Source: Botryococcus braunii (lineage: Eukaryota; Chlorophyta; Trebouxiophyceae). From it: 64,000 nucleotides of DNA. The position numbers were made by a program, and so were the translations under genes. The notes under the pieces are model-generated. The model saw nothing but the letters and a program-made list of their open reading frames with translations, searched no databases and was not told the origin of the DNA. The stretch covers positions 174,035-238,034 of the forward strand of contig KV908400.1 in assembly GCA_002005505.1 (NCBI GenBank), in the 5' to 3' direction. The first letter of the stretch is position 1; every line of letters starts with the position of its first letter. Below, one piece after another: positions 1 through 64,000 of the stretch.

Positions 1-360
1 GCAAATCTTTCACAACCTCCAGCTGGGGAAAAATATCGATTGCCCAAGGAGCAGACGCATCGTAATAGAGATTCAGGGTATCCTGGATGGTCTGAACATT
101 CTGGAGGCCCATGGCTCGTAGAAATCCGGCTACATATGGAGTGTTTTGCTCAGCACTGGACGTCATGATGACCTCTACCGTTATGTTCACAGACCCGCAT
201 TCTGGGAATGGAAAGATATTGCGGCAAGTGCAATCTCCATCGAGGCAACTGCCGGAATAGCAGGGAGGGCCGTTCCATTCGCAGAGTTCCATGCGACACG
301 TTCCAAAGCCGTTATAACCAATCCAAATTTTTATAAAGCTCCAGACGGGCGACCAACACA
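1..360 (-). CDS. Cys/Leu-rich secreted-type protein, terminal exon, unit 1 (partial)
   Basis: Diverged first copy of the exon that is complete at 15,419-16,197; it runs off the left edge of the window. The minus-strand frame is open from a splice-acceptor-like CTTCTTGCAG at 361-370 to base 1. The encoded stretch keeps all seven cysteines of the unit 2 copy (C-x4-C-x6-C-x3-C-x3-C-x-C motif, then PECG) and the motif AMGLQNVQTI, although roughly one residue in five differs. Bases 361-407 carry a 1-nt deletion and ACG where units 2-4 have an in-frame ATG. The frame still holds downstream of the acceptor, which supports exon entry at 360 rather than translation starting at that ATG. Function is unknown. 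Confidence 0.55.
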
Positions 361-660
361 CTGCAAGAAGACCCCACCATGCCCCGTCAATTCGATCGTC
401 TCGAGGAGCCCTGCATGCCGTGTTAGGATGGCCCTGAGGTGACAGGGTAACGTCCGGGTATTGTATGAAGGTCTCTTGTATTCAGTGCCCGGCAAACGTG
501 CGCGTCTGTATAAAAGCCATATACACCGCTGATGGTGCTCATACACGAGAGGCAAACGCCATAAATTGCAGAGCAGGGAGGCAAAACATTCGAGTGCGAG
601 GGCACGAAGTCAGCACAATACACTTCAGCTTGCAATTGTGACAGATCAAAACTACACGCG

Positions 661-745
661 CATGACAGGTCAGCAGGGGATCCTCCTGACAGGTCAGCAC
701 GAGATCCCCCTGACAGGTCAGCACGAGACCCTCGTGGCAGCACAG
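661..745. repeat. Short tandem repeat, TGACAGGTCAGCAC core
   Basis: Three to four degenerate ~24-bp repeats with the core TGACAGGTCAGCAC and spacer GAGATCCCCC. Equivalent arrays are at 16,595-16,680, 32,132-32,217 and 63,882-63,967. They lie upstream of the Cys/Leu-rich exon on its strand, in sequence with no recognised exon (about 370-1,360 in unit 1). The repeats explain the repetitive RADLSGGS-like peptides of one minus frame, which I do not regard as a gene. Confidence 0.6.
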
Positions 746-1365
746 GACCCACGTGGCAGCTAAGCCAAAGGCCTTTGTGAATATACAATGTCAAACAAGA
801 AACCTCGTGACAGGTAAGCACAAGCCTCAAAGGGCCCTTGTCAGCAGGAGCAGCAACTGCACTTACAAGGGGACGCAGGGGCTGGCACTGGCGTGTTGGG
901 GCAAGTATCCACCCTTATTGTCGGCGGGGGCGGCGGGGGCCTCGGCACCTGCCCATAACCCCAGCTATGGCGATGAGACACCAAGACGCTGCATTGCAGG
1001 AAAGGGGGGTGGGGGGCTGGGAGGTTGGAGTTTGAGTTAGAGGCCCGACATCAAGGTTTTGCCAACTTGTTGCAAGAATGCAGAGGGACCTGCTCACTGC
1101 CGAGCCAGGTATGGTTTTGCAAGATTGCATTCTCATCAGCGAGCAATGAGTCCCCCAAGCACGAGCTCCGTAACTGTATTGGTGAGGATGTGCCATGTCT
1201 CCGACAGCAGCCTGGTGCCAAAAAACTCCGGAAAGAGAGAAAACAATACATTCTTGCAGTAACTTTGGAGAGTGACGACCCGAAAGTGGAGTATGAGGAG
1301 CGAGAGTAGGGAAAAGCCACTACCAAGCTTTTAAACTCTGGCTGAGCAGAAGTATCATCAAGTCA

Positions 1366-2165
<800 letters not shown>

Positions 2166-2204
2166 GGGAGGGAGGAAGGGGAGGAGAGGGAGGGAGAGGG
2201 GGTG

Positions 2205-4047
2205 GGGGCACCGGGGGGACGGGCGGGGCGGAGGCGGAGACGGAGGTGGCCTGCGTGGAGGGGATAGGGGGGAGGGGACCGCGGAGGCGAGGGGCTTGGT
2301 GGAGGGCGCGGGGGAGGTGGAGGCCGCGGGCTTGGAGGGGGCGGGCGCGGGGGAGGTGGAGGCCGCGGGCTTGGAGGCTGTGGGCGCGGGGGAGGTGGAG
2401 AAGGAAATGCTGGGGGTGGTGGGCGTGGGGGAGGTGGGCGTGGGGGAGGTGGAGGTGGCGGTGATGGGGTGGCGGTGGCTGAGGTGGGCGTGGCGGTGAT
2501 GGGGGTGGCGGTGATGGGGGTGGCGGTGGCGGTGATGGGGGTGGCGGTGATGGGGGTGGCGGTGATGGGGGTGGCGGTGATGGGGGTGGCGGTGGGCTCG
2601 GAATGTCGGTCCAGAAGCCAATGGCAGTGAGGGCCAGCAAATCCTGCGAGGAGAGTCCTGCAAACGAGAAGATTCTTCCTGTGAAGGAGAACTGGCTCCC
2701 TCCAGGGGTACTGGCCCCGTAGGGACCCAGGGTGCGGCCAAAGCTGGTCACGAAGGTCAGCTGTTGGAGAACCTGGTCAAAGAAGCCGGAGGCTCCCACC
2801 AGCTCCTCCCCCGCCTGCAGTCGCACCTCCACAGAAGGGGCCCGCCCCAACGGAAAGCCCCGCACTGCTCCCTCCCTCGATGAGTACAGCGCCTGCCAGG
2901 ACAGCTATAGCATTTCAAAAAAGAGATCCCCCAGCTTCCTCTCGTCATCTAGACCTTTTACACACGATGAAACTGTGGTCCGTGCAGAGATTCATTTGAA
3001 CACTTTCCCAAAGAGGGGGAGGGGGGTGCTAGCAAACGTAGTAGCAAATAAATACACGCCACAGCACACAAATGTTAGCCAAGGCGTGAACAGACCTGTT
3101 GACTACAAGAGCCATGACCCCCACACTGACCAGTTCCCACAACGTTATGCCCACACAGGCTCCCACAATTATGGCACATAAGGTCCAGCTTTGGACACTG
3201 GTGTTTAAACTGACTTCAAGGAGCCATGTGTATGATGGCGTGCCAATCATAATCACTGTGCACATGGAGCAAATTACAACAAAATGCTGACAAGATTTAC
3301 TGAGGGTTCGAAGAGCAATGGGTTAGAGGAAAATGTGACGCGCAGGAACTTTAAACATTTGTAGGGCAGTACACCAAGAATGTGTGGGGCAGTACACCAA
3401 CCCATTCAGCACAAGCAACAAATCGGTCTGAAACTCTGGCACGCGTGAGACGGCCCGGACAGATAGACTTAAAGCATTATGGAAAAGGTGAAAGAATATA
3501 TACATATACTCCATTGCCTTTGTCTCCCTGCTATTATAGTAGTATTTTTGGGAAAGGAAAAGTATCAACCACCAACCCCCTTCCTTTTCAGAAGGGAAGA
3601 GGAAGGATCTTCCCTTTGCCATCATGTTCGTCCCAGTCTCTTGAGAATGAAGTTGAAGCAGGAAAAGAAAGGCAAAAGAACGGAAGAGATGGGGAAGGGT
3701 CTTGCTCTTCAACACCCTTTTGATTTCAATCTTCCCAAGGAGGAGGGCTGTACAGATCTGGGTGTATACATGCGAGGACAATGAAGGAGGGGAATGCCCA
3801 CCATTTCTGCTACATGTTAGCAGAAGTATTAGTGAAACTGATGAAGTAATACATGGCAGCTTTGGAGAGCAGAGGCTGGAGAAACGATCTTGTGGTCATG
3901 GTGGGTGTTTCTTGAGGAAAGTGGGTGTCTACGCACCTGAAAGCCCATAATGACGGGGGTGGACGAACTGGAGGAAGTGCTGTCCATGCATCCCCCAACC
4001 CACAATCGCACTCCCGATATGGCTGGCCAAAGCACACCAACCCCATG
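2205..4047 (-). CDS. Jacalin-like lectin with Ser-Pro-rich tail, unit 1 (two exons seen)
   Basis: Two exons are visible. The upstream exon (about 4,047 to 3,937) encodes ISGVRLWVGGCMDS and ends at donor CTTTCAG|GTGCGT. The next exon starts at 2,892 after CTGGCAG. Splicing joins MGFQ to ALYSSREG in phase 0. The joined protein matches the jacalin/mannose-binding lectin fold: first strand I-x-GVRLWVG, then VEVRLQAGEELVGASGFF, LTFVTSFGRTLGPYG, FSFTGRIFSFAG and ALTAIGFW. After DIP the frame (2,604 downward) runs into SPPPPPSPPPPSPP, a hydroxyproline-rich-glycoprotein-type tail, which frays into other frames and the purine microsatellite. The intron is 3,936-2,893. The true first exon, start codon and 3' end are not resolved. 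Likely role: extracellular or cell-wall carbohydrate binding (family knowledge, not shown here). Confidence 0.65.
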
Positions 4048-4179
4048 CTCTTAGCATATCATTGCTGACAAATCAAGAACCAGCTGTCAACTTTGAAAAT
4101 GGTGCAGTGTCCTGCCAACCAAGTTTCCGTCTGATGTGGCTCAGAGTGTCCTTTGCCTGTTAGCGGCGCGCAGCAATAA

Positions 4180-4265
4180 TGGTCACTGCTTCAAGCATTG
4201 GCGCATAGCAATATTGCTTAATGCTTCAAGAGTTGGAGCATAGCAATATTGGTTACTGCTTCATC
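4180..4265. repeat. Two-copy ~41-bp tandem repeat with GCATAGCAATATTG
   Basis: Two degenerate copies of a ~41-bp unit containing ACTGCTTCAAG and GCATAGCAATATTG, plus a partial third. Equivalents are at 19,655-19,738 and 35,196-35,279. They lie 5' of the visible lectin exons on the lectin strand, where a promoter or first exon would be expected. I see no clear TATA box or start exon between about 4,060 and 5,080. Confidence 0.55.
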
Positions 4266-4654
4266 TTTTCTTCCACTGCCTTCAGGTCGGTATGGGTTTC
4301 AAGAGGTCATCCTCCCTCCACACTTCCGTCACTATGAAACATGGACATGGAGTGGCAGGACGAGTTCCTCTCATGTACGTCTCAATCGTCAATAAAAAGG
4401 TTTGATACGTCCTGTAGTGCCAGTGCCACCCTACATGTAGTGTGTCCCTATGAACCACTGATCAATCCTGGTGAGGTTCCCTATCTACGACTTTGACATT
4501 TCTTGGCAATCAAGCGCAGGCGCCGGCAGGATGGGGGACAGGTTCGAGGCAGAAGACGATCGTTTGGATATTGATCTGGAAGGCATTAATGGCATTAATA
4601 TTGTGGAAGGCAGGGAAGGATATACATCAGGAAAGGCTGGAAGGGATTAGGAAA

Positions 4655-4935
4655 GGGTTTGAAACAGCAAATCGGTTTCCAGCTTGGAGGGACGGCTGCT
4701 GCAGAACTCTTGATGGCTTTTAAAGGAAGAGAAGAGAAGTTTCACAGCAGTTTGATGGTACTGGCTAGAAGACAGGGTTCTGGTGCAGTTCGAAGGTCCC
4801 AAGAGAAGAGAGGTTATCCAGCAGTTCGATGGTTTCGCATAAAAGGAAGAATTTGCAGCAGTTTGATGGTTCCATTCTGGAGAGAGGGTTTGCAGCGGTT
4901 CGATGCTTCCGAGTAGAAGAAAGGGCTTGCAGCCG
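4655..4935. repeat. Degenerate minisatellite with TTCGATGGTTCC core
   Basis: Five to six degenerate ~50-bp repeats, each with GCAGTTCGATGGTTCC or a variant separated by AGAAGAGAG-like spacers. Unit 1 has one repeat more than unit 2 (20,238-20,480) and unit 3 (35,779-36,021). Repeat phase explains the long minus-strand frames here, which look non-coding. Confidence 0.65.
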
Positions 4936-5164
4936 TGTAATGGAGCCCAGCAGTGCCTGCCAAAAAACAGCCTGAAGCATCCCCCCTCCAAACCACCCCC
5001 CCCCCCCAAAAAAAAGAAGAAAAACAACAGGGGGTCAAAGTGCCCAAATGAGGGCCCTGGCATCCCAGCTTGGACCCTCATCCATGCACTTCAAACTACA
5101 AGGGAGGTTTTGAAGCAGTGAACTGGTTCGAGCTAGAAGCCAAGCTTCTCAATTTCCGAAATCG

Positions 5165-5610
5165 CGACGTCATCCACGGCAATGACAGACCAGGAGCCGC
5201 ACCAGTTCTCATAGGCCCAGCATCCCGGGAAATGACAGAGTACGGGCCTCACCATCCAAGTAAATCCACCATTGATATCCCAGGAAACGACAGAGGAGGG
5301 GCCTCACCCATTCAAAGCATGAGACCGCCACTGACATCCCAGGTAATCACTTTCAGGGCCCCACCAAAACCAAGTCGTGCTATCATCCCAGCCAATCATG
5401 ACTAGGGCCCCACCATCCAAAGGAAAACCACCATTGTTATTCCAGGCAACGACAGACCAGGGGCCTCACCACCTCAAGTCGTGCCATCATTTTATATTCC
5501 AGGCAATGACAGAATAGGAGCGCAAGGAGCGCCACTGTCCCAGGCAATGACAGAAGAGGGCCCCACCATCCCAAGTCGCGCCATCATCCCAGGCAATCAC
5601 AGTTCCCCCG
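5165..5610. repeat. Degenerate ~55-bp minisatellite with CCAGGCAATGACAGA core
   Basis: About eight degenerate repeats of CCCAGGCAATGACAGACC..GGGCCCCACCATCCAAGT type. Copies in units 2 and 3 are at about 20,708-21,150 and 36,249-36,690. Unit 1 carries a 6-bp insertion near 5,210 (TTCTCATAGGCCCAGC against TTCTCCCAGC in units 2 and 3), a useful marker for the unit 1/unit 2 boundary. Confidence 0.7.
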
Positions 5611-5651
5611 AGGCGGCCGTACAGGGGAGACAGTGAACTGCTTTCATTTGC

Positions 5652-6029
5652 AGGCGGAAGCGGCTTCCGGGGCAGCTGCATCCGCGATGGGCCTGCCGCA
5701 TTCCAGCTCCCCTCTGAAACCCTCTGAGAACAGACCAAGGCAGTGCCAGGGTTGTGGGTTATACTCTACTGCAGAGTTTCAGGCTCAGATTTGAGCTCCT
5801 ATACAGCATCATCTAATACGCAAGGCAAGGGAGCCCAGCCACTGACATCCTCCTAAATATGCCTGTTGTTTTCACCTGCAGAATTTGACAGGCCGCCGTA
5901 TTCACTTTTGCCCGGGGCGCTAGGGTCAGTTTTGAGGATGCCGCTGGTTGTCAAATCCTGTACCGCAGCGGGATCTGCTTGCATCAGCTGCCGCCCCTCA
6001 TGTTCCTATCCAAGCCGCACCATAGCTTG
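5652..6029 (+). other. Two possible plus-strand exons (weak)
   Basis: A good acceptor (TTTCATTTGCAG) precedes an open stretch from 5,653 that reads AEAASGAAASAMGLPH, then PRQCQGCGLYST. A second acceptor (TTTTCACCTGCAG) precedes an open stretch from 5,881 reading FDRPPYSLLPGALGS to a TGA at 6,029. I could not find a convincing donor between them. No family recognised. Equivalent positions are 21,190-21,567 and 36,731-37,108. The near-identity of the three copies gives no evidence for or against selection. Confidence 0.15.
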
Positions 6030-8127
6030 AACACATGAGTCCACAAATTCAGTCAAGATGTGCATGAGATTCGAAGGTTGCTTAGTACCCAGACGAGTGT
6101 GCGTATACGAGCAACATACCAGTATGCAGTAAAATACTGTACATGCCACATGAGGGATAATGTACCAGCCCATTCCTGGAAAGGTCAGATGCAGTTGTTT
6201 GGGATGTAAACATTGAAAAGCCACCACCATTTGATGTTTGAAGCAGATTTAAGTGTATGTTGCATGCGTGTAACATTGGGTCCCTGTCCGGTAAGGAAAC
6301 CAAATTTTAGACATGAGTTTTGGACAAACTTGGGTTAACTGCTATGGAGTTGCATGGGTTCATGAGCCACCAGTCCTCACACATCTGAGAACTAGCAAAC
6401 CATAGTGGTGTTTCATAGAATCTGAAGAAAGGTTAGTCATGTGAGAGCTGCAGAGCTTCAGATACCCCTTGTTGCAAGTCCAATTTGATCATGATCTATT
6501 GGGTTGTAGCTGGCCAACTTGAACTCGGTTTGGGCCTACCACTAGTCCAAAAATACTAGTGCATGGGCTTTATCTGTCCGTGTGACATTATCAACGGGCA
6601 CCCTGATGCTTCTACTGTTACCAGCTTGGTAGTCGGATCTTTTCAAGACATCCGACTACTATCTGTTTTCTCATCCAGCAAATTTGTTTTCTCATCCTCA
6701 AAATGGTTTCCTCCAAAGTTGGAGTTCTGGTTAACACATGTTACTACTCCATGTGTCACTGCCAATACCTAGAGTTTTTAACAAGGGCCAGTGGCATGCG
6801 TACAATTCCATTGCAAAATTGAATGCAGCAGGCTGGCCATTAATGAAACTGGGATTGTTCCAGGATATAGCAATCCTGGCACCCGCTGTACAATCTATGT
6901 CATGACCTAATCACGACAGTTGGCTCCCAACCATGGGCTGCAGCACAAGGTTCATTCCAGGGTACCATTTCTAAGAGACCAATGGTCAAGTATAGTTCGT
7001 ACTTAGCAACTAGTTCAAATGACACATATTTGTCATCGTAAGGGGCATGTACGTGAAGTGTATAGCATCAACAATGTATGCACAGTTCTTAAAACGAAAA
7101 TCGGTGACGTCAATTAGAAAGGCAGCCAAAGCTTCTTCCGGTGAATACAAGATTTTAACAGCGAAAAGCTTGACGCGCTGACCTTCAAGAACGACCTAGA
7201 GGCTAGGGTAGAGGCTCCTCACCAAGAAAGGACTTGCTGAGGAAGGACTCGGGCCCATGGTCATTCCAGTGGGAAGCGTGAAAGCAAGGAAAACTGCCAA
7301 GCTAGATACCAAACTTAAACGTGCCCGCTTTGGACTCGTGAGGTGTGTCATTTTCCCGCCTCGGCGATAACTGCAACACTTCCGCCCACAGCAAATAAGT
7401 ATTTGGCGCATTCTACTAATCTACTCGTAACATTGATCATCTGGACTGATGTCCAGTTCTCATTTTTATCGGGGACAAGCAAACGGTTTGATATACTCTC
7501 AAACGGGTTGCCCGGGCACTACGACTCGAACTGAACTTGGGCTCGAGTGTGAAGGGTCAAACGGGAGTGATTCAGAATTAATATGCAGTAAACACGCGCG
7601 ATATCCCGTGGAAATTTGTGATGGGAGACATTGAGGTGGATGTCTTTCCGTCTAAAATCCAACCAGCGTAAGATCCAACCATTCCGTTATCAGAACTGCG
7701 TTTGTTCTAGTACAGTATTGCAAACAATGTTAATCAAGGAGATTACTTCAAATCGGGGTGCACCTCGGGTTGTTACGCACAACCCTTCCCAGATCTGGAT
7801 CTATGTGTAGCCACATAAGAATTTGTGTGTCCACATCATTCACAAGCCAAAGGAACACAGCAGCAAGATGTCGTCATAAGTGCTATATTCAAGTGAAGTT
7901 TTTCTGCCCCAGTACAGTAGCCGCGGCGATGGATTAATGCAGAGCAGTCTGGCCTTCCCCGCCAATTTTGAATATCGATCACATGGCTGGGTCACCGCAC
8001 GTGGCTGCTTTCAGATGCTATCGAAGCTGTCGCACCGTGCACTCAAATGCCCGGCCATGTTTGGCCGTTAGGGGACTCAAGAGCAATGGAGGCCCCTGAG
8101 GTCTTCCGCACAAAACTACCTCAGCTG
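6030..8127. other. No recognisable gene or element, unit 1
   Basis: About 2.1 kb of mixed-composition sequence. The open frames are all short and unrelated to anything I recognise. Equivalents are 21,568-23,666 and 37,109-39,207. This stretch contains the informative variants around 7,069-7,112 and 7,818 that place the unit 2 exchange point. Confidence 0.5.
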
Positions 8128-8218
8128 AAATTGACTGACTAGGACTCATCTATTGTAGTAGAAGGGTCATCTGCAGATTCCGTTCTACTACAATAGATGA
8201 GTCCTAGTCAGTCAATTT
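8128..8218. repeat. Perfect hairpin, 36-bp arms and 19-nt loop, unit 1
   Basis: Left arm 8,128-8,163 and right arm 8,183-8,218 are exact reverse complements. The loop contains CTGCAG. It could be the remnant of a small foldback element or a hairpin-RNA source. No target-site duplication is obvious. Copies are at 23,667-23,757 and 39,208-39,298. Confidence 0.9.
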
Positions 8219-8413
8219 AGGGACACAATTTGCCCGCCTAAACACCATAGAAACTTCCTAAGGCGTGTTTCACTCATGTAATTACAACATGTTATAACAT
8301 GACTGAATATTGTGTCTGTCATAGAAATGCCCCTCCACAGTGAGGTCCGTGTAGGAGGGAAGGAGGGAAGGAATATTGCATCCAGCTAGGACGGAAGGAA
8401 GGAAGGAAGCTGA

Positions 8414-8601
8414 AGGCATTCCAGGCCCGTCAAATGTTTCAGCGGCGGTGACTTGGCCATTCTCCATTATCTAGTTATCAGTATTGTTATCCGTGTTATA
8501 GCATAGTATTATTCCAACTAGGTTCTCACATACCGTGGTTTTATCCGTCTGCATCTCATCATGCCTTCTGGGCTGGATTGATGTAATTCTTTCTTCTTTC
8601 T
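8414..8601 (+). mobile_element. LINE 3' end (fragment a), unit 1
   Basis: Starts with the last codons of a LINE ORF2 (FQARQ, then FQRR and stop), followed by a 3' UTR ending GGCTGGATTGATGTAATTC. The same 3' UTR closes the next fragment at 9,425-9,605, so both are 5'-truncated members of one non-LTR family. It is inserted in a GGAAGGAAGG tract. Equivalents: 23,953-24,140 in unit 2, and in unit 3 39,494-39,552 plus 40,489-40,621, split by a solo LTR. Confidence 0.75.
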
Positions 8602-8639
8602 TAAGGAAGGAACCGTACTTCCAATATTACATCCAGGAG

Positions 8640-9614
8640 CAGCCATGGCCGGTGAAGAGGACGGCACTACGAAAACTTGGAAAATGACTTTCTTAGTATG
8701 CTGCGCATGATCATTGGGGTCCGGCGCACGGTTAGAACAGATGTCCTTCTGTGTGAGCTTGGCATCCGGCCACTTCGACATCAATGGTTGAAGCGCATGG
8801 CAGCGTTTTGGAATTCTCGTTGTGACCTCCCAGAGGATCACATGTATGCGAATATTCTTAGGGACTCATGCTACTATGGAGTCACGACACATAGTTTAAC
8901 TTGGGCAGGCTCGTTCATGCGTCCCTTGAGAAAACTTGGGTACCCCTATCCGGTGGACTGTCGTAGCCGTCATGATGTGGACATGGAGACTTTCAGGGCA
9001 ATACTCACTAGTGTCCAGCGGCTCTCGGGATTGCACATATCTCCTAGATTAGCACCTAAGGACCCCCAGTTATGCACTTGTCTTGGATGGATCGCCCGAA
9101 CAAGGCCGATTCAACGTGAAATACTGTTGTCTCTTCCAGTTAGTGTTATAACCTAATTAGGCGTGTTAGGCAATTTTGTAAGTTTCGTCTTGGAGTCCAT
9201 GACTTACCTATTGATGTAGGAAGACGCACCCATATCCCTCGTTCACAGCGTTTATGTGACATGTGTGGCATAGCGGTGGGGGATGAGCATCATTTTGTGT
9301 TTCATTGCCTCGCACTTGCTCAGGTTCGGGACCTCTACCCACATTTGTTATCGTCCCTCTATTGGTCACTACGTAAATTCATTTGGCAAGAGGATCAGAG
9401 TACGGTTGTTAATTTTATCTTTGATGCATTCAAGGCCCGCCAAGCGTTTCAGCGGCGGTGACCTGGCCATTCTCCATTACACAGTTATCAGTATTGTTAT
9501 CCGTGTTATAGCATAGTATTATTCCAACTAGGTTCTCACATACTGTTGGATTATCCGTCTGCATCTCATCATGCCCTCTGGGCTGGATTGATGTAATTCT
9601 TTCCCCTTTTTCCT
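8640..9614 (+). pseudogene. LINE ORF2 C-terminal remnant (fragment b), unit 1
   Basis: Non-LTR retrotransposon ORF2 C-terminus without the reverse transcriptase core. Visible are [31 protein letters not shown], and after a frameshift/stop near 9,154 the segment [20 protein letters not shown] followed by the C-terminal zinc knuckle (CDMC, then [10 protein letters not shown]-x2-C-x8-HH-x4-C). The frame ends at the FQRR stop, and the 3' UTR runs to GGATTGATGTAATTCTTT and a pyrimidine tail. In-frame stops make it dead. Confidence 0.8.
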
Positions 9615-9640
9615 TACAATGAATGACGTCATTCATTGTA
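9615..9640. repeat. 26-bp perfect palindrome with TGACGTCA centre
   Basis: Perfect inverted repeat, half-site TACAATGAATGAC, lying between the pyrimidine tail of the plus-strand LINE and the 3' end of the minus-strand LINE. Copies at 25,155-25,180 and 41,679-41,704. The TGACGTCA core is a classic bZIP/CRE-type site, but no gene to be regulated is near. Confidence 0.8.
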
Positions 9641-9661
9641 TTCGTCCCATGTCTAGGCAAC

Positions 9662-11005
9662 TAAGGTCGCACAGCAAATGGGAGAGTTAGATAGCTCTCA
9701 AGTGCTCTCGTCACAGATTTGGCAACCCCTCGAAGGTATTCTTGCCACATAAACGCTTGTACAGATCGACTCCGTTATTGAAAGAGATGCAGAATTTGCT
9801 GCCGTACATGTTGTACAGCGAAGCACGTGAAGAAAAGATGATGCTCGTCACCAACGAGCTCTTCGGAGCACCTCGTGCAAACCCTCTGGTCTCGAGGGAT
9901 GCCTTGTTGTCTACCTTTATCAATAGGAAGGTCATGACACCCTTATCTAAATTGCATAAAGGTCCTATCAATGTACTATCAGGAAGGTGGAGTTTGAGCG
10001 CACACTTACGGCGAGGCACATGAGGCGGACGAGCGAACTAACTTTGGTTTCTGCAGAATAAGGCTCTAAAGGATGCACAAGAGCGAGGGGAGATGTCTAG
10101 GTCATCCCATAATCATGCCGCGTTTCCAATCTAAAAGGTCCTGTACGTGCGAAGTGTCAATCTGTAAGGCTCTATCAAACCGCACGTGGTTAGCTATGTA
10201 GTATCCTAGTTTCGTAAGTTGTTGCATAAGGGTACCCGAAAAGGTTTCTCGGCCTTCTACTATTGCCAATGTAGTGTCATGCATGAGGACCCTGTAGTGC
10301 AATGAATCAGGTCTCATGGCCGCTATATTGTTCCAAAACATAACCATGCAAAGTATCCAAGTTGACCACAATGAAAATATGTTTAATTCACAATTAATTA
10401 TTTCCTCTGGGATTCTCCGACGCACCCGCAAAATCTGAGCTAGGACCCGCTTGTGCGCATCCAATAGAGGCGTACTACTAGGTTCCCCGAGGACAACTGT
10501 TTGCCTTGAAGGCATCTGAGGCCCGGACTTCACACCCGTAGGAGATAAGGCGTGGTAGGCAAGCTAAGTACAGTTCTGTCATGAGAATCATTGACATGTT
10601 GCACCCGAGTTTGCTCTAGTAAGGTCTTCCCATGCTATCCAGAAGCTCTGCTTTAGGCTTTAAATGTCGGCTTGAAGGCCTTTGTTGGCATGAATATGTA
10701 ACCCAAGGTATTTGACTTCCTGTACCGGAGTAATTGTAACCCCTGCAAACTTGTAGAGGGGTAGGGAGTGTCTGAGGGCCTGGATATACTAAAGGGTATT
10801 GTGTCTTGGCCCCGTTTAGGCTCATGTCTATACTCTTACACTATTCTTGAGTAGCATTCACCAATAATTGTAGGTCTTCAACAGTAGGCGCGACGAGAAC
10901 AAAATCGTCGGCAAAACCCAGCACTCGGAAACGTATTTTATCGTATCGTGTGCCATCACGTAACTGAAGGGCAGCCGTGGGACAATGGTGTGCAAGATAC
11001 GGACG
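9662..11005 (-). pseudogene. Minus-strand LINE reverse-transcriptase remnant, unit 1
   Basis: Minus-strand remnant of a related non-LTR element, longer at its 5' side. The reverse transcriptase catalytic motif reads VLGFADDFVLVAPTVEDLQ (FADD at 10,904-10,915), followed by ITPVQEVKYLGLHI, then the C-terminal LRVRRRIPEEIINCELNIF. Last is a zinc knuckle CTRC..DEHHLFFTC (first cysteines at 9,868-9,879). Frameshifts and stops interrupt it several times. Its 3' end faces that of fragment b across the 26-bp palindrome. Confidence 0.75.
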
Positions 11006-11011
11006 GACGGA

Positions 11012-11070
11012 CGGAATGGAAAGGAAAGAAAAGAATTACATCAATCCAGCCGCAATGGAAGACAAATGCA
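11012..11070 (-). mobile_element. Isolated LINE 3' terminus, unit 1
   Basis: Minus-strand GGCTGGATTGATGTAATTC followed by TTTTCTTTCC and a CCGT repeat, the same 3' end as fragments a and b. It abuts the 5' edge of the minus-strand remnant, a second insertion in the same orientation. Copies at 26,552-26,610 and 51,605-51,663. Confidence 0.6.
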
Positions 11071-11689
11071 GTATGTTACACCTTATACACAACAGTGCCA
11101 ACTTGGCAGTGCCAAGCCACCCAGGCAAGCAATACTGTTTTGCCAGGAAATCAGAAGAATGCCTTTGAATTAGTCCATCATTTGAACTTTTAAGTCATTA
11201 CAGAATATCAGTCCTTTCCTACAACATGAGCATAAATAACGGATAATTTAAATGTATACTCTCTGATTGTCAAAACAAGTGAAGTGGGTTTACGATAACA
11301 TCTAGAGCATACTATATAACCCCGGTACATTTTATTGACAGTACATGTGAACGGTTCTGTCGAATCGGTTGCCCATGCGGTACTGATAGCCCATCTGATG
11401 CCAAAATCACTCCTTTTCACATGCCGCCGGACGGCTGGATATGCTTTCCTTAACAACGAATAACATGTAAACATATTTATTAAAGGGTTTGGGGGAATGG
11501 GGCTCATGCTCCGGCAGACATAGCCGAAGAGCCTTGGCAAGTGTGCTGCCAATCGCCTTTCAGCATGTGTTATGGTTATGTGTGTCCATGGCCCCTGGCT
11601 TCAACGTACCAGCAGGTAGCTACATGCTAAAGGATCCTATATAGGATATGCGGTTCGCGGGTAGGAGGTCCTTCATCTGTCCTCTGCTT
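11071..11689. other. No recognised feature
   Basis: About 620 bp. A 114-codon minus-strand open frame (11,552-11,208) starts MAAHLPRLFGYVC but matches no family I know and has no splice or UTR support. Unit 3 disrupts the equivalent frame by substitutions near 51,900. Equivalents: 26,611-27,235 and 51,664-52,290. Confidence 0.4.
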
Positions 11690-12165
11690 GTGCTGGAAAA
11701 GTGGGGGGGGGGGGATCAAATCTGTGCTGAATTGGGGGAGGGTGGGGGGGGGGGGGATAAAATCTGTGCTGAATTGGGGGAAGGGGGGGGGGGGGGATCA
11801 AATCTGTGCTGAACAGGGGGAGGGTGGGAGGTGGATCAAATCTGTAGTGATTTGGGGGAGGGTAGGGGGGATTCAAATCTGTGCTGGATTGGGCGAGGGT
11901 TGGGGGGAATCAATTCTGTACTGAATTAAGGGAGAGTGGGGGGGGGGGGTCAAATCTGTGCTGAATTGGGGGAGGGTGGGGGTGATTAAATCTGTGCTGA
12001 ATTGGGGGAGGGTAGGGGGGGGGATCAAATCTGTGCTGAATTGGGGGAGCGTGAAGGGGGGGGGGTTTCAAATCTGTGCTGAATTGGGGGAGTTGGAAGC
12101 GGGGGGGATCAAATCTGTGTTGGATTGGGGCCGGGGGGGGGGGGATCAAACATGAGATGGAAAGG
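11690..12165. repeat. G-rich ~38-bp tandem array (ATCAAATCTGTGCTGAATTG), unit 1
   Basis: About eleven repeats of GATCAAATCTGTGCTGAATTGGGGGAGGGT with G runs of variable length between them. Copies at about 27,240-27,695 and 52,293-52,740. The plus-strand G runs (up to about 15) could form quadruplexes. Small indels between near-identical units lie mostly in these runs. Confidence 0.9.
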
Positions 12166-12246
12166 TGGGGGGACTCAATCATGGATGTATACATGCTACG
12201 TAGCCCTTGGGGTGACAAAAATAGTCCTTGGTAAAAGGATTCTCCG

Positions 12247-12280
<34 letters not shown>
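12247..12280. repeat. A34 homopolymer
   Basis: Run of 34 A (33 at 27,785-27,817, 36 at 52,839-52,874), about 85 bp after the G-rich array. It could be the tail of an old retrocopy on the plus strand, but no gene or SINE body is recognisable upstream. Confidence 0.85.
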
Positions 12281-12281
<1 letters not shown>

Positions 12282-12476
12282 ATGGTCCGAATTACCAAGT
12301 ATCACAGCTGACGCTGTCAGACATAAACTCACAGGTTGCATGTTCGGCAATCTTCACTCCTAAATGCACTTTGTATGGCCGTCCCAGACATTATCACTGG
12401 AATCATGTCGCACAAAGACGCCGGAGTCAATACATGTGTGTCATGTTGTAATGTGAGAGACAACAGATGTGTATTT

Positions 12477-12913
12477 GCCCACCGCCCATTGTACCTCCAT
12501 CTCCACCTACCTCTCGCCCACTGCCGTGCGCCCCCCCCCCCCAACAGGTCCTCTATAAGCACCGTCCCCAAGCCCACCGCCCCAAGTACCTCCTTCTCCA
12601 CCTCCCCCGCCCCCACCAAACCCTCCCCCCAGACCCCCTCCAGGCAAACCGCCTCCGCCACTTCCGCCAACCCTGGTGCGCTGCGCCCCTCCCCCCTCCA
12701 CGCCCTCCCTCCCTCCCCCCCCTATCCACCAATATTTCATACCGCCTATTCCTATATTGACCCTGACTCTAATATTCTCAGGGACCATTCGACATTTTTT
12801 GCATATAGCTTTGTTATAGCACGGGGTTGGTGAGATGGAGGACCTGGCCAGGGGGCGGGGGGGCGGCAGTGGGGGAGAGGGAGATGGAGATGGAGGTACA
12901 ATGGGCGGTGGGC
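12477..12913. repeat. Imperfect inverted repeat encoding Pro-rich peptides outward
   Basis: GCCCACCGCCCATTGTACC at 12,477 on the plus strand recurs on the minus strand at 12,913; arms are about 80 bp and roughly 80% alike, with about 270 bp between them. Read inward, each arm gives CPPPIVPPSP. The centre reads Gly-rich on the minus strand (GGGLPGGGLGGGFGGG). The peptides resemble the lectin Pro-rich tail, so this may be an inverted relic of that exon. No lectin domain is attached. Equivalents: 28,014-28,450 and 53,071-53,510. Confidence 0.5.
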
Positions 12914-13506
12914 ACGGGGGCGAGGTGGAGATGCAGATACTGGGGACGATGGGCTCGGAGGAGGTGGAGACTGCTTGCTCTGGCAGCTGTCTACCATGTG
13001 CCTGTCCAAGCAACAGCACAGGAGTCAGCCAGTACGCCCCTCAGCTCAACCATGAAGTGCTAGATCCCATGATGCCACGTAGCCAGCAGAATGTACTAGC
13101 ATCTGTACATTAGTACATACTGCCTGATTGCCACATAAGTATGGATCCCGTTTTCTGGACATGGTAAGGTTTGTTCTACGACTATAAAAATCTACGTTGG
13201 GATTGCGCTCTGACATTTATTAAACCCGAGATACAATGACATGAGTACACGTAGGTTGTCATGGTTGCAGCAGGTTGGCAATGTTTACGAATTCGAAGCT
13301 GCCTGCGATTGTTTAAACTTGAAAAATATAAAGACATACAAGAAGCCCATGTCCTGCCCTGTGCGAGCCTTGTCGTAGAAGATGTGTCCACTTCACAAGC
13401 TGTAGAGACTATGTAGTGCCTAAAGCACCAAAGAGAGAGATAAAGGCAAGTGGAGAGATGTAGCTCATTACAATATGAGTTGTATCGTTAGTTGTCGCGA
13501 CCCAGC

Positions 13507-14448
13507 GATCGCGTTCGTTACAATAACGAACGCGATCACGATGGCAACTGATCAGTTGCCATGGGCCACCCAATGCGATTGGATCATGTCCCGTGATGTG
13601 CAGCTGACACCACAGTAGTGGCATTGCTTAAACATTTGTCTCTATGGCTTTTAACATAGAACAAAACAGGTCTCTACGTGGAGTGCACTCAAGAAATCTG
13701 CATAGTCCGTTGTCAATGCAAATGATCAAAGTTGTGATAAGCCTGATTGAAATGCATCAATAGTCACAAGCCCTCCCATACGTAGGAGTACAGAAGTTGA
13801 CGTATGCAAAGTGCTAAAGTCATATCTGTAATTGCATGGACTGTTTAAACTATAGTTTAATTACTGGTGCTGGCAACCGAATGTTTTATAACTCAGGCCC
13901 ATCAAAGGCCAAGTCCCGGCATAGGTCAAATTCTTATGGTTGGGACTGTAAATGTACAGTCCAAAACATTTGCACCTGCGCAGTGTATTTGCAAAACCCA
14001 GTGCAGCTATAGCCTGGGACTCGTTACGGTAGGAGTTATACTGGTACCAGTATAACTGAACTTTCGTTGCGGTGTGTAACACAACGAATAACACAACGAT
14101 CAAGGCAATACTAATCTACCTGTTGACAAACAGCATATGTAGTACGACGGTACCAATGTACATCTACAGCAGAGTCCATATGGTGGATTTGGACCCCACT
14201 TGGTGCACCAACTTGCAATTGCAACTGGTGTTTATTAACCTGGTATCAGGTTACTATCGATGGTTGACAGATTCACACTCTACTGCGTCTGCACTACTGC
14301 ATGCATGTGCGGACGCCGAGCTGCAAACCATGTCGTTGACAAAAACCTGATGATGGACCAATATAATGTTGACACTCTTCATGCACATCCACTTCTGGCG
14401 GCCCCTTTGGGCCCAATGCGATGAGGCTTGCAGGTTTTGAATACCTGC
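13507..14448. repeat. Palindrome-dense segment, unit 1
   Basis: Ten or so short inverted repeats within ~940 bp. They include 14-bp arms with 3-nt loop at 13,507-13,537 (GATCGCGTTCGTTA half); a perfect 22-mer at 13,541-13,562; TTAAACTATAGTTTAA at 13,845-13,860; GGACTGTA/TACAGTCC at 13,943-13,962; a perfect 24-mer at 14,034-14,057; TTGGTGCACCAA at 14,200-14,211; TTGCAATTGCAA at 14,213-14,224; TAACCTG/CAGGTTA at 14,236-14,253; and GCAGGT/ACCTGC at 14,430-14,448. No gene recognised. Confidence 0.75.
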
Positions 14449-14629
14449 TATTTGACAGATGAAAACCATCAGATTGGTATGTACTGTACATTAAAGGATA
14501 CGCCCCTTTGGTGCCCCGTACGTTTCTTCCTGATGCAGAGGGGTTTCTTATCTCGGCTGTGGTTTGCATGCAGAAATCGGGAAAGTTGCATAACTCGCAC
14601 ACCCACGGGACGCCATAAATCGGGGGTAG

Positions 14630-14950
14630 CTACAGTAAGAACAGGTGCATGAACCTAGGAGCCGTGGGAACCCTAGCTACAGTAAGAACAGGTGCATGAA
14701 CCTAGGAGCCGTGGGAACCCTAGCTACAGTAAGAACAGGTGCATGAACCTAGGAGCCGTGGGAACCCTAGCTACAGTAAGAACAGGTGCATGAACCTAGG
14801 AGCCGTGGGAACCCTAGCTACAGTAAGAACAGGTGCATGAACCTAGGAGCCGTGGGAACCCTAGCTACAGTAAGAACAGGTGCATGAACCTAGGAGCCGT
14901 GGGAACCCTAGCTACAGTAAGAACAGGTGCATGAAGCTAGGACCCATTGA
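14630..14950. repeat. 47-bp tandem array, 7 copies, unit 1
   Basis: Seven copies (last one partial) of a 47-bp unit beginning CTACAGTAAGAACAGGTGCA and containing CTAGGAGCCGTGGGAACC. Internal copies are identical to one another. Unit 2 has the same at 30,167-30,487. The following 470 bp up to the Cys/Leu-rich exon show no gene. Confidence 0.95.
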
Positions 14951-15418
14951 CTCATCAAAAGTTTATCTCGACTGATATTGGGGCAAACTCTGGACAAAGC
15001 AGCTGCATAAAACCATCAAAGTAGGCATGAAGCCCAGCCTTCTGGGCCCACAGCTTACAAATCAAGCCCAAAGATATAACAACTCATTCCAAGCCAACAA
15101 CGAGCCGCAAGCTCGCAATTGCACAACCGACCTTGAGCAGTGAGCCCACCACAAGCCCAACTAGTCATCACGCCCAGGCCAAAATGCCGATGCAGAACAT
15201 ATTATCTGCACTGAATCCCCACACAAGCCTGCACAGTCAAGCCTCTGCAGGCATGCGCAACTGCCCGCCCAGGAAGAAGACCGTCTCCGTCTGTAGTCCA
15301 CTCACGTGCACCCATGTGGCCCACCCATGTGGGAGGCTCCACAACCCAAGTCTCTTTGAATAAAGAGCGCTACAAAGTCTGTTGTGTAGAGGATCCCTTC
15401 TGGGAAACCAAGAGGCCC
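14951..15418. other. 3' flank of the Cys/Leu-rich exon, no feature seen
   Basis: About 470 bp between the 47-bp array and the exon stop. Holds an AATAAA-like plus-strand motif (GAATAAAGAG at 15,358) but no gene. Equivalents: 30,488-30,955 and 55,641-56,109. Confidence 0.4.
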
Positions 15419-16197
15419 TCATGTGCAGGAGCCAGTGGAGATGTAGGTGCACAGGGAGCTCCAGGACCGGATCTGGCCGCATGGCACGTTCAAGCAGGGT
15501 CTAGTGGCATTGCCACCGTCAGGGCGTTGGTTAATTGAACCGCAGCGCGCATACGTGGCCAGTGCCGACACATTGGTGAGCGTAGATCCGCTGCCAGTGA
15601 AGGAAACAAAGCATTCCCCCGGCGTACCGATGCCGTCCGCCAACCGCCCGAGCCCGGCAAGGCTTTGGAGACCACCGAGTTCATTTCCAGTGATACCGTA
15701 TCCTGCGCACACGAGGCTTTGAAGGAACTCCAAGTTTGGGAGTTGCGCACCATACCAATAATAAAACCTCAGTCCATAGGTCATCAGTAGCTTGGCCAGG
15801 CCAGTGCCTGGCAGCACAGGGCCGCCGCCTCTGAAATCCATATGTGTCACAACCTCCAGCTTGGGAAAAATATCGATTGCCCATGGAGCAGACGCATCGT
15901 AGTAGAGTGCCAGGCCTCGCAGGATAGTCTGAACATTCTGGAGGCCCATGGCTTCTAGATGTCCGGCTACGTATGGAGCATTTTGCTCAGCACTGTACGT
16001 CATGATGACCGATAACGTCATGTTCACAGACCCGCATTCTGGGTAAGGGAAGATATTGTGGCAACTGCAATCTCCATCGGGGCAACTGCCGGAAGAGCAG
16101 GAGGGGGCGTTCCATTCGCAGAGTTCCATGCGACACGATCCAACTCCATCATAACCAATCCAAATGAGCATGTGTGCCCAGACGGGCGACCAACACA
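15419..16197 (-). CDS. Cys/Leu-rich secreted-type protein, terminal exon, unit 2
   Basis: Open minus-strand exon of about 259 codons ending in TGA at 15,419. The N-terminal part is cysteine-rich (CRMELCEW, then SGSCPDGDCSC, then PECG). It is followed by leucine-rich segments of the type LPNLEFLQSL, LGGLQSLAGLG and STLTNVSALA, which resemble the right-handed beta-helix Receptor-L/LRR fold; this fold is inferred by eye. Several N-x-S/T sites fit an extracellular protein. I place the exon start after the acceptor TCTTCTTGCAG. The same frame extends to an ATG at 16,237 with a hydrophobic stretch that could serve as a signal peptide, but that ATG and frame are not conserved in unit 1. The lectin gene lies about 1.5 kb upstream on the same strand, so both could belong to one multi-exon gene. 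Confidence 0.6.
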
Positions 16198-17429
16198 CTG
16201 CAAGAAGACCCCACAATGCACCCGTCAATTCGATCATCTCGAGGAACCTTGCATGCCGTGTTGAATTGGCCCTGGCTCTTACATTTATCTGCAAAGATCC
16301 ACGAGGCCATTTGCACAGTGTGGGAATGGTCCCGCCGTCCCATCTCTGTTGCAACGCCTTCTGTTTGGTTCCTGGTGACAGGGTAACGTCCGGGTATTGT
16401 AGGAAGGTCCCTTGTAGTCAGTGGCCAGCAAAGATGCGCGTCGGTCCGTTGTAAGCCAGGTACCCTGCTGATGGTGCTTGTGCACGAGAGGCAAACTCCA
16501 TGAATTGCAAGGCAGAGAGGTACCCAAGTGCGAGAGCACCAAGGCAGCACAACATACTTGAGCTTGCAAGTGTGACAGATCAAGACCACACGCGCATGAC
16601 AGGTCAGCACGGGATCCTCCTGACAGATCAGCAGAAGAGCCTCGTGACAGGTGAGCACGAGACCCTCGTGGCAGCACAAGACTCGCGTGGCAGCTAAGCC
16701 AAAGACCTTTGTGAATATACAATGTCAAACAAGAAACCTCGTGACAGGTGAGCACAATTCTCAAAGGGCCCTCAACAGCAGGAACAGCAACTGCACTTAC
16801 AAGGGGACGCTGGGGCTGGCAGCGGAGTGTTGGGGCACTCATCCACCATTATTGTCGGCGGGGGCGGCGGGGGCCTCGGCACCTACCCATACCCCCCAGC
16901 TATTGCAGTGAGACACCAAGATGCTGCGTTGCAGGAGGGGGGGGGGGCTGGGAGGTTAAAGTTTGAGTTGGAGGCCCGACATCAAGGTTTTGCCAACTTG
17001 TTGCAAGAATGCGGAGGGAGCTGCTGACTGCCGAGCCGGGGTTGATTTTGCAAGATTGCATTCTCATCAGCGAGCAATGAGTACCCCAAGCAGGAGCTCC
17101 GTAACTGTCTTAGGGAGGATGTGCCATGCTCCGACAGCAGCCTGGTGCCAAAAAAACTCCGGAAACAGAGAAAACAATACATTTATGCAGTAACTTTGAA
17201 GAGTGACGACCCGAAAGTGGAGAATGAGGAGCGGGAATAGGGAAAAAACCACTACCAAGCTTTAAAAACTTTGGCTGAGCAGAAGTAGCATCAAGTCCTG
17301 CCGAAGTCACAATTACTGATCTGCTGAGATGTGTGGCAGCGATCATGCAAGGGACGTGGAGTGGAACATGGAGCATTGTGCCCTGTGGGAGGAGATGAGC
17401 GAGATGAGGGTAGGGCGCGGTGGGGGAGA

Positions 17430-17700
<271 letters not shown>

Positions 17701-17704
17701 AGGA

Positions 17705-18950
17705 GAGGGACGGGAGAGGGGGTGGGGTGGGGGGCACCGGGGGGGCAGGCGGGGCGGAGGCGGAGGCGGAGGTGGCCTGCGCGGAGGGGAATTGGGGGGA
17801 GGGGACCGTGGAGGCGAGGGGCTTGGTGGAGGCCGCGGGGGAGGTGGAGGCCGCGGGCTTGGAGGGGCGGGCGCGGGGGAGGTGGAGGCCGCGGGCTTGG
17901 AGGGGGCGGGCGCGAGGGAGATGGAGGCCGCGGGATTGGAGGCTGTGGCGCGGGGGAGGTGGAGAGGGATATGCTGGGGTTGGTGGGCGTGGGGGAGGTG
18001 GGCGTGGCGGTGATGGGGTGGCGGTGGCGGTGATGGGGGTGGCGGTGGGCTCGGAATGTCGGTCCAGAAGCCAATGGCAGTGAGGGCCACCAAATCCTGC
18101 GAGGAGAGTCCTGCAAACGAGAAGATTCTTCCTGTGAAGGAGAACTGGCTCCCTCCAGGGGTACTGGCCCCGTAGGGACCCAGGGTGCGGCCAAAGCTGG
18201 TCACGAAGGTCAGCTGTTGGAGAACCTGGTCAAAGAAGCCGGAGGCTCCCACCAGCTCCTCCCCCGCCTGCAGTCGCACCTCCACAGAAGGGGCCCGCCC
18301 CAATGGAAAGCCCCGCACTGCTCCCTCCCTCGATGAGTACAGCGCCTGCCAGCACAGCTATAGCATTTCAAAAAAGAGATCCCCCAGTGTCTACTCGTCA
18401 TCTAGACCTGTTCTGCACGATGAACTGTGGTGTATTTGTGGAAGACATTCATTTGTTCACTTTTCCAAAGAGGGGGGAGGGGTGGGTTTGCTACCAAACG
18501 TAGTAGATACATGCCGCAGCACACAAATGTTAGCCAAGGCGTGAACAGACCTGTTGACTACAAGAGACATGACCCCCACACTGACCAGTTCCTACAACGT
18601 AATGCCCACACAGGCTCCCACAATTATGGCACATAAGGTCCAGCTTTGGACACTGGTGTTTAAACTGACTTAAAGGAGCCATGTGTATGATGGGGTGCCA
18701 ATCATAATCACTGTGCACATGGAGCAAATTACAACAAAAGGCTGACAAGATTTACTGAGGGTTCAAAGAGCAATGGGTTAGAGGAAAATGTGATGTGCAG
18801 GAACTTTAAACATTTGTGGGCCAGTACACCAAGAATGTGTGGGGCAGTACACCAACCCATTCAGCACAAGCAACAAATCGGTCTTAAACTCTGGCACGCG
18901 TGAGACGGCCCGGACAGATAGATTTAAAGCACTATGGGAAAGGTGAAAGA

Positions 18951-18999
<49 letters not shown>

Positions 19000-19525
19000 C
19001 ATTTGTCTCCCTGCTTTAGTAGTATCTTTGGGCAAGGAAAAGAAACAACGACCAACCCCCTTCCTTTTCAGAAGGGAAGAGGAAGGATCTTCCCTTTGCC
19101 ATCATGTTCGTCCCAGTCTCTTGAGAATGAAGTTGAAGCAGGAAAAGAAAGGCGAAAGAACGGAAGAGATGGGGAAGGGTCTTGCTCTTCAACACCCTTT
19201 TGATCTCAATCTTCCCAAGGAGGAGGGCTATACAGATCTGGGTGTATACATGCGAGGACAATGAAGGAGGGGAGAGTCCACCATTTCTGCTACATGTTAG
19301 CAGAAGTATTAGTGAAACTGATGAAGTAATACATGGCTGGAGAGCAGAGGCTGGAGAAAGGATCTTGTGGTCATGGTGGGTGTTTCTTGAGGAAAGTGGG
19401 TGGCTACGCACCTGAAAGCCCATAATGACGGGGGTGGACGAAATAGAGGAAGTGCTGTCCATGCATCCCCCAACCCACAATCGCACTCCCGATATGGCTG
19501 GCCAAAGCACACCAACCCCATGCTC
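17705..19525 (-). CDS. Jacalin-like lectin with Ser-Pro-rich tail, unit 2
   Basis: Same two-exon layout as unit 1: upstream exon about 19,525-19,412 with donor CAG|GTGCGT, and lectin exon from 18,355 downward with the proline tail from about 18,057. The lectin exon differs from unit 1 at only about three bases (one residue, SQDLV for SQDLL), while the intron differs heavily. In the upstream exon one Ser becomes Ile. The proline tail is shorter than in unit 1 and uses a different frame after about 15 codons because of indels in the GGTGGCGGTGATGG-type repeat. Confidence 0.65.
18957..18994. repeat. TA microsatellite inside the lectin intron, unit 2
   Basis: About 18 TA dinucleotides. The same tract is at 34,498-34,535 in unit 3. 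Unit 1 has only a short TATATACATATAC at this place (about 3,499-3,511), so the tract expanded on the lineage leading to units 2 and 3. Confidence 0.9.
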
Positions 19526-22500
19526 TTAGCATATCATTGCTGACAAATCAAGAACCAGCTGTCAACTTTGAAAATGGTGCAGTGTCCTGCCAACCAAGTT
19601 TCCGACTGATGTGGCTCAGAGTCTCCATTGCCTGTTAGCGGCGCACAGCATGAATGGTTACTGCTTCAAGCCTTGGCGCATAGCAATATTGCTTACTGCT
19701 TCAAGAATTGGCGCATAGCAATATTGGTTACTGCTTCATCTTTTCTTCCACTGCCTTCAGGTTGGTATGGGTTTGAATAGTTCATCCTCCCTCCACACTT
19801 CCGTCACTATGATGTATGTACACGTAGTGGCAGGACGAGTTCCTCTCATATACGGCTCCATCGTCATGAACAAGGTTTGATACATCCTGTAGTGCCAGTG
19901 CCACACTACATGAAGTGTTCCTTATAAATCACTGATCAATCAGGTGGAGAGGGTCCCTATCCATGACTGTGACATTTCTTGGCAATCAGCACAGGCGCTG
20001 GCAGGCTGGGGTTTTCATAATCCTTTCAGAGTAAGTTGTGCAGCGTAAGTTGAGGCAATGAAGATGAAAGGATTCCTGGAGATCCGGGAGTCCTAAGAGA
20101 AAGGTGTTGTGCCCAGCCCTGGTTCGAGGCAGAAGACGACCGTTTGGACAATGAGCTGGAAAGCACTAATCGCATTAATATTTGGACAGGCAGGGAAGGC
20201 ATCAATGTTAGGACAGGCTGGAAGGTACTAGGAAGAGGTTTGAAACAGCAAATCGGATTCCAGGTTGGAGAGACGGTTGCTGCGGAACACTTGATGGTTC
20301 AAAAAGGAAGAGAAGAGAATTTGTACAGCAGCTTGATGGTACCGGCTAGAAGACAGGGTTCTGGTGCAGTTCGATGGTCCCAAGAGAAGAGAGGTTATCC
20401 AGCAGTTCGATGGTTCCATTCAGGAGAGAGGGTTTGCAGCGGTTCGATGCTTCCAAGTAGAAGAAAGGGCTTGCAGCCGTGTAATGGAGCCCAGCAGTGC
20501 CTGCCAAAAAAAAGCCTGAAGCATCCCCCCTCCACCTCCCCCCCCCCCCCAAAAAAAAAGAAGAAAAACAAAAGGGGGTCAAGGTGCCCTAATGAGGGCC
20601 CTGGCATCCCAGCTTGGACCCTCATCCATGCACCTCAAACTACAAGGGAGGTTTTGAAGCAGTGAACTGGTTCGAGCTAGAAGCCAAGCTTCTCAATTTC
20701 CGAAATCGCGACGTCATCCACGGCAATGACAGACCAGGAGCCGCACCAGTTCTCCCAGCATCCCGGGAAATGACAGAGTACGGGCCTCACCATCCAAGTA
20801 AATCCACCATTGATATCCCAGGAAACGACAGAGGAGGGGCCTCACCCATTCAAAGCATGAGACCGCCACTGACATCCCAGGTAATCACTTTCAGGGCCCC
20901 ACCAAAACCAAGTCGTGCTATCATCCCAGCCAATCATGACTAGGGCCCCACCATCCAAAGGAAAACCACCATTGTTATTCCAGGCAACGACAGACCAGGG
21001 GCCTCACCACCTCAAGTCGTGCCATCATTTTATATTCCAGGCAATGACAGAATAGGAGCGCAAGGAGCGCCACTGTCCCAGGCAATGACAGAAGAGGGCC
21101 CCACCATCCCAAGTCGCGCCATCATCCCAGGCAATCACAGTTCCCCCGAGGCGGCCGTACAGGGGAGACAGTGAACTGCTTTCATTTGCAGGCGGAAGCG
21201 GCTTCCGGGGCAGCTGCATCCGCGATGGGCCTGCCGCATTCCAGCTCCCCTCTGAAACCCTCTGAGAACAGACCAAGGCAGTGCCAGGGTTGTGGGTTAT
21301 ACTCTACTGCAGAGTTTCAGGCTCAGATTTGAGCTCCTATACAGCATCATCTAATACGCAAGGCAAGGGAGCCCAGCCACTGACATCCTCCTAAATATGC
21401 CTGTTGTTTTCACCTGCAGAATTTGACAGGCCGCCGTATTCACTTTTGCCCGGGGCGCTAGGGTCAGTTTTGAGGATGCCGCTGGTTGTCAAATCCTGTA
21501 CCGCAGCGGGATCTGCTTGCATCAGCTGCCGCCCCTCATGTTCCTATCCAAGCCGCACCATAGCTTGAACACATGAGTCCACAAATTCAGTCAAGATGTG
21601 CATGAGATTCGAAGGTTGCTTAGTACCCAGACGAGTGTGCGTATACGAGCAACATACCAGTATGCAGTAAAATACTGTACATGCCACATGAGGGATAATG
21701 TACCAGCCCATTCCTGGAAAGGTCAGATGCAGTTGTTTGGGATGTAAACATTGAAAAGCCACCACCATTTGATGTTTGAAGCAGATTTAAGTGTATGTTG
21801 CATGCGTGTAACATTGGGTCCCTGTCCGGTAAGGAAACCAAATTTTAGACATGAGTTTTGGACAAACTTGGGTTAACTGCTATGGAGTTGCATGGGTTCA
21901 TGAGCCACCAGTCCTCACACATCTGAGAACTAGCAAACCATAGTGGTGTTTCATAGAATCTGAAGAAAGGTTAGTCATGTGAGAGCTGCAGAGCTTCAGA
22001 TACCCCTTGTTGCAAGTCCAATTTGATCATGATCTATTGGGTTGTAGCTGGCCAACTTGAACTCGGTTTGGGCCTACCACTAGTCCAAAAATACTAGTGC
22101 ATGGGCTTTATCTGTCCGTGTGACATTATCAACGGGCACCCTGATGCTTCTACTGTTACCAGCTTGGTAGTCGGATCTTTTCAAGACATCCGACTACTAT
22201 CTGTTTTCTCATCCAGCAAATTTGTTTTCTCATCCTCAAAATGGTTTCCTCCAAAGTTGGAGTTCTGGTTAACACATGTTACTACTCCATGTGTCACTGC
22301 CAATACCTAGAGTTTTTAACAAGGGCCAGTGGCATGCGTACAATTCCATTGCAAAATTGAATGCAGCAGGCTGGCCATTAATGAAACTGGGATTGTTCCA
22401 GGATATAGCAATCCTGGCACCCGCTGTACAATCTATGTCATGACCTAATCACGACAGTTGGCTCCCAACCATGGGCTGCAGCACAAGGTTCATTCCAGGG

Positions 22501-23666
22501 TACCATTTCTAAGAGACCAATGGTCAAGTATAGTTCGTACTTAGCAACTAGTTCAAATGACACATATTTGTCATCGTAAGGGGCATGTACGTGAAGTGTA
22601 TAGCATTAACAATGTATGCACAGTTCTTAAAACGAAAATCGGTGACGTCAATTAAAAATGGCAGCCAAAGCTTCTTCCGGTGAATACAAGATTTTAACAG
22701 CGAAAAGCTTGACGCGCTGACCTTCAAGAACGACCTAGAGGCTAGGGTAGAGGCTCCTCACCAAGAAAGGACTTGCTGAGGAAGGACTCGGGCCCATGGT
22801 CATTCCAGTGGGAAGCGTGAAAGCAAGGAAAACTGCCAAGCTAGATACCAAACTTAAACGTGCCCGCTTTGGACTCGTGAGGTGTGTCATTTTCCCGCCT
22901 CGGCGATAACTGCAACACTTCCGCCCACAGCAAATAAGTATTTGGCGCATTCTACTAATCTACTCGTAACATTGATCATCTGGACTGATGTCCAGTTCTC
23001 ATTTTTATCGGGGACAAGCAAACGGTTTGATATACTCTCAAACGGGTTGCCCGGGCACTACGACTCGAACTGAACTTGGGCTCGAGTGTGAAGGGTCAAA
23101 CGGGAGTGATTCAGAATTAATATGCAGTAAACACGCGCGATATCCCGTGGAAATTTGTGATGGGAGACATTGAGGTGGATGTCTTTCCGTCTAAAATCCA
23201 ACCAGCGTAAGATCCAACCATTCCGTTATCAGAACTGCGTTTGTTCTAGTACAGTATTGCAAACAATGTTAATCAAGGAGATTACTTCAAATCGGGGTGC
23301 ACCTCGGGTTGTTACGCACAACCCTTCCCAGATCTGGATCTATGTGTAGCCACATAAGAATTTGTGTGTCCACATCATTCACAAGCCAAAGGAACACAGC
23401 AGCAAGATGTCGTCATAAGTGCTATATTCAAGTGAAGTTTTTCTGCCCCAGTACAGTAGCCGCGGCGATGGATTAATGCAGAGCAGTCTGGCCTTCCCCG
23501 CCAATTTTGAATATCGATCACATGGCTGGGTCACCGCACGTGGCTGCTTTCAGATGCTATCGAAGCTGTCGCACCGTGCACTCAAATGCCCGGCCATGTT
23601 TGGCCGTTAGGGGACTCAAGAGCAATGGAGGCCCCTGAGGTCTTCCGCACAAAACTACCTCAGCTG

Positions 23667-23757
23667 AAATTGACTGACTAGGACTCATCTATTGTAGTAG
23701 AAGGGTCATCTGCAGATTCCGTTCTACTACAATAGATGAGTCCTAGTCAGTCAATTT
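23667..23757. repeat. Perfect hairpin, unit 2
   Basis: Copy of the 8,128-8,218 inverted repeat with both arms still exactly complementary. Confidence 0.9.
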
Positions 23758-24178
23758 AGGGACACAATTTGCCCGCCTAAACACCATAGAAACTTCCTAA
23801 GGCGTGTTTCACTCATGTAATTACAACATGTTATAACATGACTGAATATTGTGTCTGTCATAGAAATGCCCCTCCACAGTGAGGTCCGTGTAGGAGGGAA
23901 GGAGGGAAGGAATATTGCATCCAGCTAGGACGGAAGGAAGGAAGGAAGCTGAAGGCATTCCAGGCCCGTCAAATGTTTCAGCGGCGGTGACTTGGCCATT
24001 CTCCATTATCTAGTTATCAGTATTGTTATCCGTGTTATAGCATAGTATTATTCCAACTAGGTTCTCACATACCGTGGTTTTATCCGTCTGCATCTCATCA
24101 TGCCTTCTGGGCTGGATTGATGTAATTCTTTCTTCTTTCTTAAGGAAGGAACCGTACTTCCAATATTACATCCAGGAG

Positions 24179-25154
24179 CAGCCATGGCCGGTGAAGAGGA
24201 CGGCACTACGAAAACTTGGAAAATGACTTTCTTAGTATGCTGCGCATGATCATTGGGGTCCGGCGCACGGTTAGAACAGATGTCCTTCTGTGTGAGCTTG
24301 GCATCCGGCCACTTCGACATCAATGGTTGAAGCGCATGGCAGCGTTTTGGAATTCTCGTTGTGACCTCCCAGAGGATCACATGTATGCGAATATTCTTAG
24401 GGACTCATGCTACTATGGAGTCACGACACATAGTTTAACTTGGGCAGGCTCGTTCATGCGTCCCTTGAGAAAACTTGGGTACCCCTATCCGGTGGACTGT
24501 CGTAGCCGTCATGATGTGGACATGGAGACTTTCAGGGCAATACTCACTAGTGTCCAGCGGCTCTCGGGATTGCACATATCTCCTAGATTAGCACCTAAGG
24601 ACCCCCAGTTATGCACTTGTCTTGGATGGATCGCCCGAACAAGGCCGATTCAACGTGAAATACTGTTGTCTCTTCCAGTTAGTGTTATAACCTAATTAGG
24701 CGTGTTAGGCAATTTTGTAAGTTTCGTCTTGGAGTCCATGACTTACCTATTGATGTAGGAAGACGCACCCATATCCCTCGTTCACAGCGTTTATGTGACA
24801 TGTGTGGCATAGCGGTGGGGGATGAGCATCATTTTGTGTTTCATTGCCTCGCACTTGCTCAGGTTCGGGACCTCTACCCACATTTGTTATCGTCCCTCTA
24901 TTGGTCACTACGTAAATTCATTTGGCAAGAGGATCAGAGTACGGTTGTTAATTTTATCTTTGATGCATTCAAGGCCCGCCAAGCGTTTCAGCGGCGGTGA
25001 CCTGGCCATTCTCCATTACACAGTTATCAGTATTGTTATCCGTGTTATAGCATAGTATTATTCCAACTAGGTTCTCACATACTGTTGGATTATCCGTCTG
25101 CATCTCATCATGCCCTCTGGGCTGGATTGATGTAATTCTTTCCCCTTTTTTCCT
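24179..25154 (+). pseudogene. LINE ORF2 C-terminal remnant (fragment b), unit 2
   Basis: Same remnant as 8,640-9,614, essentially identical, with one extra T in the pyrimidine tail before the 26-bp palindrome at 25,155-25,180. Confidence 0.8.
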
Positions 25155-25201
25155 TACAATGAATGACGTCATTCATTGTATTCGTCCCATGTCTAGGCAA
25201 C

Positions 25202-26545
25202 TAAGGTCGCACAGCAAATGGGAGAGTTAGATAGCTCTCAAGTGCTCTCGTCACAGATTTGGCAACCCCTCGAAGGTATTCTTGCCACATAAACGCTTGT
25301 ACAGATCGACTCCGTTATTGAAAGAGATGCAGAATTTGCTGCCGTACATGTTGTACAGCGAAGCACGTGAAGAAAAGATGATGCTCGTCACCAACGAGCT
25401 CTTCGGAGCACCTCGTGCAAACCCTCTGGTCTCGAGGGATGCCTTGTTGTCTACCTTTATCAATAGGAAGGTCATGACACCCTTATCTAAATTGCATAAA
25501 GGTCCTATCAATGTACTATCAGGAAGGTGGAGTTTGAGCGCACACTTACGGCGAGGCACATGAGGCGGACGAGCGAACTAACTTTGGTTTCTGCAGAATA
25601 AGGCTCTAAAGGATGCACAAGAGCGAGGGGAGATGTCTAGGTCATCCCATAATCATGCCGCGTTTCCAATCTAAAAGGTCCTGTACGTGCGAAGTGTCAA
25701 TCTGTAAGGCTCTATCAAACCGCACGTGGTTAGCTATGTAGTATCCTAGTTTCGTAAGTTGTTGCATAAGGGTACCCGAAAAGGTTTCTCGGCCTTCTAC
25801 TATTGCCAATGTAGTGTCATGCATGAGGACCCTGTAGTGCAATGAATCAGGTCTCATGGCCGCTATATTGTTCCAAAACATAACCATGCAAAGTATCCAA
25901 GTTGACCACAATGAAAATATGTTTAATTCACAATTAATTATTTCCTCTGGGATTCTCCGACGCACCCGCAAAATCTGAGCTAGGACCCGCTTGTGCGCAT
26001 CCAATAGAGGCGTACTACTAGGTTCCCCGAGGACAACTGTTTGCCTTGAAGGCATCTGAGGCCCGGACTTCACACCCGTAGGAGATAAGGCGTGGTAGGC
26101 AAGCTAAGTACAGTTCTGTCATGAGAATCATTGACATGTTGCACCCGAGTTTGCTCTAGTAAGGTCTTCCCATGCTATCCAGAAGCTCTGCTTTAGGCTT
26201 TAAATGTCGGCTTGAAGGCCTTTGTTGGCATGAATATGTAACCCAAGGTATTTGACTTCCTGTACCGGAGTAATTGTAACCCCTGCAAACTTGTAGAGGG
26301 GTAGGGAGTGTCTGAGGGCCTGGATATACTAAAGGGTATTGTGTCTTGGCCCCGTTTAGGCTCATGTCTATACTCTTACACTATTCTTGAGTAGCATTCA
26401 CCAATAATTGTAGGTCTTCAACAGTAGGCGCGACGAGAACAAAATCGTCGGCAAAACCCAGCACTCGGAAACGTATTTTATCATATCGTGTGCCATCACG
26501 TAACTGAAGGGCAGCCGTGGGACAATGGTGTGCAAGATACGGACG
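25202..26545 (-). pseudogene. Minus-strand LINE reverse-transcriptase remnant, unit 2
   Basis: Copy of the 9,662-11,005 remnant, nearly identical; FADD at 26,444-26,455. Confidence 0.75.
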
Positions 26546-27784
26546 GACGGACGGAATGGAAAGGAAAGAAAAGAATTACATCAATCCAGCCGCAATGGAA
26601 GACAAATGCAGTATGTTACACCTTATACACAACAGTGCCAACTTGGCAGTGCCAAGCCACCCAGGCAAGCAATACTGTTTTGCCAGGAAATCAGAAGAAT
26701 GCCTTTGAATTAGTCCATCATTTGAACTTTTAAGTCATTACAGAATATCAGTCCTTTCCTACAACATGAGCATAAATAACGGATAATTTAAATGTATACT
26801 CTCTGATTGTCAAAACAAGTGAAGTGGGTTTACGATAACATCTAGAGCATACTATATAACCCCGGTACATTTTATTGACAGTACATGTGAACGGTTCTGT
26901 CGAATCGGTTGCCCATGCGGTACTGATAGCCCATCTGATGCCAAAATCACTCCTTTTCACATGCCGCCGGACGGCTGGATATGCTTTCCTTAACAACGAA
27001 TAACATGTAAACATATTTATTAAAGGGTTTGGGGGAATGGGGCTCATGCTCCGGCAGACATAGCCGAAGAGCCTTGGCAAGTGTGCTGCCAATCGCCTTT
27101 CAGCATGTGTTATGGTTATGTGTGTCCATGGCCCCTGGCTTCAACGTACCAGCAGGTAGCTACATGCTAAAGGATCCTATATAGGATATGCGGTTCGCGG
27201 GTAGGAGGTCCTTCATCTGTCCTCTGCTTGTGCTGGAAAAGTGGGGGGGGGGGGGATCAAATCTGTGCTGAATTGGGGGAGGGTGGGGGGGGGGGGATAA
27301 AATCTGTGCTGAATTGGGGGAAGGGGGGGGGGGGGATCAAATCTGTGCTGAACAGGGGGAGGGTGGGAGGTGGATCAAATCTGTAGTGATTTGGGGGAGG
27401 GTAGGGGGGATTCAAATCTGTGCTGGATTGGGCGAGGGTTGGGGGGAATCAATTCTGTACTGAATTAAGGGAGAGTGGGGGGGGGGGGTCAAATCTGTGC
27501 TGAATTGGGGGAGGGTGGGGGTGATTAAATCTGTGCTGAATTGGGGGAGGGTAGGGGGGGGATCAAATCTGTGCTGAATTGGGGGAGCGTGAAGGGGGGG
27601 GGGTTTCAAATCTGTGCTGAATTGGGGGAGTTGGAAGCGGGGGGGATCAAATCTGTGTTGGATTGGGGCCGGGGGGGGGGGGATCAAACATGAGATGGAA
27701 AGGTGGGGGGACTCAATCATGGATGTATACATGCTACGTAGCCCTTGGGGTGACAAAAATAGTCCTTGGTAAAAGGATTCTCCG

Positions 27785-27818
<34 letters not shown>

Positions 27819-29043
27819 ATGGTCCGAATTACCAAGTATCACAGCTGACGCTGTCAGACATAAACTCACAGGTTGCATGTTCGGCAATCTTCACTCCTAA
27901 ATGCACTTTGTATGGCCGTCCCAGACATTATCACTGGAATCATGTCGCACAAAGACGCCGGAGTCAATACATGTGTGTCATGTTGTAATGTGAGAGACAA
28001 CAGATGTGTATTTGCCCACCGCCCATTGTACCTCCATCTCCACCTACCTCTCGCCCACTGCCGTGCGCCCCCCCCCCCCAACAGGTCCTCTATAAGCACC
28101 GTCCCCAAGCCCACCGCCCCAAGTACCTCCTTCTCCACCTCCCCCGCCCCCACCAAACCCTCCCCCCAGACCCCCTCCAGGCAAACCGCCTCCGCCACTT
28201 CCGCCAACCCTGGTGCGCTGCGCCCCTCCCCCTCCACGCCCTCCCTCCCTCCCCCCCCCTATCCACCAATATTTCATACCGCCTATTCCTATATTGACCC
28301 TGACTCTAATATTCTCAGGGACCATTCGACATTTTTTGCATATAGCTTTGTTATAGCACGGGGTTGGTGAGATGGAGGACCTGGCCAGGGGGCGGGGGGG
28401 CGGCAGTGGGGGAGAGGGAGATGGAGATGGAGGTACAATGGGCGGTGGGCACGGGGGCGAGGTGGAGATGCAGATACTGGGGACGATGGGCTCGGAGGAG
28501 GTGGAGACTGCTTGCTCTGGCAGCTGTCTACCATGTGCCTGTCCAAGCAACAGCACAGGAGTCAGCCAGTACGCCCCTCAGCTCAACCATGAAGTGCTAG
28601 ATCCCATGATGCCACGTAGCCAGCAGAATGTACTAGCATCTGTACATTAGTACATACTGCCTGATTGCCACATAAGTATGGATCCCGTTTTCTGGACATG
28701 GTAAGGTTTGTTCTACGACTATAAAAATCTACGTTGGGATTGCGCTCTGACATTTATTAAACCCGAGATACAATGACATGAGTACACGTAGGTTGTCATG
28801 GTTGCAGCAGGTTGGCAATGTTTACGAATTCGAAGCTGCCTGCGATTGTTTAAACTTGAAAAATATAAAGACATACAAGAAGCCCATGTCCTGCCCTGTG
28901 CGAGCCTTGTCGTAGAAGATGTGTCCACTTCACAAGCTGTAGAGACTATGTAGTGCCTAAAGCACCAAAGAGAGAGATAAAGGCAAGTGGAGAGATGTAG
29001 CTCATTACAATATGAGTTGTATCGTTAGTTGTCGCGACCCAGC

Positions 29044-29985
29044 GATCGCGTTCGTTACAATAACGAACGCGATCACGATGGCAACTGATCAGTTGCCATG
29101 GGCCACCCAATGCGATTGGATCATGTCCCGTGATGTGCAGCTGACACCACAGTAGTGGCATTGCTTAAACATTTGTCTCTATGGCTTTTAACATAGAACA
29201 AAACAGGTCTCTACGTGGAGTGCACTCAAGAAATCTGCATAGTCCGTTGTCAATGCAAATGATCAAAGTTGTGATAAGCCTGATTGAAATGCATCAATAG
29301 TCACAAGCCCTCCCATACGTAGGAGTACAGAAGTTGACGTATGCAAAGTGCTAAAGTCATATCTGTAATTGCATGGACTGTTTAAACTATAGTTTAATTA
29401 CTGGTGCTGGCAACCGAATGTTTTATAACTCAGGCCCATCAAAGGCCAAGTCCCGGCATAGGTCAAATTCTTATGGTTGGGACTGTAAATGTACAGTCCA
29501 AAACATTTGCACCTGCGCAGTGTATTTGCAAAACCCAGTGCAGCTATAGCCTGGGACTCGTTACGGTAGGAGTTATACTGGTACCAGTATAACTGAACTT
29601 TCGTTGCGGTGTGTAACACAACGAATAACACAACGATCAAGGCAATACTAATCTACCTGTTGACAAACAGCATATGTAGTACGACGGTACCAATGTACAT
29701 CTACAGCAGAGTCCATATGGTGGATTTGGACCCCACTTGGTGCACCAACTTGCAATTGCAACTGGTGTTTATTAACCTGGTATCAGGTTACTATCGATGG
29801 TTGACAGATTCACACTCTACTGCGTCTGCACTACTGCATGCATGTGCGGACGCCGAGCTGCAAACCATGTCGTTGACAAAAACCTGATGATGGACCAATA
29901 TAATGTTGACACTCTTCATGCACATCCACTTCTGGCGGCCCCTTTGGGCCCAATGCGATGAGGCTTGCAGGTTTTGAATACCTGC
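29044..29985. repeat. Palindrome-dense segment, unit 2
   Basis: Copy of 13,507-14,448 with the same inverted repeats. Confidence 0.75.
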
Positions 29986-30166
29986 TATTTGACAGATGAA
30001 AACCATCAGATTGGTATGTACTGTACATTAAAGGATACGCCCCTTTGGTGCCCCGTACGTTTCTTCCTGATGCAGAGGGGTTTCTTATCTCGGCTGTGGT
30101 TTGCATGCAGAAATCGGGAAAGTTGCATAACTCGCACACCCACGGGACGCCATAAATCGGGGGTAG

Positions 30167-30487
30167 CTACAGTAAGAACAGGTGCATGAACCTAGGAGCC
30201 GTGGGAACCCTAGCTACAGTAAGAACAGGTGCATGAACCTAGGAGCCGTGGGAACCCTAGCTACAGTAAGAACAGGTGCATGAACCTAGGAGCCGTGGGA
30301 ACCCTAGCTACAGTAAGAACAGGTGCATGAACCTAGGAGCCGTGGGAACCCTAGCTACAGTAAGAACAGGTGCATGAACCTAGGAGCCGTGGGAACCCTA
30401 GCTACAGTAAGAACAGGTGCATGAACCTAGGAGCCGTGGGAACCCTAGCTACAGTAAGAACAGGTGCATGAAGCTAGGACCCATTGA
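30167..30487. repeat. 47-bp tandem array, 7 copies, unit 2
   Basis: Identical to the unit 1 array, including copy number and the homogeneous GAGCCGTGGG variant. Confidence 0.95.
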
Positions 30488-30955
30488 CTCATCAAAAGTT
30501 TATCTCGACTGATATTGGGGCAAACTCTGGACAAAGCAGCTGCATAAAACCATCAAAGTAGGCATGAAGCCCAGCCTTCTGGGCCCACAGCTTACAAATC
30601 AAGCCCAAAGATATAACAACTCATTCCAAGCCAACAACGAGCCGCAAGCTCGCAATTGCACAACCGACCTTGAGCAGTGAGCCCACCACAAGCCCAACTA
30701 GTCATCACGCCCAGGCCAAAATGCCGATGCAGAACATATTATCTGCACTGAATCCCCACACAAGCCTGCACAGTCAAGCCTCTGCAGGCATGCGCAACTG
30801 CCCGCCCAGGAAGAAGACCGTCTCCGTCTGTAGTCCACTCACGTGCACCCATGTGGCCCACCCATGTGGGAGGCTCCACAACCCAAGTCTCTTTGAATAA
30901 AGAGCGCTACAAAGTCTGTTGTGTAGAGGATCCCTTCTGGGAAACCAAGAGGCCC

Positions 30956-31734
30956 TCATGTGCAGGAGCCAGTGGAGATGTAGGTGCACAGGGAGCTCCA
31001 GGACCGGATCTGGCCGCATGGCACGTTCAAGCAGGGTCTAGTGGCATTGCCACCGTCAGGGCGTTGGTTAATTGAACCGCAGCGCGCATACGTGGCCAGT
31101 GCCGACACATTGGTGAGCGTAGATCCGCTGCCAGTGAAGGAAACAAAGCATTCCCCCGGCGTACCGATGCCGTCCGCCAACCGCCCGAGCCCGGCAAGGC
31201 TTTGGAGACCACCGAGTTCATTTCCAGTGATACCGTATCCTGCGCACACGAGGCTTTGAAGGAACTCCAAGTTTGGGAGTTGCGCACCATACCAATAATA
31301 AAACCTCAGTCCATAGGTCATCAGTAGCTTGGCCAGGCCAGTGCCTGGCAGCACAGGGCCGCCGCCTCTGAAATCCATATGTGTCACAACCTCCAGCTTG
31401 GGAAAAATATCGATTGCCCATGGAGCAGACGCATCGTAGTAGAGTGCCAGGCCTCGCAGGATAGTCTGAACATTCTGGAGGCCCATGGCTTCTAGATGTC
31501 CGGCTACGTATGGAGCATTTTGCTCAGCACTGTACGTCATGATGACCGATAACGTCATGTTCACAGACCCGCATTCTGGGTAAGGGAAGATATTGTGGCA
31601 ACTGCAATCTCCATCGGGGCAACTGCCGGAAGAGCAGGAGGGGGCGTTCCATTCGCAGAGTTCCATGCGACACGATCCAACTCCATCATAACCAATCCAA
31701 ATGAGCATGTGTGCCCAGACGGGCGACCAACACA
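30956..31734 (-). CDS. Cys/Leu-rich secreted-type protein, terminal exon, unit 3
   Basis: Copy of the 15,419-16,197 exon with an identical predicted protein, as expected for a very recent duplication. Same acceptor just upstream of 31,734, same TGA at 30,956, same alternative in-frame ATG at 31,774. The exon lies next to the 47-bp tandem array on its 3' side (30,167-30,487) and the lectin gene upstream (33,253-35,066). Function is not known. Confidence 0.58.
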
Positions 31735-32969
31735 CTGCAAGAAGACCCCACAATGCACCCGTCAATTCGATCATCTCGAGGAACCTTGCATGCCGTGTTG
31801 AATTGGCCCTGGCTCTTACATTTATCTGCAAAGATCCACGAGGCCATTTGCACAGTGTGGGAATGGTCCCGCCGTCCCATCTCTGTTGCAACGCCTTCTG
31901 TTTGGTTCCTGGTGACAGGGTAACGTCCGGGTATTGTAGGAAGGTCCCTTGTAGTCAGTGGCCAGCAAAGATGCGCGTCGGTCCGTTGTAAGCCAGGTAC
32001 CCTGCTGATGGTGCTTGTGCACGAGAGGCAAACTCCATGAATTGCAAGGCAGAGAGGTACCCAAGTGCGAGAGCACCAAGGCAGCACAACATACTTGAGC
32101 TTGCAAGTGTGACAGATCAAGACCACACGCGCATGACAGGTCAGCACGGGATCCTCCTGACAGATCAGCAGAAGAGCCTCGTGACAGGTGAGCACGAGAC
32201 CCTCGTGGCAGCACAAGACTCGCGTGGCAGCTAAGCCAAAGACCTTTGTGAATATACAATGTCAAACAAGAAACCTCGTGACAGGTGAGCACAATTCTCA
32301 AAGGGCCCTCAACAGCAGGAACAGCAACTGCACTTACAAGGGGACGCTGGGGCTGGCAGCGGAGTGTTGGGGCACTCATCCACCATTATTGTCGGCGGGG
32401 GCGGCGGGGGCCTCGGCACCTACCCATACCCCCCAGCTATTGCAGTGAGACACCAAGATGCTGCGTTGCAGGAGGGGGGGGGGGCTGGGAGGTTAAAGTT
32501 TGAGTTGGAGGCCCGACATCAAGGTTTTGCCAACTTGTTGCAAGAATGCGGAGGGAGCTGCTGACTGCCGAGCCGGGGTTGATTTTGCAAGATTGCATTC
32601 TCATCAGCGAGCAATGAGTACCCCAAGCAGGAGCTCCGTAACTGTCTTAGGGAGGATGTGCCATGCTCCGACAGCAGCCTGGTGCCAAAAAAACTCCGGA
32701 AACAGAGAAAACAATACATTTATGCAGTAACTTTGAAGAGTGACGACCCGAAAGTGGAGAATGAGGAGCGGGAATAGGGAAAAAACCACTACCAAGCTTT
32801 AAAAACTTTGGCTGAGCAGAAGTAGCATCAAGTCCTGCCGAAGTCACAATTACTGATCTGCTGAGATGTGTGGCAGCGATCATGCAAGGGACGTGGAGTG
32901 GAACATGGAGCATTGTGCCCTGTGGGAGGAGATGAGCGAGATGAGGGTAGGGCGCGGTGGGGGAGAGAC

Positions 32970-33240
<271 letters not shown>

Positions 33241-33249
33241 AGGAGAGGG

Positions 33250-34491
33250 ACGGGAGAGGGGGTGGGGTGGGGGCACCGGGGGGGCAGGCGGGGCGGAGGC
33301 GGAGGCGGAGGTGGCCTGCGCGGAGGGGAATTGGGGGGAGGGGACCGTGGAGGCGAGGGGCTTGGTGGAGGCCGCGGGGGAGGTGGAGGCCGCGGGCTTG
33401 GAGGGGCGGGCGCGGGGGAGGTGGAGGCCGCGGGCTTGGAGGGGGCGGGCGCGAGGGAGATGGAGGCCGCGGGATTGGAGGCTGTGGGCGCGGGGGAGGT
33501 GGAGAGGGATATGCTGGGGTTGGTGGGCGTGGGGGAGGTGGGCGTGGCGGTGATGGGGGTGGCGGTGGCGGTGATGGGGGTGGCGGTGGGCTCGGAATGT
33601 CGGTCCAGAAGCCAATGGCAGTGAGGGCCACCAAATCCTGCGAGGAGAGTCCTGCAAACGAGAAGATTCTTCCTGTGAAGGAGAACTGGCTCCCTCCAGG
33701 GGTACTGGCCCCGTAGGGACCCAGGGTGCGGCCAAAGCTGGTCACGAAGGTCAGCTGTTGGAGAACCTGGTCAAAGAAGCCGGAGGCTCCCACCAGCTCC
33801 TCCCCCGCCTGCAGTCGCACCTCCACAGAAGGGGCCCGCCCCAATGGAAAGCCCCGCACTGCTCCCTCCCTCGATGAGTACAGCGCCTGCCAGCACAGCT
33901 ATAGCATTTCAAAAAAGAGATCCCCCAGTGTCTACTCGTCATCTAGACCTGTTCTGCACGATGAACTGTGGTGTATTTGTGGAAGACATTCATTTGTTCA
34001 CTTTTCCAAAGAGGGGGGAGGGGTGGGTTTGCTACCAAACGTAGTAGATACATGCCGCAGCACACAAATGTTAGCCAAGGCGTGAACAGACCTGTTGACT
34101 ACAAGAGACATGACCCCCACACTGACCAGTTCCTACAACGTAATGCCCACACAGGCTCCCACAATTATGGCACATAAGGTCCAGCTTTGGACACTGGTGT
34201 TTAAACTGACTTAAAGGAGCCATGTGTATGATGGGGTGCCAATCATAATCACTGTGCACATGGAGCAAATTACAACAAAAGGCTGACAAGATTTACTGAG
34301 GGTTCAAAGAGCAATGGGTTAGAGGAAAATGTGATGTGCAGGAACTTTAAACATTTGTGGGCCAGTACACCAAGAATGTGTGGGGCAGTACACCAACCCA
34401 TTCAGCACAAGCAACAAATCGGTCTTAAACTCTGGCACGCGTGAGACGGCCCGGACAGATAGATTTAAAGCACTATGGGAAAGGTGAAAGA

Positions 34492-34540
<49 letters not shown>

Positions 34541-35066
34541 CATTTGTCTCCCTGCTTTAGTAGTATCTTTGGGCAAGGAAAAGAAACAACGACCAACCCC
34601 CTTCCTTTTCAGAAGGGAAGAGGAAGGATCTTCCCTTTGCCATCATGTTCGTCCCAGTCTCTTGAGAATGAAGTTGAAGCAGGAAAAGAAAGGCGAAAGA
34701 ACGGAAGAGATGGGGAAGGGTCTTGCTCTTCAACACCCTTTTGATCTCAATCTTCCCAAGGAGGAGGGCTATACAGATCTGGGTGTATACATGCGAGGAC
34801 AATGAAGGAGGGGAGAGTCCACCATTTCTGCTACATGTTAGCAGAAGTATTAGTGAAACTGATGAAGTAATACATGGCTGGAGAGCAGAGGCTGGAGAAA
34901 GGATCTTGTGGTCATGGTGGGTGTTTCTTGAGGAAAGTGGGTGGCTACGCACCTGAAAGCCCATAATGACGGGGGTGGACGAAATAGAGGAAGTGCTGTC
35001 CATGCATCCCCCAACCCACAATCGCACTCCCGATATGGCTGGCCAAAGCACACCAACCCCATGCTC
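33250..35066 (-). CDS. Jacalin-like lectin with Ser-Pro-rich tail, unit 3
   Basis: Upstream exon about 35,066-34,953 and lectin exon from 33,896 downward, identical to unit 2 over the lectin part. Small indels in the G-rich repeat keep the minus frame in Pro-rich coding for longer ([18 protein letters not shown] onward) than in unit 2, so the tail length differs even between otherwise near-identical copies. As in the other units, the first exon and true C-terminus are not identified. Confidence 0.63.
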
Positions 35067-38000
35067 TTAGCATATCATTGCTGACAAATCAAGAACCAGC
35101 TGTCAACTTTGAAAATGGTGCAGTGTCCTGCCAACCAAGTTTCCGACTGATGTGGCTCAGAGTCTCCATTGCCTGTTAGCGGCGCACAGCATGAATGGTT
35201 ACTGCTTCAAGCCTTGGCGCATAGCAATATTGCTTACTGCTTCAAGAATTGGCGCATAGCAATATTGGTTACTGCTTCATCTTTTCTTCCACTGCCTTCA
35301 GGTTGGTATGGGTTTGAATAGTTCATCCTCCCTCCACACTTCCGTCACTATGATGTATGTACACGTAGTGGCAGGACGAGTTCCTCTCATATACGGCTCC
35401 ATCGTCATGAACAAGGTTTGATACATCCTGTAGTGCCAGTGCCACACTACATGAAGTGTTCCTTATAAATCACTGATCAATCAGGTGGAGAGGGTCCCTA
35501 TCCATGACTGTGACATTTCTTGGCAATCAGCACAGGCGCTGGCAGGCTGGGGTTTTCATAATCCTTTCAGAGTAAGTTGTGCAGCGTAAGTTGGGGCAAT
35601 GAAGATGAAAGGATTCCTGGAGATCCGGGAGTCCTAAGAGAAAGGTGTTGTGCCCAGCCCTGGTTCGAGGCAGAAGACGACCGTTTGGACAATGAGCTGG
35701 AAAGCACTAATCGCATTAATATTTGGACAGGCAGGGAAGGCATCAATGTTAGGACAGGCTGGAAGGTACTAGGAAGAGGTTTGAAACAGCAAATCGGATT
35801 CCAGGTTGGAGAGACGGTTGCTGCGGAACACTTGATGGTTCAAAAAGGAAGAGAAGAGAATTTGTACAGCAGCTTGATGGTACCGGCTTGAAGACAGGGT
35901 TCTGGTGCAGTTCGATGGTCCCAAGAGAAGAGAGGTTATCCAGCAGTTCGATGGTTCCATTCAGGAGAGAGGGTTTGCAGCGGTTCGATGCTTCCAAGTA
36001 GAAGAAAGGGCTTGCAGCCGTGTAATGGAGCCCAGCAGTGCCTGCCAAAAAAAAGCCTGAAGCATCCCCCCTCCACCTCCCCCCCCCCCCCAAAAAAAAA
36101 GAAGAAAAACAAAAGGGGGTCAAGGTGCCCTAATGAGGGCCCTGGCATCCCAGCTTGGACCCTCATCCATGCACCTCAAACTACAAGGGAGGTTTTGAAG
36201 CAGTGAACTGGTTCGAGCTAGAAGCCAAGCTTCTCAATTTCCGAAATCGCGACGTCATCCACGGCAATGACAGACCAGGAGCCGCACCAGTTCTCCCAGC
36301 ATCCCGGGAAATGACAGAGTACGGGCCTCACCATCCAAGTAAATCCACCATTGATATCCCAGGAAACGACAGAGGAGGGGCCTCACCCATTCAAAGCATG
36401 AGACCGCCACTGACATCCCAGGTAATCACTTTCAGGGCCCCACCAAAACCAAGTCGTGCTATCATCCCAGCCAATCATGACTAGGGCCCCACCATCCAAA
36501 GGAAAACCACCATTGTTATTCCAGGCAACGACAGACCAGGGGCCTCACCACCTCAAGTCGTGCCATCATTTTATATTCCAGGCAATGACAGAATAGGAGC
36601 GCAAGGAGCGCCACTGTCCCAGGCAATGACAGAAGAGGGCCCCACCATCCCAAGTCGCGCCATCATCCCAGGCAATCACAGTTCCCCCGAGGCGGCCGTA
36701 CAGGGGAGACAGTGAACTGCTTTCATTTGCAGGCGGAAGCGGCTTCCGGGGCAGCTGCATCCGCGATGGGCCTGCCGCATTCCAGCTCCCCTCTGAAACC
36801 CTCTGAGAACAGACCAAGGCAGTGCCAGGGTTGTGGGTTATACTCTACTGCAGAGTTTCAGGCTCAGATTTGAGCTCCTATACAGCATCATCTAATACGC
36901 AAGGCAAGGGAGCCCAGCCACTGACATCCTCCTAAATATGCCTGTTGTTTTCACCTGCAGAATTTGACAGGCCGCCGTATTCACTTTTGCCCGGGGCGCT
37001 AGGGTCAGTTTTGAGGATGCCGCTGGTTGTCAAATCCTGTACCGCAGCGGGATCTGCTTGCATCAGCTGCCGCCCCTCATGTTCCTATCCAAGCCGCACC
37101 ATAGCTTGAACACATGAGTCCACAAATTCAGTCAAGATGTGCATGAGATTCGAAGGTTGCTTAGTACCCAGACGAGTGTGCGTATACGAGCAACATACCA
37201 GTATGCAGTAAAATACTGTACATGCCACATGAGGGATAATGTACCAGCCCATTCCTGGAAAGGTCAGATGCAGTTGTTTGGGATGTAAACATTGAAAAGC
37301 CACCACCATTTGATGTTTGAAGCAGATTTAAGTGTATGTTGCATGCGTGTAACATTGGGTCCCTGTCCGGTAAGGAAACCAAATTTTAGACATGAGTTTT
37401 GGACAAACTTGGGTTAACTGCTATGGAGTTGCATGGGTTCATGAGCCACCAGTCCTCACACATCTGAGAACTAGCAAACCATAGTGGTGTTTCATAGAAT
37501 CTGAAGAAAGGTTAGTCATGTGAGAGCTGCAGAGCTTCAGATACCCCTTGTTGCAAGTCCAATTTGATCATGATCTATTGGGTTGTAGCTGGCCAACTTG
37601 AACTCGGTTTGGGCCTACCACTAGTCCAAAAATACTAGTGCATGGGCTTTATCTGTCCGTGTGACATTATCAACGGGCACCCTGATGCTTCTACTGTTAC
37701 CAGCTTGGTAGTCGGATCTTTTCAAGACATCCGACTACTATCTGTTTTCTCATCCAGCAAATTTGTTTTCTCATCCTCAAAATGGTTTCCTCCAAAGTTG
37801 GAGTTCTGGTTAACACATGTTACTACTCCATGTGTCACTGCCAATACCTAGAGTTTTTAACAAGGGCCAGTGGCATGCGTACAATTCCATTGCAAAATTG
37901 AATGCAGCAGGCTGGCCATTAATGAAACTGGGATTGTTCCAGGATATAGCAATCCTGGCACCCGCTGTACAATCTATGTCATGACCTAATCACGACAGTT

Positions 38001-39207
38001 GGCTCCCAACCATGGGCTGCAGCACAAGGTTCATTCCAGGGTACCATTTCTAAGAGACCAATGGTCAAGTATAGTTCGTACTTAGCAACTAGTTCAAATG
38101 ACACATATTTGTCATCGTAAGGGGCATGTACGTGAAGTGTATAGCATTAACAATGTATGCACAGTTCTTAAAACGAAAATCGGTGACGTCAATTAAAAAT
38201 GGCAGCCAAAGCTTCTTCCGGTGAATACAAGATTTTAACAGCGAAAAGCTTGACGCGCTGACCTTCAAGAACGACCTAGAGGCTAGGGTAGAGGCTCCTC
38301 ACCAAGAAAGGACTTGCTGAGGAAGGACTCGGGCCCATGGTCATTCCAGTGGGAAGCGTGAAAGCAAGGAAAACTGCCAAGCTAGATACCAAACTTAAAC
38401 GTGCCCGCTTTGGACTCGTGAGGTGTGTCATTTTCCCGCCTCGGCGATAACTGCAACACTTCCGCCCACAGCAAATAAGTATTTGGCGCATTCTACTAAT
38501 CTACTCGTAACATTGATCATCTGGACTGATGTCCAGTTCTCATTTTTATCGGGGACAAGCAAACGGTTTGATATACTCTCAAACGGGTTGCCCGGGCACT
38601 ACGACTCGAACTGAACTTGGGCTCGAGTGTGAAGGGTCAAACGGGAGTGATTCAGAATTAATATGCAGTAAACACGCGCGATATCCCGTGGAAATTTGTG
38701 ATGGGAGACATTGAGGTGGATGTCTTTCCGTCTAAAATCCAACCAGCGTAAGATCCAACCATTCCGTTATCAGAACTGCGTTTGTTCTAGTACAGTATTG
38801 CAAACAATGTTAATCAAGGAGATTACTTCAAATCGGGGTGCACCTCGGGTTGTTACGCACAACCCTTCCCAGATCTGGATCTATGTGTAGCCACATAAGC
38901 ATTTGTGTGTCCACATCATTCACAAGCCAAAGGAACACAGCAGCAAGATGTCGTCATAAGTGCTATATTCAAGTGAAGTTTTTCTGCCCCAGTACAGTAG
39001 CCGCGGCGATGGATTAATGCAGAGCAGTCTGGCCTTCCCCGCCAATTTTGAATATCGATCACATGGCTGGGTCACCGCACGTGGCTGCTTTCAGATGCTA
39101 TCGAAGCTGTCGCACCGTGCACTCAAATGCCCGGCCATGTTTGGCCGTTAGGGGACTCAAGAGCAATGGAGGCCCCTGAGGTCTTCCGCACAAAACTACC
39201 TCAGCTG

Positions 39208-39298
39208 AAATTGACTGACTAGGACTCATCTATTGTAGTAGAAGGGTCATCTGCAGATTCCGTTCTACTACAATAGATGAGTCCTAGTCAGTCAATTT
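39208..39298. repeat. Perfect hairpin, unit 3
   Basis: Copy of the 8,128-8,218 inverted repeat; arms still exactly complementary although neighbouring sequence of unit 3 has private substitutions. Confidence 0.9.
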
Positions 39299-40140
39299 AG
39301 GGACACAATTTGCCCGCCTAAACACCATAGAAACTTCCTAAGGCGTGTTTCACTCATGTAATTACAACATGTTACAACATGACTGAATATTGTGTCTGTC
39401 ATAGAAATGCCCCTCCACAGTGAGGTCCGTGTAGGAGGGAAGGAGGGAAGGAATATTGCATCCAGCTAGGACGGAAGGAAGGAAGGAAGCTGAAGGCATT
39501 CCAGGCCCGTCAAATGTTTCAGCGGCGGTGACTTGGCCATTCTCCATTATCTTGTCGTAAATCGTGAGTACCCCATCCACCTTTATGGATGGAGGGCTAC
39601 ATTTATGATGTGCATTTGTGAAGTGACGTGACGGGTATGGACCAAATGTGGTCAGATGTCACTCATTAGACGATGCTTTAGGGCAATAATGCACATGTGG
39701 CTACTCTCGAGAGTGCTTGAACCGTTTAAGGTTGGGCATGGACAATTTCGAGTTGATAGCTGAACTTTGGACAATTTAAGTCCTTGACATAGGTTCCTTG
39801 GAGGTTGACATTGTGACTCATGTTGCTCAATTGGAGCACAGTTGCACAGGCTATTGCAGGAGTCAATGTTAGCATTCCTTTCAATAATGGGAATTTAGAC
39901 ATCCTTGAAGGATGTAGCGTTAACGAACACTTCAGTAATCTGCGGAGGAACTTCGAGATCCGTAAGGAGTCCGCTCGACCTGCTCGGAGGTCGATCTCCT
40001 GTTCGAGTTGAGGTACCGGAGCTTCGGTACCCAGCCCTTTGGGTGTTTACAATCTAGCTCACGATCTGAGGGCGTAGCTCCGATGGAGCCTATAGGCAAT
40101 CTATGTTGCTTGGCTTCATGTCAGTTTCAATGCCCTTGAG

Positions 40141-40148
40141 TATATAAG
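40141..40148 (+). promoter_or_regulatory. TATA box of the solo LTR
   Basis: TATATAAG, 22-30 bp before the first copy of the duplicated 102-bp segment, so that segment probably starts close to the transcription start (start of R). Orientation is set by this box. Confidence 0.55.
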
Positions 40149-40170
40149 GAGTCGTGGTTAGAGGGATGGT

Positions 40171-40417
40171 TAGACTTTGGGGTTCCACTGTCTCGCCGTC
40201 GCTCATGGCTGCACAATCTTTGTGCACTGACGGCTTCACTGCATAATTGTCTATGTGACTGGATATGCAGGTAAGGGTTGCTTAGCTAGGTTGAGTAGCA
40301 CCATCAAACTGTAAATAGACTTTGGGGTTCCACTGTCTCGCCGTCGCTCATGGCTGCACAATCTTTGTGCACTGACGGCTTCACTGCATAATTGTCTATG
40401 TGACTGGATATGCAGGT
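40171..40417 (+). repeat. Head-to-tail duplication inside the solo LTR (2 x 102 bp)
   Basis: Copies at 40,171-40,272 and 40,316-40,417 are identical and begin TAGACTTTGG and end GGATATGCAGGT. The first copy is followed by GTAAGGGTTGC and a short spacer ending AAATAG; the second by GTTCTTTCTCCC. The spacer begins GTAAG and ends TAG, so it could also be read as a tiny intron. Confidence 0.85.
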
Positions 40418-40663
40418 TCTTTCTCCCTTGCACATTTTTGTGCATTCGGCCCACTCTTCGCTGACTCCCGGTATCATGTTTTATGACATATCTAGTTATC
40501 AGTATTGTTATCCGTGTTATAGCATAGTATTATTCCAACTAGGTTCTCACATACCGTGGTTTTATCCGTCTGCATCTCATCATGCCTTCTGGGCTGGATT
40601 GATGTAATTCTCTCTTCTTTCTTAAGGAAGGAACCGTACTTCCAATATTACATCCAGGAGCAG

Positions 40664-41678
40664 CCATGGCCGGTGAAGAGGACGGCACTACAAAAACTTG
40701 GAAATTGACTTTCTTAGTATGCTGCGCATGATCATTGGGGTCCGGCGCACGGTTAGAACAGATGTCCTTCTGTGTGAGCTTGGCATCCGGCCACTTCGAC
40801 ATCAATGGTTGAAGCGCATGGCAGCGTTTTGGAATTCTCGTTGTGACCTCCCAGAGGATCACATGTATGCGAATATTCTTAGGGACTCATGCTACTATGG
40901 AGTCACGACACATAGTTTAACTTGGGCAGGCTCGTTCATGCGTCCCTTGAGAAAACTTGGGTACCCCTATCCGGTGGACTGTCGTAGCCGTCATGATGTG
41001 GACATGGAGACTTTCAGGGCAATACTCACTAGTGTCCAGCGGCTCTCGGGATTGCACATATCTCCTAGATAAGCACCTAAGGACCCCCAGTTATGCACTT
41101 GTCTTGGATGGATCGCCCGAACAAGGCCGATTCAACGTGAAATACTGTTGTCTCTTCCAGTTAGTGTTATAACCTAATTAGGCGTGTTAGGCAATTTTTT
41201 AAGTTTCGTCTTGGAGTCCATGACTTACCTATTGATCAATAGGTAAGTCATGGACTTCTTCATGGACTTCATCATGATGTAGGAAGACGCACCCATATCC
41301 CTCGTTCACAGCGTTTATGTGACATGTGTGGCATAGCGGTGGGGGATGAGCATCATTTTGTGTTTCATTGCCCCGCACTTGCTCAGGTTCGGGACCTCTA
41401 CCCACATTTGTTATCGTCCCTCTATTGGTCACTACGTAAATTCATTTGGCAAGAGGATCAGAGTACGGTTGTTAATTTTATCTTTGATGCATTCAAGGCC
41501 CGCCAAGCGTTTCAGCGGCGGTGACCTGGCCATTCTCCATTATACAGTTATCAGTATTGTTATCCGTGTTATAGCATAGTATTATTCCAACTAGGTTCTC
41601 ACATACTGTTGGATTGTCCGTCTGCATCTCATCATGCCCTCTGGGCTGGATTGATGTAATTCTTTCCCCTTTTTTCCT
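40664..41678 (+). pseudogene. LINE ORF2 C-terminal remnant (fragment b), unit 3
   Basis: Same remnant with extra damage: an earlier stop (AGATAAGC instead of AGATTAGC near 41,070) and a ~42-bp insertion that makes a 40-bp perfect palindrome at 41,216-41,255. The zinc-knuckle segment persists from about 41,320, with a C for T in HCPALAQ. Confidence 0.8.
41216..41255. repeat. 40-bp perfect palindrome created by insertion
   Basis: Units 1 and 2 have GTCCATGACTTACCTATTGAT followed by GTAGG. Unit 3 has about 42 extra bases, the first part of which is the exact reverse complement of the preceding 19-20 bases, giving a perfect palindrome centred on TTGATCAA. The rest of the insertion (TTCTTCATGGACTTCATCATG) is locally derived filler. 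It lies within LINE fragment b. Confidence 0.9.
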
Positions 41679-41725
41679 TACAATGAATGACGTCATTCAT
41701 TGTATTCGTCCCATGTCTAGCCAAC

Positions 41726-41945
41726 TAAGGTCGCACAGCAAATGGGAGAGTTAGATAGCTCTCAAGTGCTCTCGTCACAGATTTGGCAACCCCTTGAAGG
41801 TATTCTTGCCACATAAACGCTTGTACAGATCGACTCCGTTATTGAAAGAGATGCATAATTTGCTGCCGTACATGTTGTACAGCGAAGCACGTGAAGAAAA
41901 GATGATGCTCGTCACCAACGAGCTCTTCGGAGCACCTCGTGCAAA
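41726..41945 (-). pseudogene. Minus-strand LINE remnant, 3' piece, unit 3
   Basis: 3' piece of the minus-strand LINE, ending at the junction with the 8.5-kb element. It carries CSEELVGDEHHLFFTC. The element entered at the first zinc-knuckle cysteine codon, so the remnant continues at 50,477. Confidence 0.72.
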
Positions 41946-41976
41946 TTTGTGGAAATTTGTGATCACTAGTGGAAAA

Positions 41977-42570
41977 GATTTTGTCCCAAAAAGGTCCCAA
42001 AAAGGCCCCAAAAGAGGTGTTTTGGGACCCCCATGGGAAAGATTTGGGACCCCTTGGGACTCGTATGGGAGCATTTTGGGAACTAATTTTTTGGGACTTT
42101 CCCATTGAGTGGCATTTATGGGAGTTTTACGGGAAGCTTTTGGGACCCTTTTGGGAGCACTTTTGGGAGAGTTATGGGAGAATTTCGCAAAATTTTGGGA
42201 TGTCCCAAAAAAAGGTGCATTTTTGGGAAGGTCCCAAAAGCATTGTTTTGGGACTCGTTTGGGAAGACGTTGGGAACATCCCAAAACACTAAGATTTTGG
42301 GAATGGATTGGGCTGTTTTTTGGGAAAGTCCCATAAAGTCAGAATTGGGAGTGGTTTGGGAGGGAGTTGGGAACTTCCCAAAATAAAAAATTTAGGGACT
42401 TGGTTGGGCAGTTATTTGGGATAGTCCCAAACGTTCTATTATGGGAAAGGTTTGGGAGGTGATTGGGAACTTCCCAAATTTCCCATATTTTGGGAGTGGG
42501 TTGGTCTGCTGTTTGGGATAGTCCCAAAACCAATGACTTGGGACAGGTTTGGGAGGAAGTTGGGAACTCC
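41977..42570. repeat. Left subterminal TTTGGGA array
   Basis: Dozens of TTTGGGA, TGGGAC and TGGGAA motifs 10-25 bp apart, mainly on the plus strand, with interspersed TCCCAAAA on the same strand that could pair locally. Repeated KVPKS/WEDVGN-type peptides in all frames are by-products. Confidence 0.85.
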
Positions 42571-43689
42571 CATACAACAGAACTTGGGATTCCAATCCCA
42601 TACACATTCTGTTGCTAGGAGAGGCAGTTATCCACTTATTATCCACAACATTATAATGACTAACAAACAATGAGATGCATGACTTGGAACATCGTGAGAT
42701 GGCGCAACATTGGTCCAAGTGCTCAATTACATCTGAAAGCTGCCAAACGCACTGGACTGACACCCTAGTCCAACATGTACGTTGAACTGACGCAAACCTA
42801 ATAAGCGTTAACAAGACTACTGAATACATATACCAATACTGCAAAAGCACAGTACACAAACACACAAGGGTTTGCTGCACATGCTGCATGCACCTAAGGC
42901 TTATATCAAGAAGCGTCTTAATTGCAAAATGCTTGAAGCCAATGTAGTTGCTTGATGACATGTCAGCATGCATGCCCATATGCTTGATCAAAACTGGCAA
43001 AAACAAACCATCTACTGGAAGAATGGATGACTTTTTCAAATCGCTTCCCTGGATTGCCTTTGCAGCAAAGGGATGCATCATGAAGACATGCACATGCATG
43101 TCTTCTGGTAGTATATATACGTCTGTATTGGCGAGGTCCCCAAGTCAGGTGCAGCACGTGCAAGTGTCATGTAAAGCAAACCGCCTGCAGAGCAATTGCA
43201 ACCCACGTCAGTGTCAACTTACTGTGCTGTCATCGGAATACACACATCAGTGACCAGACATAATCCTATAGGATGCGCTGCGCATGGGCGTGTGCATCAA
43301 CATTTACTCACATTTAGCCGCTCATGCGCAACGCCTTTACCCGTTGCGAAGTGTATTGCAGGCCCAGCCTATAGGCCTAGCTAGGATGCAACCTAAACCT
43401 TACGAGCCTTTTTTGTTCATGCTGAAAGGTTCGGTTCGACCCTTCCGGTACAGTGCCAGCAAAAATGAAGAAAACGAGGGCCGCTATATTAACATGGAGA
43501 CAATTGGACCTTGCAAGGGCCCCTGGCGCCGGCCGGGTTTCCCCGGGGCTCACCAGCAAAGTAGGAAAACCGCAGCATACACACACGCGTGCGCGCACTC
43601 AGTCGAGGCCAGTCCCTAAGTCCAGCCTTTGGGGGTAGGCATAGGGACCAGTTGGTTGCAAACCCTCCCACCACTACAACAGAGGAAAC

Positions 43690-43699
43690 CCTAAGCGCG

Positions 43700-43754
<55 letters not shown>

Positions 43755-43772
43755 GCACGCACACACGCACAC
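43690..43772. repeat. GC/CA microsatellite
   Basis: (GC)n followed by (AC)n and ACGC repeats in the interior of the 8.5-kb element. Confidence 0.9.
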
Positions 43773-44357
43773 ACAACTTCTGTGATACAGACTGATGTGA
43801 ACAATGAAGTAGGCATGATAGAAAGGCATAATGAAAGATGACTTACCTTCCCCTTGCCCTGCTGCGGAGGCTCATTATCAAGGAACCCTTGATGAACCTT
43901 GGCCTCGTCCCCGCTTTGCTGGCCTGTGCTGGCTGCGAGGACTTGTTTCAGTGTCCTCATCACCTGCTTCATCCTCATCAGCTACCCTGCAGGACCAAGC
44001 CGCTATAAAATGGCATTTCAAAAACGTACATAGCCATATATGACAGACTTCTTAATTCAAGGCACGTCATGATGATGATCATTTCATGTCAGGTCAGCTA
44101 GGATATTGGATAGCTGAGCACAAGTGGAGTATAAATCTGAGCACCTGCAGCTAATGCGTAACTCATCCCATCTAATAAGACTCCGCCTCCTCTCCATGGG
44201 GGATGGGGGATCCCCCACCCCCCATGTGTCGTCCTTAAATTCCCCTGCCAAAGCCGTGGCAATATTTCGGGAACAACTCATCAGTGGTTCACCAAACATT
44301 CCCACGAGTGTGGCAGGGTTCATGACACTTGAGACTCATGTATCTCATGAAAAGGTA

Positions 44358-44482
44358 AATAATTACATCAATCCAGCCCAGTGGGCATGATGAGATGCAG
44401 ACGGATAAACCAACCTTATGTGAGGACCTAGTTTTAATAGTCCTATGCTGTAACATTGATAAAATACTGAAAACTGCACCAG
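44358..44482 (-). mobile_element. LINE 3' end inside the 8.5-kb element
   Basis: The minus strand matches the 3' UTR of LINE fragments a and b (AACTAGG-like region, ATAGCATAG-like region, GCATCTCATCATGCCCACTG, GGGCTGGATTGATGTAATT) at roughly 80% identity. It is a 5'-truncated, older copy that has drifted further. Confidence 0.7.
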
Positions 44483-44875
44483 GCCCCAGGCCATGGTACA
44501 TAACCGGACCAGAATTTACCTAACTGGTAGCAGGCCCAGTTGGGCGACACAGATCTTAGGGAAGTGGTGCACAGACCTTATCAGCGGGAGGCAAGCTATC
44601 TTTGACAGACTCAAGGGAGACGAAACTCCAATGCTGCTTGGCGAGCTTATATGTACACATTGCCTTTGCCGTGCTGCCTTCTTATTCTGTTCCTCCCAAG
44701 AAAACTGAGCGTCCGAGACGTGCCCCATTTCCTGGCAGCAGAAGGCACGGGGGTGTCAATAAACTTGCAAGGTTTGATGCATATGCTGTGCACGGGCATG
44801 ACCACCGCAACACTCCACGAAACTTTGCAAAGGCAGCTGCAAAGTCAGAGGCAACTGCAGTCAATGCAGCAATGA

Positions 44876-44977
44876 GGCACACGCAGAGACGCACGCAAGA
44901 GCGCATGCACGCACCCACCCACACTCACACGTGCGCGTGCGCTCACACATACACACGCTCATGCACACACAGATCTG

Positions 44978-45014
<37 letters not shown>

Positions 45015-45045
45015 ATGCAGACACACACACAGACACATGTGGCAC
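44876..45045. repeat. CA-rich microsatellite region
   Basis: CACACGCA-type repeats then pure (AC)n and ACAG repeats. Imperfect at both ends. Confidence 0.85.
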
Positions 45046-45726
45046 AGAGACACCACTGCATTCCTGATACTAGCAAGGAGAAAGGTTGGGCAACACAGAT
45101 CTTAATGAGGGGGGGGGGGGGGGAGGGGAGGACCTTCTCGGCGGGAGGGGGCCCTTTGCCTTTGGGGAGACGTTTGGGACTGGTTGCTTTTTTGGCAGGC
45201 TTTGTTGCAGTGTTCACCCTCTGGCAAAACAAATTTGGACTGTCCGACACTGCTGCTTACATAGCATGTGTTGACCAGGGCTAAAGTGTTACACAGACGA
45301 CTCCAGACTTGTACATAATATGTGTTGACCAGGGCCAAAGTGTTACACAGACGCCTTGACCTGCAGGCTCCAGACCTGTAGCTATTTTCCCAGTAAAGGC
45401 ATACAGTTGAGTCCAAAGAAAGGCACAGAGCTAGTTCCGATGGCACGTAACATTCAAGGGTTAGGTATATGTGAAGTACCTTGGCGTTGGGGGGCGCATT
45501 TGGAGGTGGTCCAGGTTGATTTGCTGTCTCTAGTGCCTCTCCTTACGCACTATCTCCAAACTGTCCCATGACAATGGCATTTCTCAAGTGCTGTAACCCA
45601 TAAATTACCCAGATATGTTCAGAATAGAAAAATATAAGTAACGCATAAACCCCCAGTCATAATAGCCGTACTACGCGATCAAACGTCAAAGTAACGGCAT
45701 GCACGCTGTCACTTTCACATGAGACC

Positions 45727-45758
45727 AGGACACAGACACAGACACAGACACAGACACA

Positions 45759-45805
<47 letters not shown>

Positions 45806-45820
45806 ACACACACACAGAGA
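45727..45820. repeat. CACAGA/CA microsatellite
   Basis: (CACAGA)n followed by pure (CA)n, ending in GAGAGACAGAAAGC. Confidence 0.9.
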
Positions 45821-47425
45821 GACAGAAAGCACAGCACATATGAGGTACAAGTAACAATCTGGGCCTGCTGCCCCTACCACTCATGCTCTGGTGCAAGTAA
45901 ACATCCAGGCACATGTGCAATGTGCTGCAGTACGAACGTAAATAAAAAGTTGACAAATTATTACCAATGATATTTATGGTAATGATATTTATGGTAACGC
46001 GCTGTACGTATATATGTGCATGTATAAACATCCAACAGGTACAACGCTTTCTCCAATAGTTAACTCTGCTGCAGGCCCAGCTTTTCGCCTGAGCCTTATG
46101 AACTTAAGTGGTGCATCTGCGAGTGGGTGAAGTGCAGGCATTGAAAATGACAGAAATGGTATGTGGGGCTGGGGAGAGTTTGACCAGTGCTAGCAGACCG
46201 GAAGCATGAAGGAGAAAATATGAATGAACACTCCACATACCAATAGGGGTGGTGCAGAGTTGGGTTTGAGAGTGAGGGGAAAAGAAAAATAAAGTCGTGC
46301 AGGTGGCAATATTAAGTTCACAGTCACTCCCTCCCCCCCCTTTTGAAGGGAGCCTTAGGACTTCAAAGCACATCATCTTAGTCCAAGTGAGCACGCTGTT
46401 TGTGGAACTACAATACACCCTGCTCACATACTAATTGAAAATTGTTTTGGGTTGACTTACAGTATTTGGGAAGATTTTTCGCCCAACATAACGTTTGCAA
46501 TAAGTTTGGGAAGGACTTTCTCGTAACAGAGTTGCATTGTGGCGCTAGATGCCACAGGGCCCCAGTTTAGTTGGCCAAACCAAGGTGGTTCTGAAGGTAA
46601 TCCTGCAGAAGCCCATTCCCAGCTTATAACAATTTCAGACACACAATTCGGGCCTCTGACGAATGGAAAAAAACACACCAGGTTCAAAAAAGTAGCCGTT
46701 GGGGCACGCCCCAACGTCGTCACCCATACGGTAAAGGATGGAGTAGAAATCCATCCACATGTATCCAAGCTCTCTATCTTTAGATTCTTTGTTTGTGTCT
46801 TGTGGCTCCTCCATTGCAGTGATCGGAACCGCACTGTCTGTTTCTGATTTCGCGGGTAACGTGAGAGTACGGCGAGTTGTACGGCAGCTTCTTGCTGGTC
46901 CGTTCGGAATTCATTGGAAGTGGAAAGTATGCAGATATGTGGCATTTATTAAATTTTGCCTTTTACAACGACTGTCGTTTGGTGAGAGGGATCGGCGGAG
47001 CCGGCTTAATTCATCAAGACGTTGGAGTGTGATCAGTCCTAGTTTGCACGGTTCGCCCATGGTTGTGTGTTCGTTTTGGATGGATGGCTTCGCGGTATTA
47101 ACTTCGTGGAATATTTAGGAGTTTTGTTGGATTGTGATGCATTCAGTAGGCTTCAAGGTGGGTCTCACTGGGTTTCGGCGGTTTGGTTTGCGTTGCCTGT
47201 TTAGCCGGCTACAAGCAACCCATAGGATATCTGCACTTGTTTCTATTGCTGCTGTGTACCCAAAAGTGACCCATCATGTTGTGCCTGCATGTCGAGGGAG
47301 CGGAACTCTCCTGGTTGAGGGCCCAACTTGTACAGCGTAGTTTAAAAAACAATCATGATGCCAGAGAGAAAACATACATACAGAGCACGTAGCATGCAAT
47401 GCTGAATGAAGAATGGCAGCAGAAT

Positions 47426-47591
<166 letters not shown>

Positions 47592-48600
47592 AAAGGGGAA
47601 AGAGGTTGTCCACCCACAGGATTACAAGCCACCAAAGTCCAGAGTATCATGTAATGTGCTGGTTCAGTATGTAGAAGGTGGCAGGCATGGTTTTTCTGTT
47701 GCATTGATTCAATTCTTTATCAAAGTGAGGGCTCCCACATGTCAGCCGTTGAGGTGGCCATCTGTCACATGCATAGTGACCATTTACAGTCGGAGGCCAT
47801 TGGCAGTATGTGGGCAGCAGAAGAGGTGGGGAAGTTTACGATTGAATATTACCCTGTCTTGTTTTCTTACATGCTTGACAAGCATGTAATGGCAGGTCCA
47901 TTGGGAAAGCGTGTATGGATCATGCCCTCCTCCAACATGTCTGGCACATAGCGGGACCCCTTTTTCGAAGTTTGAGCGTACGAATAATGAGAAGTATTTA
48001 TTGCATACACACATGCATACTGTCAGCGCAAGCTAGCACAAGGTATAAGAACCATCAATACAATTGCCATGACAGTGACTGAGCTTAGGGGAATGTTCCT
48101 TGCCATGATGTGACCTTTCGTGGCCAGGGGACCACAGACACTTGGACATTGCAGCCTGCCACATTCATTGAAATGTTGAAACCTAGTAAGGGCTGGCAAC
48201 GGTGCAGCTTGAAGTTCAGGGTGTGCACGTTACTTTTTTTCGATGTACTGCAGACCTAATGTTTTCTATAAGGTACATCTTCAGCTCAAGGAGCCAACAC
48301 GAGCGCTGGACATCAACGCGCGGGGAAGGCTCCACTGTTTTCAGCTAAAAGCGCTGTAACCTGCGCTTGTTTATTTAGCATTTGGCCTTGGGGTGAGGAG
48401 GGTAGGACAGAGAGGGAGGCAGGCACTTCATTTTCTTAACAAGAGGGGAGCGGGGGAGCGTTCCACCGGGAAATTTCTGCTGTGCATGGCAGTGCAGTGC
48501 ATCCATCTGTACAAATGAAGTTGGAAGTGCTTGTCGTTGAAGTGCATTGCTGTCCAGGCCTAGCTTGGCCGACAGGCTGCTGTTCCTGGGGCCCGCATAT

Positions 48601-48843
<243 letters not shown>

Positions 48844-48958
48844 ATTGCTGTTGAAGTAAGCTATGAAGCAAGATATTTTTCTGATTGGTGACTTCAAATG
48901 AGACATGCAGCGGCTGAGGTTGCCCTGCTGCTGCTGCGGATTGGCTCACAGGAGAACG

Positions 48959-48986
48959 TTTCTTGCGGTGTTAACACCGCAAGAAA
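48959..48986. repeat. 28-bp perfect palindrome
   Basis: Perfect inverted repeat, half TTTCTTGCGGTGTT, in the interior of the 8.5-kb element. It is followed at 49,019-49,160 by a GGGA-rich tract with further small palindromes (GGGAGGGAGCTCCCTCCC). Confidence 0.8.
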
Positions 48987-49627
48987 AGCTCTCACTAAAG
49001 AGAGAAGGCAAATCAAAGGGGGGGGGGGGAGGGGGCAAGAGAGAGAGAGAGAGGGGGTGGAGAGGGAGGGAGGGAGCTCCCTCCCTCGAGGGAGGGATGG
49101 AGGGAGGGAGGGAGGGATGGAAGGAGGGAGGGAGGGAGGGAGGGAGGGAGGGGGAGAGAGAATTGGGAGATCATGGAGTTCTCTCTTTTATACTTGGAGG
49201 AATGCAGGGCTACAGCCCGTGTTAAAATATGTGGGTTCAACAAGAAACATGTCCCACTGAACATTGCTGCAATTAAAAAAAGGGTGGGGTTGAAGGCTGC
49301 AGAGAGTGGGAAAAATAGGAAGGCAGGGGATGCATAGTATGTCACTGTTGCTCGTGCCTTGCGTTCAAGGGTACTGCATTGCAGTATACCTGTTCTGACA
49401 GTAGTGGCACTCGATTGGTTAGGATCTTCAAGGGACGGGATGCTCAAGAGGTCAAGCTAGGATGTTTATCTCCCTTTAACCTGGTGGGAGTCCAGACTGA
49501 CAGCACTCATGCAAGTGCCAAGGTCCTTGCCCCAGGCAGTTCACTTGGGAGTGGTGCAAGTCTGCACCAATGTAATCATTTAGAACATCCCTGATTTTGA
49601 AGCATCGCCAACCCCCCCTGTCTCTCC

Positions 49628-49746
<119 letters not shown>

Positions 49747-49934
49747 GTCTCTGCGTGCTTGCGTGGAGGGCCCGTACGCCCGCTCCAGACTGGTTTACTG
49801 TCCATGTTGGGGTTTGCAGGCCCCACAATCTATCTTACATCACTGCAGACATATAAATCAGATGTTGAGCTGGTACAGAGCTGCAGCAGCATTAATTACT
49901 CATAAGAAACTCAAAAATGTATCAAATCAACACT

Positions 49935-50456
49935 TGGGAACCGTATGGGAGGTATTTGGGCACTATTTGGGAGACATCAGTTTTTGGGATGGTTTTGGGA
50001 ATCAGTATTTTTGGGGGCAGCTTGGGACACATCCCTTTTTGGGAGGTTCATGGGAACCAATATGGGACGCGATTGGGAAATCAAGGATTTTGGGACCTGC
50101 TTGGGGGCCAACTTTGGGATGCTGTTGGGATACTGTATTCTTGGGAGGGTTTTGGGACTCACTTATCTTGGGAGCAGCTTGGGACACATCGTTTTTGGGA
50201 GGTTGATGGGAATTAATATGGGACACGTTTGGGATATCATGGATTTTGGGACCTGCTTGGGGGGCAATTTTGGGAACCTGTTGGGATCCTGTATTTTTGG
50301 GAGTCTGATGGGAAATTTTTTTGGGAATAGTTTGGGAACGCGGGGTTTTTGGGACCTGCTTGGGATCCGATTTTGGGACATGTTTGGAACATCCGAGATT
50401 TTGGGACTTTTTTTGGGAACCCCTGGGACCCTTTTGGGACCTCTTTGGGACAAAAT
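49935..50456. repeat. Right subterminal TTTGGGA array with ~157-bp higher-order repeat
   Basis: Same motif density as the left end and same orientation. Within it a ~157-bp block (beginning CAGCTTGGGACACATC at 50,018 and again at 50,175) is repeated with substitutions, so the array grew by larger duplications as well as motif gain. Confidence 0.8.
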
Positions 50457-50496
50457 CCCTCGAGACCAGAGGGTTTAAACCCTCTGGTCTCGAGGG
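50457..50496. repeat. 40-bp perfect palindrome at the right edge of the 8.5-kb insertion
   Basis: The host sequence AAACCCTCTGGTCTCGAGGG (50,477-50,496, present in units 1 and 2) is preceded by its exact reverse complement at 50,457-50,476. It is the same size and kind of inverted duplication as at 41,216-41,255. Confidence 0.92.
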
Positions 50497-51598
50497 ATGC
50501 CTTGTTGTCTACCTTTATCAATAGGAAGGTCATGACACCCTTATCTAAATTGCATAAAGGTCCTATCAATGTACTATCAGGAAGGTGGAGTTTGAGCGCA
50601 CACTTACGGCGAGGCACATGAGGCGGACAAGCGAACTAACTTTGGTTTCTGCAGAATAAGGCTCTAAAGGATGCACAAGAGCGAGGGGAGATGTCTAGGT
50701 CATCCCATAATCATGCCGCGTTTCCAATCTAAAAGGTCCTGTACGTGCGAAGTGTCAATCTGTAAGGCTCTATCAAACCGCACTTGGTTAGCTATGTAGT
50801 ATCCTAGTTTCGTAAGTTGTTGCATAAGGGTACCCGAAAAGGTTTCTCGGCCTTCTACGATTGCCAATGTAGTGTCATGCATGAGGACCCTGTAGTGCAA
50901 TGAATCAGGTCTCATGGCCGCTATATTGTTCCAAAACCTAACCATGCAAAGTATCCAAGTTGACCATAATGAAAATATGTTTAATTCACAATTAATTATT
51001 TCCTCTGGGATTCTCCGACCCGCAAAATCTGAGCCAGGACCCGCTTGTGCGCATCCAATAGAGGCGTACTACTAGGTTCCCCGAGGACAACTGTTTGCCT
51101 TGAAGGCATCTGAGGCCCGGACTTCACACCCGTAGGAGATAAGGCGTGGTAGGCAAGCTAAGTACAGTTCTGTCATGAGAATCACTGACATGTTGCACCC
51201 GAGTTTGCTCTAGTAAGGTCTTCCCATGCTATCCAGAAGCTCTGCTTTAGGCTTTAAATGTCGGCTTGAAGGCCTTTGTTGGCATGAATATGTAACCCAA
51301 GGTATTTGACTTCCTGTACCGGATTAATTGTAACCCCTGCAACTTGTAGAGGGGTAGGGAGTGTCTGAGGGCCTGGATATACTAAAGGGTATTGTGTCTT
51401 GGCCCCGTTTAGGCTCATGTCTATACTCTTACACTATTCTTGAGTAGCATTCACCAATAATTGTAGGTCTTCAACAGTAGGCGCGACGAGAACAAAATCG
51501 TCGGCAAAACCCAGCACTCGGAAACGTATTTTATCATATCGTGTGCCATCACGTAACTGAAGGGCAGCCGTGGGACAATGGTGTGCAAGATACGGACG
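50477..51598 (-). pseudogene. Minus-strand LINE remnant, 5' piece, unit 3
   Basis: Continuation of the LINE remnant on the far side of the 8.5-kb element; FADD at 51,497-51,508. It shows private changes relative to units 1 and 2 (for example CACTTGG for CACGTGG near 50,783) and a 4-bp deletion in the CGACGCACCCGC stretch near 51,018. Confidence 0.72.
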
Positions 51599-52838
51599 GA
51601 CGGACGGAATGGAAAGGAAAGAAAAGAATTACATCAATCCAGCCGCAATGGAAGACAAATGCAGTATGTTACACCTTATACACAACAGTGCCAACTTGGC
51701 AGTGCCAAGCCACCCAGGCAAGCAATACTGTTTTGCCAGGAAATAAGAAGAATGCCTTTGAATTAGTCCATCATTTGAACGTTTAAGTCATTACAGAATA
51801 TCAGTCCTTTCCTACAACATGAGCATAAATAACGGATAATTTAAATGTATACTCTCTGATTGTCAAAACAAGTGAAGTGCGTTTATGATAACATCTAGAG
51901 CATCTTATATAACCCCCGTACATTTAATTGACAGTACACGTGAACGGTTCTGTCGAATCGGTTGCCCATGCGGTACTGATAGCCCATCTGATGCCAAAAT
52001 CACTCCTTTTCACATGCCGCCGGACGGCTGGATATGCTTTCCTTAACAACGAATAACATGTAAACATATTTATTAAAGGGTTTGGGGGAATGGGGCTCAT
52101 GCTCCGGCAGACATAGCCGAAGAGCCTTGGCAAGTGTGCTGCCAATCGCCTTTCAGCATGTGTTATGGTTATGTGTGTCCATGGCCCCTGGCTTCAACGT
52201 ACCAGCAGGTAGCTACATGCTAAAGGATCCTATATAGGATATGCGGTTCGCGGGTAGGAGGTCCTTCATCTGTCCTCTGCTTGTGCTGGAAAAGTGGGGG
52301 GAGGGGGGGGATCAAATCTGTGCTGAATTGGGGGAGGGTGGGGGGGGGGGAATAAAATCTGTGCTGAATTGGGGGAAGGGGGGGGGGATCAAATCTGTGC
52401 TGAACAGGGGGAGGGTGGGAGGTGGATCAAATCTGTAGTGATTTGGGGGAGGGTAGGGGGGATTCAAATCTGTGCTGGATTGGGCGAGGGTTGGGGGGAA
52501 TCAATTCTGTACTGAATTGGGGGAGAGTGGGGGGGGGGGTCAAATCTGTGCTGAATTGGGGGAGGGTGGGGGTGATTAAATCTGTGCTGAATTGGGGGAG
52601 AGTAGGGGGGGGATCAAATCTGTGCTGAATTGGGGGAGCGTGAAGGGGGAGGGGGGGGGGGTTTCAAATCTGTGCTGAATTGGGGGAGTTGGAAGCGGGG
52701 GGGATCATATCTGTGTTGGATTGGGGCGGGGGGGGGATCAAACATGAGATGGAAAGGTGGGGGGACTCAATCATGGATGTATACATGCTACGTAGCCCTT
52801 GGGGTGACAATAATAGTCCTTGGTAAAAGGATTCTCCG

Positions 52839-52875
<37 letters not shown>

Positions 52876-54101
52876 ATGGTCCGAATTACCAAGTATCACA
52901 GCTGACGCTGTCAGACATAAACTCACAGGTTGCATGTTCGGCAATCTTCACTCCTAAATGCACTTTGTATGGCCGTCCCAGACAATATCACTGGAATCAT
53001 GTCGCACAAAGACGCCGGAGTCAATACATGTGTGTCATGTTGTAATGTGAGAGACAACAGATGTGTATTTGCCCACCGCCCATTGTACCTCCATCTCCAC
53101 CTACCTCTCGCCCACTGCCGTGCGGCCCCCCCCCCCCCCCCCACAGGTCCTCTATAACCACCGTCCCCAAGCCCACCGCCCCAAGTACCTCCTTCTCCAC
53201 CTCCCCCGCCCCCACCAAACCCTCCCCCCAGACCCCCTCCAGGCAAACCGCCTCCGCCACTTCCGCCAACCCTGGTGCGCTGCGCCCCTCCCCCCTCCAC
53301 GCCCTCCCTCCCTCCCCCCCCCCTTCCACCAATATTTCATAACGCCTATTCCTATATTGACCCTGACTCTAATATTCTCAGGGACCATTCGACCTGAGCA
53401 TATAGCTTTGTTATAGTACGGGGTTGGTGAGATGGAGGACCTGGCCAGGGGGCGGGGGGGCGGCAGTGGGGGAGAGGGAGATGGAGATGGAGGTACAATG
53501 GGCGGTGGGCACGGGCGAGGTGGAGATGCAGATACTGGGGACGATGGGCTCGGAGGAGGTGGAGACTGCTTGCTCTGGCAGCTGTCTACCATGTGCCTGT
53601 CCAAGCAACAGCACAGGAGTCAGCCAGTACGCACCTCAGCTCAACCATGAAGTGCTAGATCCCATGATGCCACGTAGCCAGCAGAATGTACTAGCATCTG
53701 TACATAAGTACATACTATCGGATTGCCACATAAGTATGGACCCCGTTTTGTGGACATGGTAAGGTTTGTTCTACGACTATAAAAATCTACGTTGGGATTG
53801 CGCTCTGACATTTGTTAAACCCGAGACACAATGACATGAGTACACGTAGGTTGTCATGGTTGCAGCAGGTTGGCAATGTTTACGAATTCGAAGCTGCCTG
53901 CGATTGTTTAAACTTGAAAAATATAAAGACATACAAGAAGCCCATGTCCTGCCCTGTGCGAGCCTTGTCGTAGAAGATGTGTCCACTTCACAAGCTGTAG
54001 AGACTATGTAGTGCCTAAAGCACCAAAGAGAGAGATAAAGGCAAGTGGAGAGATGTAGCTCATTACAATATGAGTTGTATCGTTAGTTGTCGCGACCCAG
54101 C

Positions 54102-55045
54102 GATCGCGTTCGTTACAATAACGAACGCGATCACGATGGCAACTGATCAGTTGCCATGGGCCACCCAATGCGATTGGATCATGTCCCGTGATGTGCAGCT
54201 GACACCACAGTAGTGGCATTGCTTAAACATTTGTCTCTATGGCCTTTAACATAGAACAAAACAGGTGACGCTCTACGTGGAGTGCACTCAAGAAATCTGC
54301 ATAGTCCGTTGTCAATGCAAATGATCAAAGTTGTGATAAGCCTGATTGAAATGCATCAATAGTCACAAGCTCTCCCATACGTAGGAGTACAGAAGTTGAC
54401 GTATGCAAAGTGCTAACGTCATATCTGTAATTGCATGGACTGTTTAAACTATAGTTTAGTTACTGGTGCTGGCAACCGAATGTTATAACTCAGGCCCATC
54501 AAAGGCCAAGTCCCGGCATAGGTCAAATTCTTTTGGTTGGGACTGTAAATGTACAGTCCAAAACATTTGCACCTGCGCAGTGTATTTGCAAAACCCAGTG
54601 CAGCTATAGCCTGGGACTCGTTACGGTAGGAGTTATACTGGTACCAATATAACTGAACTTTCGTTGCGGTGTGTAACACAACGAATAACACAACGATCAA
54701 GGCAATACTAATCTACCTGTTGACAAACAGCATATGTAGTATGACGGTACCAATGTACATCTACAGCAGAGTCCATATGGTGGATTTGGACCCCACTTTG
54801 TGCACCAACTTGCAATTGCAACTGGTGTTTATTAACCTGGTATCAGGTTACTATCGATGGTTGACAGATTCACACTCTACTGCGTCTGCACTACTGCATG
54901 CATGTGCGGACGCCGAGCTGCAAACCATGTCGTTGACAAAAACCTGATGATGGACCAATATAATGTTGACACTCTTCATGCACATCCACTTCTGGCGGCC
55001 CCTTTGGGCCCAATGCAATGAGGCTTGCAGGTTTTGAATACCTGC
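54102..55045. repeat. Palindrome-dense segment, unit 3
   Basis: Copy of 13,507-14,448. Most palindromes are kept; the 24-mer has one mismatch (GGTACCAATATAAC) and the TTAAACTATAG one is changed to GTTTAG on its right side. The decay suggests the palindromes are not all under selection. Confidence 0.72.
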
Positions 55046-55226
55046 TATTTGACAGATGAAAACCATCAGATTGGTATGTACTGTACATTAAAGGATACGC
55101 CCCTTTGGTGCCCCGTACGTTTCTTCCTGATGCAGAGGGGTTTCTTATCTCGGCTGTGGTTTGCATGCAGAAATCGGGAAAGTTGCATAACTCGCACACC
55201 CACGGGACGCCATAAATCGGGGGTAG

Positions 55227-55640
55227 CTACAGTAAGAACAGGTGCATGAAGCTAGGACCCTTGGGAACCCTAGCTACAGTAAGAACAGGTGCATGAAGCT
55301 AGGACCCGTGGGAACCCTAGCTACAGTAAGAACAGGTGCATGAACCTAGGACCCGTGGGAACCCTAGCTACAGTAAGAACAGGTGCATGAAGCTAGGACC
55401 CGTGGGAACCCTAGCTGCAGTAAGAACAGGTGCATGAAGCTAGGACCCCTGGGAACCCTAGCTACAGTAAGAACAGGTGCATGAACTTAGGACCCGTGGG
55501 AACCCTAGCTACAGTAAGAACAGGTGCATGAACCTAGGACCCGTGGGAACCCTAGCTACAGTAAGAACAGGTGCATTAAGCTAGGACCCGTGGGAACCCT
55601 AGCTACAGTACGAATTGATGCATGACCTAGGACCCATTGA
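55227..55640. repeat. 47-bp tandem array, 9 heterogeneous copies, unit 3
   Basis: Nine copies, with GACCCGTGGG instead of GAGCCGTGGG and several single-base differences between copies (for example CTGCAGTAAG and GACCCCTGGG). This older-looking array contrasts with the homogenised arrays of units 1 and 2. Confidence 0.95.
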
Positions 55641-56109
55641 CTCGTCAAAAGTTTATCTGGACTGATATTGGGGCAAACTCTAGACAAAGCAGCTGCATAA
55701 AACCATCTAAGTAGGCATGAAGGCAAGCCTTCTGTGCCCACAGCTTTCAAATCAAGCCCAAAGATATAACAACTCATTCCAAGCCAACAACGAGCCGCAA
55801 GCTTGCAATTGCACAACCGAACCTTGAGCAGTGAGCCCACCACAAGCCCAACTAGCCATCACGCCCAGGCCAAAATGCCGATGCAGAACATATTATCTGC
55901 ACTGAATCCCCACACAAGCCTGCACAGTCAAACCTCTGCAGGCATGCGCAACTGACCGCTCAGGAAGAAGACCGTCTCCGTCTGTAGTCCACTCACGTGC
56001 ACCCATGTGGCCCACCCATGTGGGAGGCTCCACAACCCAAGTCTCTTTGAATAAAGAGCGCTACAAAGTCTGTTGTGTAGAGGATCCCTTCTGGGAAACC
56101 GCGAGGCCC

Positions 56110-56604
56110 TCATGTGCAGGAGCCAGTGGAGATGTAGATGCACAGGGAGCTCCAGGACCGGATCTGGCCGCATGGCACGTTCAAGCAGGGTCTAGTGGCA
56201 TTGTCACCGTCAGGGCGTTGGTTAATCGAACCGCATCGTGCATACGTGGCCAGTGCCGACACATTGGTGAGCGTAGATCCGCTGCCAGTGAAGGAGACAA
56301 AGCACTCCCCCGGCGTACCGATGCCGTCCGCCAACCGCCCGAGCCCGGCAAGGCTTTGGAGACCACCGAGTTCATTTCCAGTGATACCGTATCCTGCGCA
56401 CACGAGGCTTTGAAGGAACTCCAAGTTTGGGAGTTGCGCACCATACCGATAAAAAAACCTCAGTTGATAGGTCATCAGTAGCTTGGCCAGGCCAGTGCCT
56501 GGCAGCACAGGGCCGCCGCCTCTAAAATCCATATTTGTCACAACCTCCAGCTTGGGAAAAATATCGATTGCCCATGGACCAGACGCATCGTAGTAGAGTG
56601 CCAG
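56110..56604 (-). pseudogene. Cys/Leu-rich protein exon of unit 4, C-terminal half cut off by copia element
   Basis: Minus-strand remainder of the fourth exon copy. It encodes the leucine-rich C-terminal half with a few substitutions relative to units 2-3 (for example YQLRFFYRYGAQ for YGLRFYYWYGAQ) and keeps the same stop. The copia element separates it from its N-terminal half at 63,198-63,486. The left TSD copy GCCAG is at 56,600-56,604. The reading frame was intact up to the insertion point, so disruption looks recent. Confidence 0.7.
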
Positions 56605-57040
56605 TGTTGGGTTTTGTACTTCATTATGTCATGTTAATTAACGTGCGTGCGTGCGTGCGCACGTGCGTGCGTGCGTGCGTGCCTGCGTGCGTGCGTGTGC
56701 GAAGGTACAATCACATGTAATAATTAGCTGTAAGTTAACCAAGCAGTTAACTCAAGGTAAAGACATCTTGACAATGGCTATGAACGATCAGTCTATGAGT
56801 ACTAATGCATTGAGAGATATTTATTCTATGGCTGTAAACACCTTCCAGCCTTCAGTGGCTGGAAGACATGCATCTAGAGTTATTAAATGTGTTACTGTAG
56901 GATAAGGGTCCAAATTCTGTGGATAGAAACCCTGAGCATGTCCTAATGTTCGTGAAAAAGGCCAGTAGCAGTGCTGGACAGCGCGTTTCCCACGCGCTGA
57001 TCTGAGTACAGATAGCCAGAGAACCCGGACCACCAGGCAG

Positions 57041-57455
57041 TCATTCGATCTCTTTGGCTTGTTAAGCCGACTCCTGAATGGACTCATGTGAATTGCTTTC
57101 TTTCTCTCTCACTTGTTGTGAGTAACTTCTGTGGAAGCAATTGCTATACGTGGTAAGTCGGGGCTCTGCCGGTCATGTTTTTTGATCACGGCCATAAGTG
57201 CCGTTTTGATGACCAGAGACTAATATGGGTATGTGAATGTTGCAGAATTGTTCATCAGTTTGACGCTGTCGACTATGTATGTCTTGGTCAAACTGATTAA
57301 GTACATGGTAAGTCAGCTATGTGACGGCTGAGGCATGCTTATAGATAAGGTTCATCATATGCAATGAACTAAAGGTGTTAGTGTCTTCACAGGATGATAT
57401 ACTTGTGAGTATAGTCATCATTTATGATTAATTTAACACCTTTGGATCTTTGCAG
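57041..57455 (+). other. LTR segment A with two canonical introns
   Basis: Exon-like blocks 57,041-57,152 (112 nt), 57,246-57,307 (62 nt) and 57,393-57,455 (63 nt) are separated by 57,153-57,245 (93 nt, GTAAGT..TTGCAG) and 57,308-57,392 (85 nt, GTAAGT..TCACAG). CTAAT and CTAAA branch-like motifs lie 20-35 nt before the acceptors. The introns are defined by comparison with segment B, which lacks exactly these two stretches. The equivalent in the 3' LTR starts at 62,495, with the first intron at 62,607-62,699. Confidence 0.88.
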
Positions 57456-57500
57456 GTAAGACTAGTTAGTGTGTGTGTTCGTTCGGCAGTAGTTTGTAAG

Positions 57501-57737
57501 TCATTCGATCTCTTTGGCTTGTTAAGCCGACTCCTGAATGGACTCATGTGAATTGCTTTCTTTCTCTCTCACTTGTTGTGAGTAACTTCTGTGGAAGCAA
57601 TTGCTATACGTGAATTGTTCATCAGTTTGACGCTGTCGACTATGTATCTCTTGGTCAAACTGATTAAGTACATGGATGATATACTTGTGAGTATAGTCAT
57701 CATTTATGATTAATTTAACACCTTTGGATCTTTGCAG
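57501..57737 (+). other. LTR segment B, spliced (intronless) copy of segment A
   Basis: Blocks of 112, 62 and 63 nt are fused directly: junctions TACGTG|AATTG at 57,612/57,613 and TACATG|GATGA at 57,674/57,675. Block lengths match segment A exactly, and apart from one base the sequence does too. It is preceded by a 45-bp spacer beginning GTAAGACTAG and followed by the LTR end. A further GTGAGT..TTTGCAG stretch at the 3' end is kept in both A and B. Confidence 0.88.
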
Positions 57738-57744
57738 ATCACAA

Positions 57745-57758
57745 TGGTACTGGGCCCA
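57745..57758 (+). other. Primer-binding site of the copia element (tRNA not assigned)
   Basis: TGGTACTGGGCCCA begins one base after the 5' LTR, the position and TGG start expected of a PBS. It does not match the TGGTATCAGAGC used with initiator methionine tRNA by many plant copia elements, so the primer is unassigned. Confidence 0.5.
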
Positions 57759-57763
57759 CATCC

Positions 57764-58039
57764 ATGGGGTCTCGACGCTTAGAGGCGCAGCGAGCGAACG
57801 CCACCCTCTTTGACGTTGAACATCTCCGCAGAGGATGCTTCTGCTGTGACGCGTGCGAAAAGTATTTTGTTGGGAAAGTTCCGTTAGTTCAAGTTGCATC
57901 GACCATCGATCGTGCCTGTTATCTATTTGAAGGATATTGTGACATTGGACTTGCCTGGAAAGAAACACAAACAAACGTACGCATTGGAAGTGAAGTAAAG
58001 TATCCCTATCGACCGTTTAGGGAGCCGTTGGTTGATTAA
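57764..58039 (+). CDS. Small leader open frame of the copia element
   Basis: 91 codons from ATG at 57,764 between the 5' LTR and gag. It reads MGSRRLEAQRANATLFDVEH, then a CFCCDACEKYF cysteine cluster, and ends FREPLVD. I recognise no family. It could be a leader peptide, a chance frame in the packaging region, or a captured host piece. Confidence 0.25.
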   Translation: MGSRRLEAQRANATLFDVEHLRRGCFCCDACEKYFVGKVPLVQVASTIDRACYLFEGYCDIGLAWKETQTNVRIGSEVKYPYRPFREPLVD

Positions 58040-58224
58040 GCTTGAAAGTTCTGGGAATTGAATTTTGGACAGCACAGGTATTGGGTTGGTTCACTGCATA
58101 AAGAAGCTGAAGAGCTGTCAAACTCCGGCATTGAACGTCCGTTGAATACATCGCTGTATCGCTTGTTACTTGTAATTGAGATCCTTAAGTCATTAGCTGC
58201 TGAATTTGATCATAGATTTCCTTC

Positions 58225-59151
58225 ATGAGTGGGTCAGCTGGTGCATCTGCTCCTGGTGGAGCAACTGGTACAGGTGTTACTGCAGCTGTTGTATCAGGCA
58301 GCACAGGAGACCCACTAAACCCGGTCTATAACACACAGAAGTTGGCCCAATCACTTGATGTGTTATGCATAAATGGTTTCAGATGGATGAAGGATGTAGA
58401 GAATGTTGCTAGTAGCAAGAAAATCAAGGTGTGTTTGGACGAGGAACATCCTGATACACCAGGTGATGCTTTGGCTAAGAGCCTAGTTACTGAAAAAATT
58501 CCAGATGAGTGGGTTGATGCAGCTCTGGACAAGCCTTCAGCCAAGGAGGCGTATGACTGGCTGAAAGGCAAGTTCACAGGCGGAAAGAACCAGAAGCTCA
58601 TGTCAAAATGGGCATTTCTGCTTGACTCGGGTAAAATTGAGGATGCCCAGACTTACATGGCATTTGTGGCCCTGAAGTACAAGCTGGCTAGAGGTTTGAG
58701 GGCTAACAAACACCCTGTTGATGAGGAGCGCCTTGCCATGGGTATAGTTAGCTGTCTTCCCAAGGCCTTTACCCACAGTCAGTCCCATTTGTATGATTCA
58801 TGCGTGGGGAAAGATGAGGATGAGGTTGTATCTCGTATCAGTGCATGTGCGAAGTTTCTGGGCATTGATCAGGAGAAAGCTCCCTCTGCTTCTGCAAATC
58901 TTGTCCCCTCTGGTCCCCCTAGACCAAAGAATGCACCTGGGTTTGATGGCAATAGACCCAGGGGCATGCCCCATGACGTGCCTACCAACTTTCATGGGTG
59001 CTGGTTCTGCTTAGAGGAGGGTCACATCAGGCTGAATTGTCAGAAGTACAAAGATGATTGCGCCAGAAGGGCTGCAATCCTGGCTGGCAGAGGGCGACCT
59101 CAAAATCCTGTAGGAGGAATGGCAACTACATACTCCTCTGACTCAGACTAG
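58225..59151 (+). CDS. Copia Gag (capsid/nucleocapsid)
   Basis: 308 codons. The start follows a ~180-nt leader after the small open frame. The body has the UBN2/Gag-type helical region (SAKEAYDWLKGKFTGG, KWAFLLDSGKIEDAQ, EERLAMGIVSCLPKAF) and ends with one CCHC zinc knuckle CWFCLEEGHIRLNC (C-x2-C-x4-H-x4-C, residues about 259-272), the RNA-binding nucleocapsid motif. The stop TAG is at 59,149-59,151. Pol lies in the +1 frame and is open from 59,114, giving a 38-nt overlap in which a +1 frameshift could fuse Gag to Pol. No protease motif follows the knuckle, unlike standard copia polyproteins. Confidence 0.9.
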   Translation: MSGSAGASAPGGATGTGVTAAVVSGSTGDPLNPVYNTQKLAQSLDVLCINGFRWMKDVENVASSKKIKVCLDEEHPDTPGDALAKSLVTEKIPDEWVDAALDKPSAKEAYDWLKGKFTGGKNQKLMSKWAFLLDSGKIEDAQTYMAFVALKYKLARGLRANKHPVDEERLAMGIVSCLPKAFTHSQSHLYDSCVGKDEDEVVSRISACAKFLGIDQEKAPSASANLVPSGPPRPKNAPGFDGNRPRGMPHDVPTNFHGCWFCLEEGHIRLNCQKYKDDCARRAAILAGRGRPQNPVGGMATTYSSDSD

Positions 59152-59206
59152 AGAGAGCTACCCACGCTCTCCGGCAACGGCTACAGAGCGATTAGAGATT
59201 GTCCAC

Positions 59207-62026
59207 ATGGATATTGTGGGTGAACTGCCTGTACCGGGTGCTGAAGGAGAGAGATACATGCTCACCATGCTGGATGATTTCTCAAAGGCGGGTGTTGCCA
59301 GGGCATTGGTCCTGAAGTCTCAGGTGGGTGATGCTGTTAGAGCAATTCTCCTGTACTTAGAAAATCAGACTGGCCATACTGTAAAAGTTGTCAGGACTGA
59401 TAGAGGTACTGAGTTTGTAAACTCAGATTTGCGTGAGTTCTTTCAGTCAAAGGGGATAAGACACGAGACGTCTGCCCCTTATACCCCGCAACAAAATGGC
59501 CGGGCGGAACGCTTTAACCGTTCCTTGAAAGAGAAGGTTAGAATGTTGCTGCTACAGGCTAAGGCTCCACAAAGCTTGTGGACCGAAGCGCTGCCTACTG
59601 CTGTTAGGTTACTAAACCTCAGGGCAATTAAGGGGAAGACTGCTACCCCCTATGAGCTATTATTTGGCAGGAAGCCTGCTGTTCATTACTTGAGGGTATT
59701 TGGCTGTCTGGCATACATCAAAACGCCTGACAAGGATCTGTCTGCCTTTTCTCCTAGATCAGAGGCAGGAATGTTTGTCGGGTACGAACCAGCATCTAAG
59801 GCATATAGAGTGCTGGTTGGGGATAAGATCAAGGTGTCAAAAAATGTGAAATTTTTTGAAGACAAATTGGGTATCCACACTCTCTCTACTGATACCCAAC
59901 TGCCCCCTGATTTCCCACGTGATGTAAACTGTGATCAGGTGCCAAGCTCTGCAGACGAAGAGGACTGGGATTTTGTCCCAGTTGACGTTGCTGAGGCAGT
60001 GGACATGAACAGGGAAGCTGGAAGGGGAGAAGACCAAATCCTACCAGCTAACCTAGAAGTGTTGCAGAGACTCAATGAAGTACTAAGGCAACAAGCTCAG
60101 GCGGAAGAGAGTGGGAACAGGGATACACATGGTCCAGGCGTCTCAGGGGAAGAGTCAATGGGCCCTGGGGATGAGCAGGAACAGCCAGGAGATGGTGAAA
60201 ATGATCCCGGTAGTGACTCGGATCAGGACCGCTCATCACAGGAGTCTGACAGTGGGGATGAGGCGCAGGACAGGGTAAGAGGTGGGATGAGTAGGTATGA
60301 TCTTAGAGAGACACTTGCTCAACCTGATAAGTATATACCTGGATCTTACTTTGTCAAAGACGATGCGATAGCAGAAGCAACAGGGGTCACATCACCTAAC
60401 CAAAATGGTGCAAAGGAGAAGGAGGTCCTATCTTCTAGGAATGTAAAAATCCCTAACGATTGGTTTGAGGCGAGGAATTCACCTCAATGGGTATACTGGA
60501 AGGAGGCTATGAATGAGGAAATGGACTCAATTGAGTCTCATGAGACATTTGAATACTGTCACAAGCCTTCCCATGCCAAGGTGATCCCACTGAAGTCGGT
60601 TTATGCAATAAAAACTGATGGTTTTGGGGATGTAATCAGGTTCAAGGCGAGGCTTGTGGCACAAGGATGCAAACAAAGACCAGGGGTAGATTATTTTGAG
60701 ACTTTTGCTCCTGTCAGTACACACTCATCCAGGCGTGTGCTTCTGAATCTGGCAAACGCTAAGGGATGGAAGGTACATCAGGTAGATATTAAAACTGCCT
60801 TTCTTAATGGGTCCTTAGAGGAGGAAGTTTATGTAACTCAACCCCCCTGTTTCTCTAATGGTGATTCGAGTACAGTATGTAAGCTTCTGAAATCATTGTA
60901 TGGCCTGAAGCAGGCCCCACGCGCGTGGCACAAGCGCCTTGTTGAAGAGCTTAGCAAGTTTGGCTTTACTGCCTGCAAAAGCGATTCATCTCTGTTTGTC
61001 AACAAGGAATCCTATGAGTCACATGTTTACTTGCTGACTTATGTTGATGACTTGTTGATTGTATGCAAGGAAGGGGAAACCATTGAGCAAGTCAAATCTA
61101 AGCTCACTTGTATTTTCTCTATTCATGATCTTGGTGAGATTAAATCATTTCTGGGATGTGAAATCACCAAAGATGAGACCACTGGGAGCCTCAAGATGAC
61201 TAACGTATTAAAAATTGAGAGGCTGGTCGAGGACTATGGACTTCCTGCACAAGGCAGGGATGTTGATACTCCAATGGCGCATGGGTTTGTCACTTCACAA
61301 AATCCAGAGCCACCCTTGGGGGCTGGTGGTGAGCAGGTAGGAGCAGGCACACCATTGCCAGAGGGTCACAGGTATCTGGAGCTCGTGGGATCACTACAAT
61401 ACCTAGCTACCACAACTAGGCCTGACATAGCTCAGGCTGTGGGGGTTTTGAGTCGGTTCAGGGGGCAACCTACGACAGCGCATTGGAATGGTGCTATAAG
61501 AGTACTGAGGTACTTAAATTGCACTAAGGAAATGGGCATAATGTACACCAACTCTGGTGACAATGAGTTGGTGGGATACGTGGATGCAGATTTTGCTGGT
61601 GACTTGGATGGAAGAAAATCAACCACAGGGTTTGTTCTTCTTCTAAACGGGTCAGCAGTGTCTTGGTGCAGCAAGAAGCAATCTTCAGTGTCTACATCTA
61701 CTGTGGAAGCTGAATTTGTTGCGACTGCTGCAGCAGTAAAGGAGGTAATGTGGATGGGTGGTATGCTGGAAGAGCTTGGAGTCACAGTGAAGACTGTCAA
61801 GCTATTCTGTGACAATCAAGGGGCTATACAGCACTTAAAAAATCACATAGTGTCAAAGTTCACTAAGCATATCAGCATCAGCTATCATTATGCACGTGAG
61901 AAAGTGGCTTGGGGGCAGATTGACCCTGTCTATGTTGCTACATCTGAAAATGTAGCAGATATGTTTACCAAACCACTGGCATCTGCTGCATTTGAGAAGC
62001 ATAGGGCTAAATTGGGTGTGTCATGA
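59207..62026 (+). CDS. Copia Pol: integrase, reverse transcriptase, RNase H (protease missing)
   Basis: 939 codons from the first ATG; the frame is open from 59,114 and reads YPRSPATATERLEIVH before that ATG, so the ATG is probably not the true start. The integrase core has D2 (HMDIVGE), D65 (RTDRGTEF) and E101 (QQNGRAERFNR), the DD35E triad. Reverse transcriptase: FKARLVAQG, QVDIKTAFLNG (about 525-535), SLYGLKQAPRAW (about 562-573) and catalytic YVDD (612-615). RNase H: YVDADFAGD (D793), TVEAEF, CDNQGA, ENVADMFTKPL. The protease and the HHCC pre-integrase part are absent: the frame begins where the pre-integrase region normally ends. No in-frame stops, so it was recently functional or mobilised in trans. 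Confidence 0.93.
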   Translation: MDIVGELPVPGAEGERYMLTMLDDFSKAGVARALVLKSQVGDAVRAILLYLENQTGHTVKVVRTDRGTEFVNSDLREFFQSKGIRHETSAPYTPQQNGRAERFNRSLKEKVRMLLLQAKAPQSLWTEALPTAVRLLNLRAIKGKTATPYELLFGRKPAVHYLRVFGCLAYIKTPDKDLSAFSPRSEAGMFVGYEPASKAYRVLVGDKIKVSKNVKFFEDKLGIHTLSTDTQLPPDFPRDVNCDQVPSSADEEDWDFVPVDVAEAVDMNREAGRGEDQILPANLEVLQRLNEVLRQQAQAEESGNRDTHGPGVSGEESMGPGDEQEQPGDGENDPGSDSDQDRSSQESDSGDEAQDRVRGGMSRYDLRETLAQPDKYIPGSYFVKDDAIAEATGVTSPNQNGAKEKEVLSSRNVKIPNDWFEARNSPQWVYWKEAMNEEMDSIESHETFEYCHKPSHAKVIPLKSVYAIKTDGFGDVIRFKARLVAQGCKQRPGVDYFETFAPVSTHSSRRVLLNLANAKGWKVHQVDIKTAFLNGSLEEEVYVTQPPCFSNGDSSTVCKLLKSLYGLKQAPRAWHKRLVEELSKFGFTACKSDSSLFVNKESYESHVYLLTYVDDLLIVCKEGETIEQVKSKLTCIFSIHDLGEIKSFLGCEITKDETTGSLKMTNVLKIERLVEDYGLPAQGRDVDTPMAHGFVTSQNPEPPLGAGGEQVGAGTPLPEGHRYLELVGSLQYLATTTRPDIAQAVGVLSRFRGQPTTAHWNGAIRVLRYLNCTKEMGIMYTNSGDNELVGYVDADFAGDLDGRKSTTGFVLLLNGSAVSWCSKKQSSVSTSTVEAEFVATAAAVKEVMWMGGMLEELGVTVKTVKLFCDNQGAIQHLKNHIVSKFTKHISISYHYAREKVAWGQIDPVYVATSENVADMFTKPLASAAFEKHRAKLGVS

Positions 62027-62050
62027 CCTGCTTTTAATTAACTGACATGT

Positions 62051-62066
62051 GAAGCAAGGGGAAGAT
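62051..62066 (+). other. Polypurine tract of the copia element
   Basis: GAAGCAAGGGGAAGAT directly before the 3' LTR, 25 nt after the pol stop; the expected plus-strand primer site. Confidence 0.8.
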
Positions 62067-63197
62067 TGTTGGGTTTTGTACTTCATTATGTCATGTTAAT
62101 TAACGTGCGTGCGTGCGTGCGCACGTGCGTGCGTGCCTGCGTGCGTGCGTGTGCGAAGGTACAATCACATGTAATAATTAGCTGTAAGTTAACCAAGCAG
62201 TTAACTCAAGGTAAAGACATCTTGACAATGGCTATGAACGATCAGTCTATGAGTACTAATGCATTGAGAGATATTTATTCTATGGCTGTAAACACCTTCC
62301 AGCCTTCAGTGGCTGGAAGACATGCATCTAGAGTTATTAAATGTGTTACTGTAGGATAAGGGTCCAAATTCTGTGGATAGAAACCCTGAGCATGTCCTAA
62401 TGTTCGTGAAAAAGGCCAGTAGCAGTGCTGGACAGCGCGTTTCCCACGCGCTGATCTGAGTACAGATAGCCAGAGAACCCGGACCACCAGGCAGTCATTC
62501 GATCTCTTTGGCTTGTTAAGCCGACTCCTGAATGGACTCATGTGAATTGCTTTCTTTCTCTCTCACTTGTTGTGAGTAACTTCTGTGGAAGCAATTGCTA
62601 TACGTGGTAAGTCGGGGCTCTGCCGGTCATGTTTTTTGATCACGGCCATAAGTGCCGTTTTGATGACCAGAGACTAATATGGGTATGTGAATGTTGCAGA
62701 ATTGTTCATCAGTTTGACGCTGTCGACTATGTATGTCTTGGTCAAACTGATTAAGTACATGGTAAGTCAGCTATGTGACGGCTGAGGCATGCTTATAGAT
62801 AAGGTTCATCATATGCAATGAACTAAAGGTGTTAGTGTCTTCACAGGATGATATACTTGTGAGTATAGTCATCATTTATGATTAATTTAACACCTTTGGA
62901 TCTTTGCAGGTAAGACTAGTTAGTGTGTGTGTTCGTTCGGCAGTAGTTTGTAAGTCATTCGATCTCTTTGGCTTGTTAAGCCGACTCCTGAATGGACTCA
63001 TGTGAATTGCTTTCTTTCTCTCTCACTTGTTGTGAGTAACTTCTGTGGAAGCAATTGCTATACGTGAATTGTTCATCAGTTTGACGCTGTCGACTATGTA
63101 TGTCTTGGTCAAACTGATTAAGTACATGGATGATATACTTGTGAGTATAGTCATCATTTATGATTAATTTAACACCTTTGGATCTTTGCAGATCACA
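62067..63197 (+). repeat. 3' LTR of the copia element
   Basis: Same layout as the 5' LTR, including intron-containing segment A from 62,495 and the spliced segment B ending at 63,191. Eight bases shorter in the GTGC microsatellite. Followed by TSD GCCAG. Confidence 0.95.
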
Positions 63198-63486
63198 GCC
63201 AGGCCTCGCAGGATAGTCTGAACATTCTGGAGGCCCATGGCTTCTAGATGTCCGGCTACGTATGGAGCATTTTGCTCAGCACTGTACGTCATGATGACCG
63301 ATAACGTCATGTTCACAGACCCGCACTCTGGGTAAGGGGAGATATTGTGGCAACTGCAATCTCCATCGGGGCAACTGCCGGAAGAGCAGGAGGGGGCGTT
63401 CCATTCGCAGAGTTCCATGCGACACGATCCAACTCCATCATAACCAATCCAAATGAGCATGTGTGCCCAGATGGGCGACCAACACA
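63198..63486 (-). pseudogene. Cys/Leu-rich protein exon of unit 4, N-terminal half
   Basis: N-terminal half of the exon interrupted by the copia element. It starts after the acceptor TCTTCTTGCAG just above 63,486 and keeps the cysteine-rich segment and the AMGLQNVQTI motif. It ends at the right TSD copy GCCAG (63,198-63,202). The alternative in-frame ATG is at 63,526. Without excision of the element no complete protein can be made from this copy. Confidence 0.7.
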
Positions 63487-64000
63487 CTGCAAGAAGACCC
63501 CACCATGCCCCCGTCAATTCGATCATCTCGAGGAACCTTGCATGCCGTGTTGAAATGGCCCGGGCTCTTACATTTATCTGCAAAGATCCACGAGGCTATT
63601 TGCACAGTGTGGGAATGGTCCTGCCGTCCCATCTCTGTTGCAACGCCTTCTGTTTGGTTCGTGGTGACAGGGTGACGTCCTGGTATTGTAGGAAGGTCCT
63701 TGTAGTCAGTGGCCAGCAAAGATGCGCGTCGGTCCGTTGTAAGCCAGGTACCCTGCTGATGGTGCTTGTGCACGAGAGGCAAACTCCATGAATTGCAAGG
63801 CAGAGAGGTACCCAAGTGCGAGAGCACCGAGCCAGCACAACATACTTGAGCTTGCAAGTGTGACAGATCAAGACCACACGCGCATGACAGGTCAGCACGG
63901 GATCCTCCTGACAGATGAGCAGAAGAGCCTCGTGACAGGTGAGCACGAGACCCTCGTGGCAGCACAAGACTCGCGTGGCAGCTAAGCCAAAGACCTTTGT

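Follow-up and report, generated by a model that had tools for sequence, protein, structure and literature searches.

A Botryococcus braunii copia LTR that probably has three leader introns and rewrites its own spliced copy

The long terminal repeats (LTRs) of a copia-type element of the green alga Botryococcus braunii contain an intron-bearing leader segment (A) and, behind a short spacer, an exactly spliced copy of the same segment (B). Judging from the genomic sequence, we consider it quite probable that this is a copia LTR with three leader introns which rewrites its own spliced copy. With somewhat less confidence, although still as the likely course of events, we propose that the introns are carried through reverse transcription indefinitely: the leader would be inherited as U3, and its spliced cDNA would be rewritten as R-U5 in most cycles and would supply the acceptor of intron 3. 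The window analyzed is a stretch of 64 kb (contig KV908400.1), in which one copia-type element was found, with the 5-bp target-site duplication (TSD) GCCAG on both sides. The features of this element are summarized in Table 1.

Table 1. Features of the copia-type element and its LTRs (positions of the window)
Feature	Position	Strand	Remarks
5' LTR	56605..57743	+	1139 nt, TG...CA ends, GCCAG TSD
A exon 1	57039..57152	+	start of the repeat; putative transcript start at or just after AGTCATTCG
Intron 1	57153..57245	+	GTAAGT...TTGCAG, missing from B
A exon 2	57246..57307	+	from alignment to B
Intron 2	57308..57392	+	GTAAGT...TCACAG, missing from B
A exon 3	57393..57455	+	ends TTTGCAG; its copy in B is the would-be acceptor end of putative intron 3
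Putative intron 3 (spacer + B)	57456..57737	+	CAG/GTAAGA ... TTGCAG/ATC (slash, splice site)
TGTAA, putative poly(A) signal	57495..57499	+	spacer/B boundary, overlaps start of B
B	57499..57737	+	spliced copy of A exons 1-3; first ~10-20 nt putative R
ATCACA, LTR 3' end	57738..57743	+	follows exon 3 without a gap in B and in single forms
Primer-binding-site region	57744..57763	+	directly 3' of 5' LTR
gag-like ORF	58225..59151	+	zinc-knuckle motif by eye; no Pfam match
pol ORF	59207..62026	+	partial integrase core, SH3-like domain, RVT_2 (copia type)
3' LTR	62067..63197	+	1131 nt; GCCAG directly after (63198-63202)
A of 3' LTR	62493..62909	+	both introns present
B of 3' LTR	62953..63191	+	identical to its A exons

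The LTR pair with TG...CA ends and the 5-bp TSD are those of a Ty1/copia element, and the order of the pol domains (PF00665, PF25597, then PF07727) places the integrase core ahead of an RVT_2-type reverse transcriptase, as in copia elements. The integrase match starts late, profile position 10 falling on the first residue of the pol ORF in the window. The closest pol relatives with organism names were from Volvox, Haematococcus, and Gonium (~39-42% identity over ~40-56% of the query), and land plants were among the other matches. The 5' and 3' LTRs are distinguished by a single substitution and by a GTGC repeat whose length differs by 8 nt. The window copy is shorter than its siblings, with an LTR-to-LTR spacing of 5454 nt compared to 6017 nt in several others; in the family to which it belongs (family 1), 21 LTR pairs were matched up by position and TSD. 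The region directly behind the 5' LTR presumably resembles an internal fragment of initiator tRNA-Met, and a search of the window for tRNA genes found none. This stretch differs among copies (L011, L043, L059, L100, and others: ATGGTACTGG, ATGGTTATGG, ATGGTTCTGG), perhaps because the copies use different primer tRNAs or because the primer site was repaired.

Each LTR of the element is ordered as A (exon 1-intron 1-exon 2-intron 2-exon 3), a spacer of 45 nt, B, and ATCACA. A preliminary description of this DNA had reported A and B as sharing three blocks, and alignment of A to B reproduced its coordinates and block lengths, except that the repeat begins 2 nt earlier, at 57039. The first block (57041-57152 and 57501-57612) and the third (57393-57455 and 57675-57737) are identical at 112/112 and 63/63 positions. 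The second (57246-57307 and 57613-57674) matches at 61/62 positions, with G at 57281 and C at 57648, a mismatch that is absent from the 3' LTR. Counted from 57039, where it starts with AGTCATTCG, the first-block repeat spans 114 nt and is present in four copies. B is devoid of exactly the two GT..AG stretches that had been named (93 and 85 nt; introns 1 and 2), and exons 1-3 are joined scarlessly. As had been claimed, the arrangement occurs in both LTRs, the 3' LTR repeating it at +5454; the exons of A and B are 99.6% and 100% alike in the two LTRs. GT..AG ends together with exact removal in a cDNA-like copy mark introns 1 and 2 as spliceosomal introns, in the sister family described below as well as here. 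With the junctions exact, the origin of B from reverse-transcribed spliced A, as first suggested, is still the best reading.

The 697-nt unit of A, spacer, and B was matched over its whole length at 40/40 scored places out of 196 candidates (in one case without the last base). Furthermore, pattern searches of the genome with up to two mismatches returned 108 matches for the spliced junction and 102 for the donor of intron 1, while the reversed-pattern controls for both gave 0 matches under the same threshold. The A/B layout is thus neither a product of chance nor a local artefact.

From the places listed (100 of the 108 spliced-junction and 100 of the 102 intron-1-donor matches), 118 LTR regions of family 1 were obtained and sorted by their blocks. 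The A+B layout is the norm of the family, the spacer being kept in 97/118 regions. Complete A-spacer-B was found in 84 regions, A-spacer-B with a small duplication in exon 2 in one, A-spacer-A-spacer-B in another one (C89), and a spacer with an incomplete A or B in 11. Ten regions were scored as intronless single forms; in one of them, L066, exon 1 is truncated and U3 is missing, and setting it aside leaves nine intronless LTRs in seven insertions (C105 and C595 have common flanks, and C332 contributes a pair). Two regions retained only intron 1 (C3 and C44), two had introns 1 and 2 without spacer or B (the C326 pair), and seven ended before the spacer. Neither an intron-2-only form nor A-spacer-B-spacer-B was present among the 118 regions. 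Both introns were found in all 90 complete A segments preceding a spacer in the 97 spacer-bearing regions, and five further regions (L134-L138) kept both in A as well. In every single form examined, exon 3 is joined straight to ATCACA; exact patterns counted over both families gave 129 exon-3 ends followed by the donor and 148 followed by ATCACA.

In a midpoint-rooted tree of the U3 regions of 108 LTRs, the few intronless single-form LTRs occur at several places. In the comparison of family forms and their phylogeny, which the preliminary description had called for, the A+B form predominates and is carried by the deepest branches of the U3 tree. As a side observation, C105 (L045) and C595 (L114) as well as C538 (L107) and C772 (L124) have identical LTR flanks on two contigs, so the assembly may contain both haplotypes or duplicated stretches.

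In two insertions, the form differs between the two LTRs. C44 (L028 and L029; TSD GGTCT) has an intron-1-only 5' LTR and an A+B 3' LTR, and C89 (L041 and L042) has one A-A-B and one A-B LTR, its TSD GTGTG lying inside a GT repeat and hence being weak. Both seem to result from slippage between A and B, and an assembly error is possible. A-A-B and single forms in general can arise from such slippage. The A-A-B, B-only, intron-1-only, and intron-1+2-only LTRs had been considered to record directly that a template was unspliced or partly spliced; they were dropped as proof because crossovers between A and B in exon 1, 2, or 3 yield identical arrangements and an intron-2-only form is missing.

A second family with the same LTR order was picked up by the pattern of intron 2. 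Its exons 1, 2, and 3 measure 125, 60, and 64 nt, and its B 249 nt. Intron 1 (92 nt, GTAAGACT...TTCTACAG) has TACTAAC upstream of the acceptor and is followed, behind exon 2, by an intron 2 of 83 nt (GTAAGCCG...GTTGACAG); the spacer comprises 42 nt (GTGAGATT...TTGTA). The whole sister unit was matched at 36/40 scored places (196 candidates), at 35 of them with at least 96% identity and at one, C486, with 83%. AGTCATTCG opens A and B in this family as it does in family 1, and AGTCATCCG opens them in C486. Intron 2 is homologous between both families (~69% by BLAST), and intron 1 occupies the same position and is alignable. Intronless single forms occur here as well (C35, C145, and C192; C11 is partly N), and C616 and C472 hold introns 1 and 2 without a spacer.

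The exons of the two families are only 64% identical, yet in six of the seven sister A+B LTRs fetched the joined exons of A equal B, and in the seventh they are 99.6% alike. In each family, A and B agree even in exon 2, small as it is. Passive inheritance of the two side by side would have let A and B of one LTR drift apart nearly as far as the families, which have diverged by about one third; this is not observed, which argues that B was repeatedly rewritten. The divergent C486 (L139), whose A and B are 91.5% alike and are 82.7 and 80.7% like those of the sister family, exhibits 34 changes common to A and B, compared to seven confined to A, 12 confined to B, and two sites changed differently in both.

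Concerted change within family 1 was assessed with 85 LTRs having complete A and B exons, which were grouped by TSD and flank into 62 insertions (L041 and L069 were merged on a GT-repeat flank, possibly wrongly); 12 spacer-bearing regions with incomplete exons were excluded. Eleven exon substitutions were present in at least three insertions. Seven of these were common to A and B, in 19/20, 15/15, 13/13, 4/4, 4/4, 4/4, and 3/3 of the insertions, two of the 4/4 substitutions being at neighbouring sites. 255 A>C was found in both segments in 14/18 insertions and was discordant in 4/18. Of the others, 109 A>G was confined to B in 3/3 insertions, 256 T>C to B in 3/4 and to A in one, and 255 A>T to B in 3/4. 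Among 22 substitutions occurring in exactly two insertions, none was in A and B of both, and three were so in one. With B rewritten in every cycle, an inherited variant is expected in both segments; such variants are thus either repeated private mutations, as we take most of them to be, or evidence against strict rewriting, and their lack of A+B sharing slightly lowers the odds of the rewriting model. Overall, the mean difference between A and B within an LTR was 2.98, compared to 5.03 with B shuffled (lowest of 2000 shuffles, 4.55). The variant 109 A>G also marks L058-L060; in L060, A belongs to one haplotype group and B carries the variant of the L058/L059 type, a pattern that would fit a transfer of strong-stop cDNA between RNAs.

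The spacer and B together look like a third intron of the transcript from which B would be copied. The donor-like start of the spacer is conserved in 93/94 family-1 LTRs, and the acceptor-like end of B in 90/91; such GT..AG ends, conserved across copies, are what is expected of a spliceosomal intron. Its counterpart in the sister family reads GTGAGA...TTGCAG. B plus ATCACA is the exact product of removing introns 1, 2, and 3 from a transcript beginning at A, and exon 3 would have to end in an acceptor-like sequence since its copy in B would serve as the acceptor. Of the nine blocks compared in 84 LTRs, none varies more than the spacer (minority bases, 3.04% per site); the rate is 3.85% between the donor and TGTAAG, and 0.95% and 0.20% in the donor and TGTAAG themselves. 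The boundary sequence TTTGTAAG was found in 94/96 family-1 LTRs. According to PMC3439250, TGTAA is the main poly(A) signal of Chlamydomonas, with a mean distance of 14 nt to the poly(A) site downstream of it, though only 12/26 tails of that study had TGTAA within 22 nt. A TGTAA at the spacer/B boundary could place the RNA 3' end there without any read-through. In L129, the one LTR of the sister family that was scanned, the TGTAA at this boundary is the only one; the family-1 LTR of the window contains four, which weakens the argument for a poly(A) site from TGTAA alone. Neither this motif nor intron 3, which may close the rewriting cycle, had been part of the preliminary description.

The replication cycle that we propose would start with transcription from A, at AGTCATTCG, and splicing of introns 1, 2, and 3, so that the 5' end of the RNA would read exon 1-exon 2-exon 3-ATCACA, followed by the primer site. 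The 3' end would be cut shortly 3' of the boundary TGTAA, leaving an RNA that ends in U3, unspliced A, the spacer, and the first nucleotides of B; these nucleotides could act as R because A begins with the same bases. Strong-stop cDNA, consisting of B and ATCACA, would then be transferred to this short R, a step of which the product is seen and the act is presumed. Its extension through the spacer, unspliced A, and U3 would give a new LTR of the order U3-A-spacer-B-ATCACA. The introns would survive as A is inherited unspliced as part of U3, with B refreshed from A in most cycles; single-form LTRs could result from transfer to A rather than B, or from A/B slippage. The RNA start site, the poly(A) site, and intron 3 are proposed from the genomic sequence. 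In the route sketched earlier, strong-stop cDNA from a spliced 5' end moved onto an unspliced 3' end, which does yield the layout seen and is retained here. Its restriction to a single past event at a read-through end does not agree with the likeness of A and B across diverged families or with shared substitutions lying mostly in both segments.

The layout and the exact junctions would also be accounted for if an unusual strand transfer had produced B a single time and the two segments had been passively inherited ever since, and some B-only or A-only variants are indeed common to two or three insertions. This is very improbable given that A equals B within the LTRs of families with such dissimilar exons, that the shared changes in C486 far exceed the private ones, and that widely shared substitutions are mostly in both segments. 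A one-off origin of B was rejected; it could be saved only if B had arisen recently and independently in every family. Alternatively, the likeness of A and B might be owed to exchange between the direct repeats, by DNA recombination or template slippage, instead of repeated retro-splicing. C44 and C89 suggest such exchange, and crossovers in exon 1, 2, or 3 explain every single form; however, exchange over blocks of ~60 nt should yield A segments that miss an intron or B segments that carry one, and all 90 complete A segments before a spacer keep both. The agreement of even the small exon 2 likewise speaks against this explanation, which we regard as decidedly unlikely.

B might also be rewritten without any intron 3, only introns 1 and 2 being spliced, if the reverse transcriptase, while making strong-stop cDNA, jumped from B onto spliced A. 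This scheme needs two introns only and agrees with the apparent A/B slippage, but it is unlikely nonetheless: it leaves the kept spacer donor of both families and the acceptor-like end of exon 3 unexplained and, if the jump is omitted, predicts the A-spacer-B-spacer-B form that is missing from the 118 regions. The opposite polarity, in which B represents the original form and A acquired the two stretches later in the manner of introners, had been named in the preliminary description as the case that would overturn its reading. Intronless single forms exist in both families. Yet these LTRs are scattered over several places of the U3 tree, and intron 2 is homologous and intron 1 co-positioned between families. 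Moreover, no copies of the introns were found outside LTRs, all 100 places listed for each intron pattern (of 107 and 136) lying in the fetched LTR regions, and thus none of the listed places shows an intron copy at another site with a TSD, as expected of introner elements. As far as the tree and the locations of the intron patterns reach, intron gain fails and was rejected; its probability appears close to negligible.

Some observations do not sit easily with the proposed rewriting of B from A. The acceptor of intron 2 is changed from AG to AT in 9/94 LTRs at several sites (e.g., L053, L060, L074, L103, and L104); a haplotype group was assigned to five of the nine, and it was the same for all five. 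Seven of the nine LTRs nevertheless have a complete, spliced B, and in the remaining two B is cut. Since an A with a broken acceptor cannot have been the template, B would have to come from a sibling RNA or, at times, be handed down directly, and these nine LTRs do not fit strict self-copying. The model also requires that the same introns are spliced at the 5' end of the RNA and spared in the 3' LTR copy. Candidates for this sparing are cap-dependent splicing of first introns, an RNA structure of the kind suggested for foamy viruses, or the loss of intronless progeny. Folding of the spliced leader gave z = -2.67 for family 1 (57499-57737; 0/200 shuffles as good) and z = -3.29 for the sister family (L128:1434-1682; 1/200). 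The hairpins lie mostly inside single exons, and a consensus of four rows, one of them partial, had 4 compensated pairs of 47; leader structure was set aside as support because the sequences are too few.

In retroelements, the loss of introns present in the template RNA is expected. We know of no report of introns or of a leader cDNA copy in the LTRs of green-algal Ty1/copia elements, with which the present element (compare Volvox, Haematococcus, and Gonium) shares the integrase-then-RVT_2 pol, the 5-bp TSD, and the TG...CA LTRs; Osser of Volvox has short LTRs. The introns of Ogre, EVADE, and Cer1 are located in the internal region, whereas here the template's own leader carries them, inside the LTR, which also keeps the spliced copy. 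As stated in PMC12786077, plant Ogre and EVADE and Cer1 of C. elegans are LTR elements with functional splicing, the introns of Ogre and EVADE serving subgenomic RNAs. The donor at 57456 and the TGTAA at 57495 are both conserved; if TGTAA acts as the poly(A) signal, the arrangement would resemble that of foamy viruses. To our knowledge, the foamy virus LTR holds neither whole introns nor a cDNA copy of a spliced leader. PMC3694450 describes a major splice donor in that LTR upstream of the poly(A) signal, with polyadenylation taking place at the 3' LTR but being suppressed at the 5' LTR, and RNA structure proposed as an explanation. Penelope-like elements keep introns through retrotransposition, for which an antisense template has been hypothesized (PMC3846280); they differ in their enzymes and replication, and that hypothesis invokes an antisense template and not retention in the U3 of an LTR.

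Phrase searches of the open-licence PMC literature found no paper describing introns within an LTR or a spliced copy there; PMC5542766, PMC4256276, and PMC12786077 treat other subjects. One scan of viral contigs with an exact 22-base pattern of the LTR end gave no match. We file the element as copia with a new LTR variant and not as a new class of element. If the proposed cycle is true, a copia element stably keeps three leader introns by placing the intron-bearing segment in U3, and every LTR is a heritable DNA record of the latest splicing of its leader. Splicing history, strand transfer between RNAs, and A/B slippage would then be legible from genome sequence alone, and a sharp question is raised: how can one RNA have the same sequence spliced at its 5' end but left intact at its 3' end?

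Other repeats were found in the window upstream of the element. A minisatellite with 47-nt units spans 55177-55693 (at least eight overlapping register copies of 188 nt), and a G-rich array of ~37-nt units (CTGTGCTGAATTGGGGGAGGG...) spans 52282-52772. Diverged repeats of the type TTGGGA...GGGACCTGCTTGGGGG occupy 50002-50430, and an inverted repeat (53070-53133 and 53448-53511) has arms of 64 nt that are 88% complementary and lie 314 nt apart.
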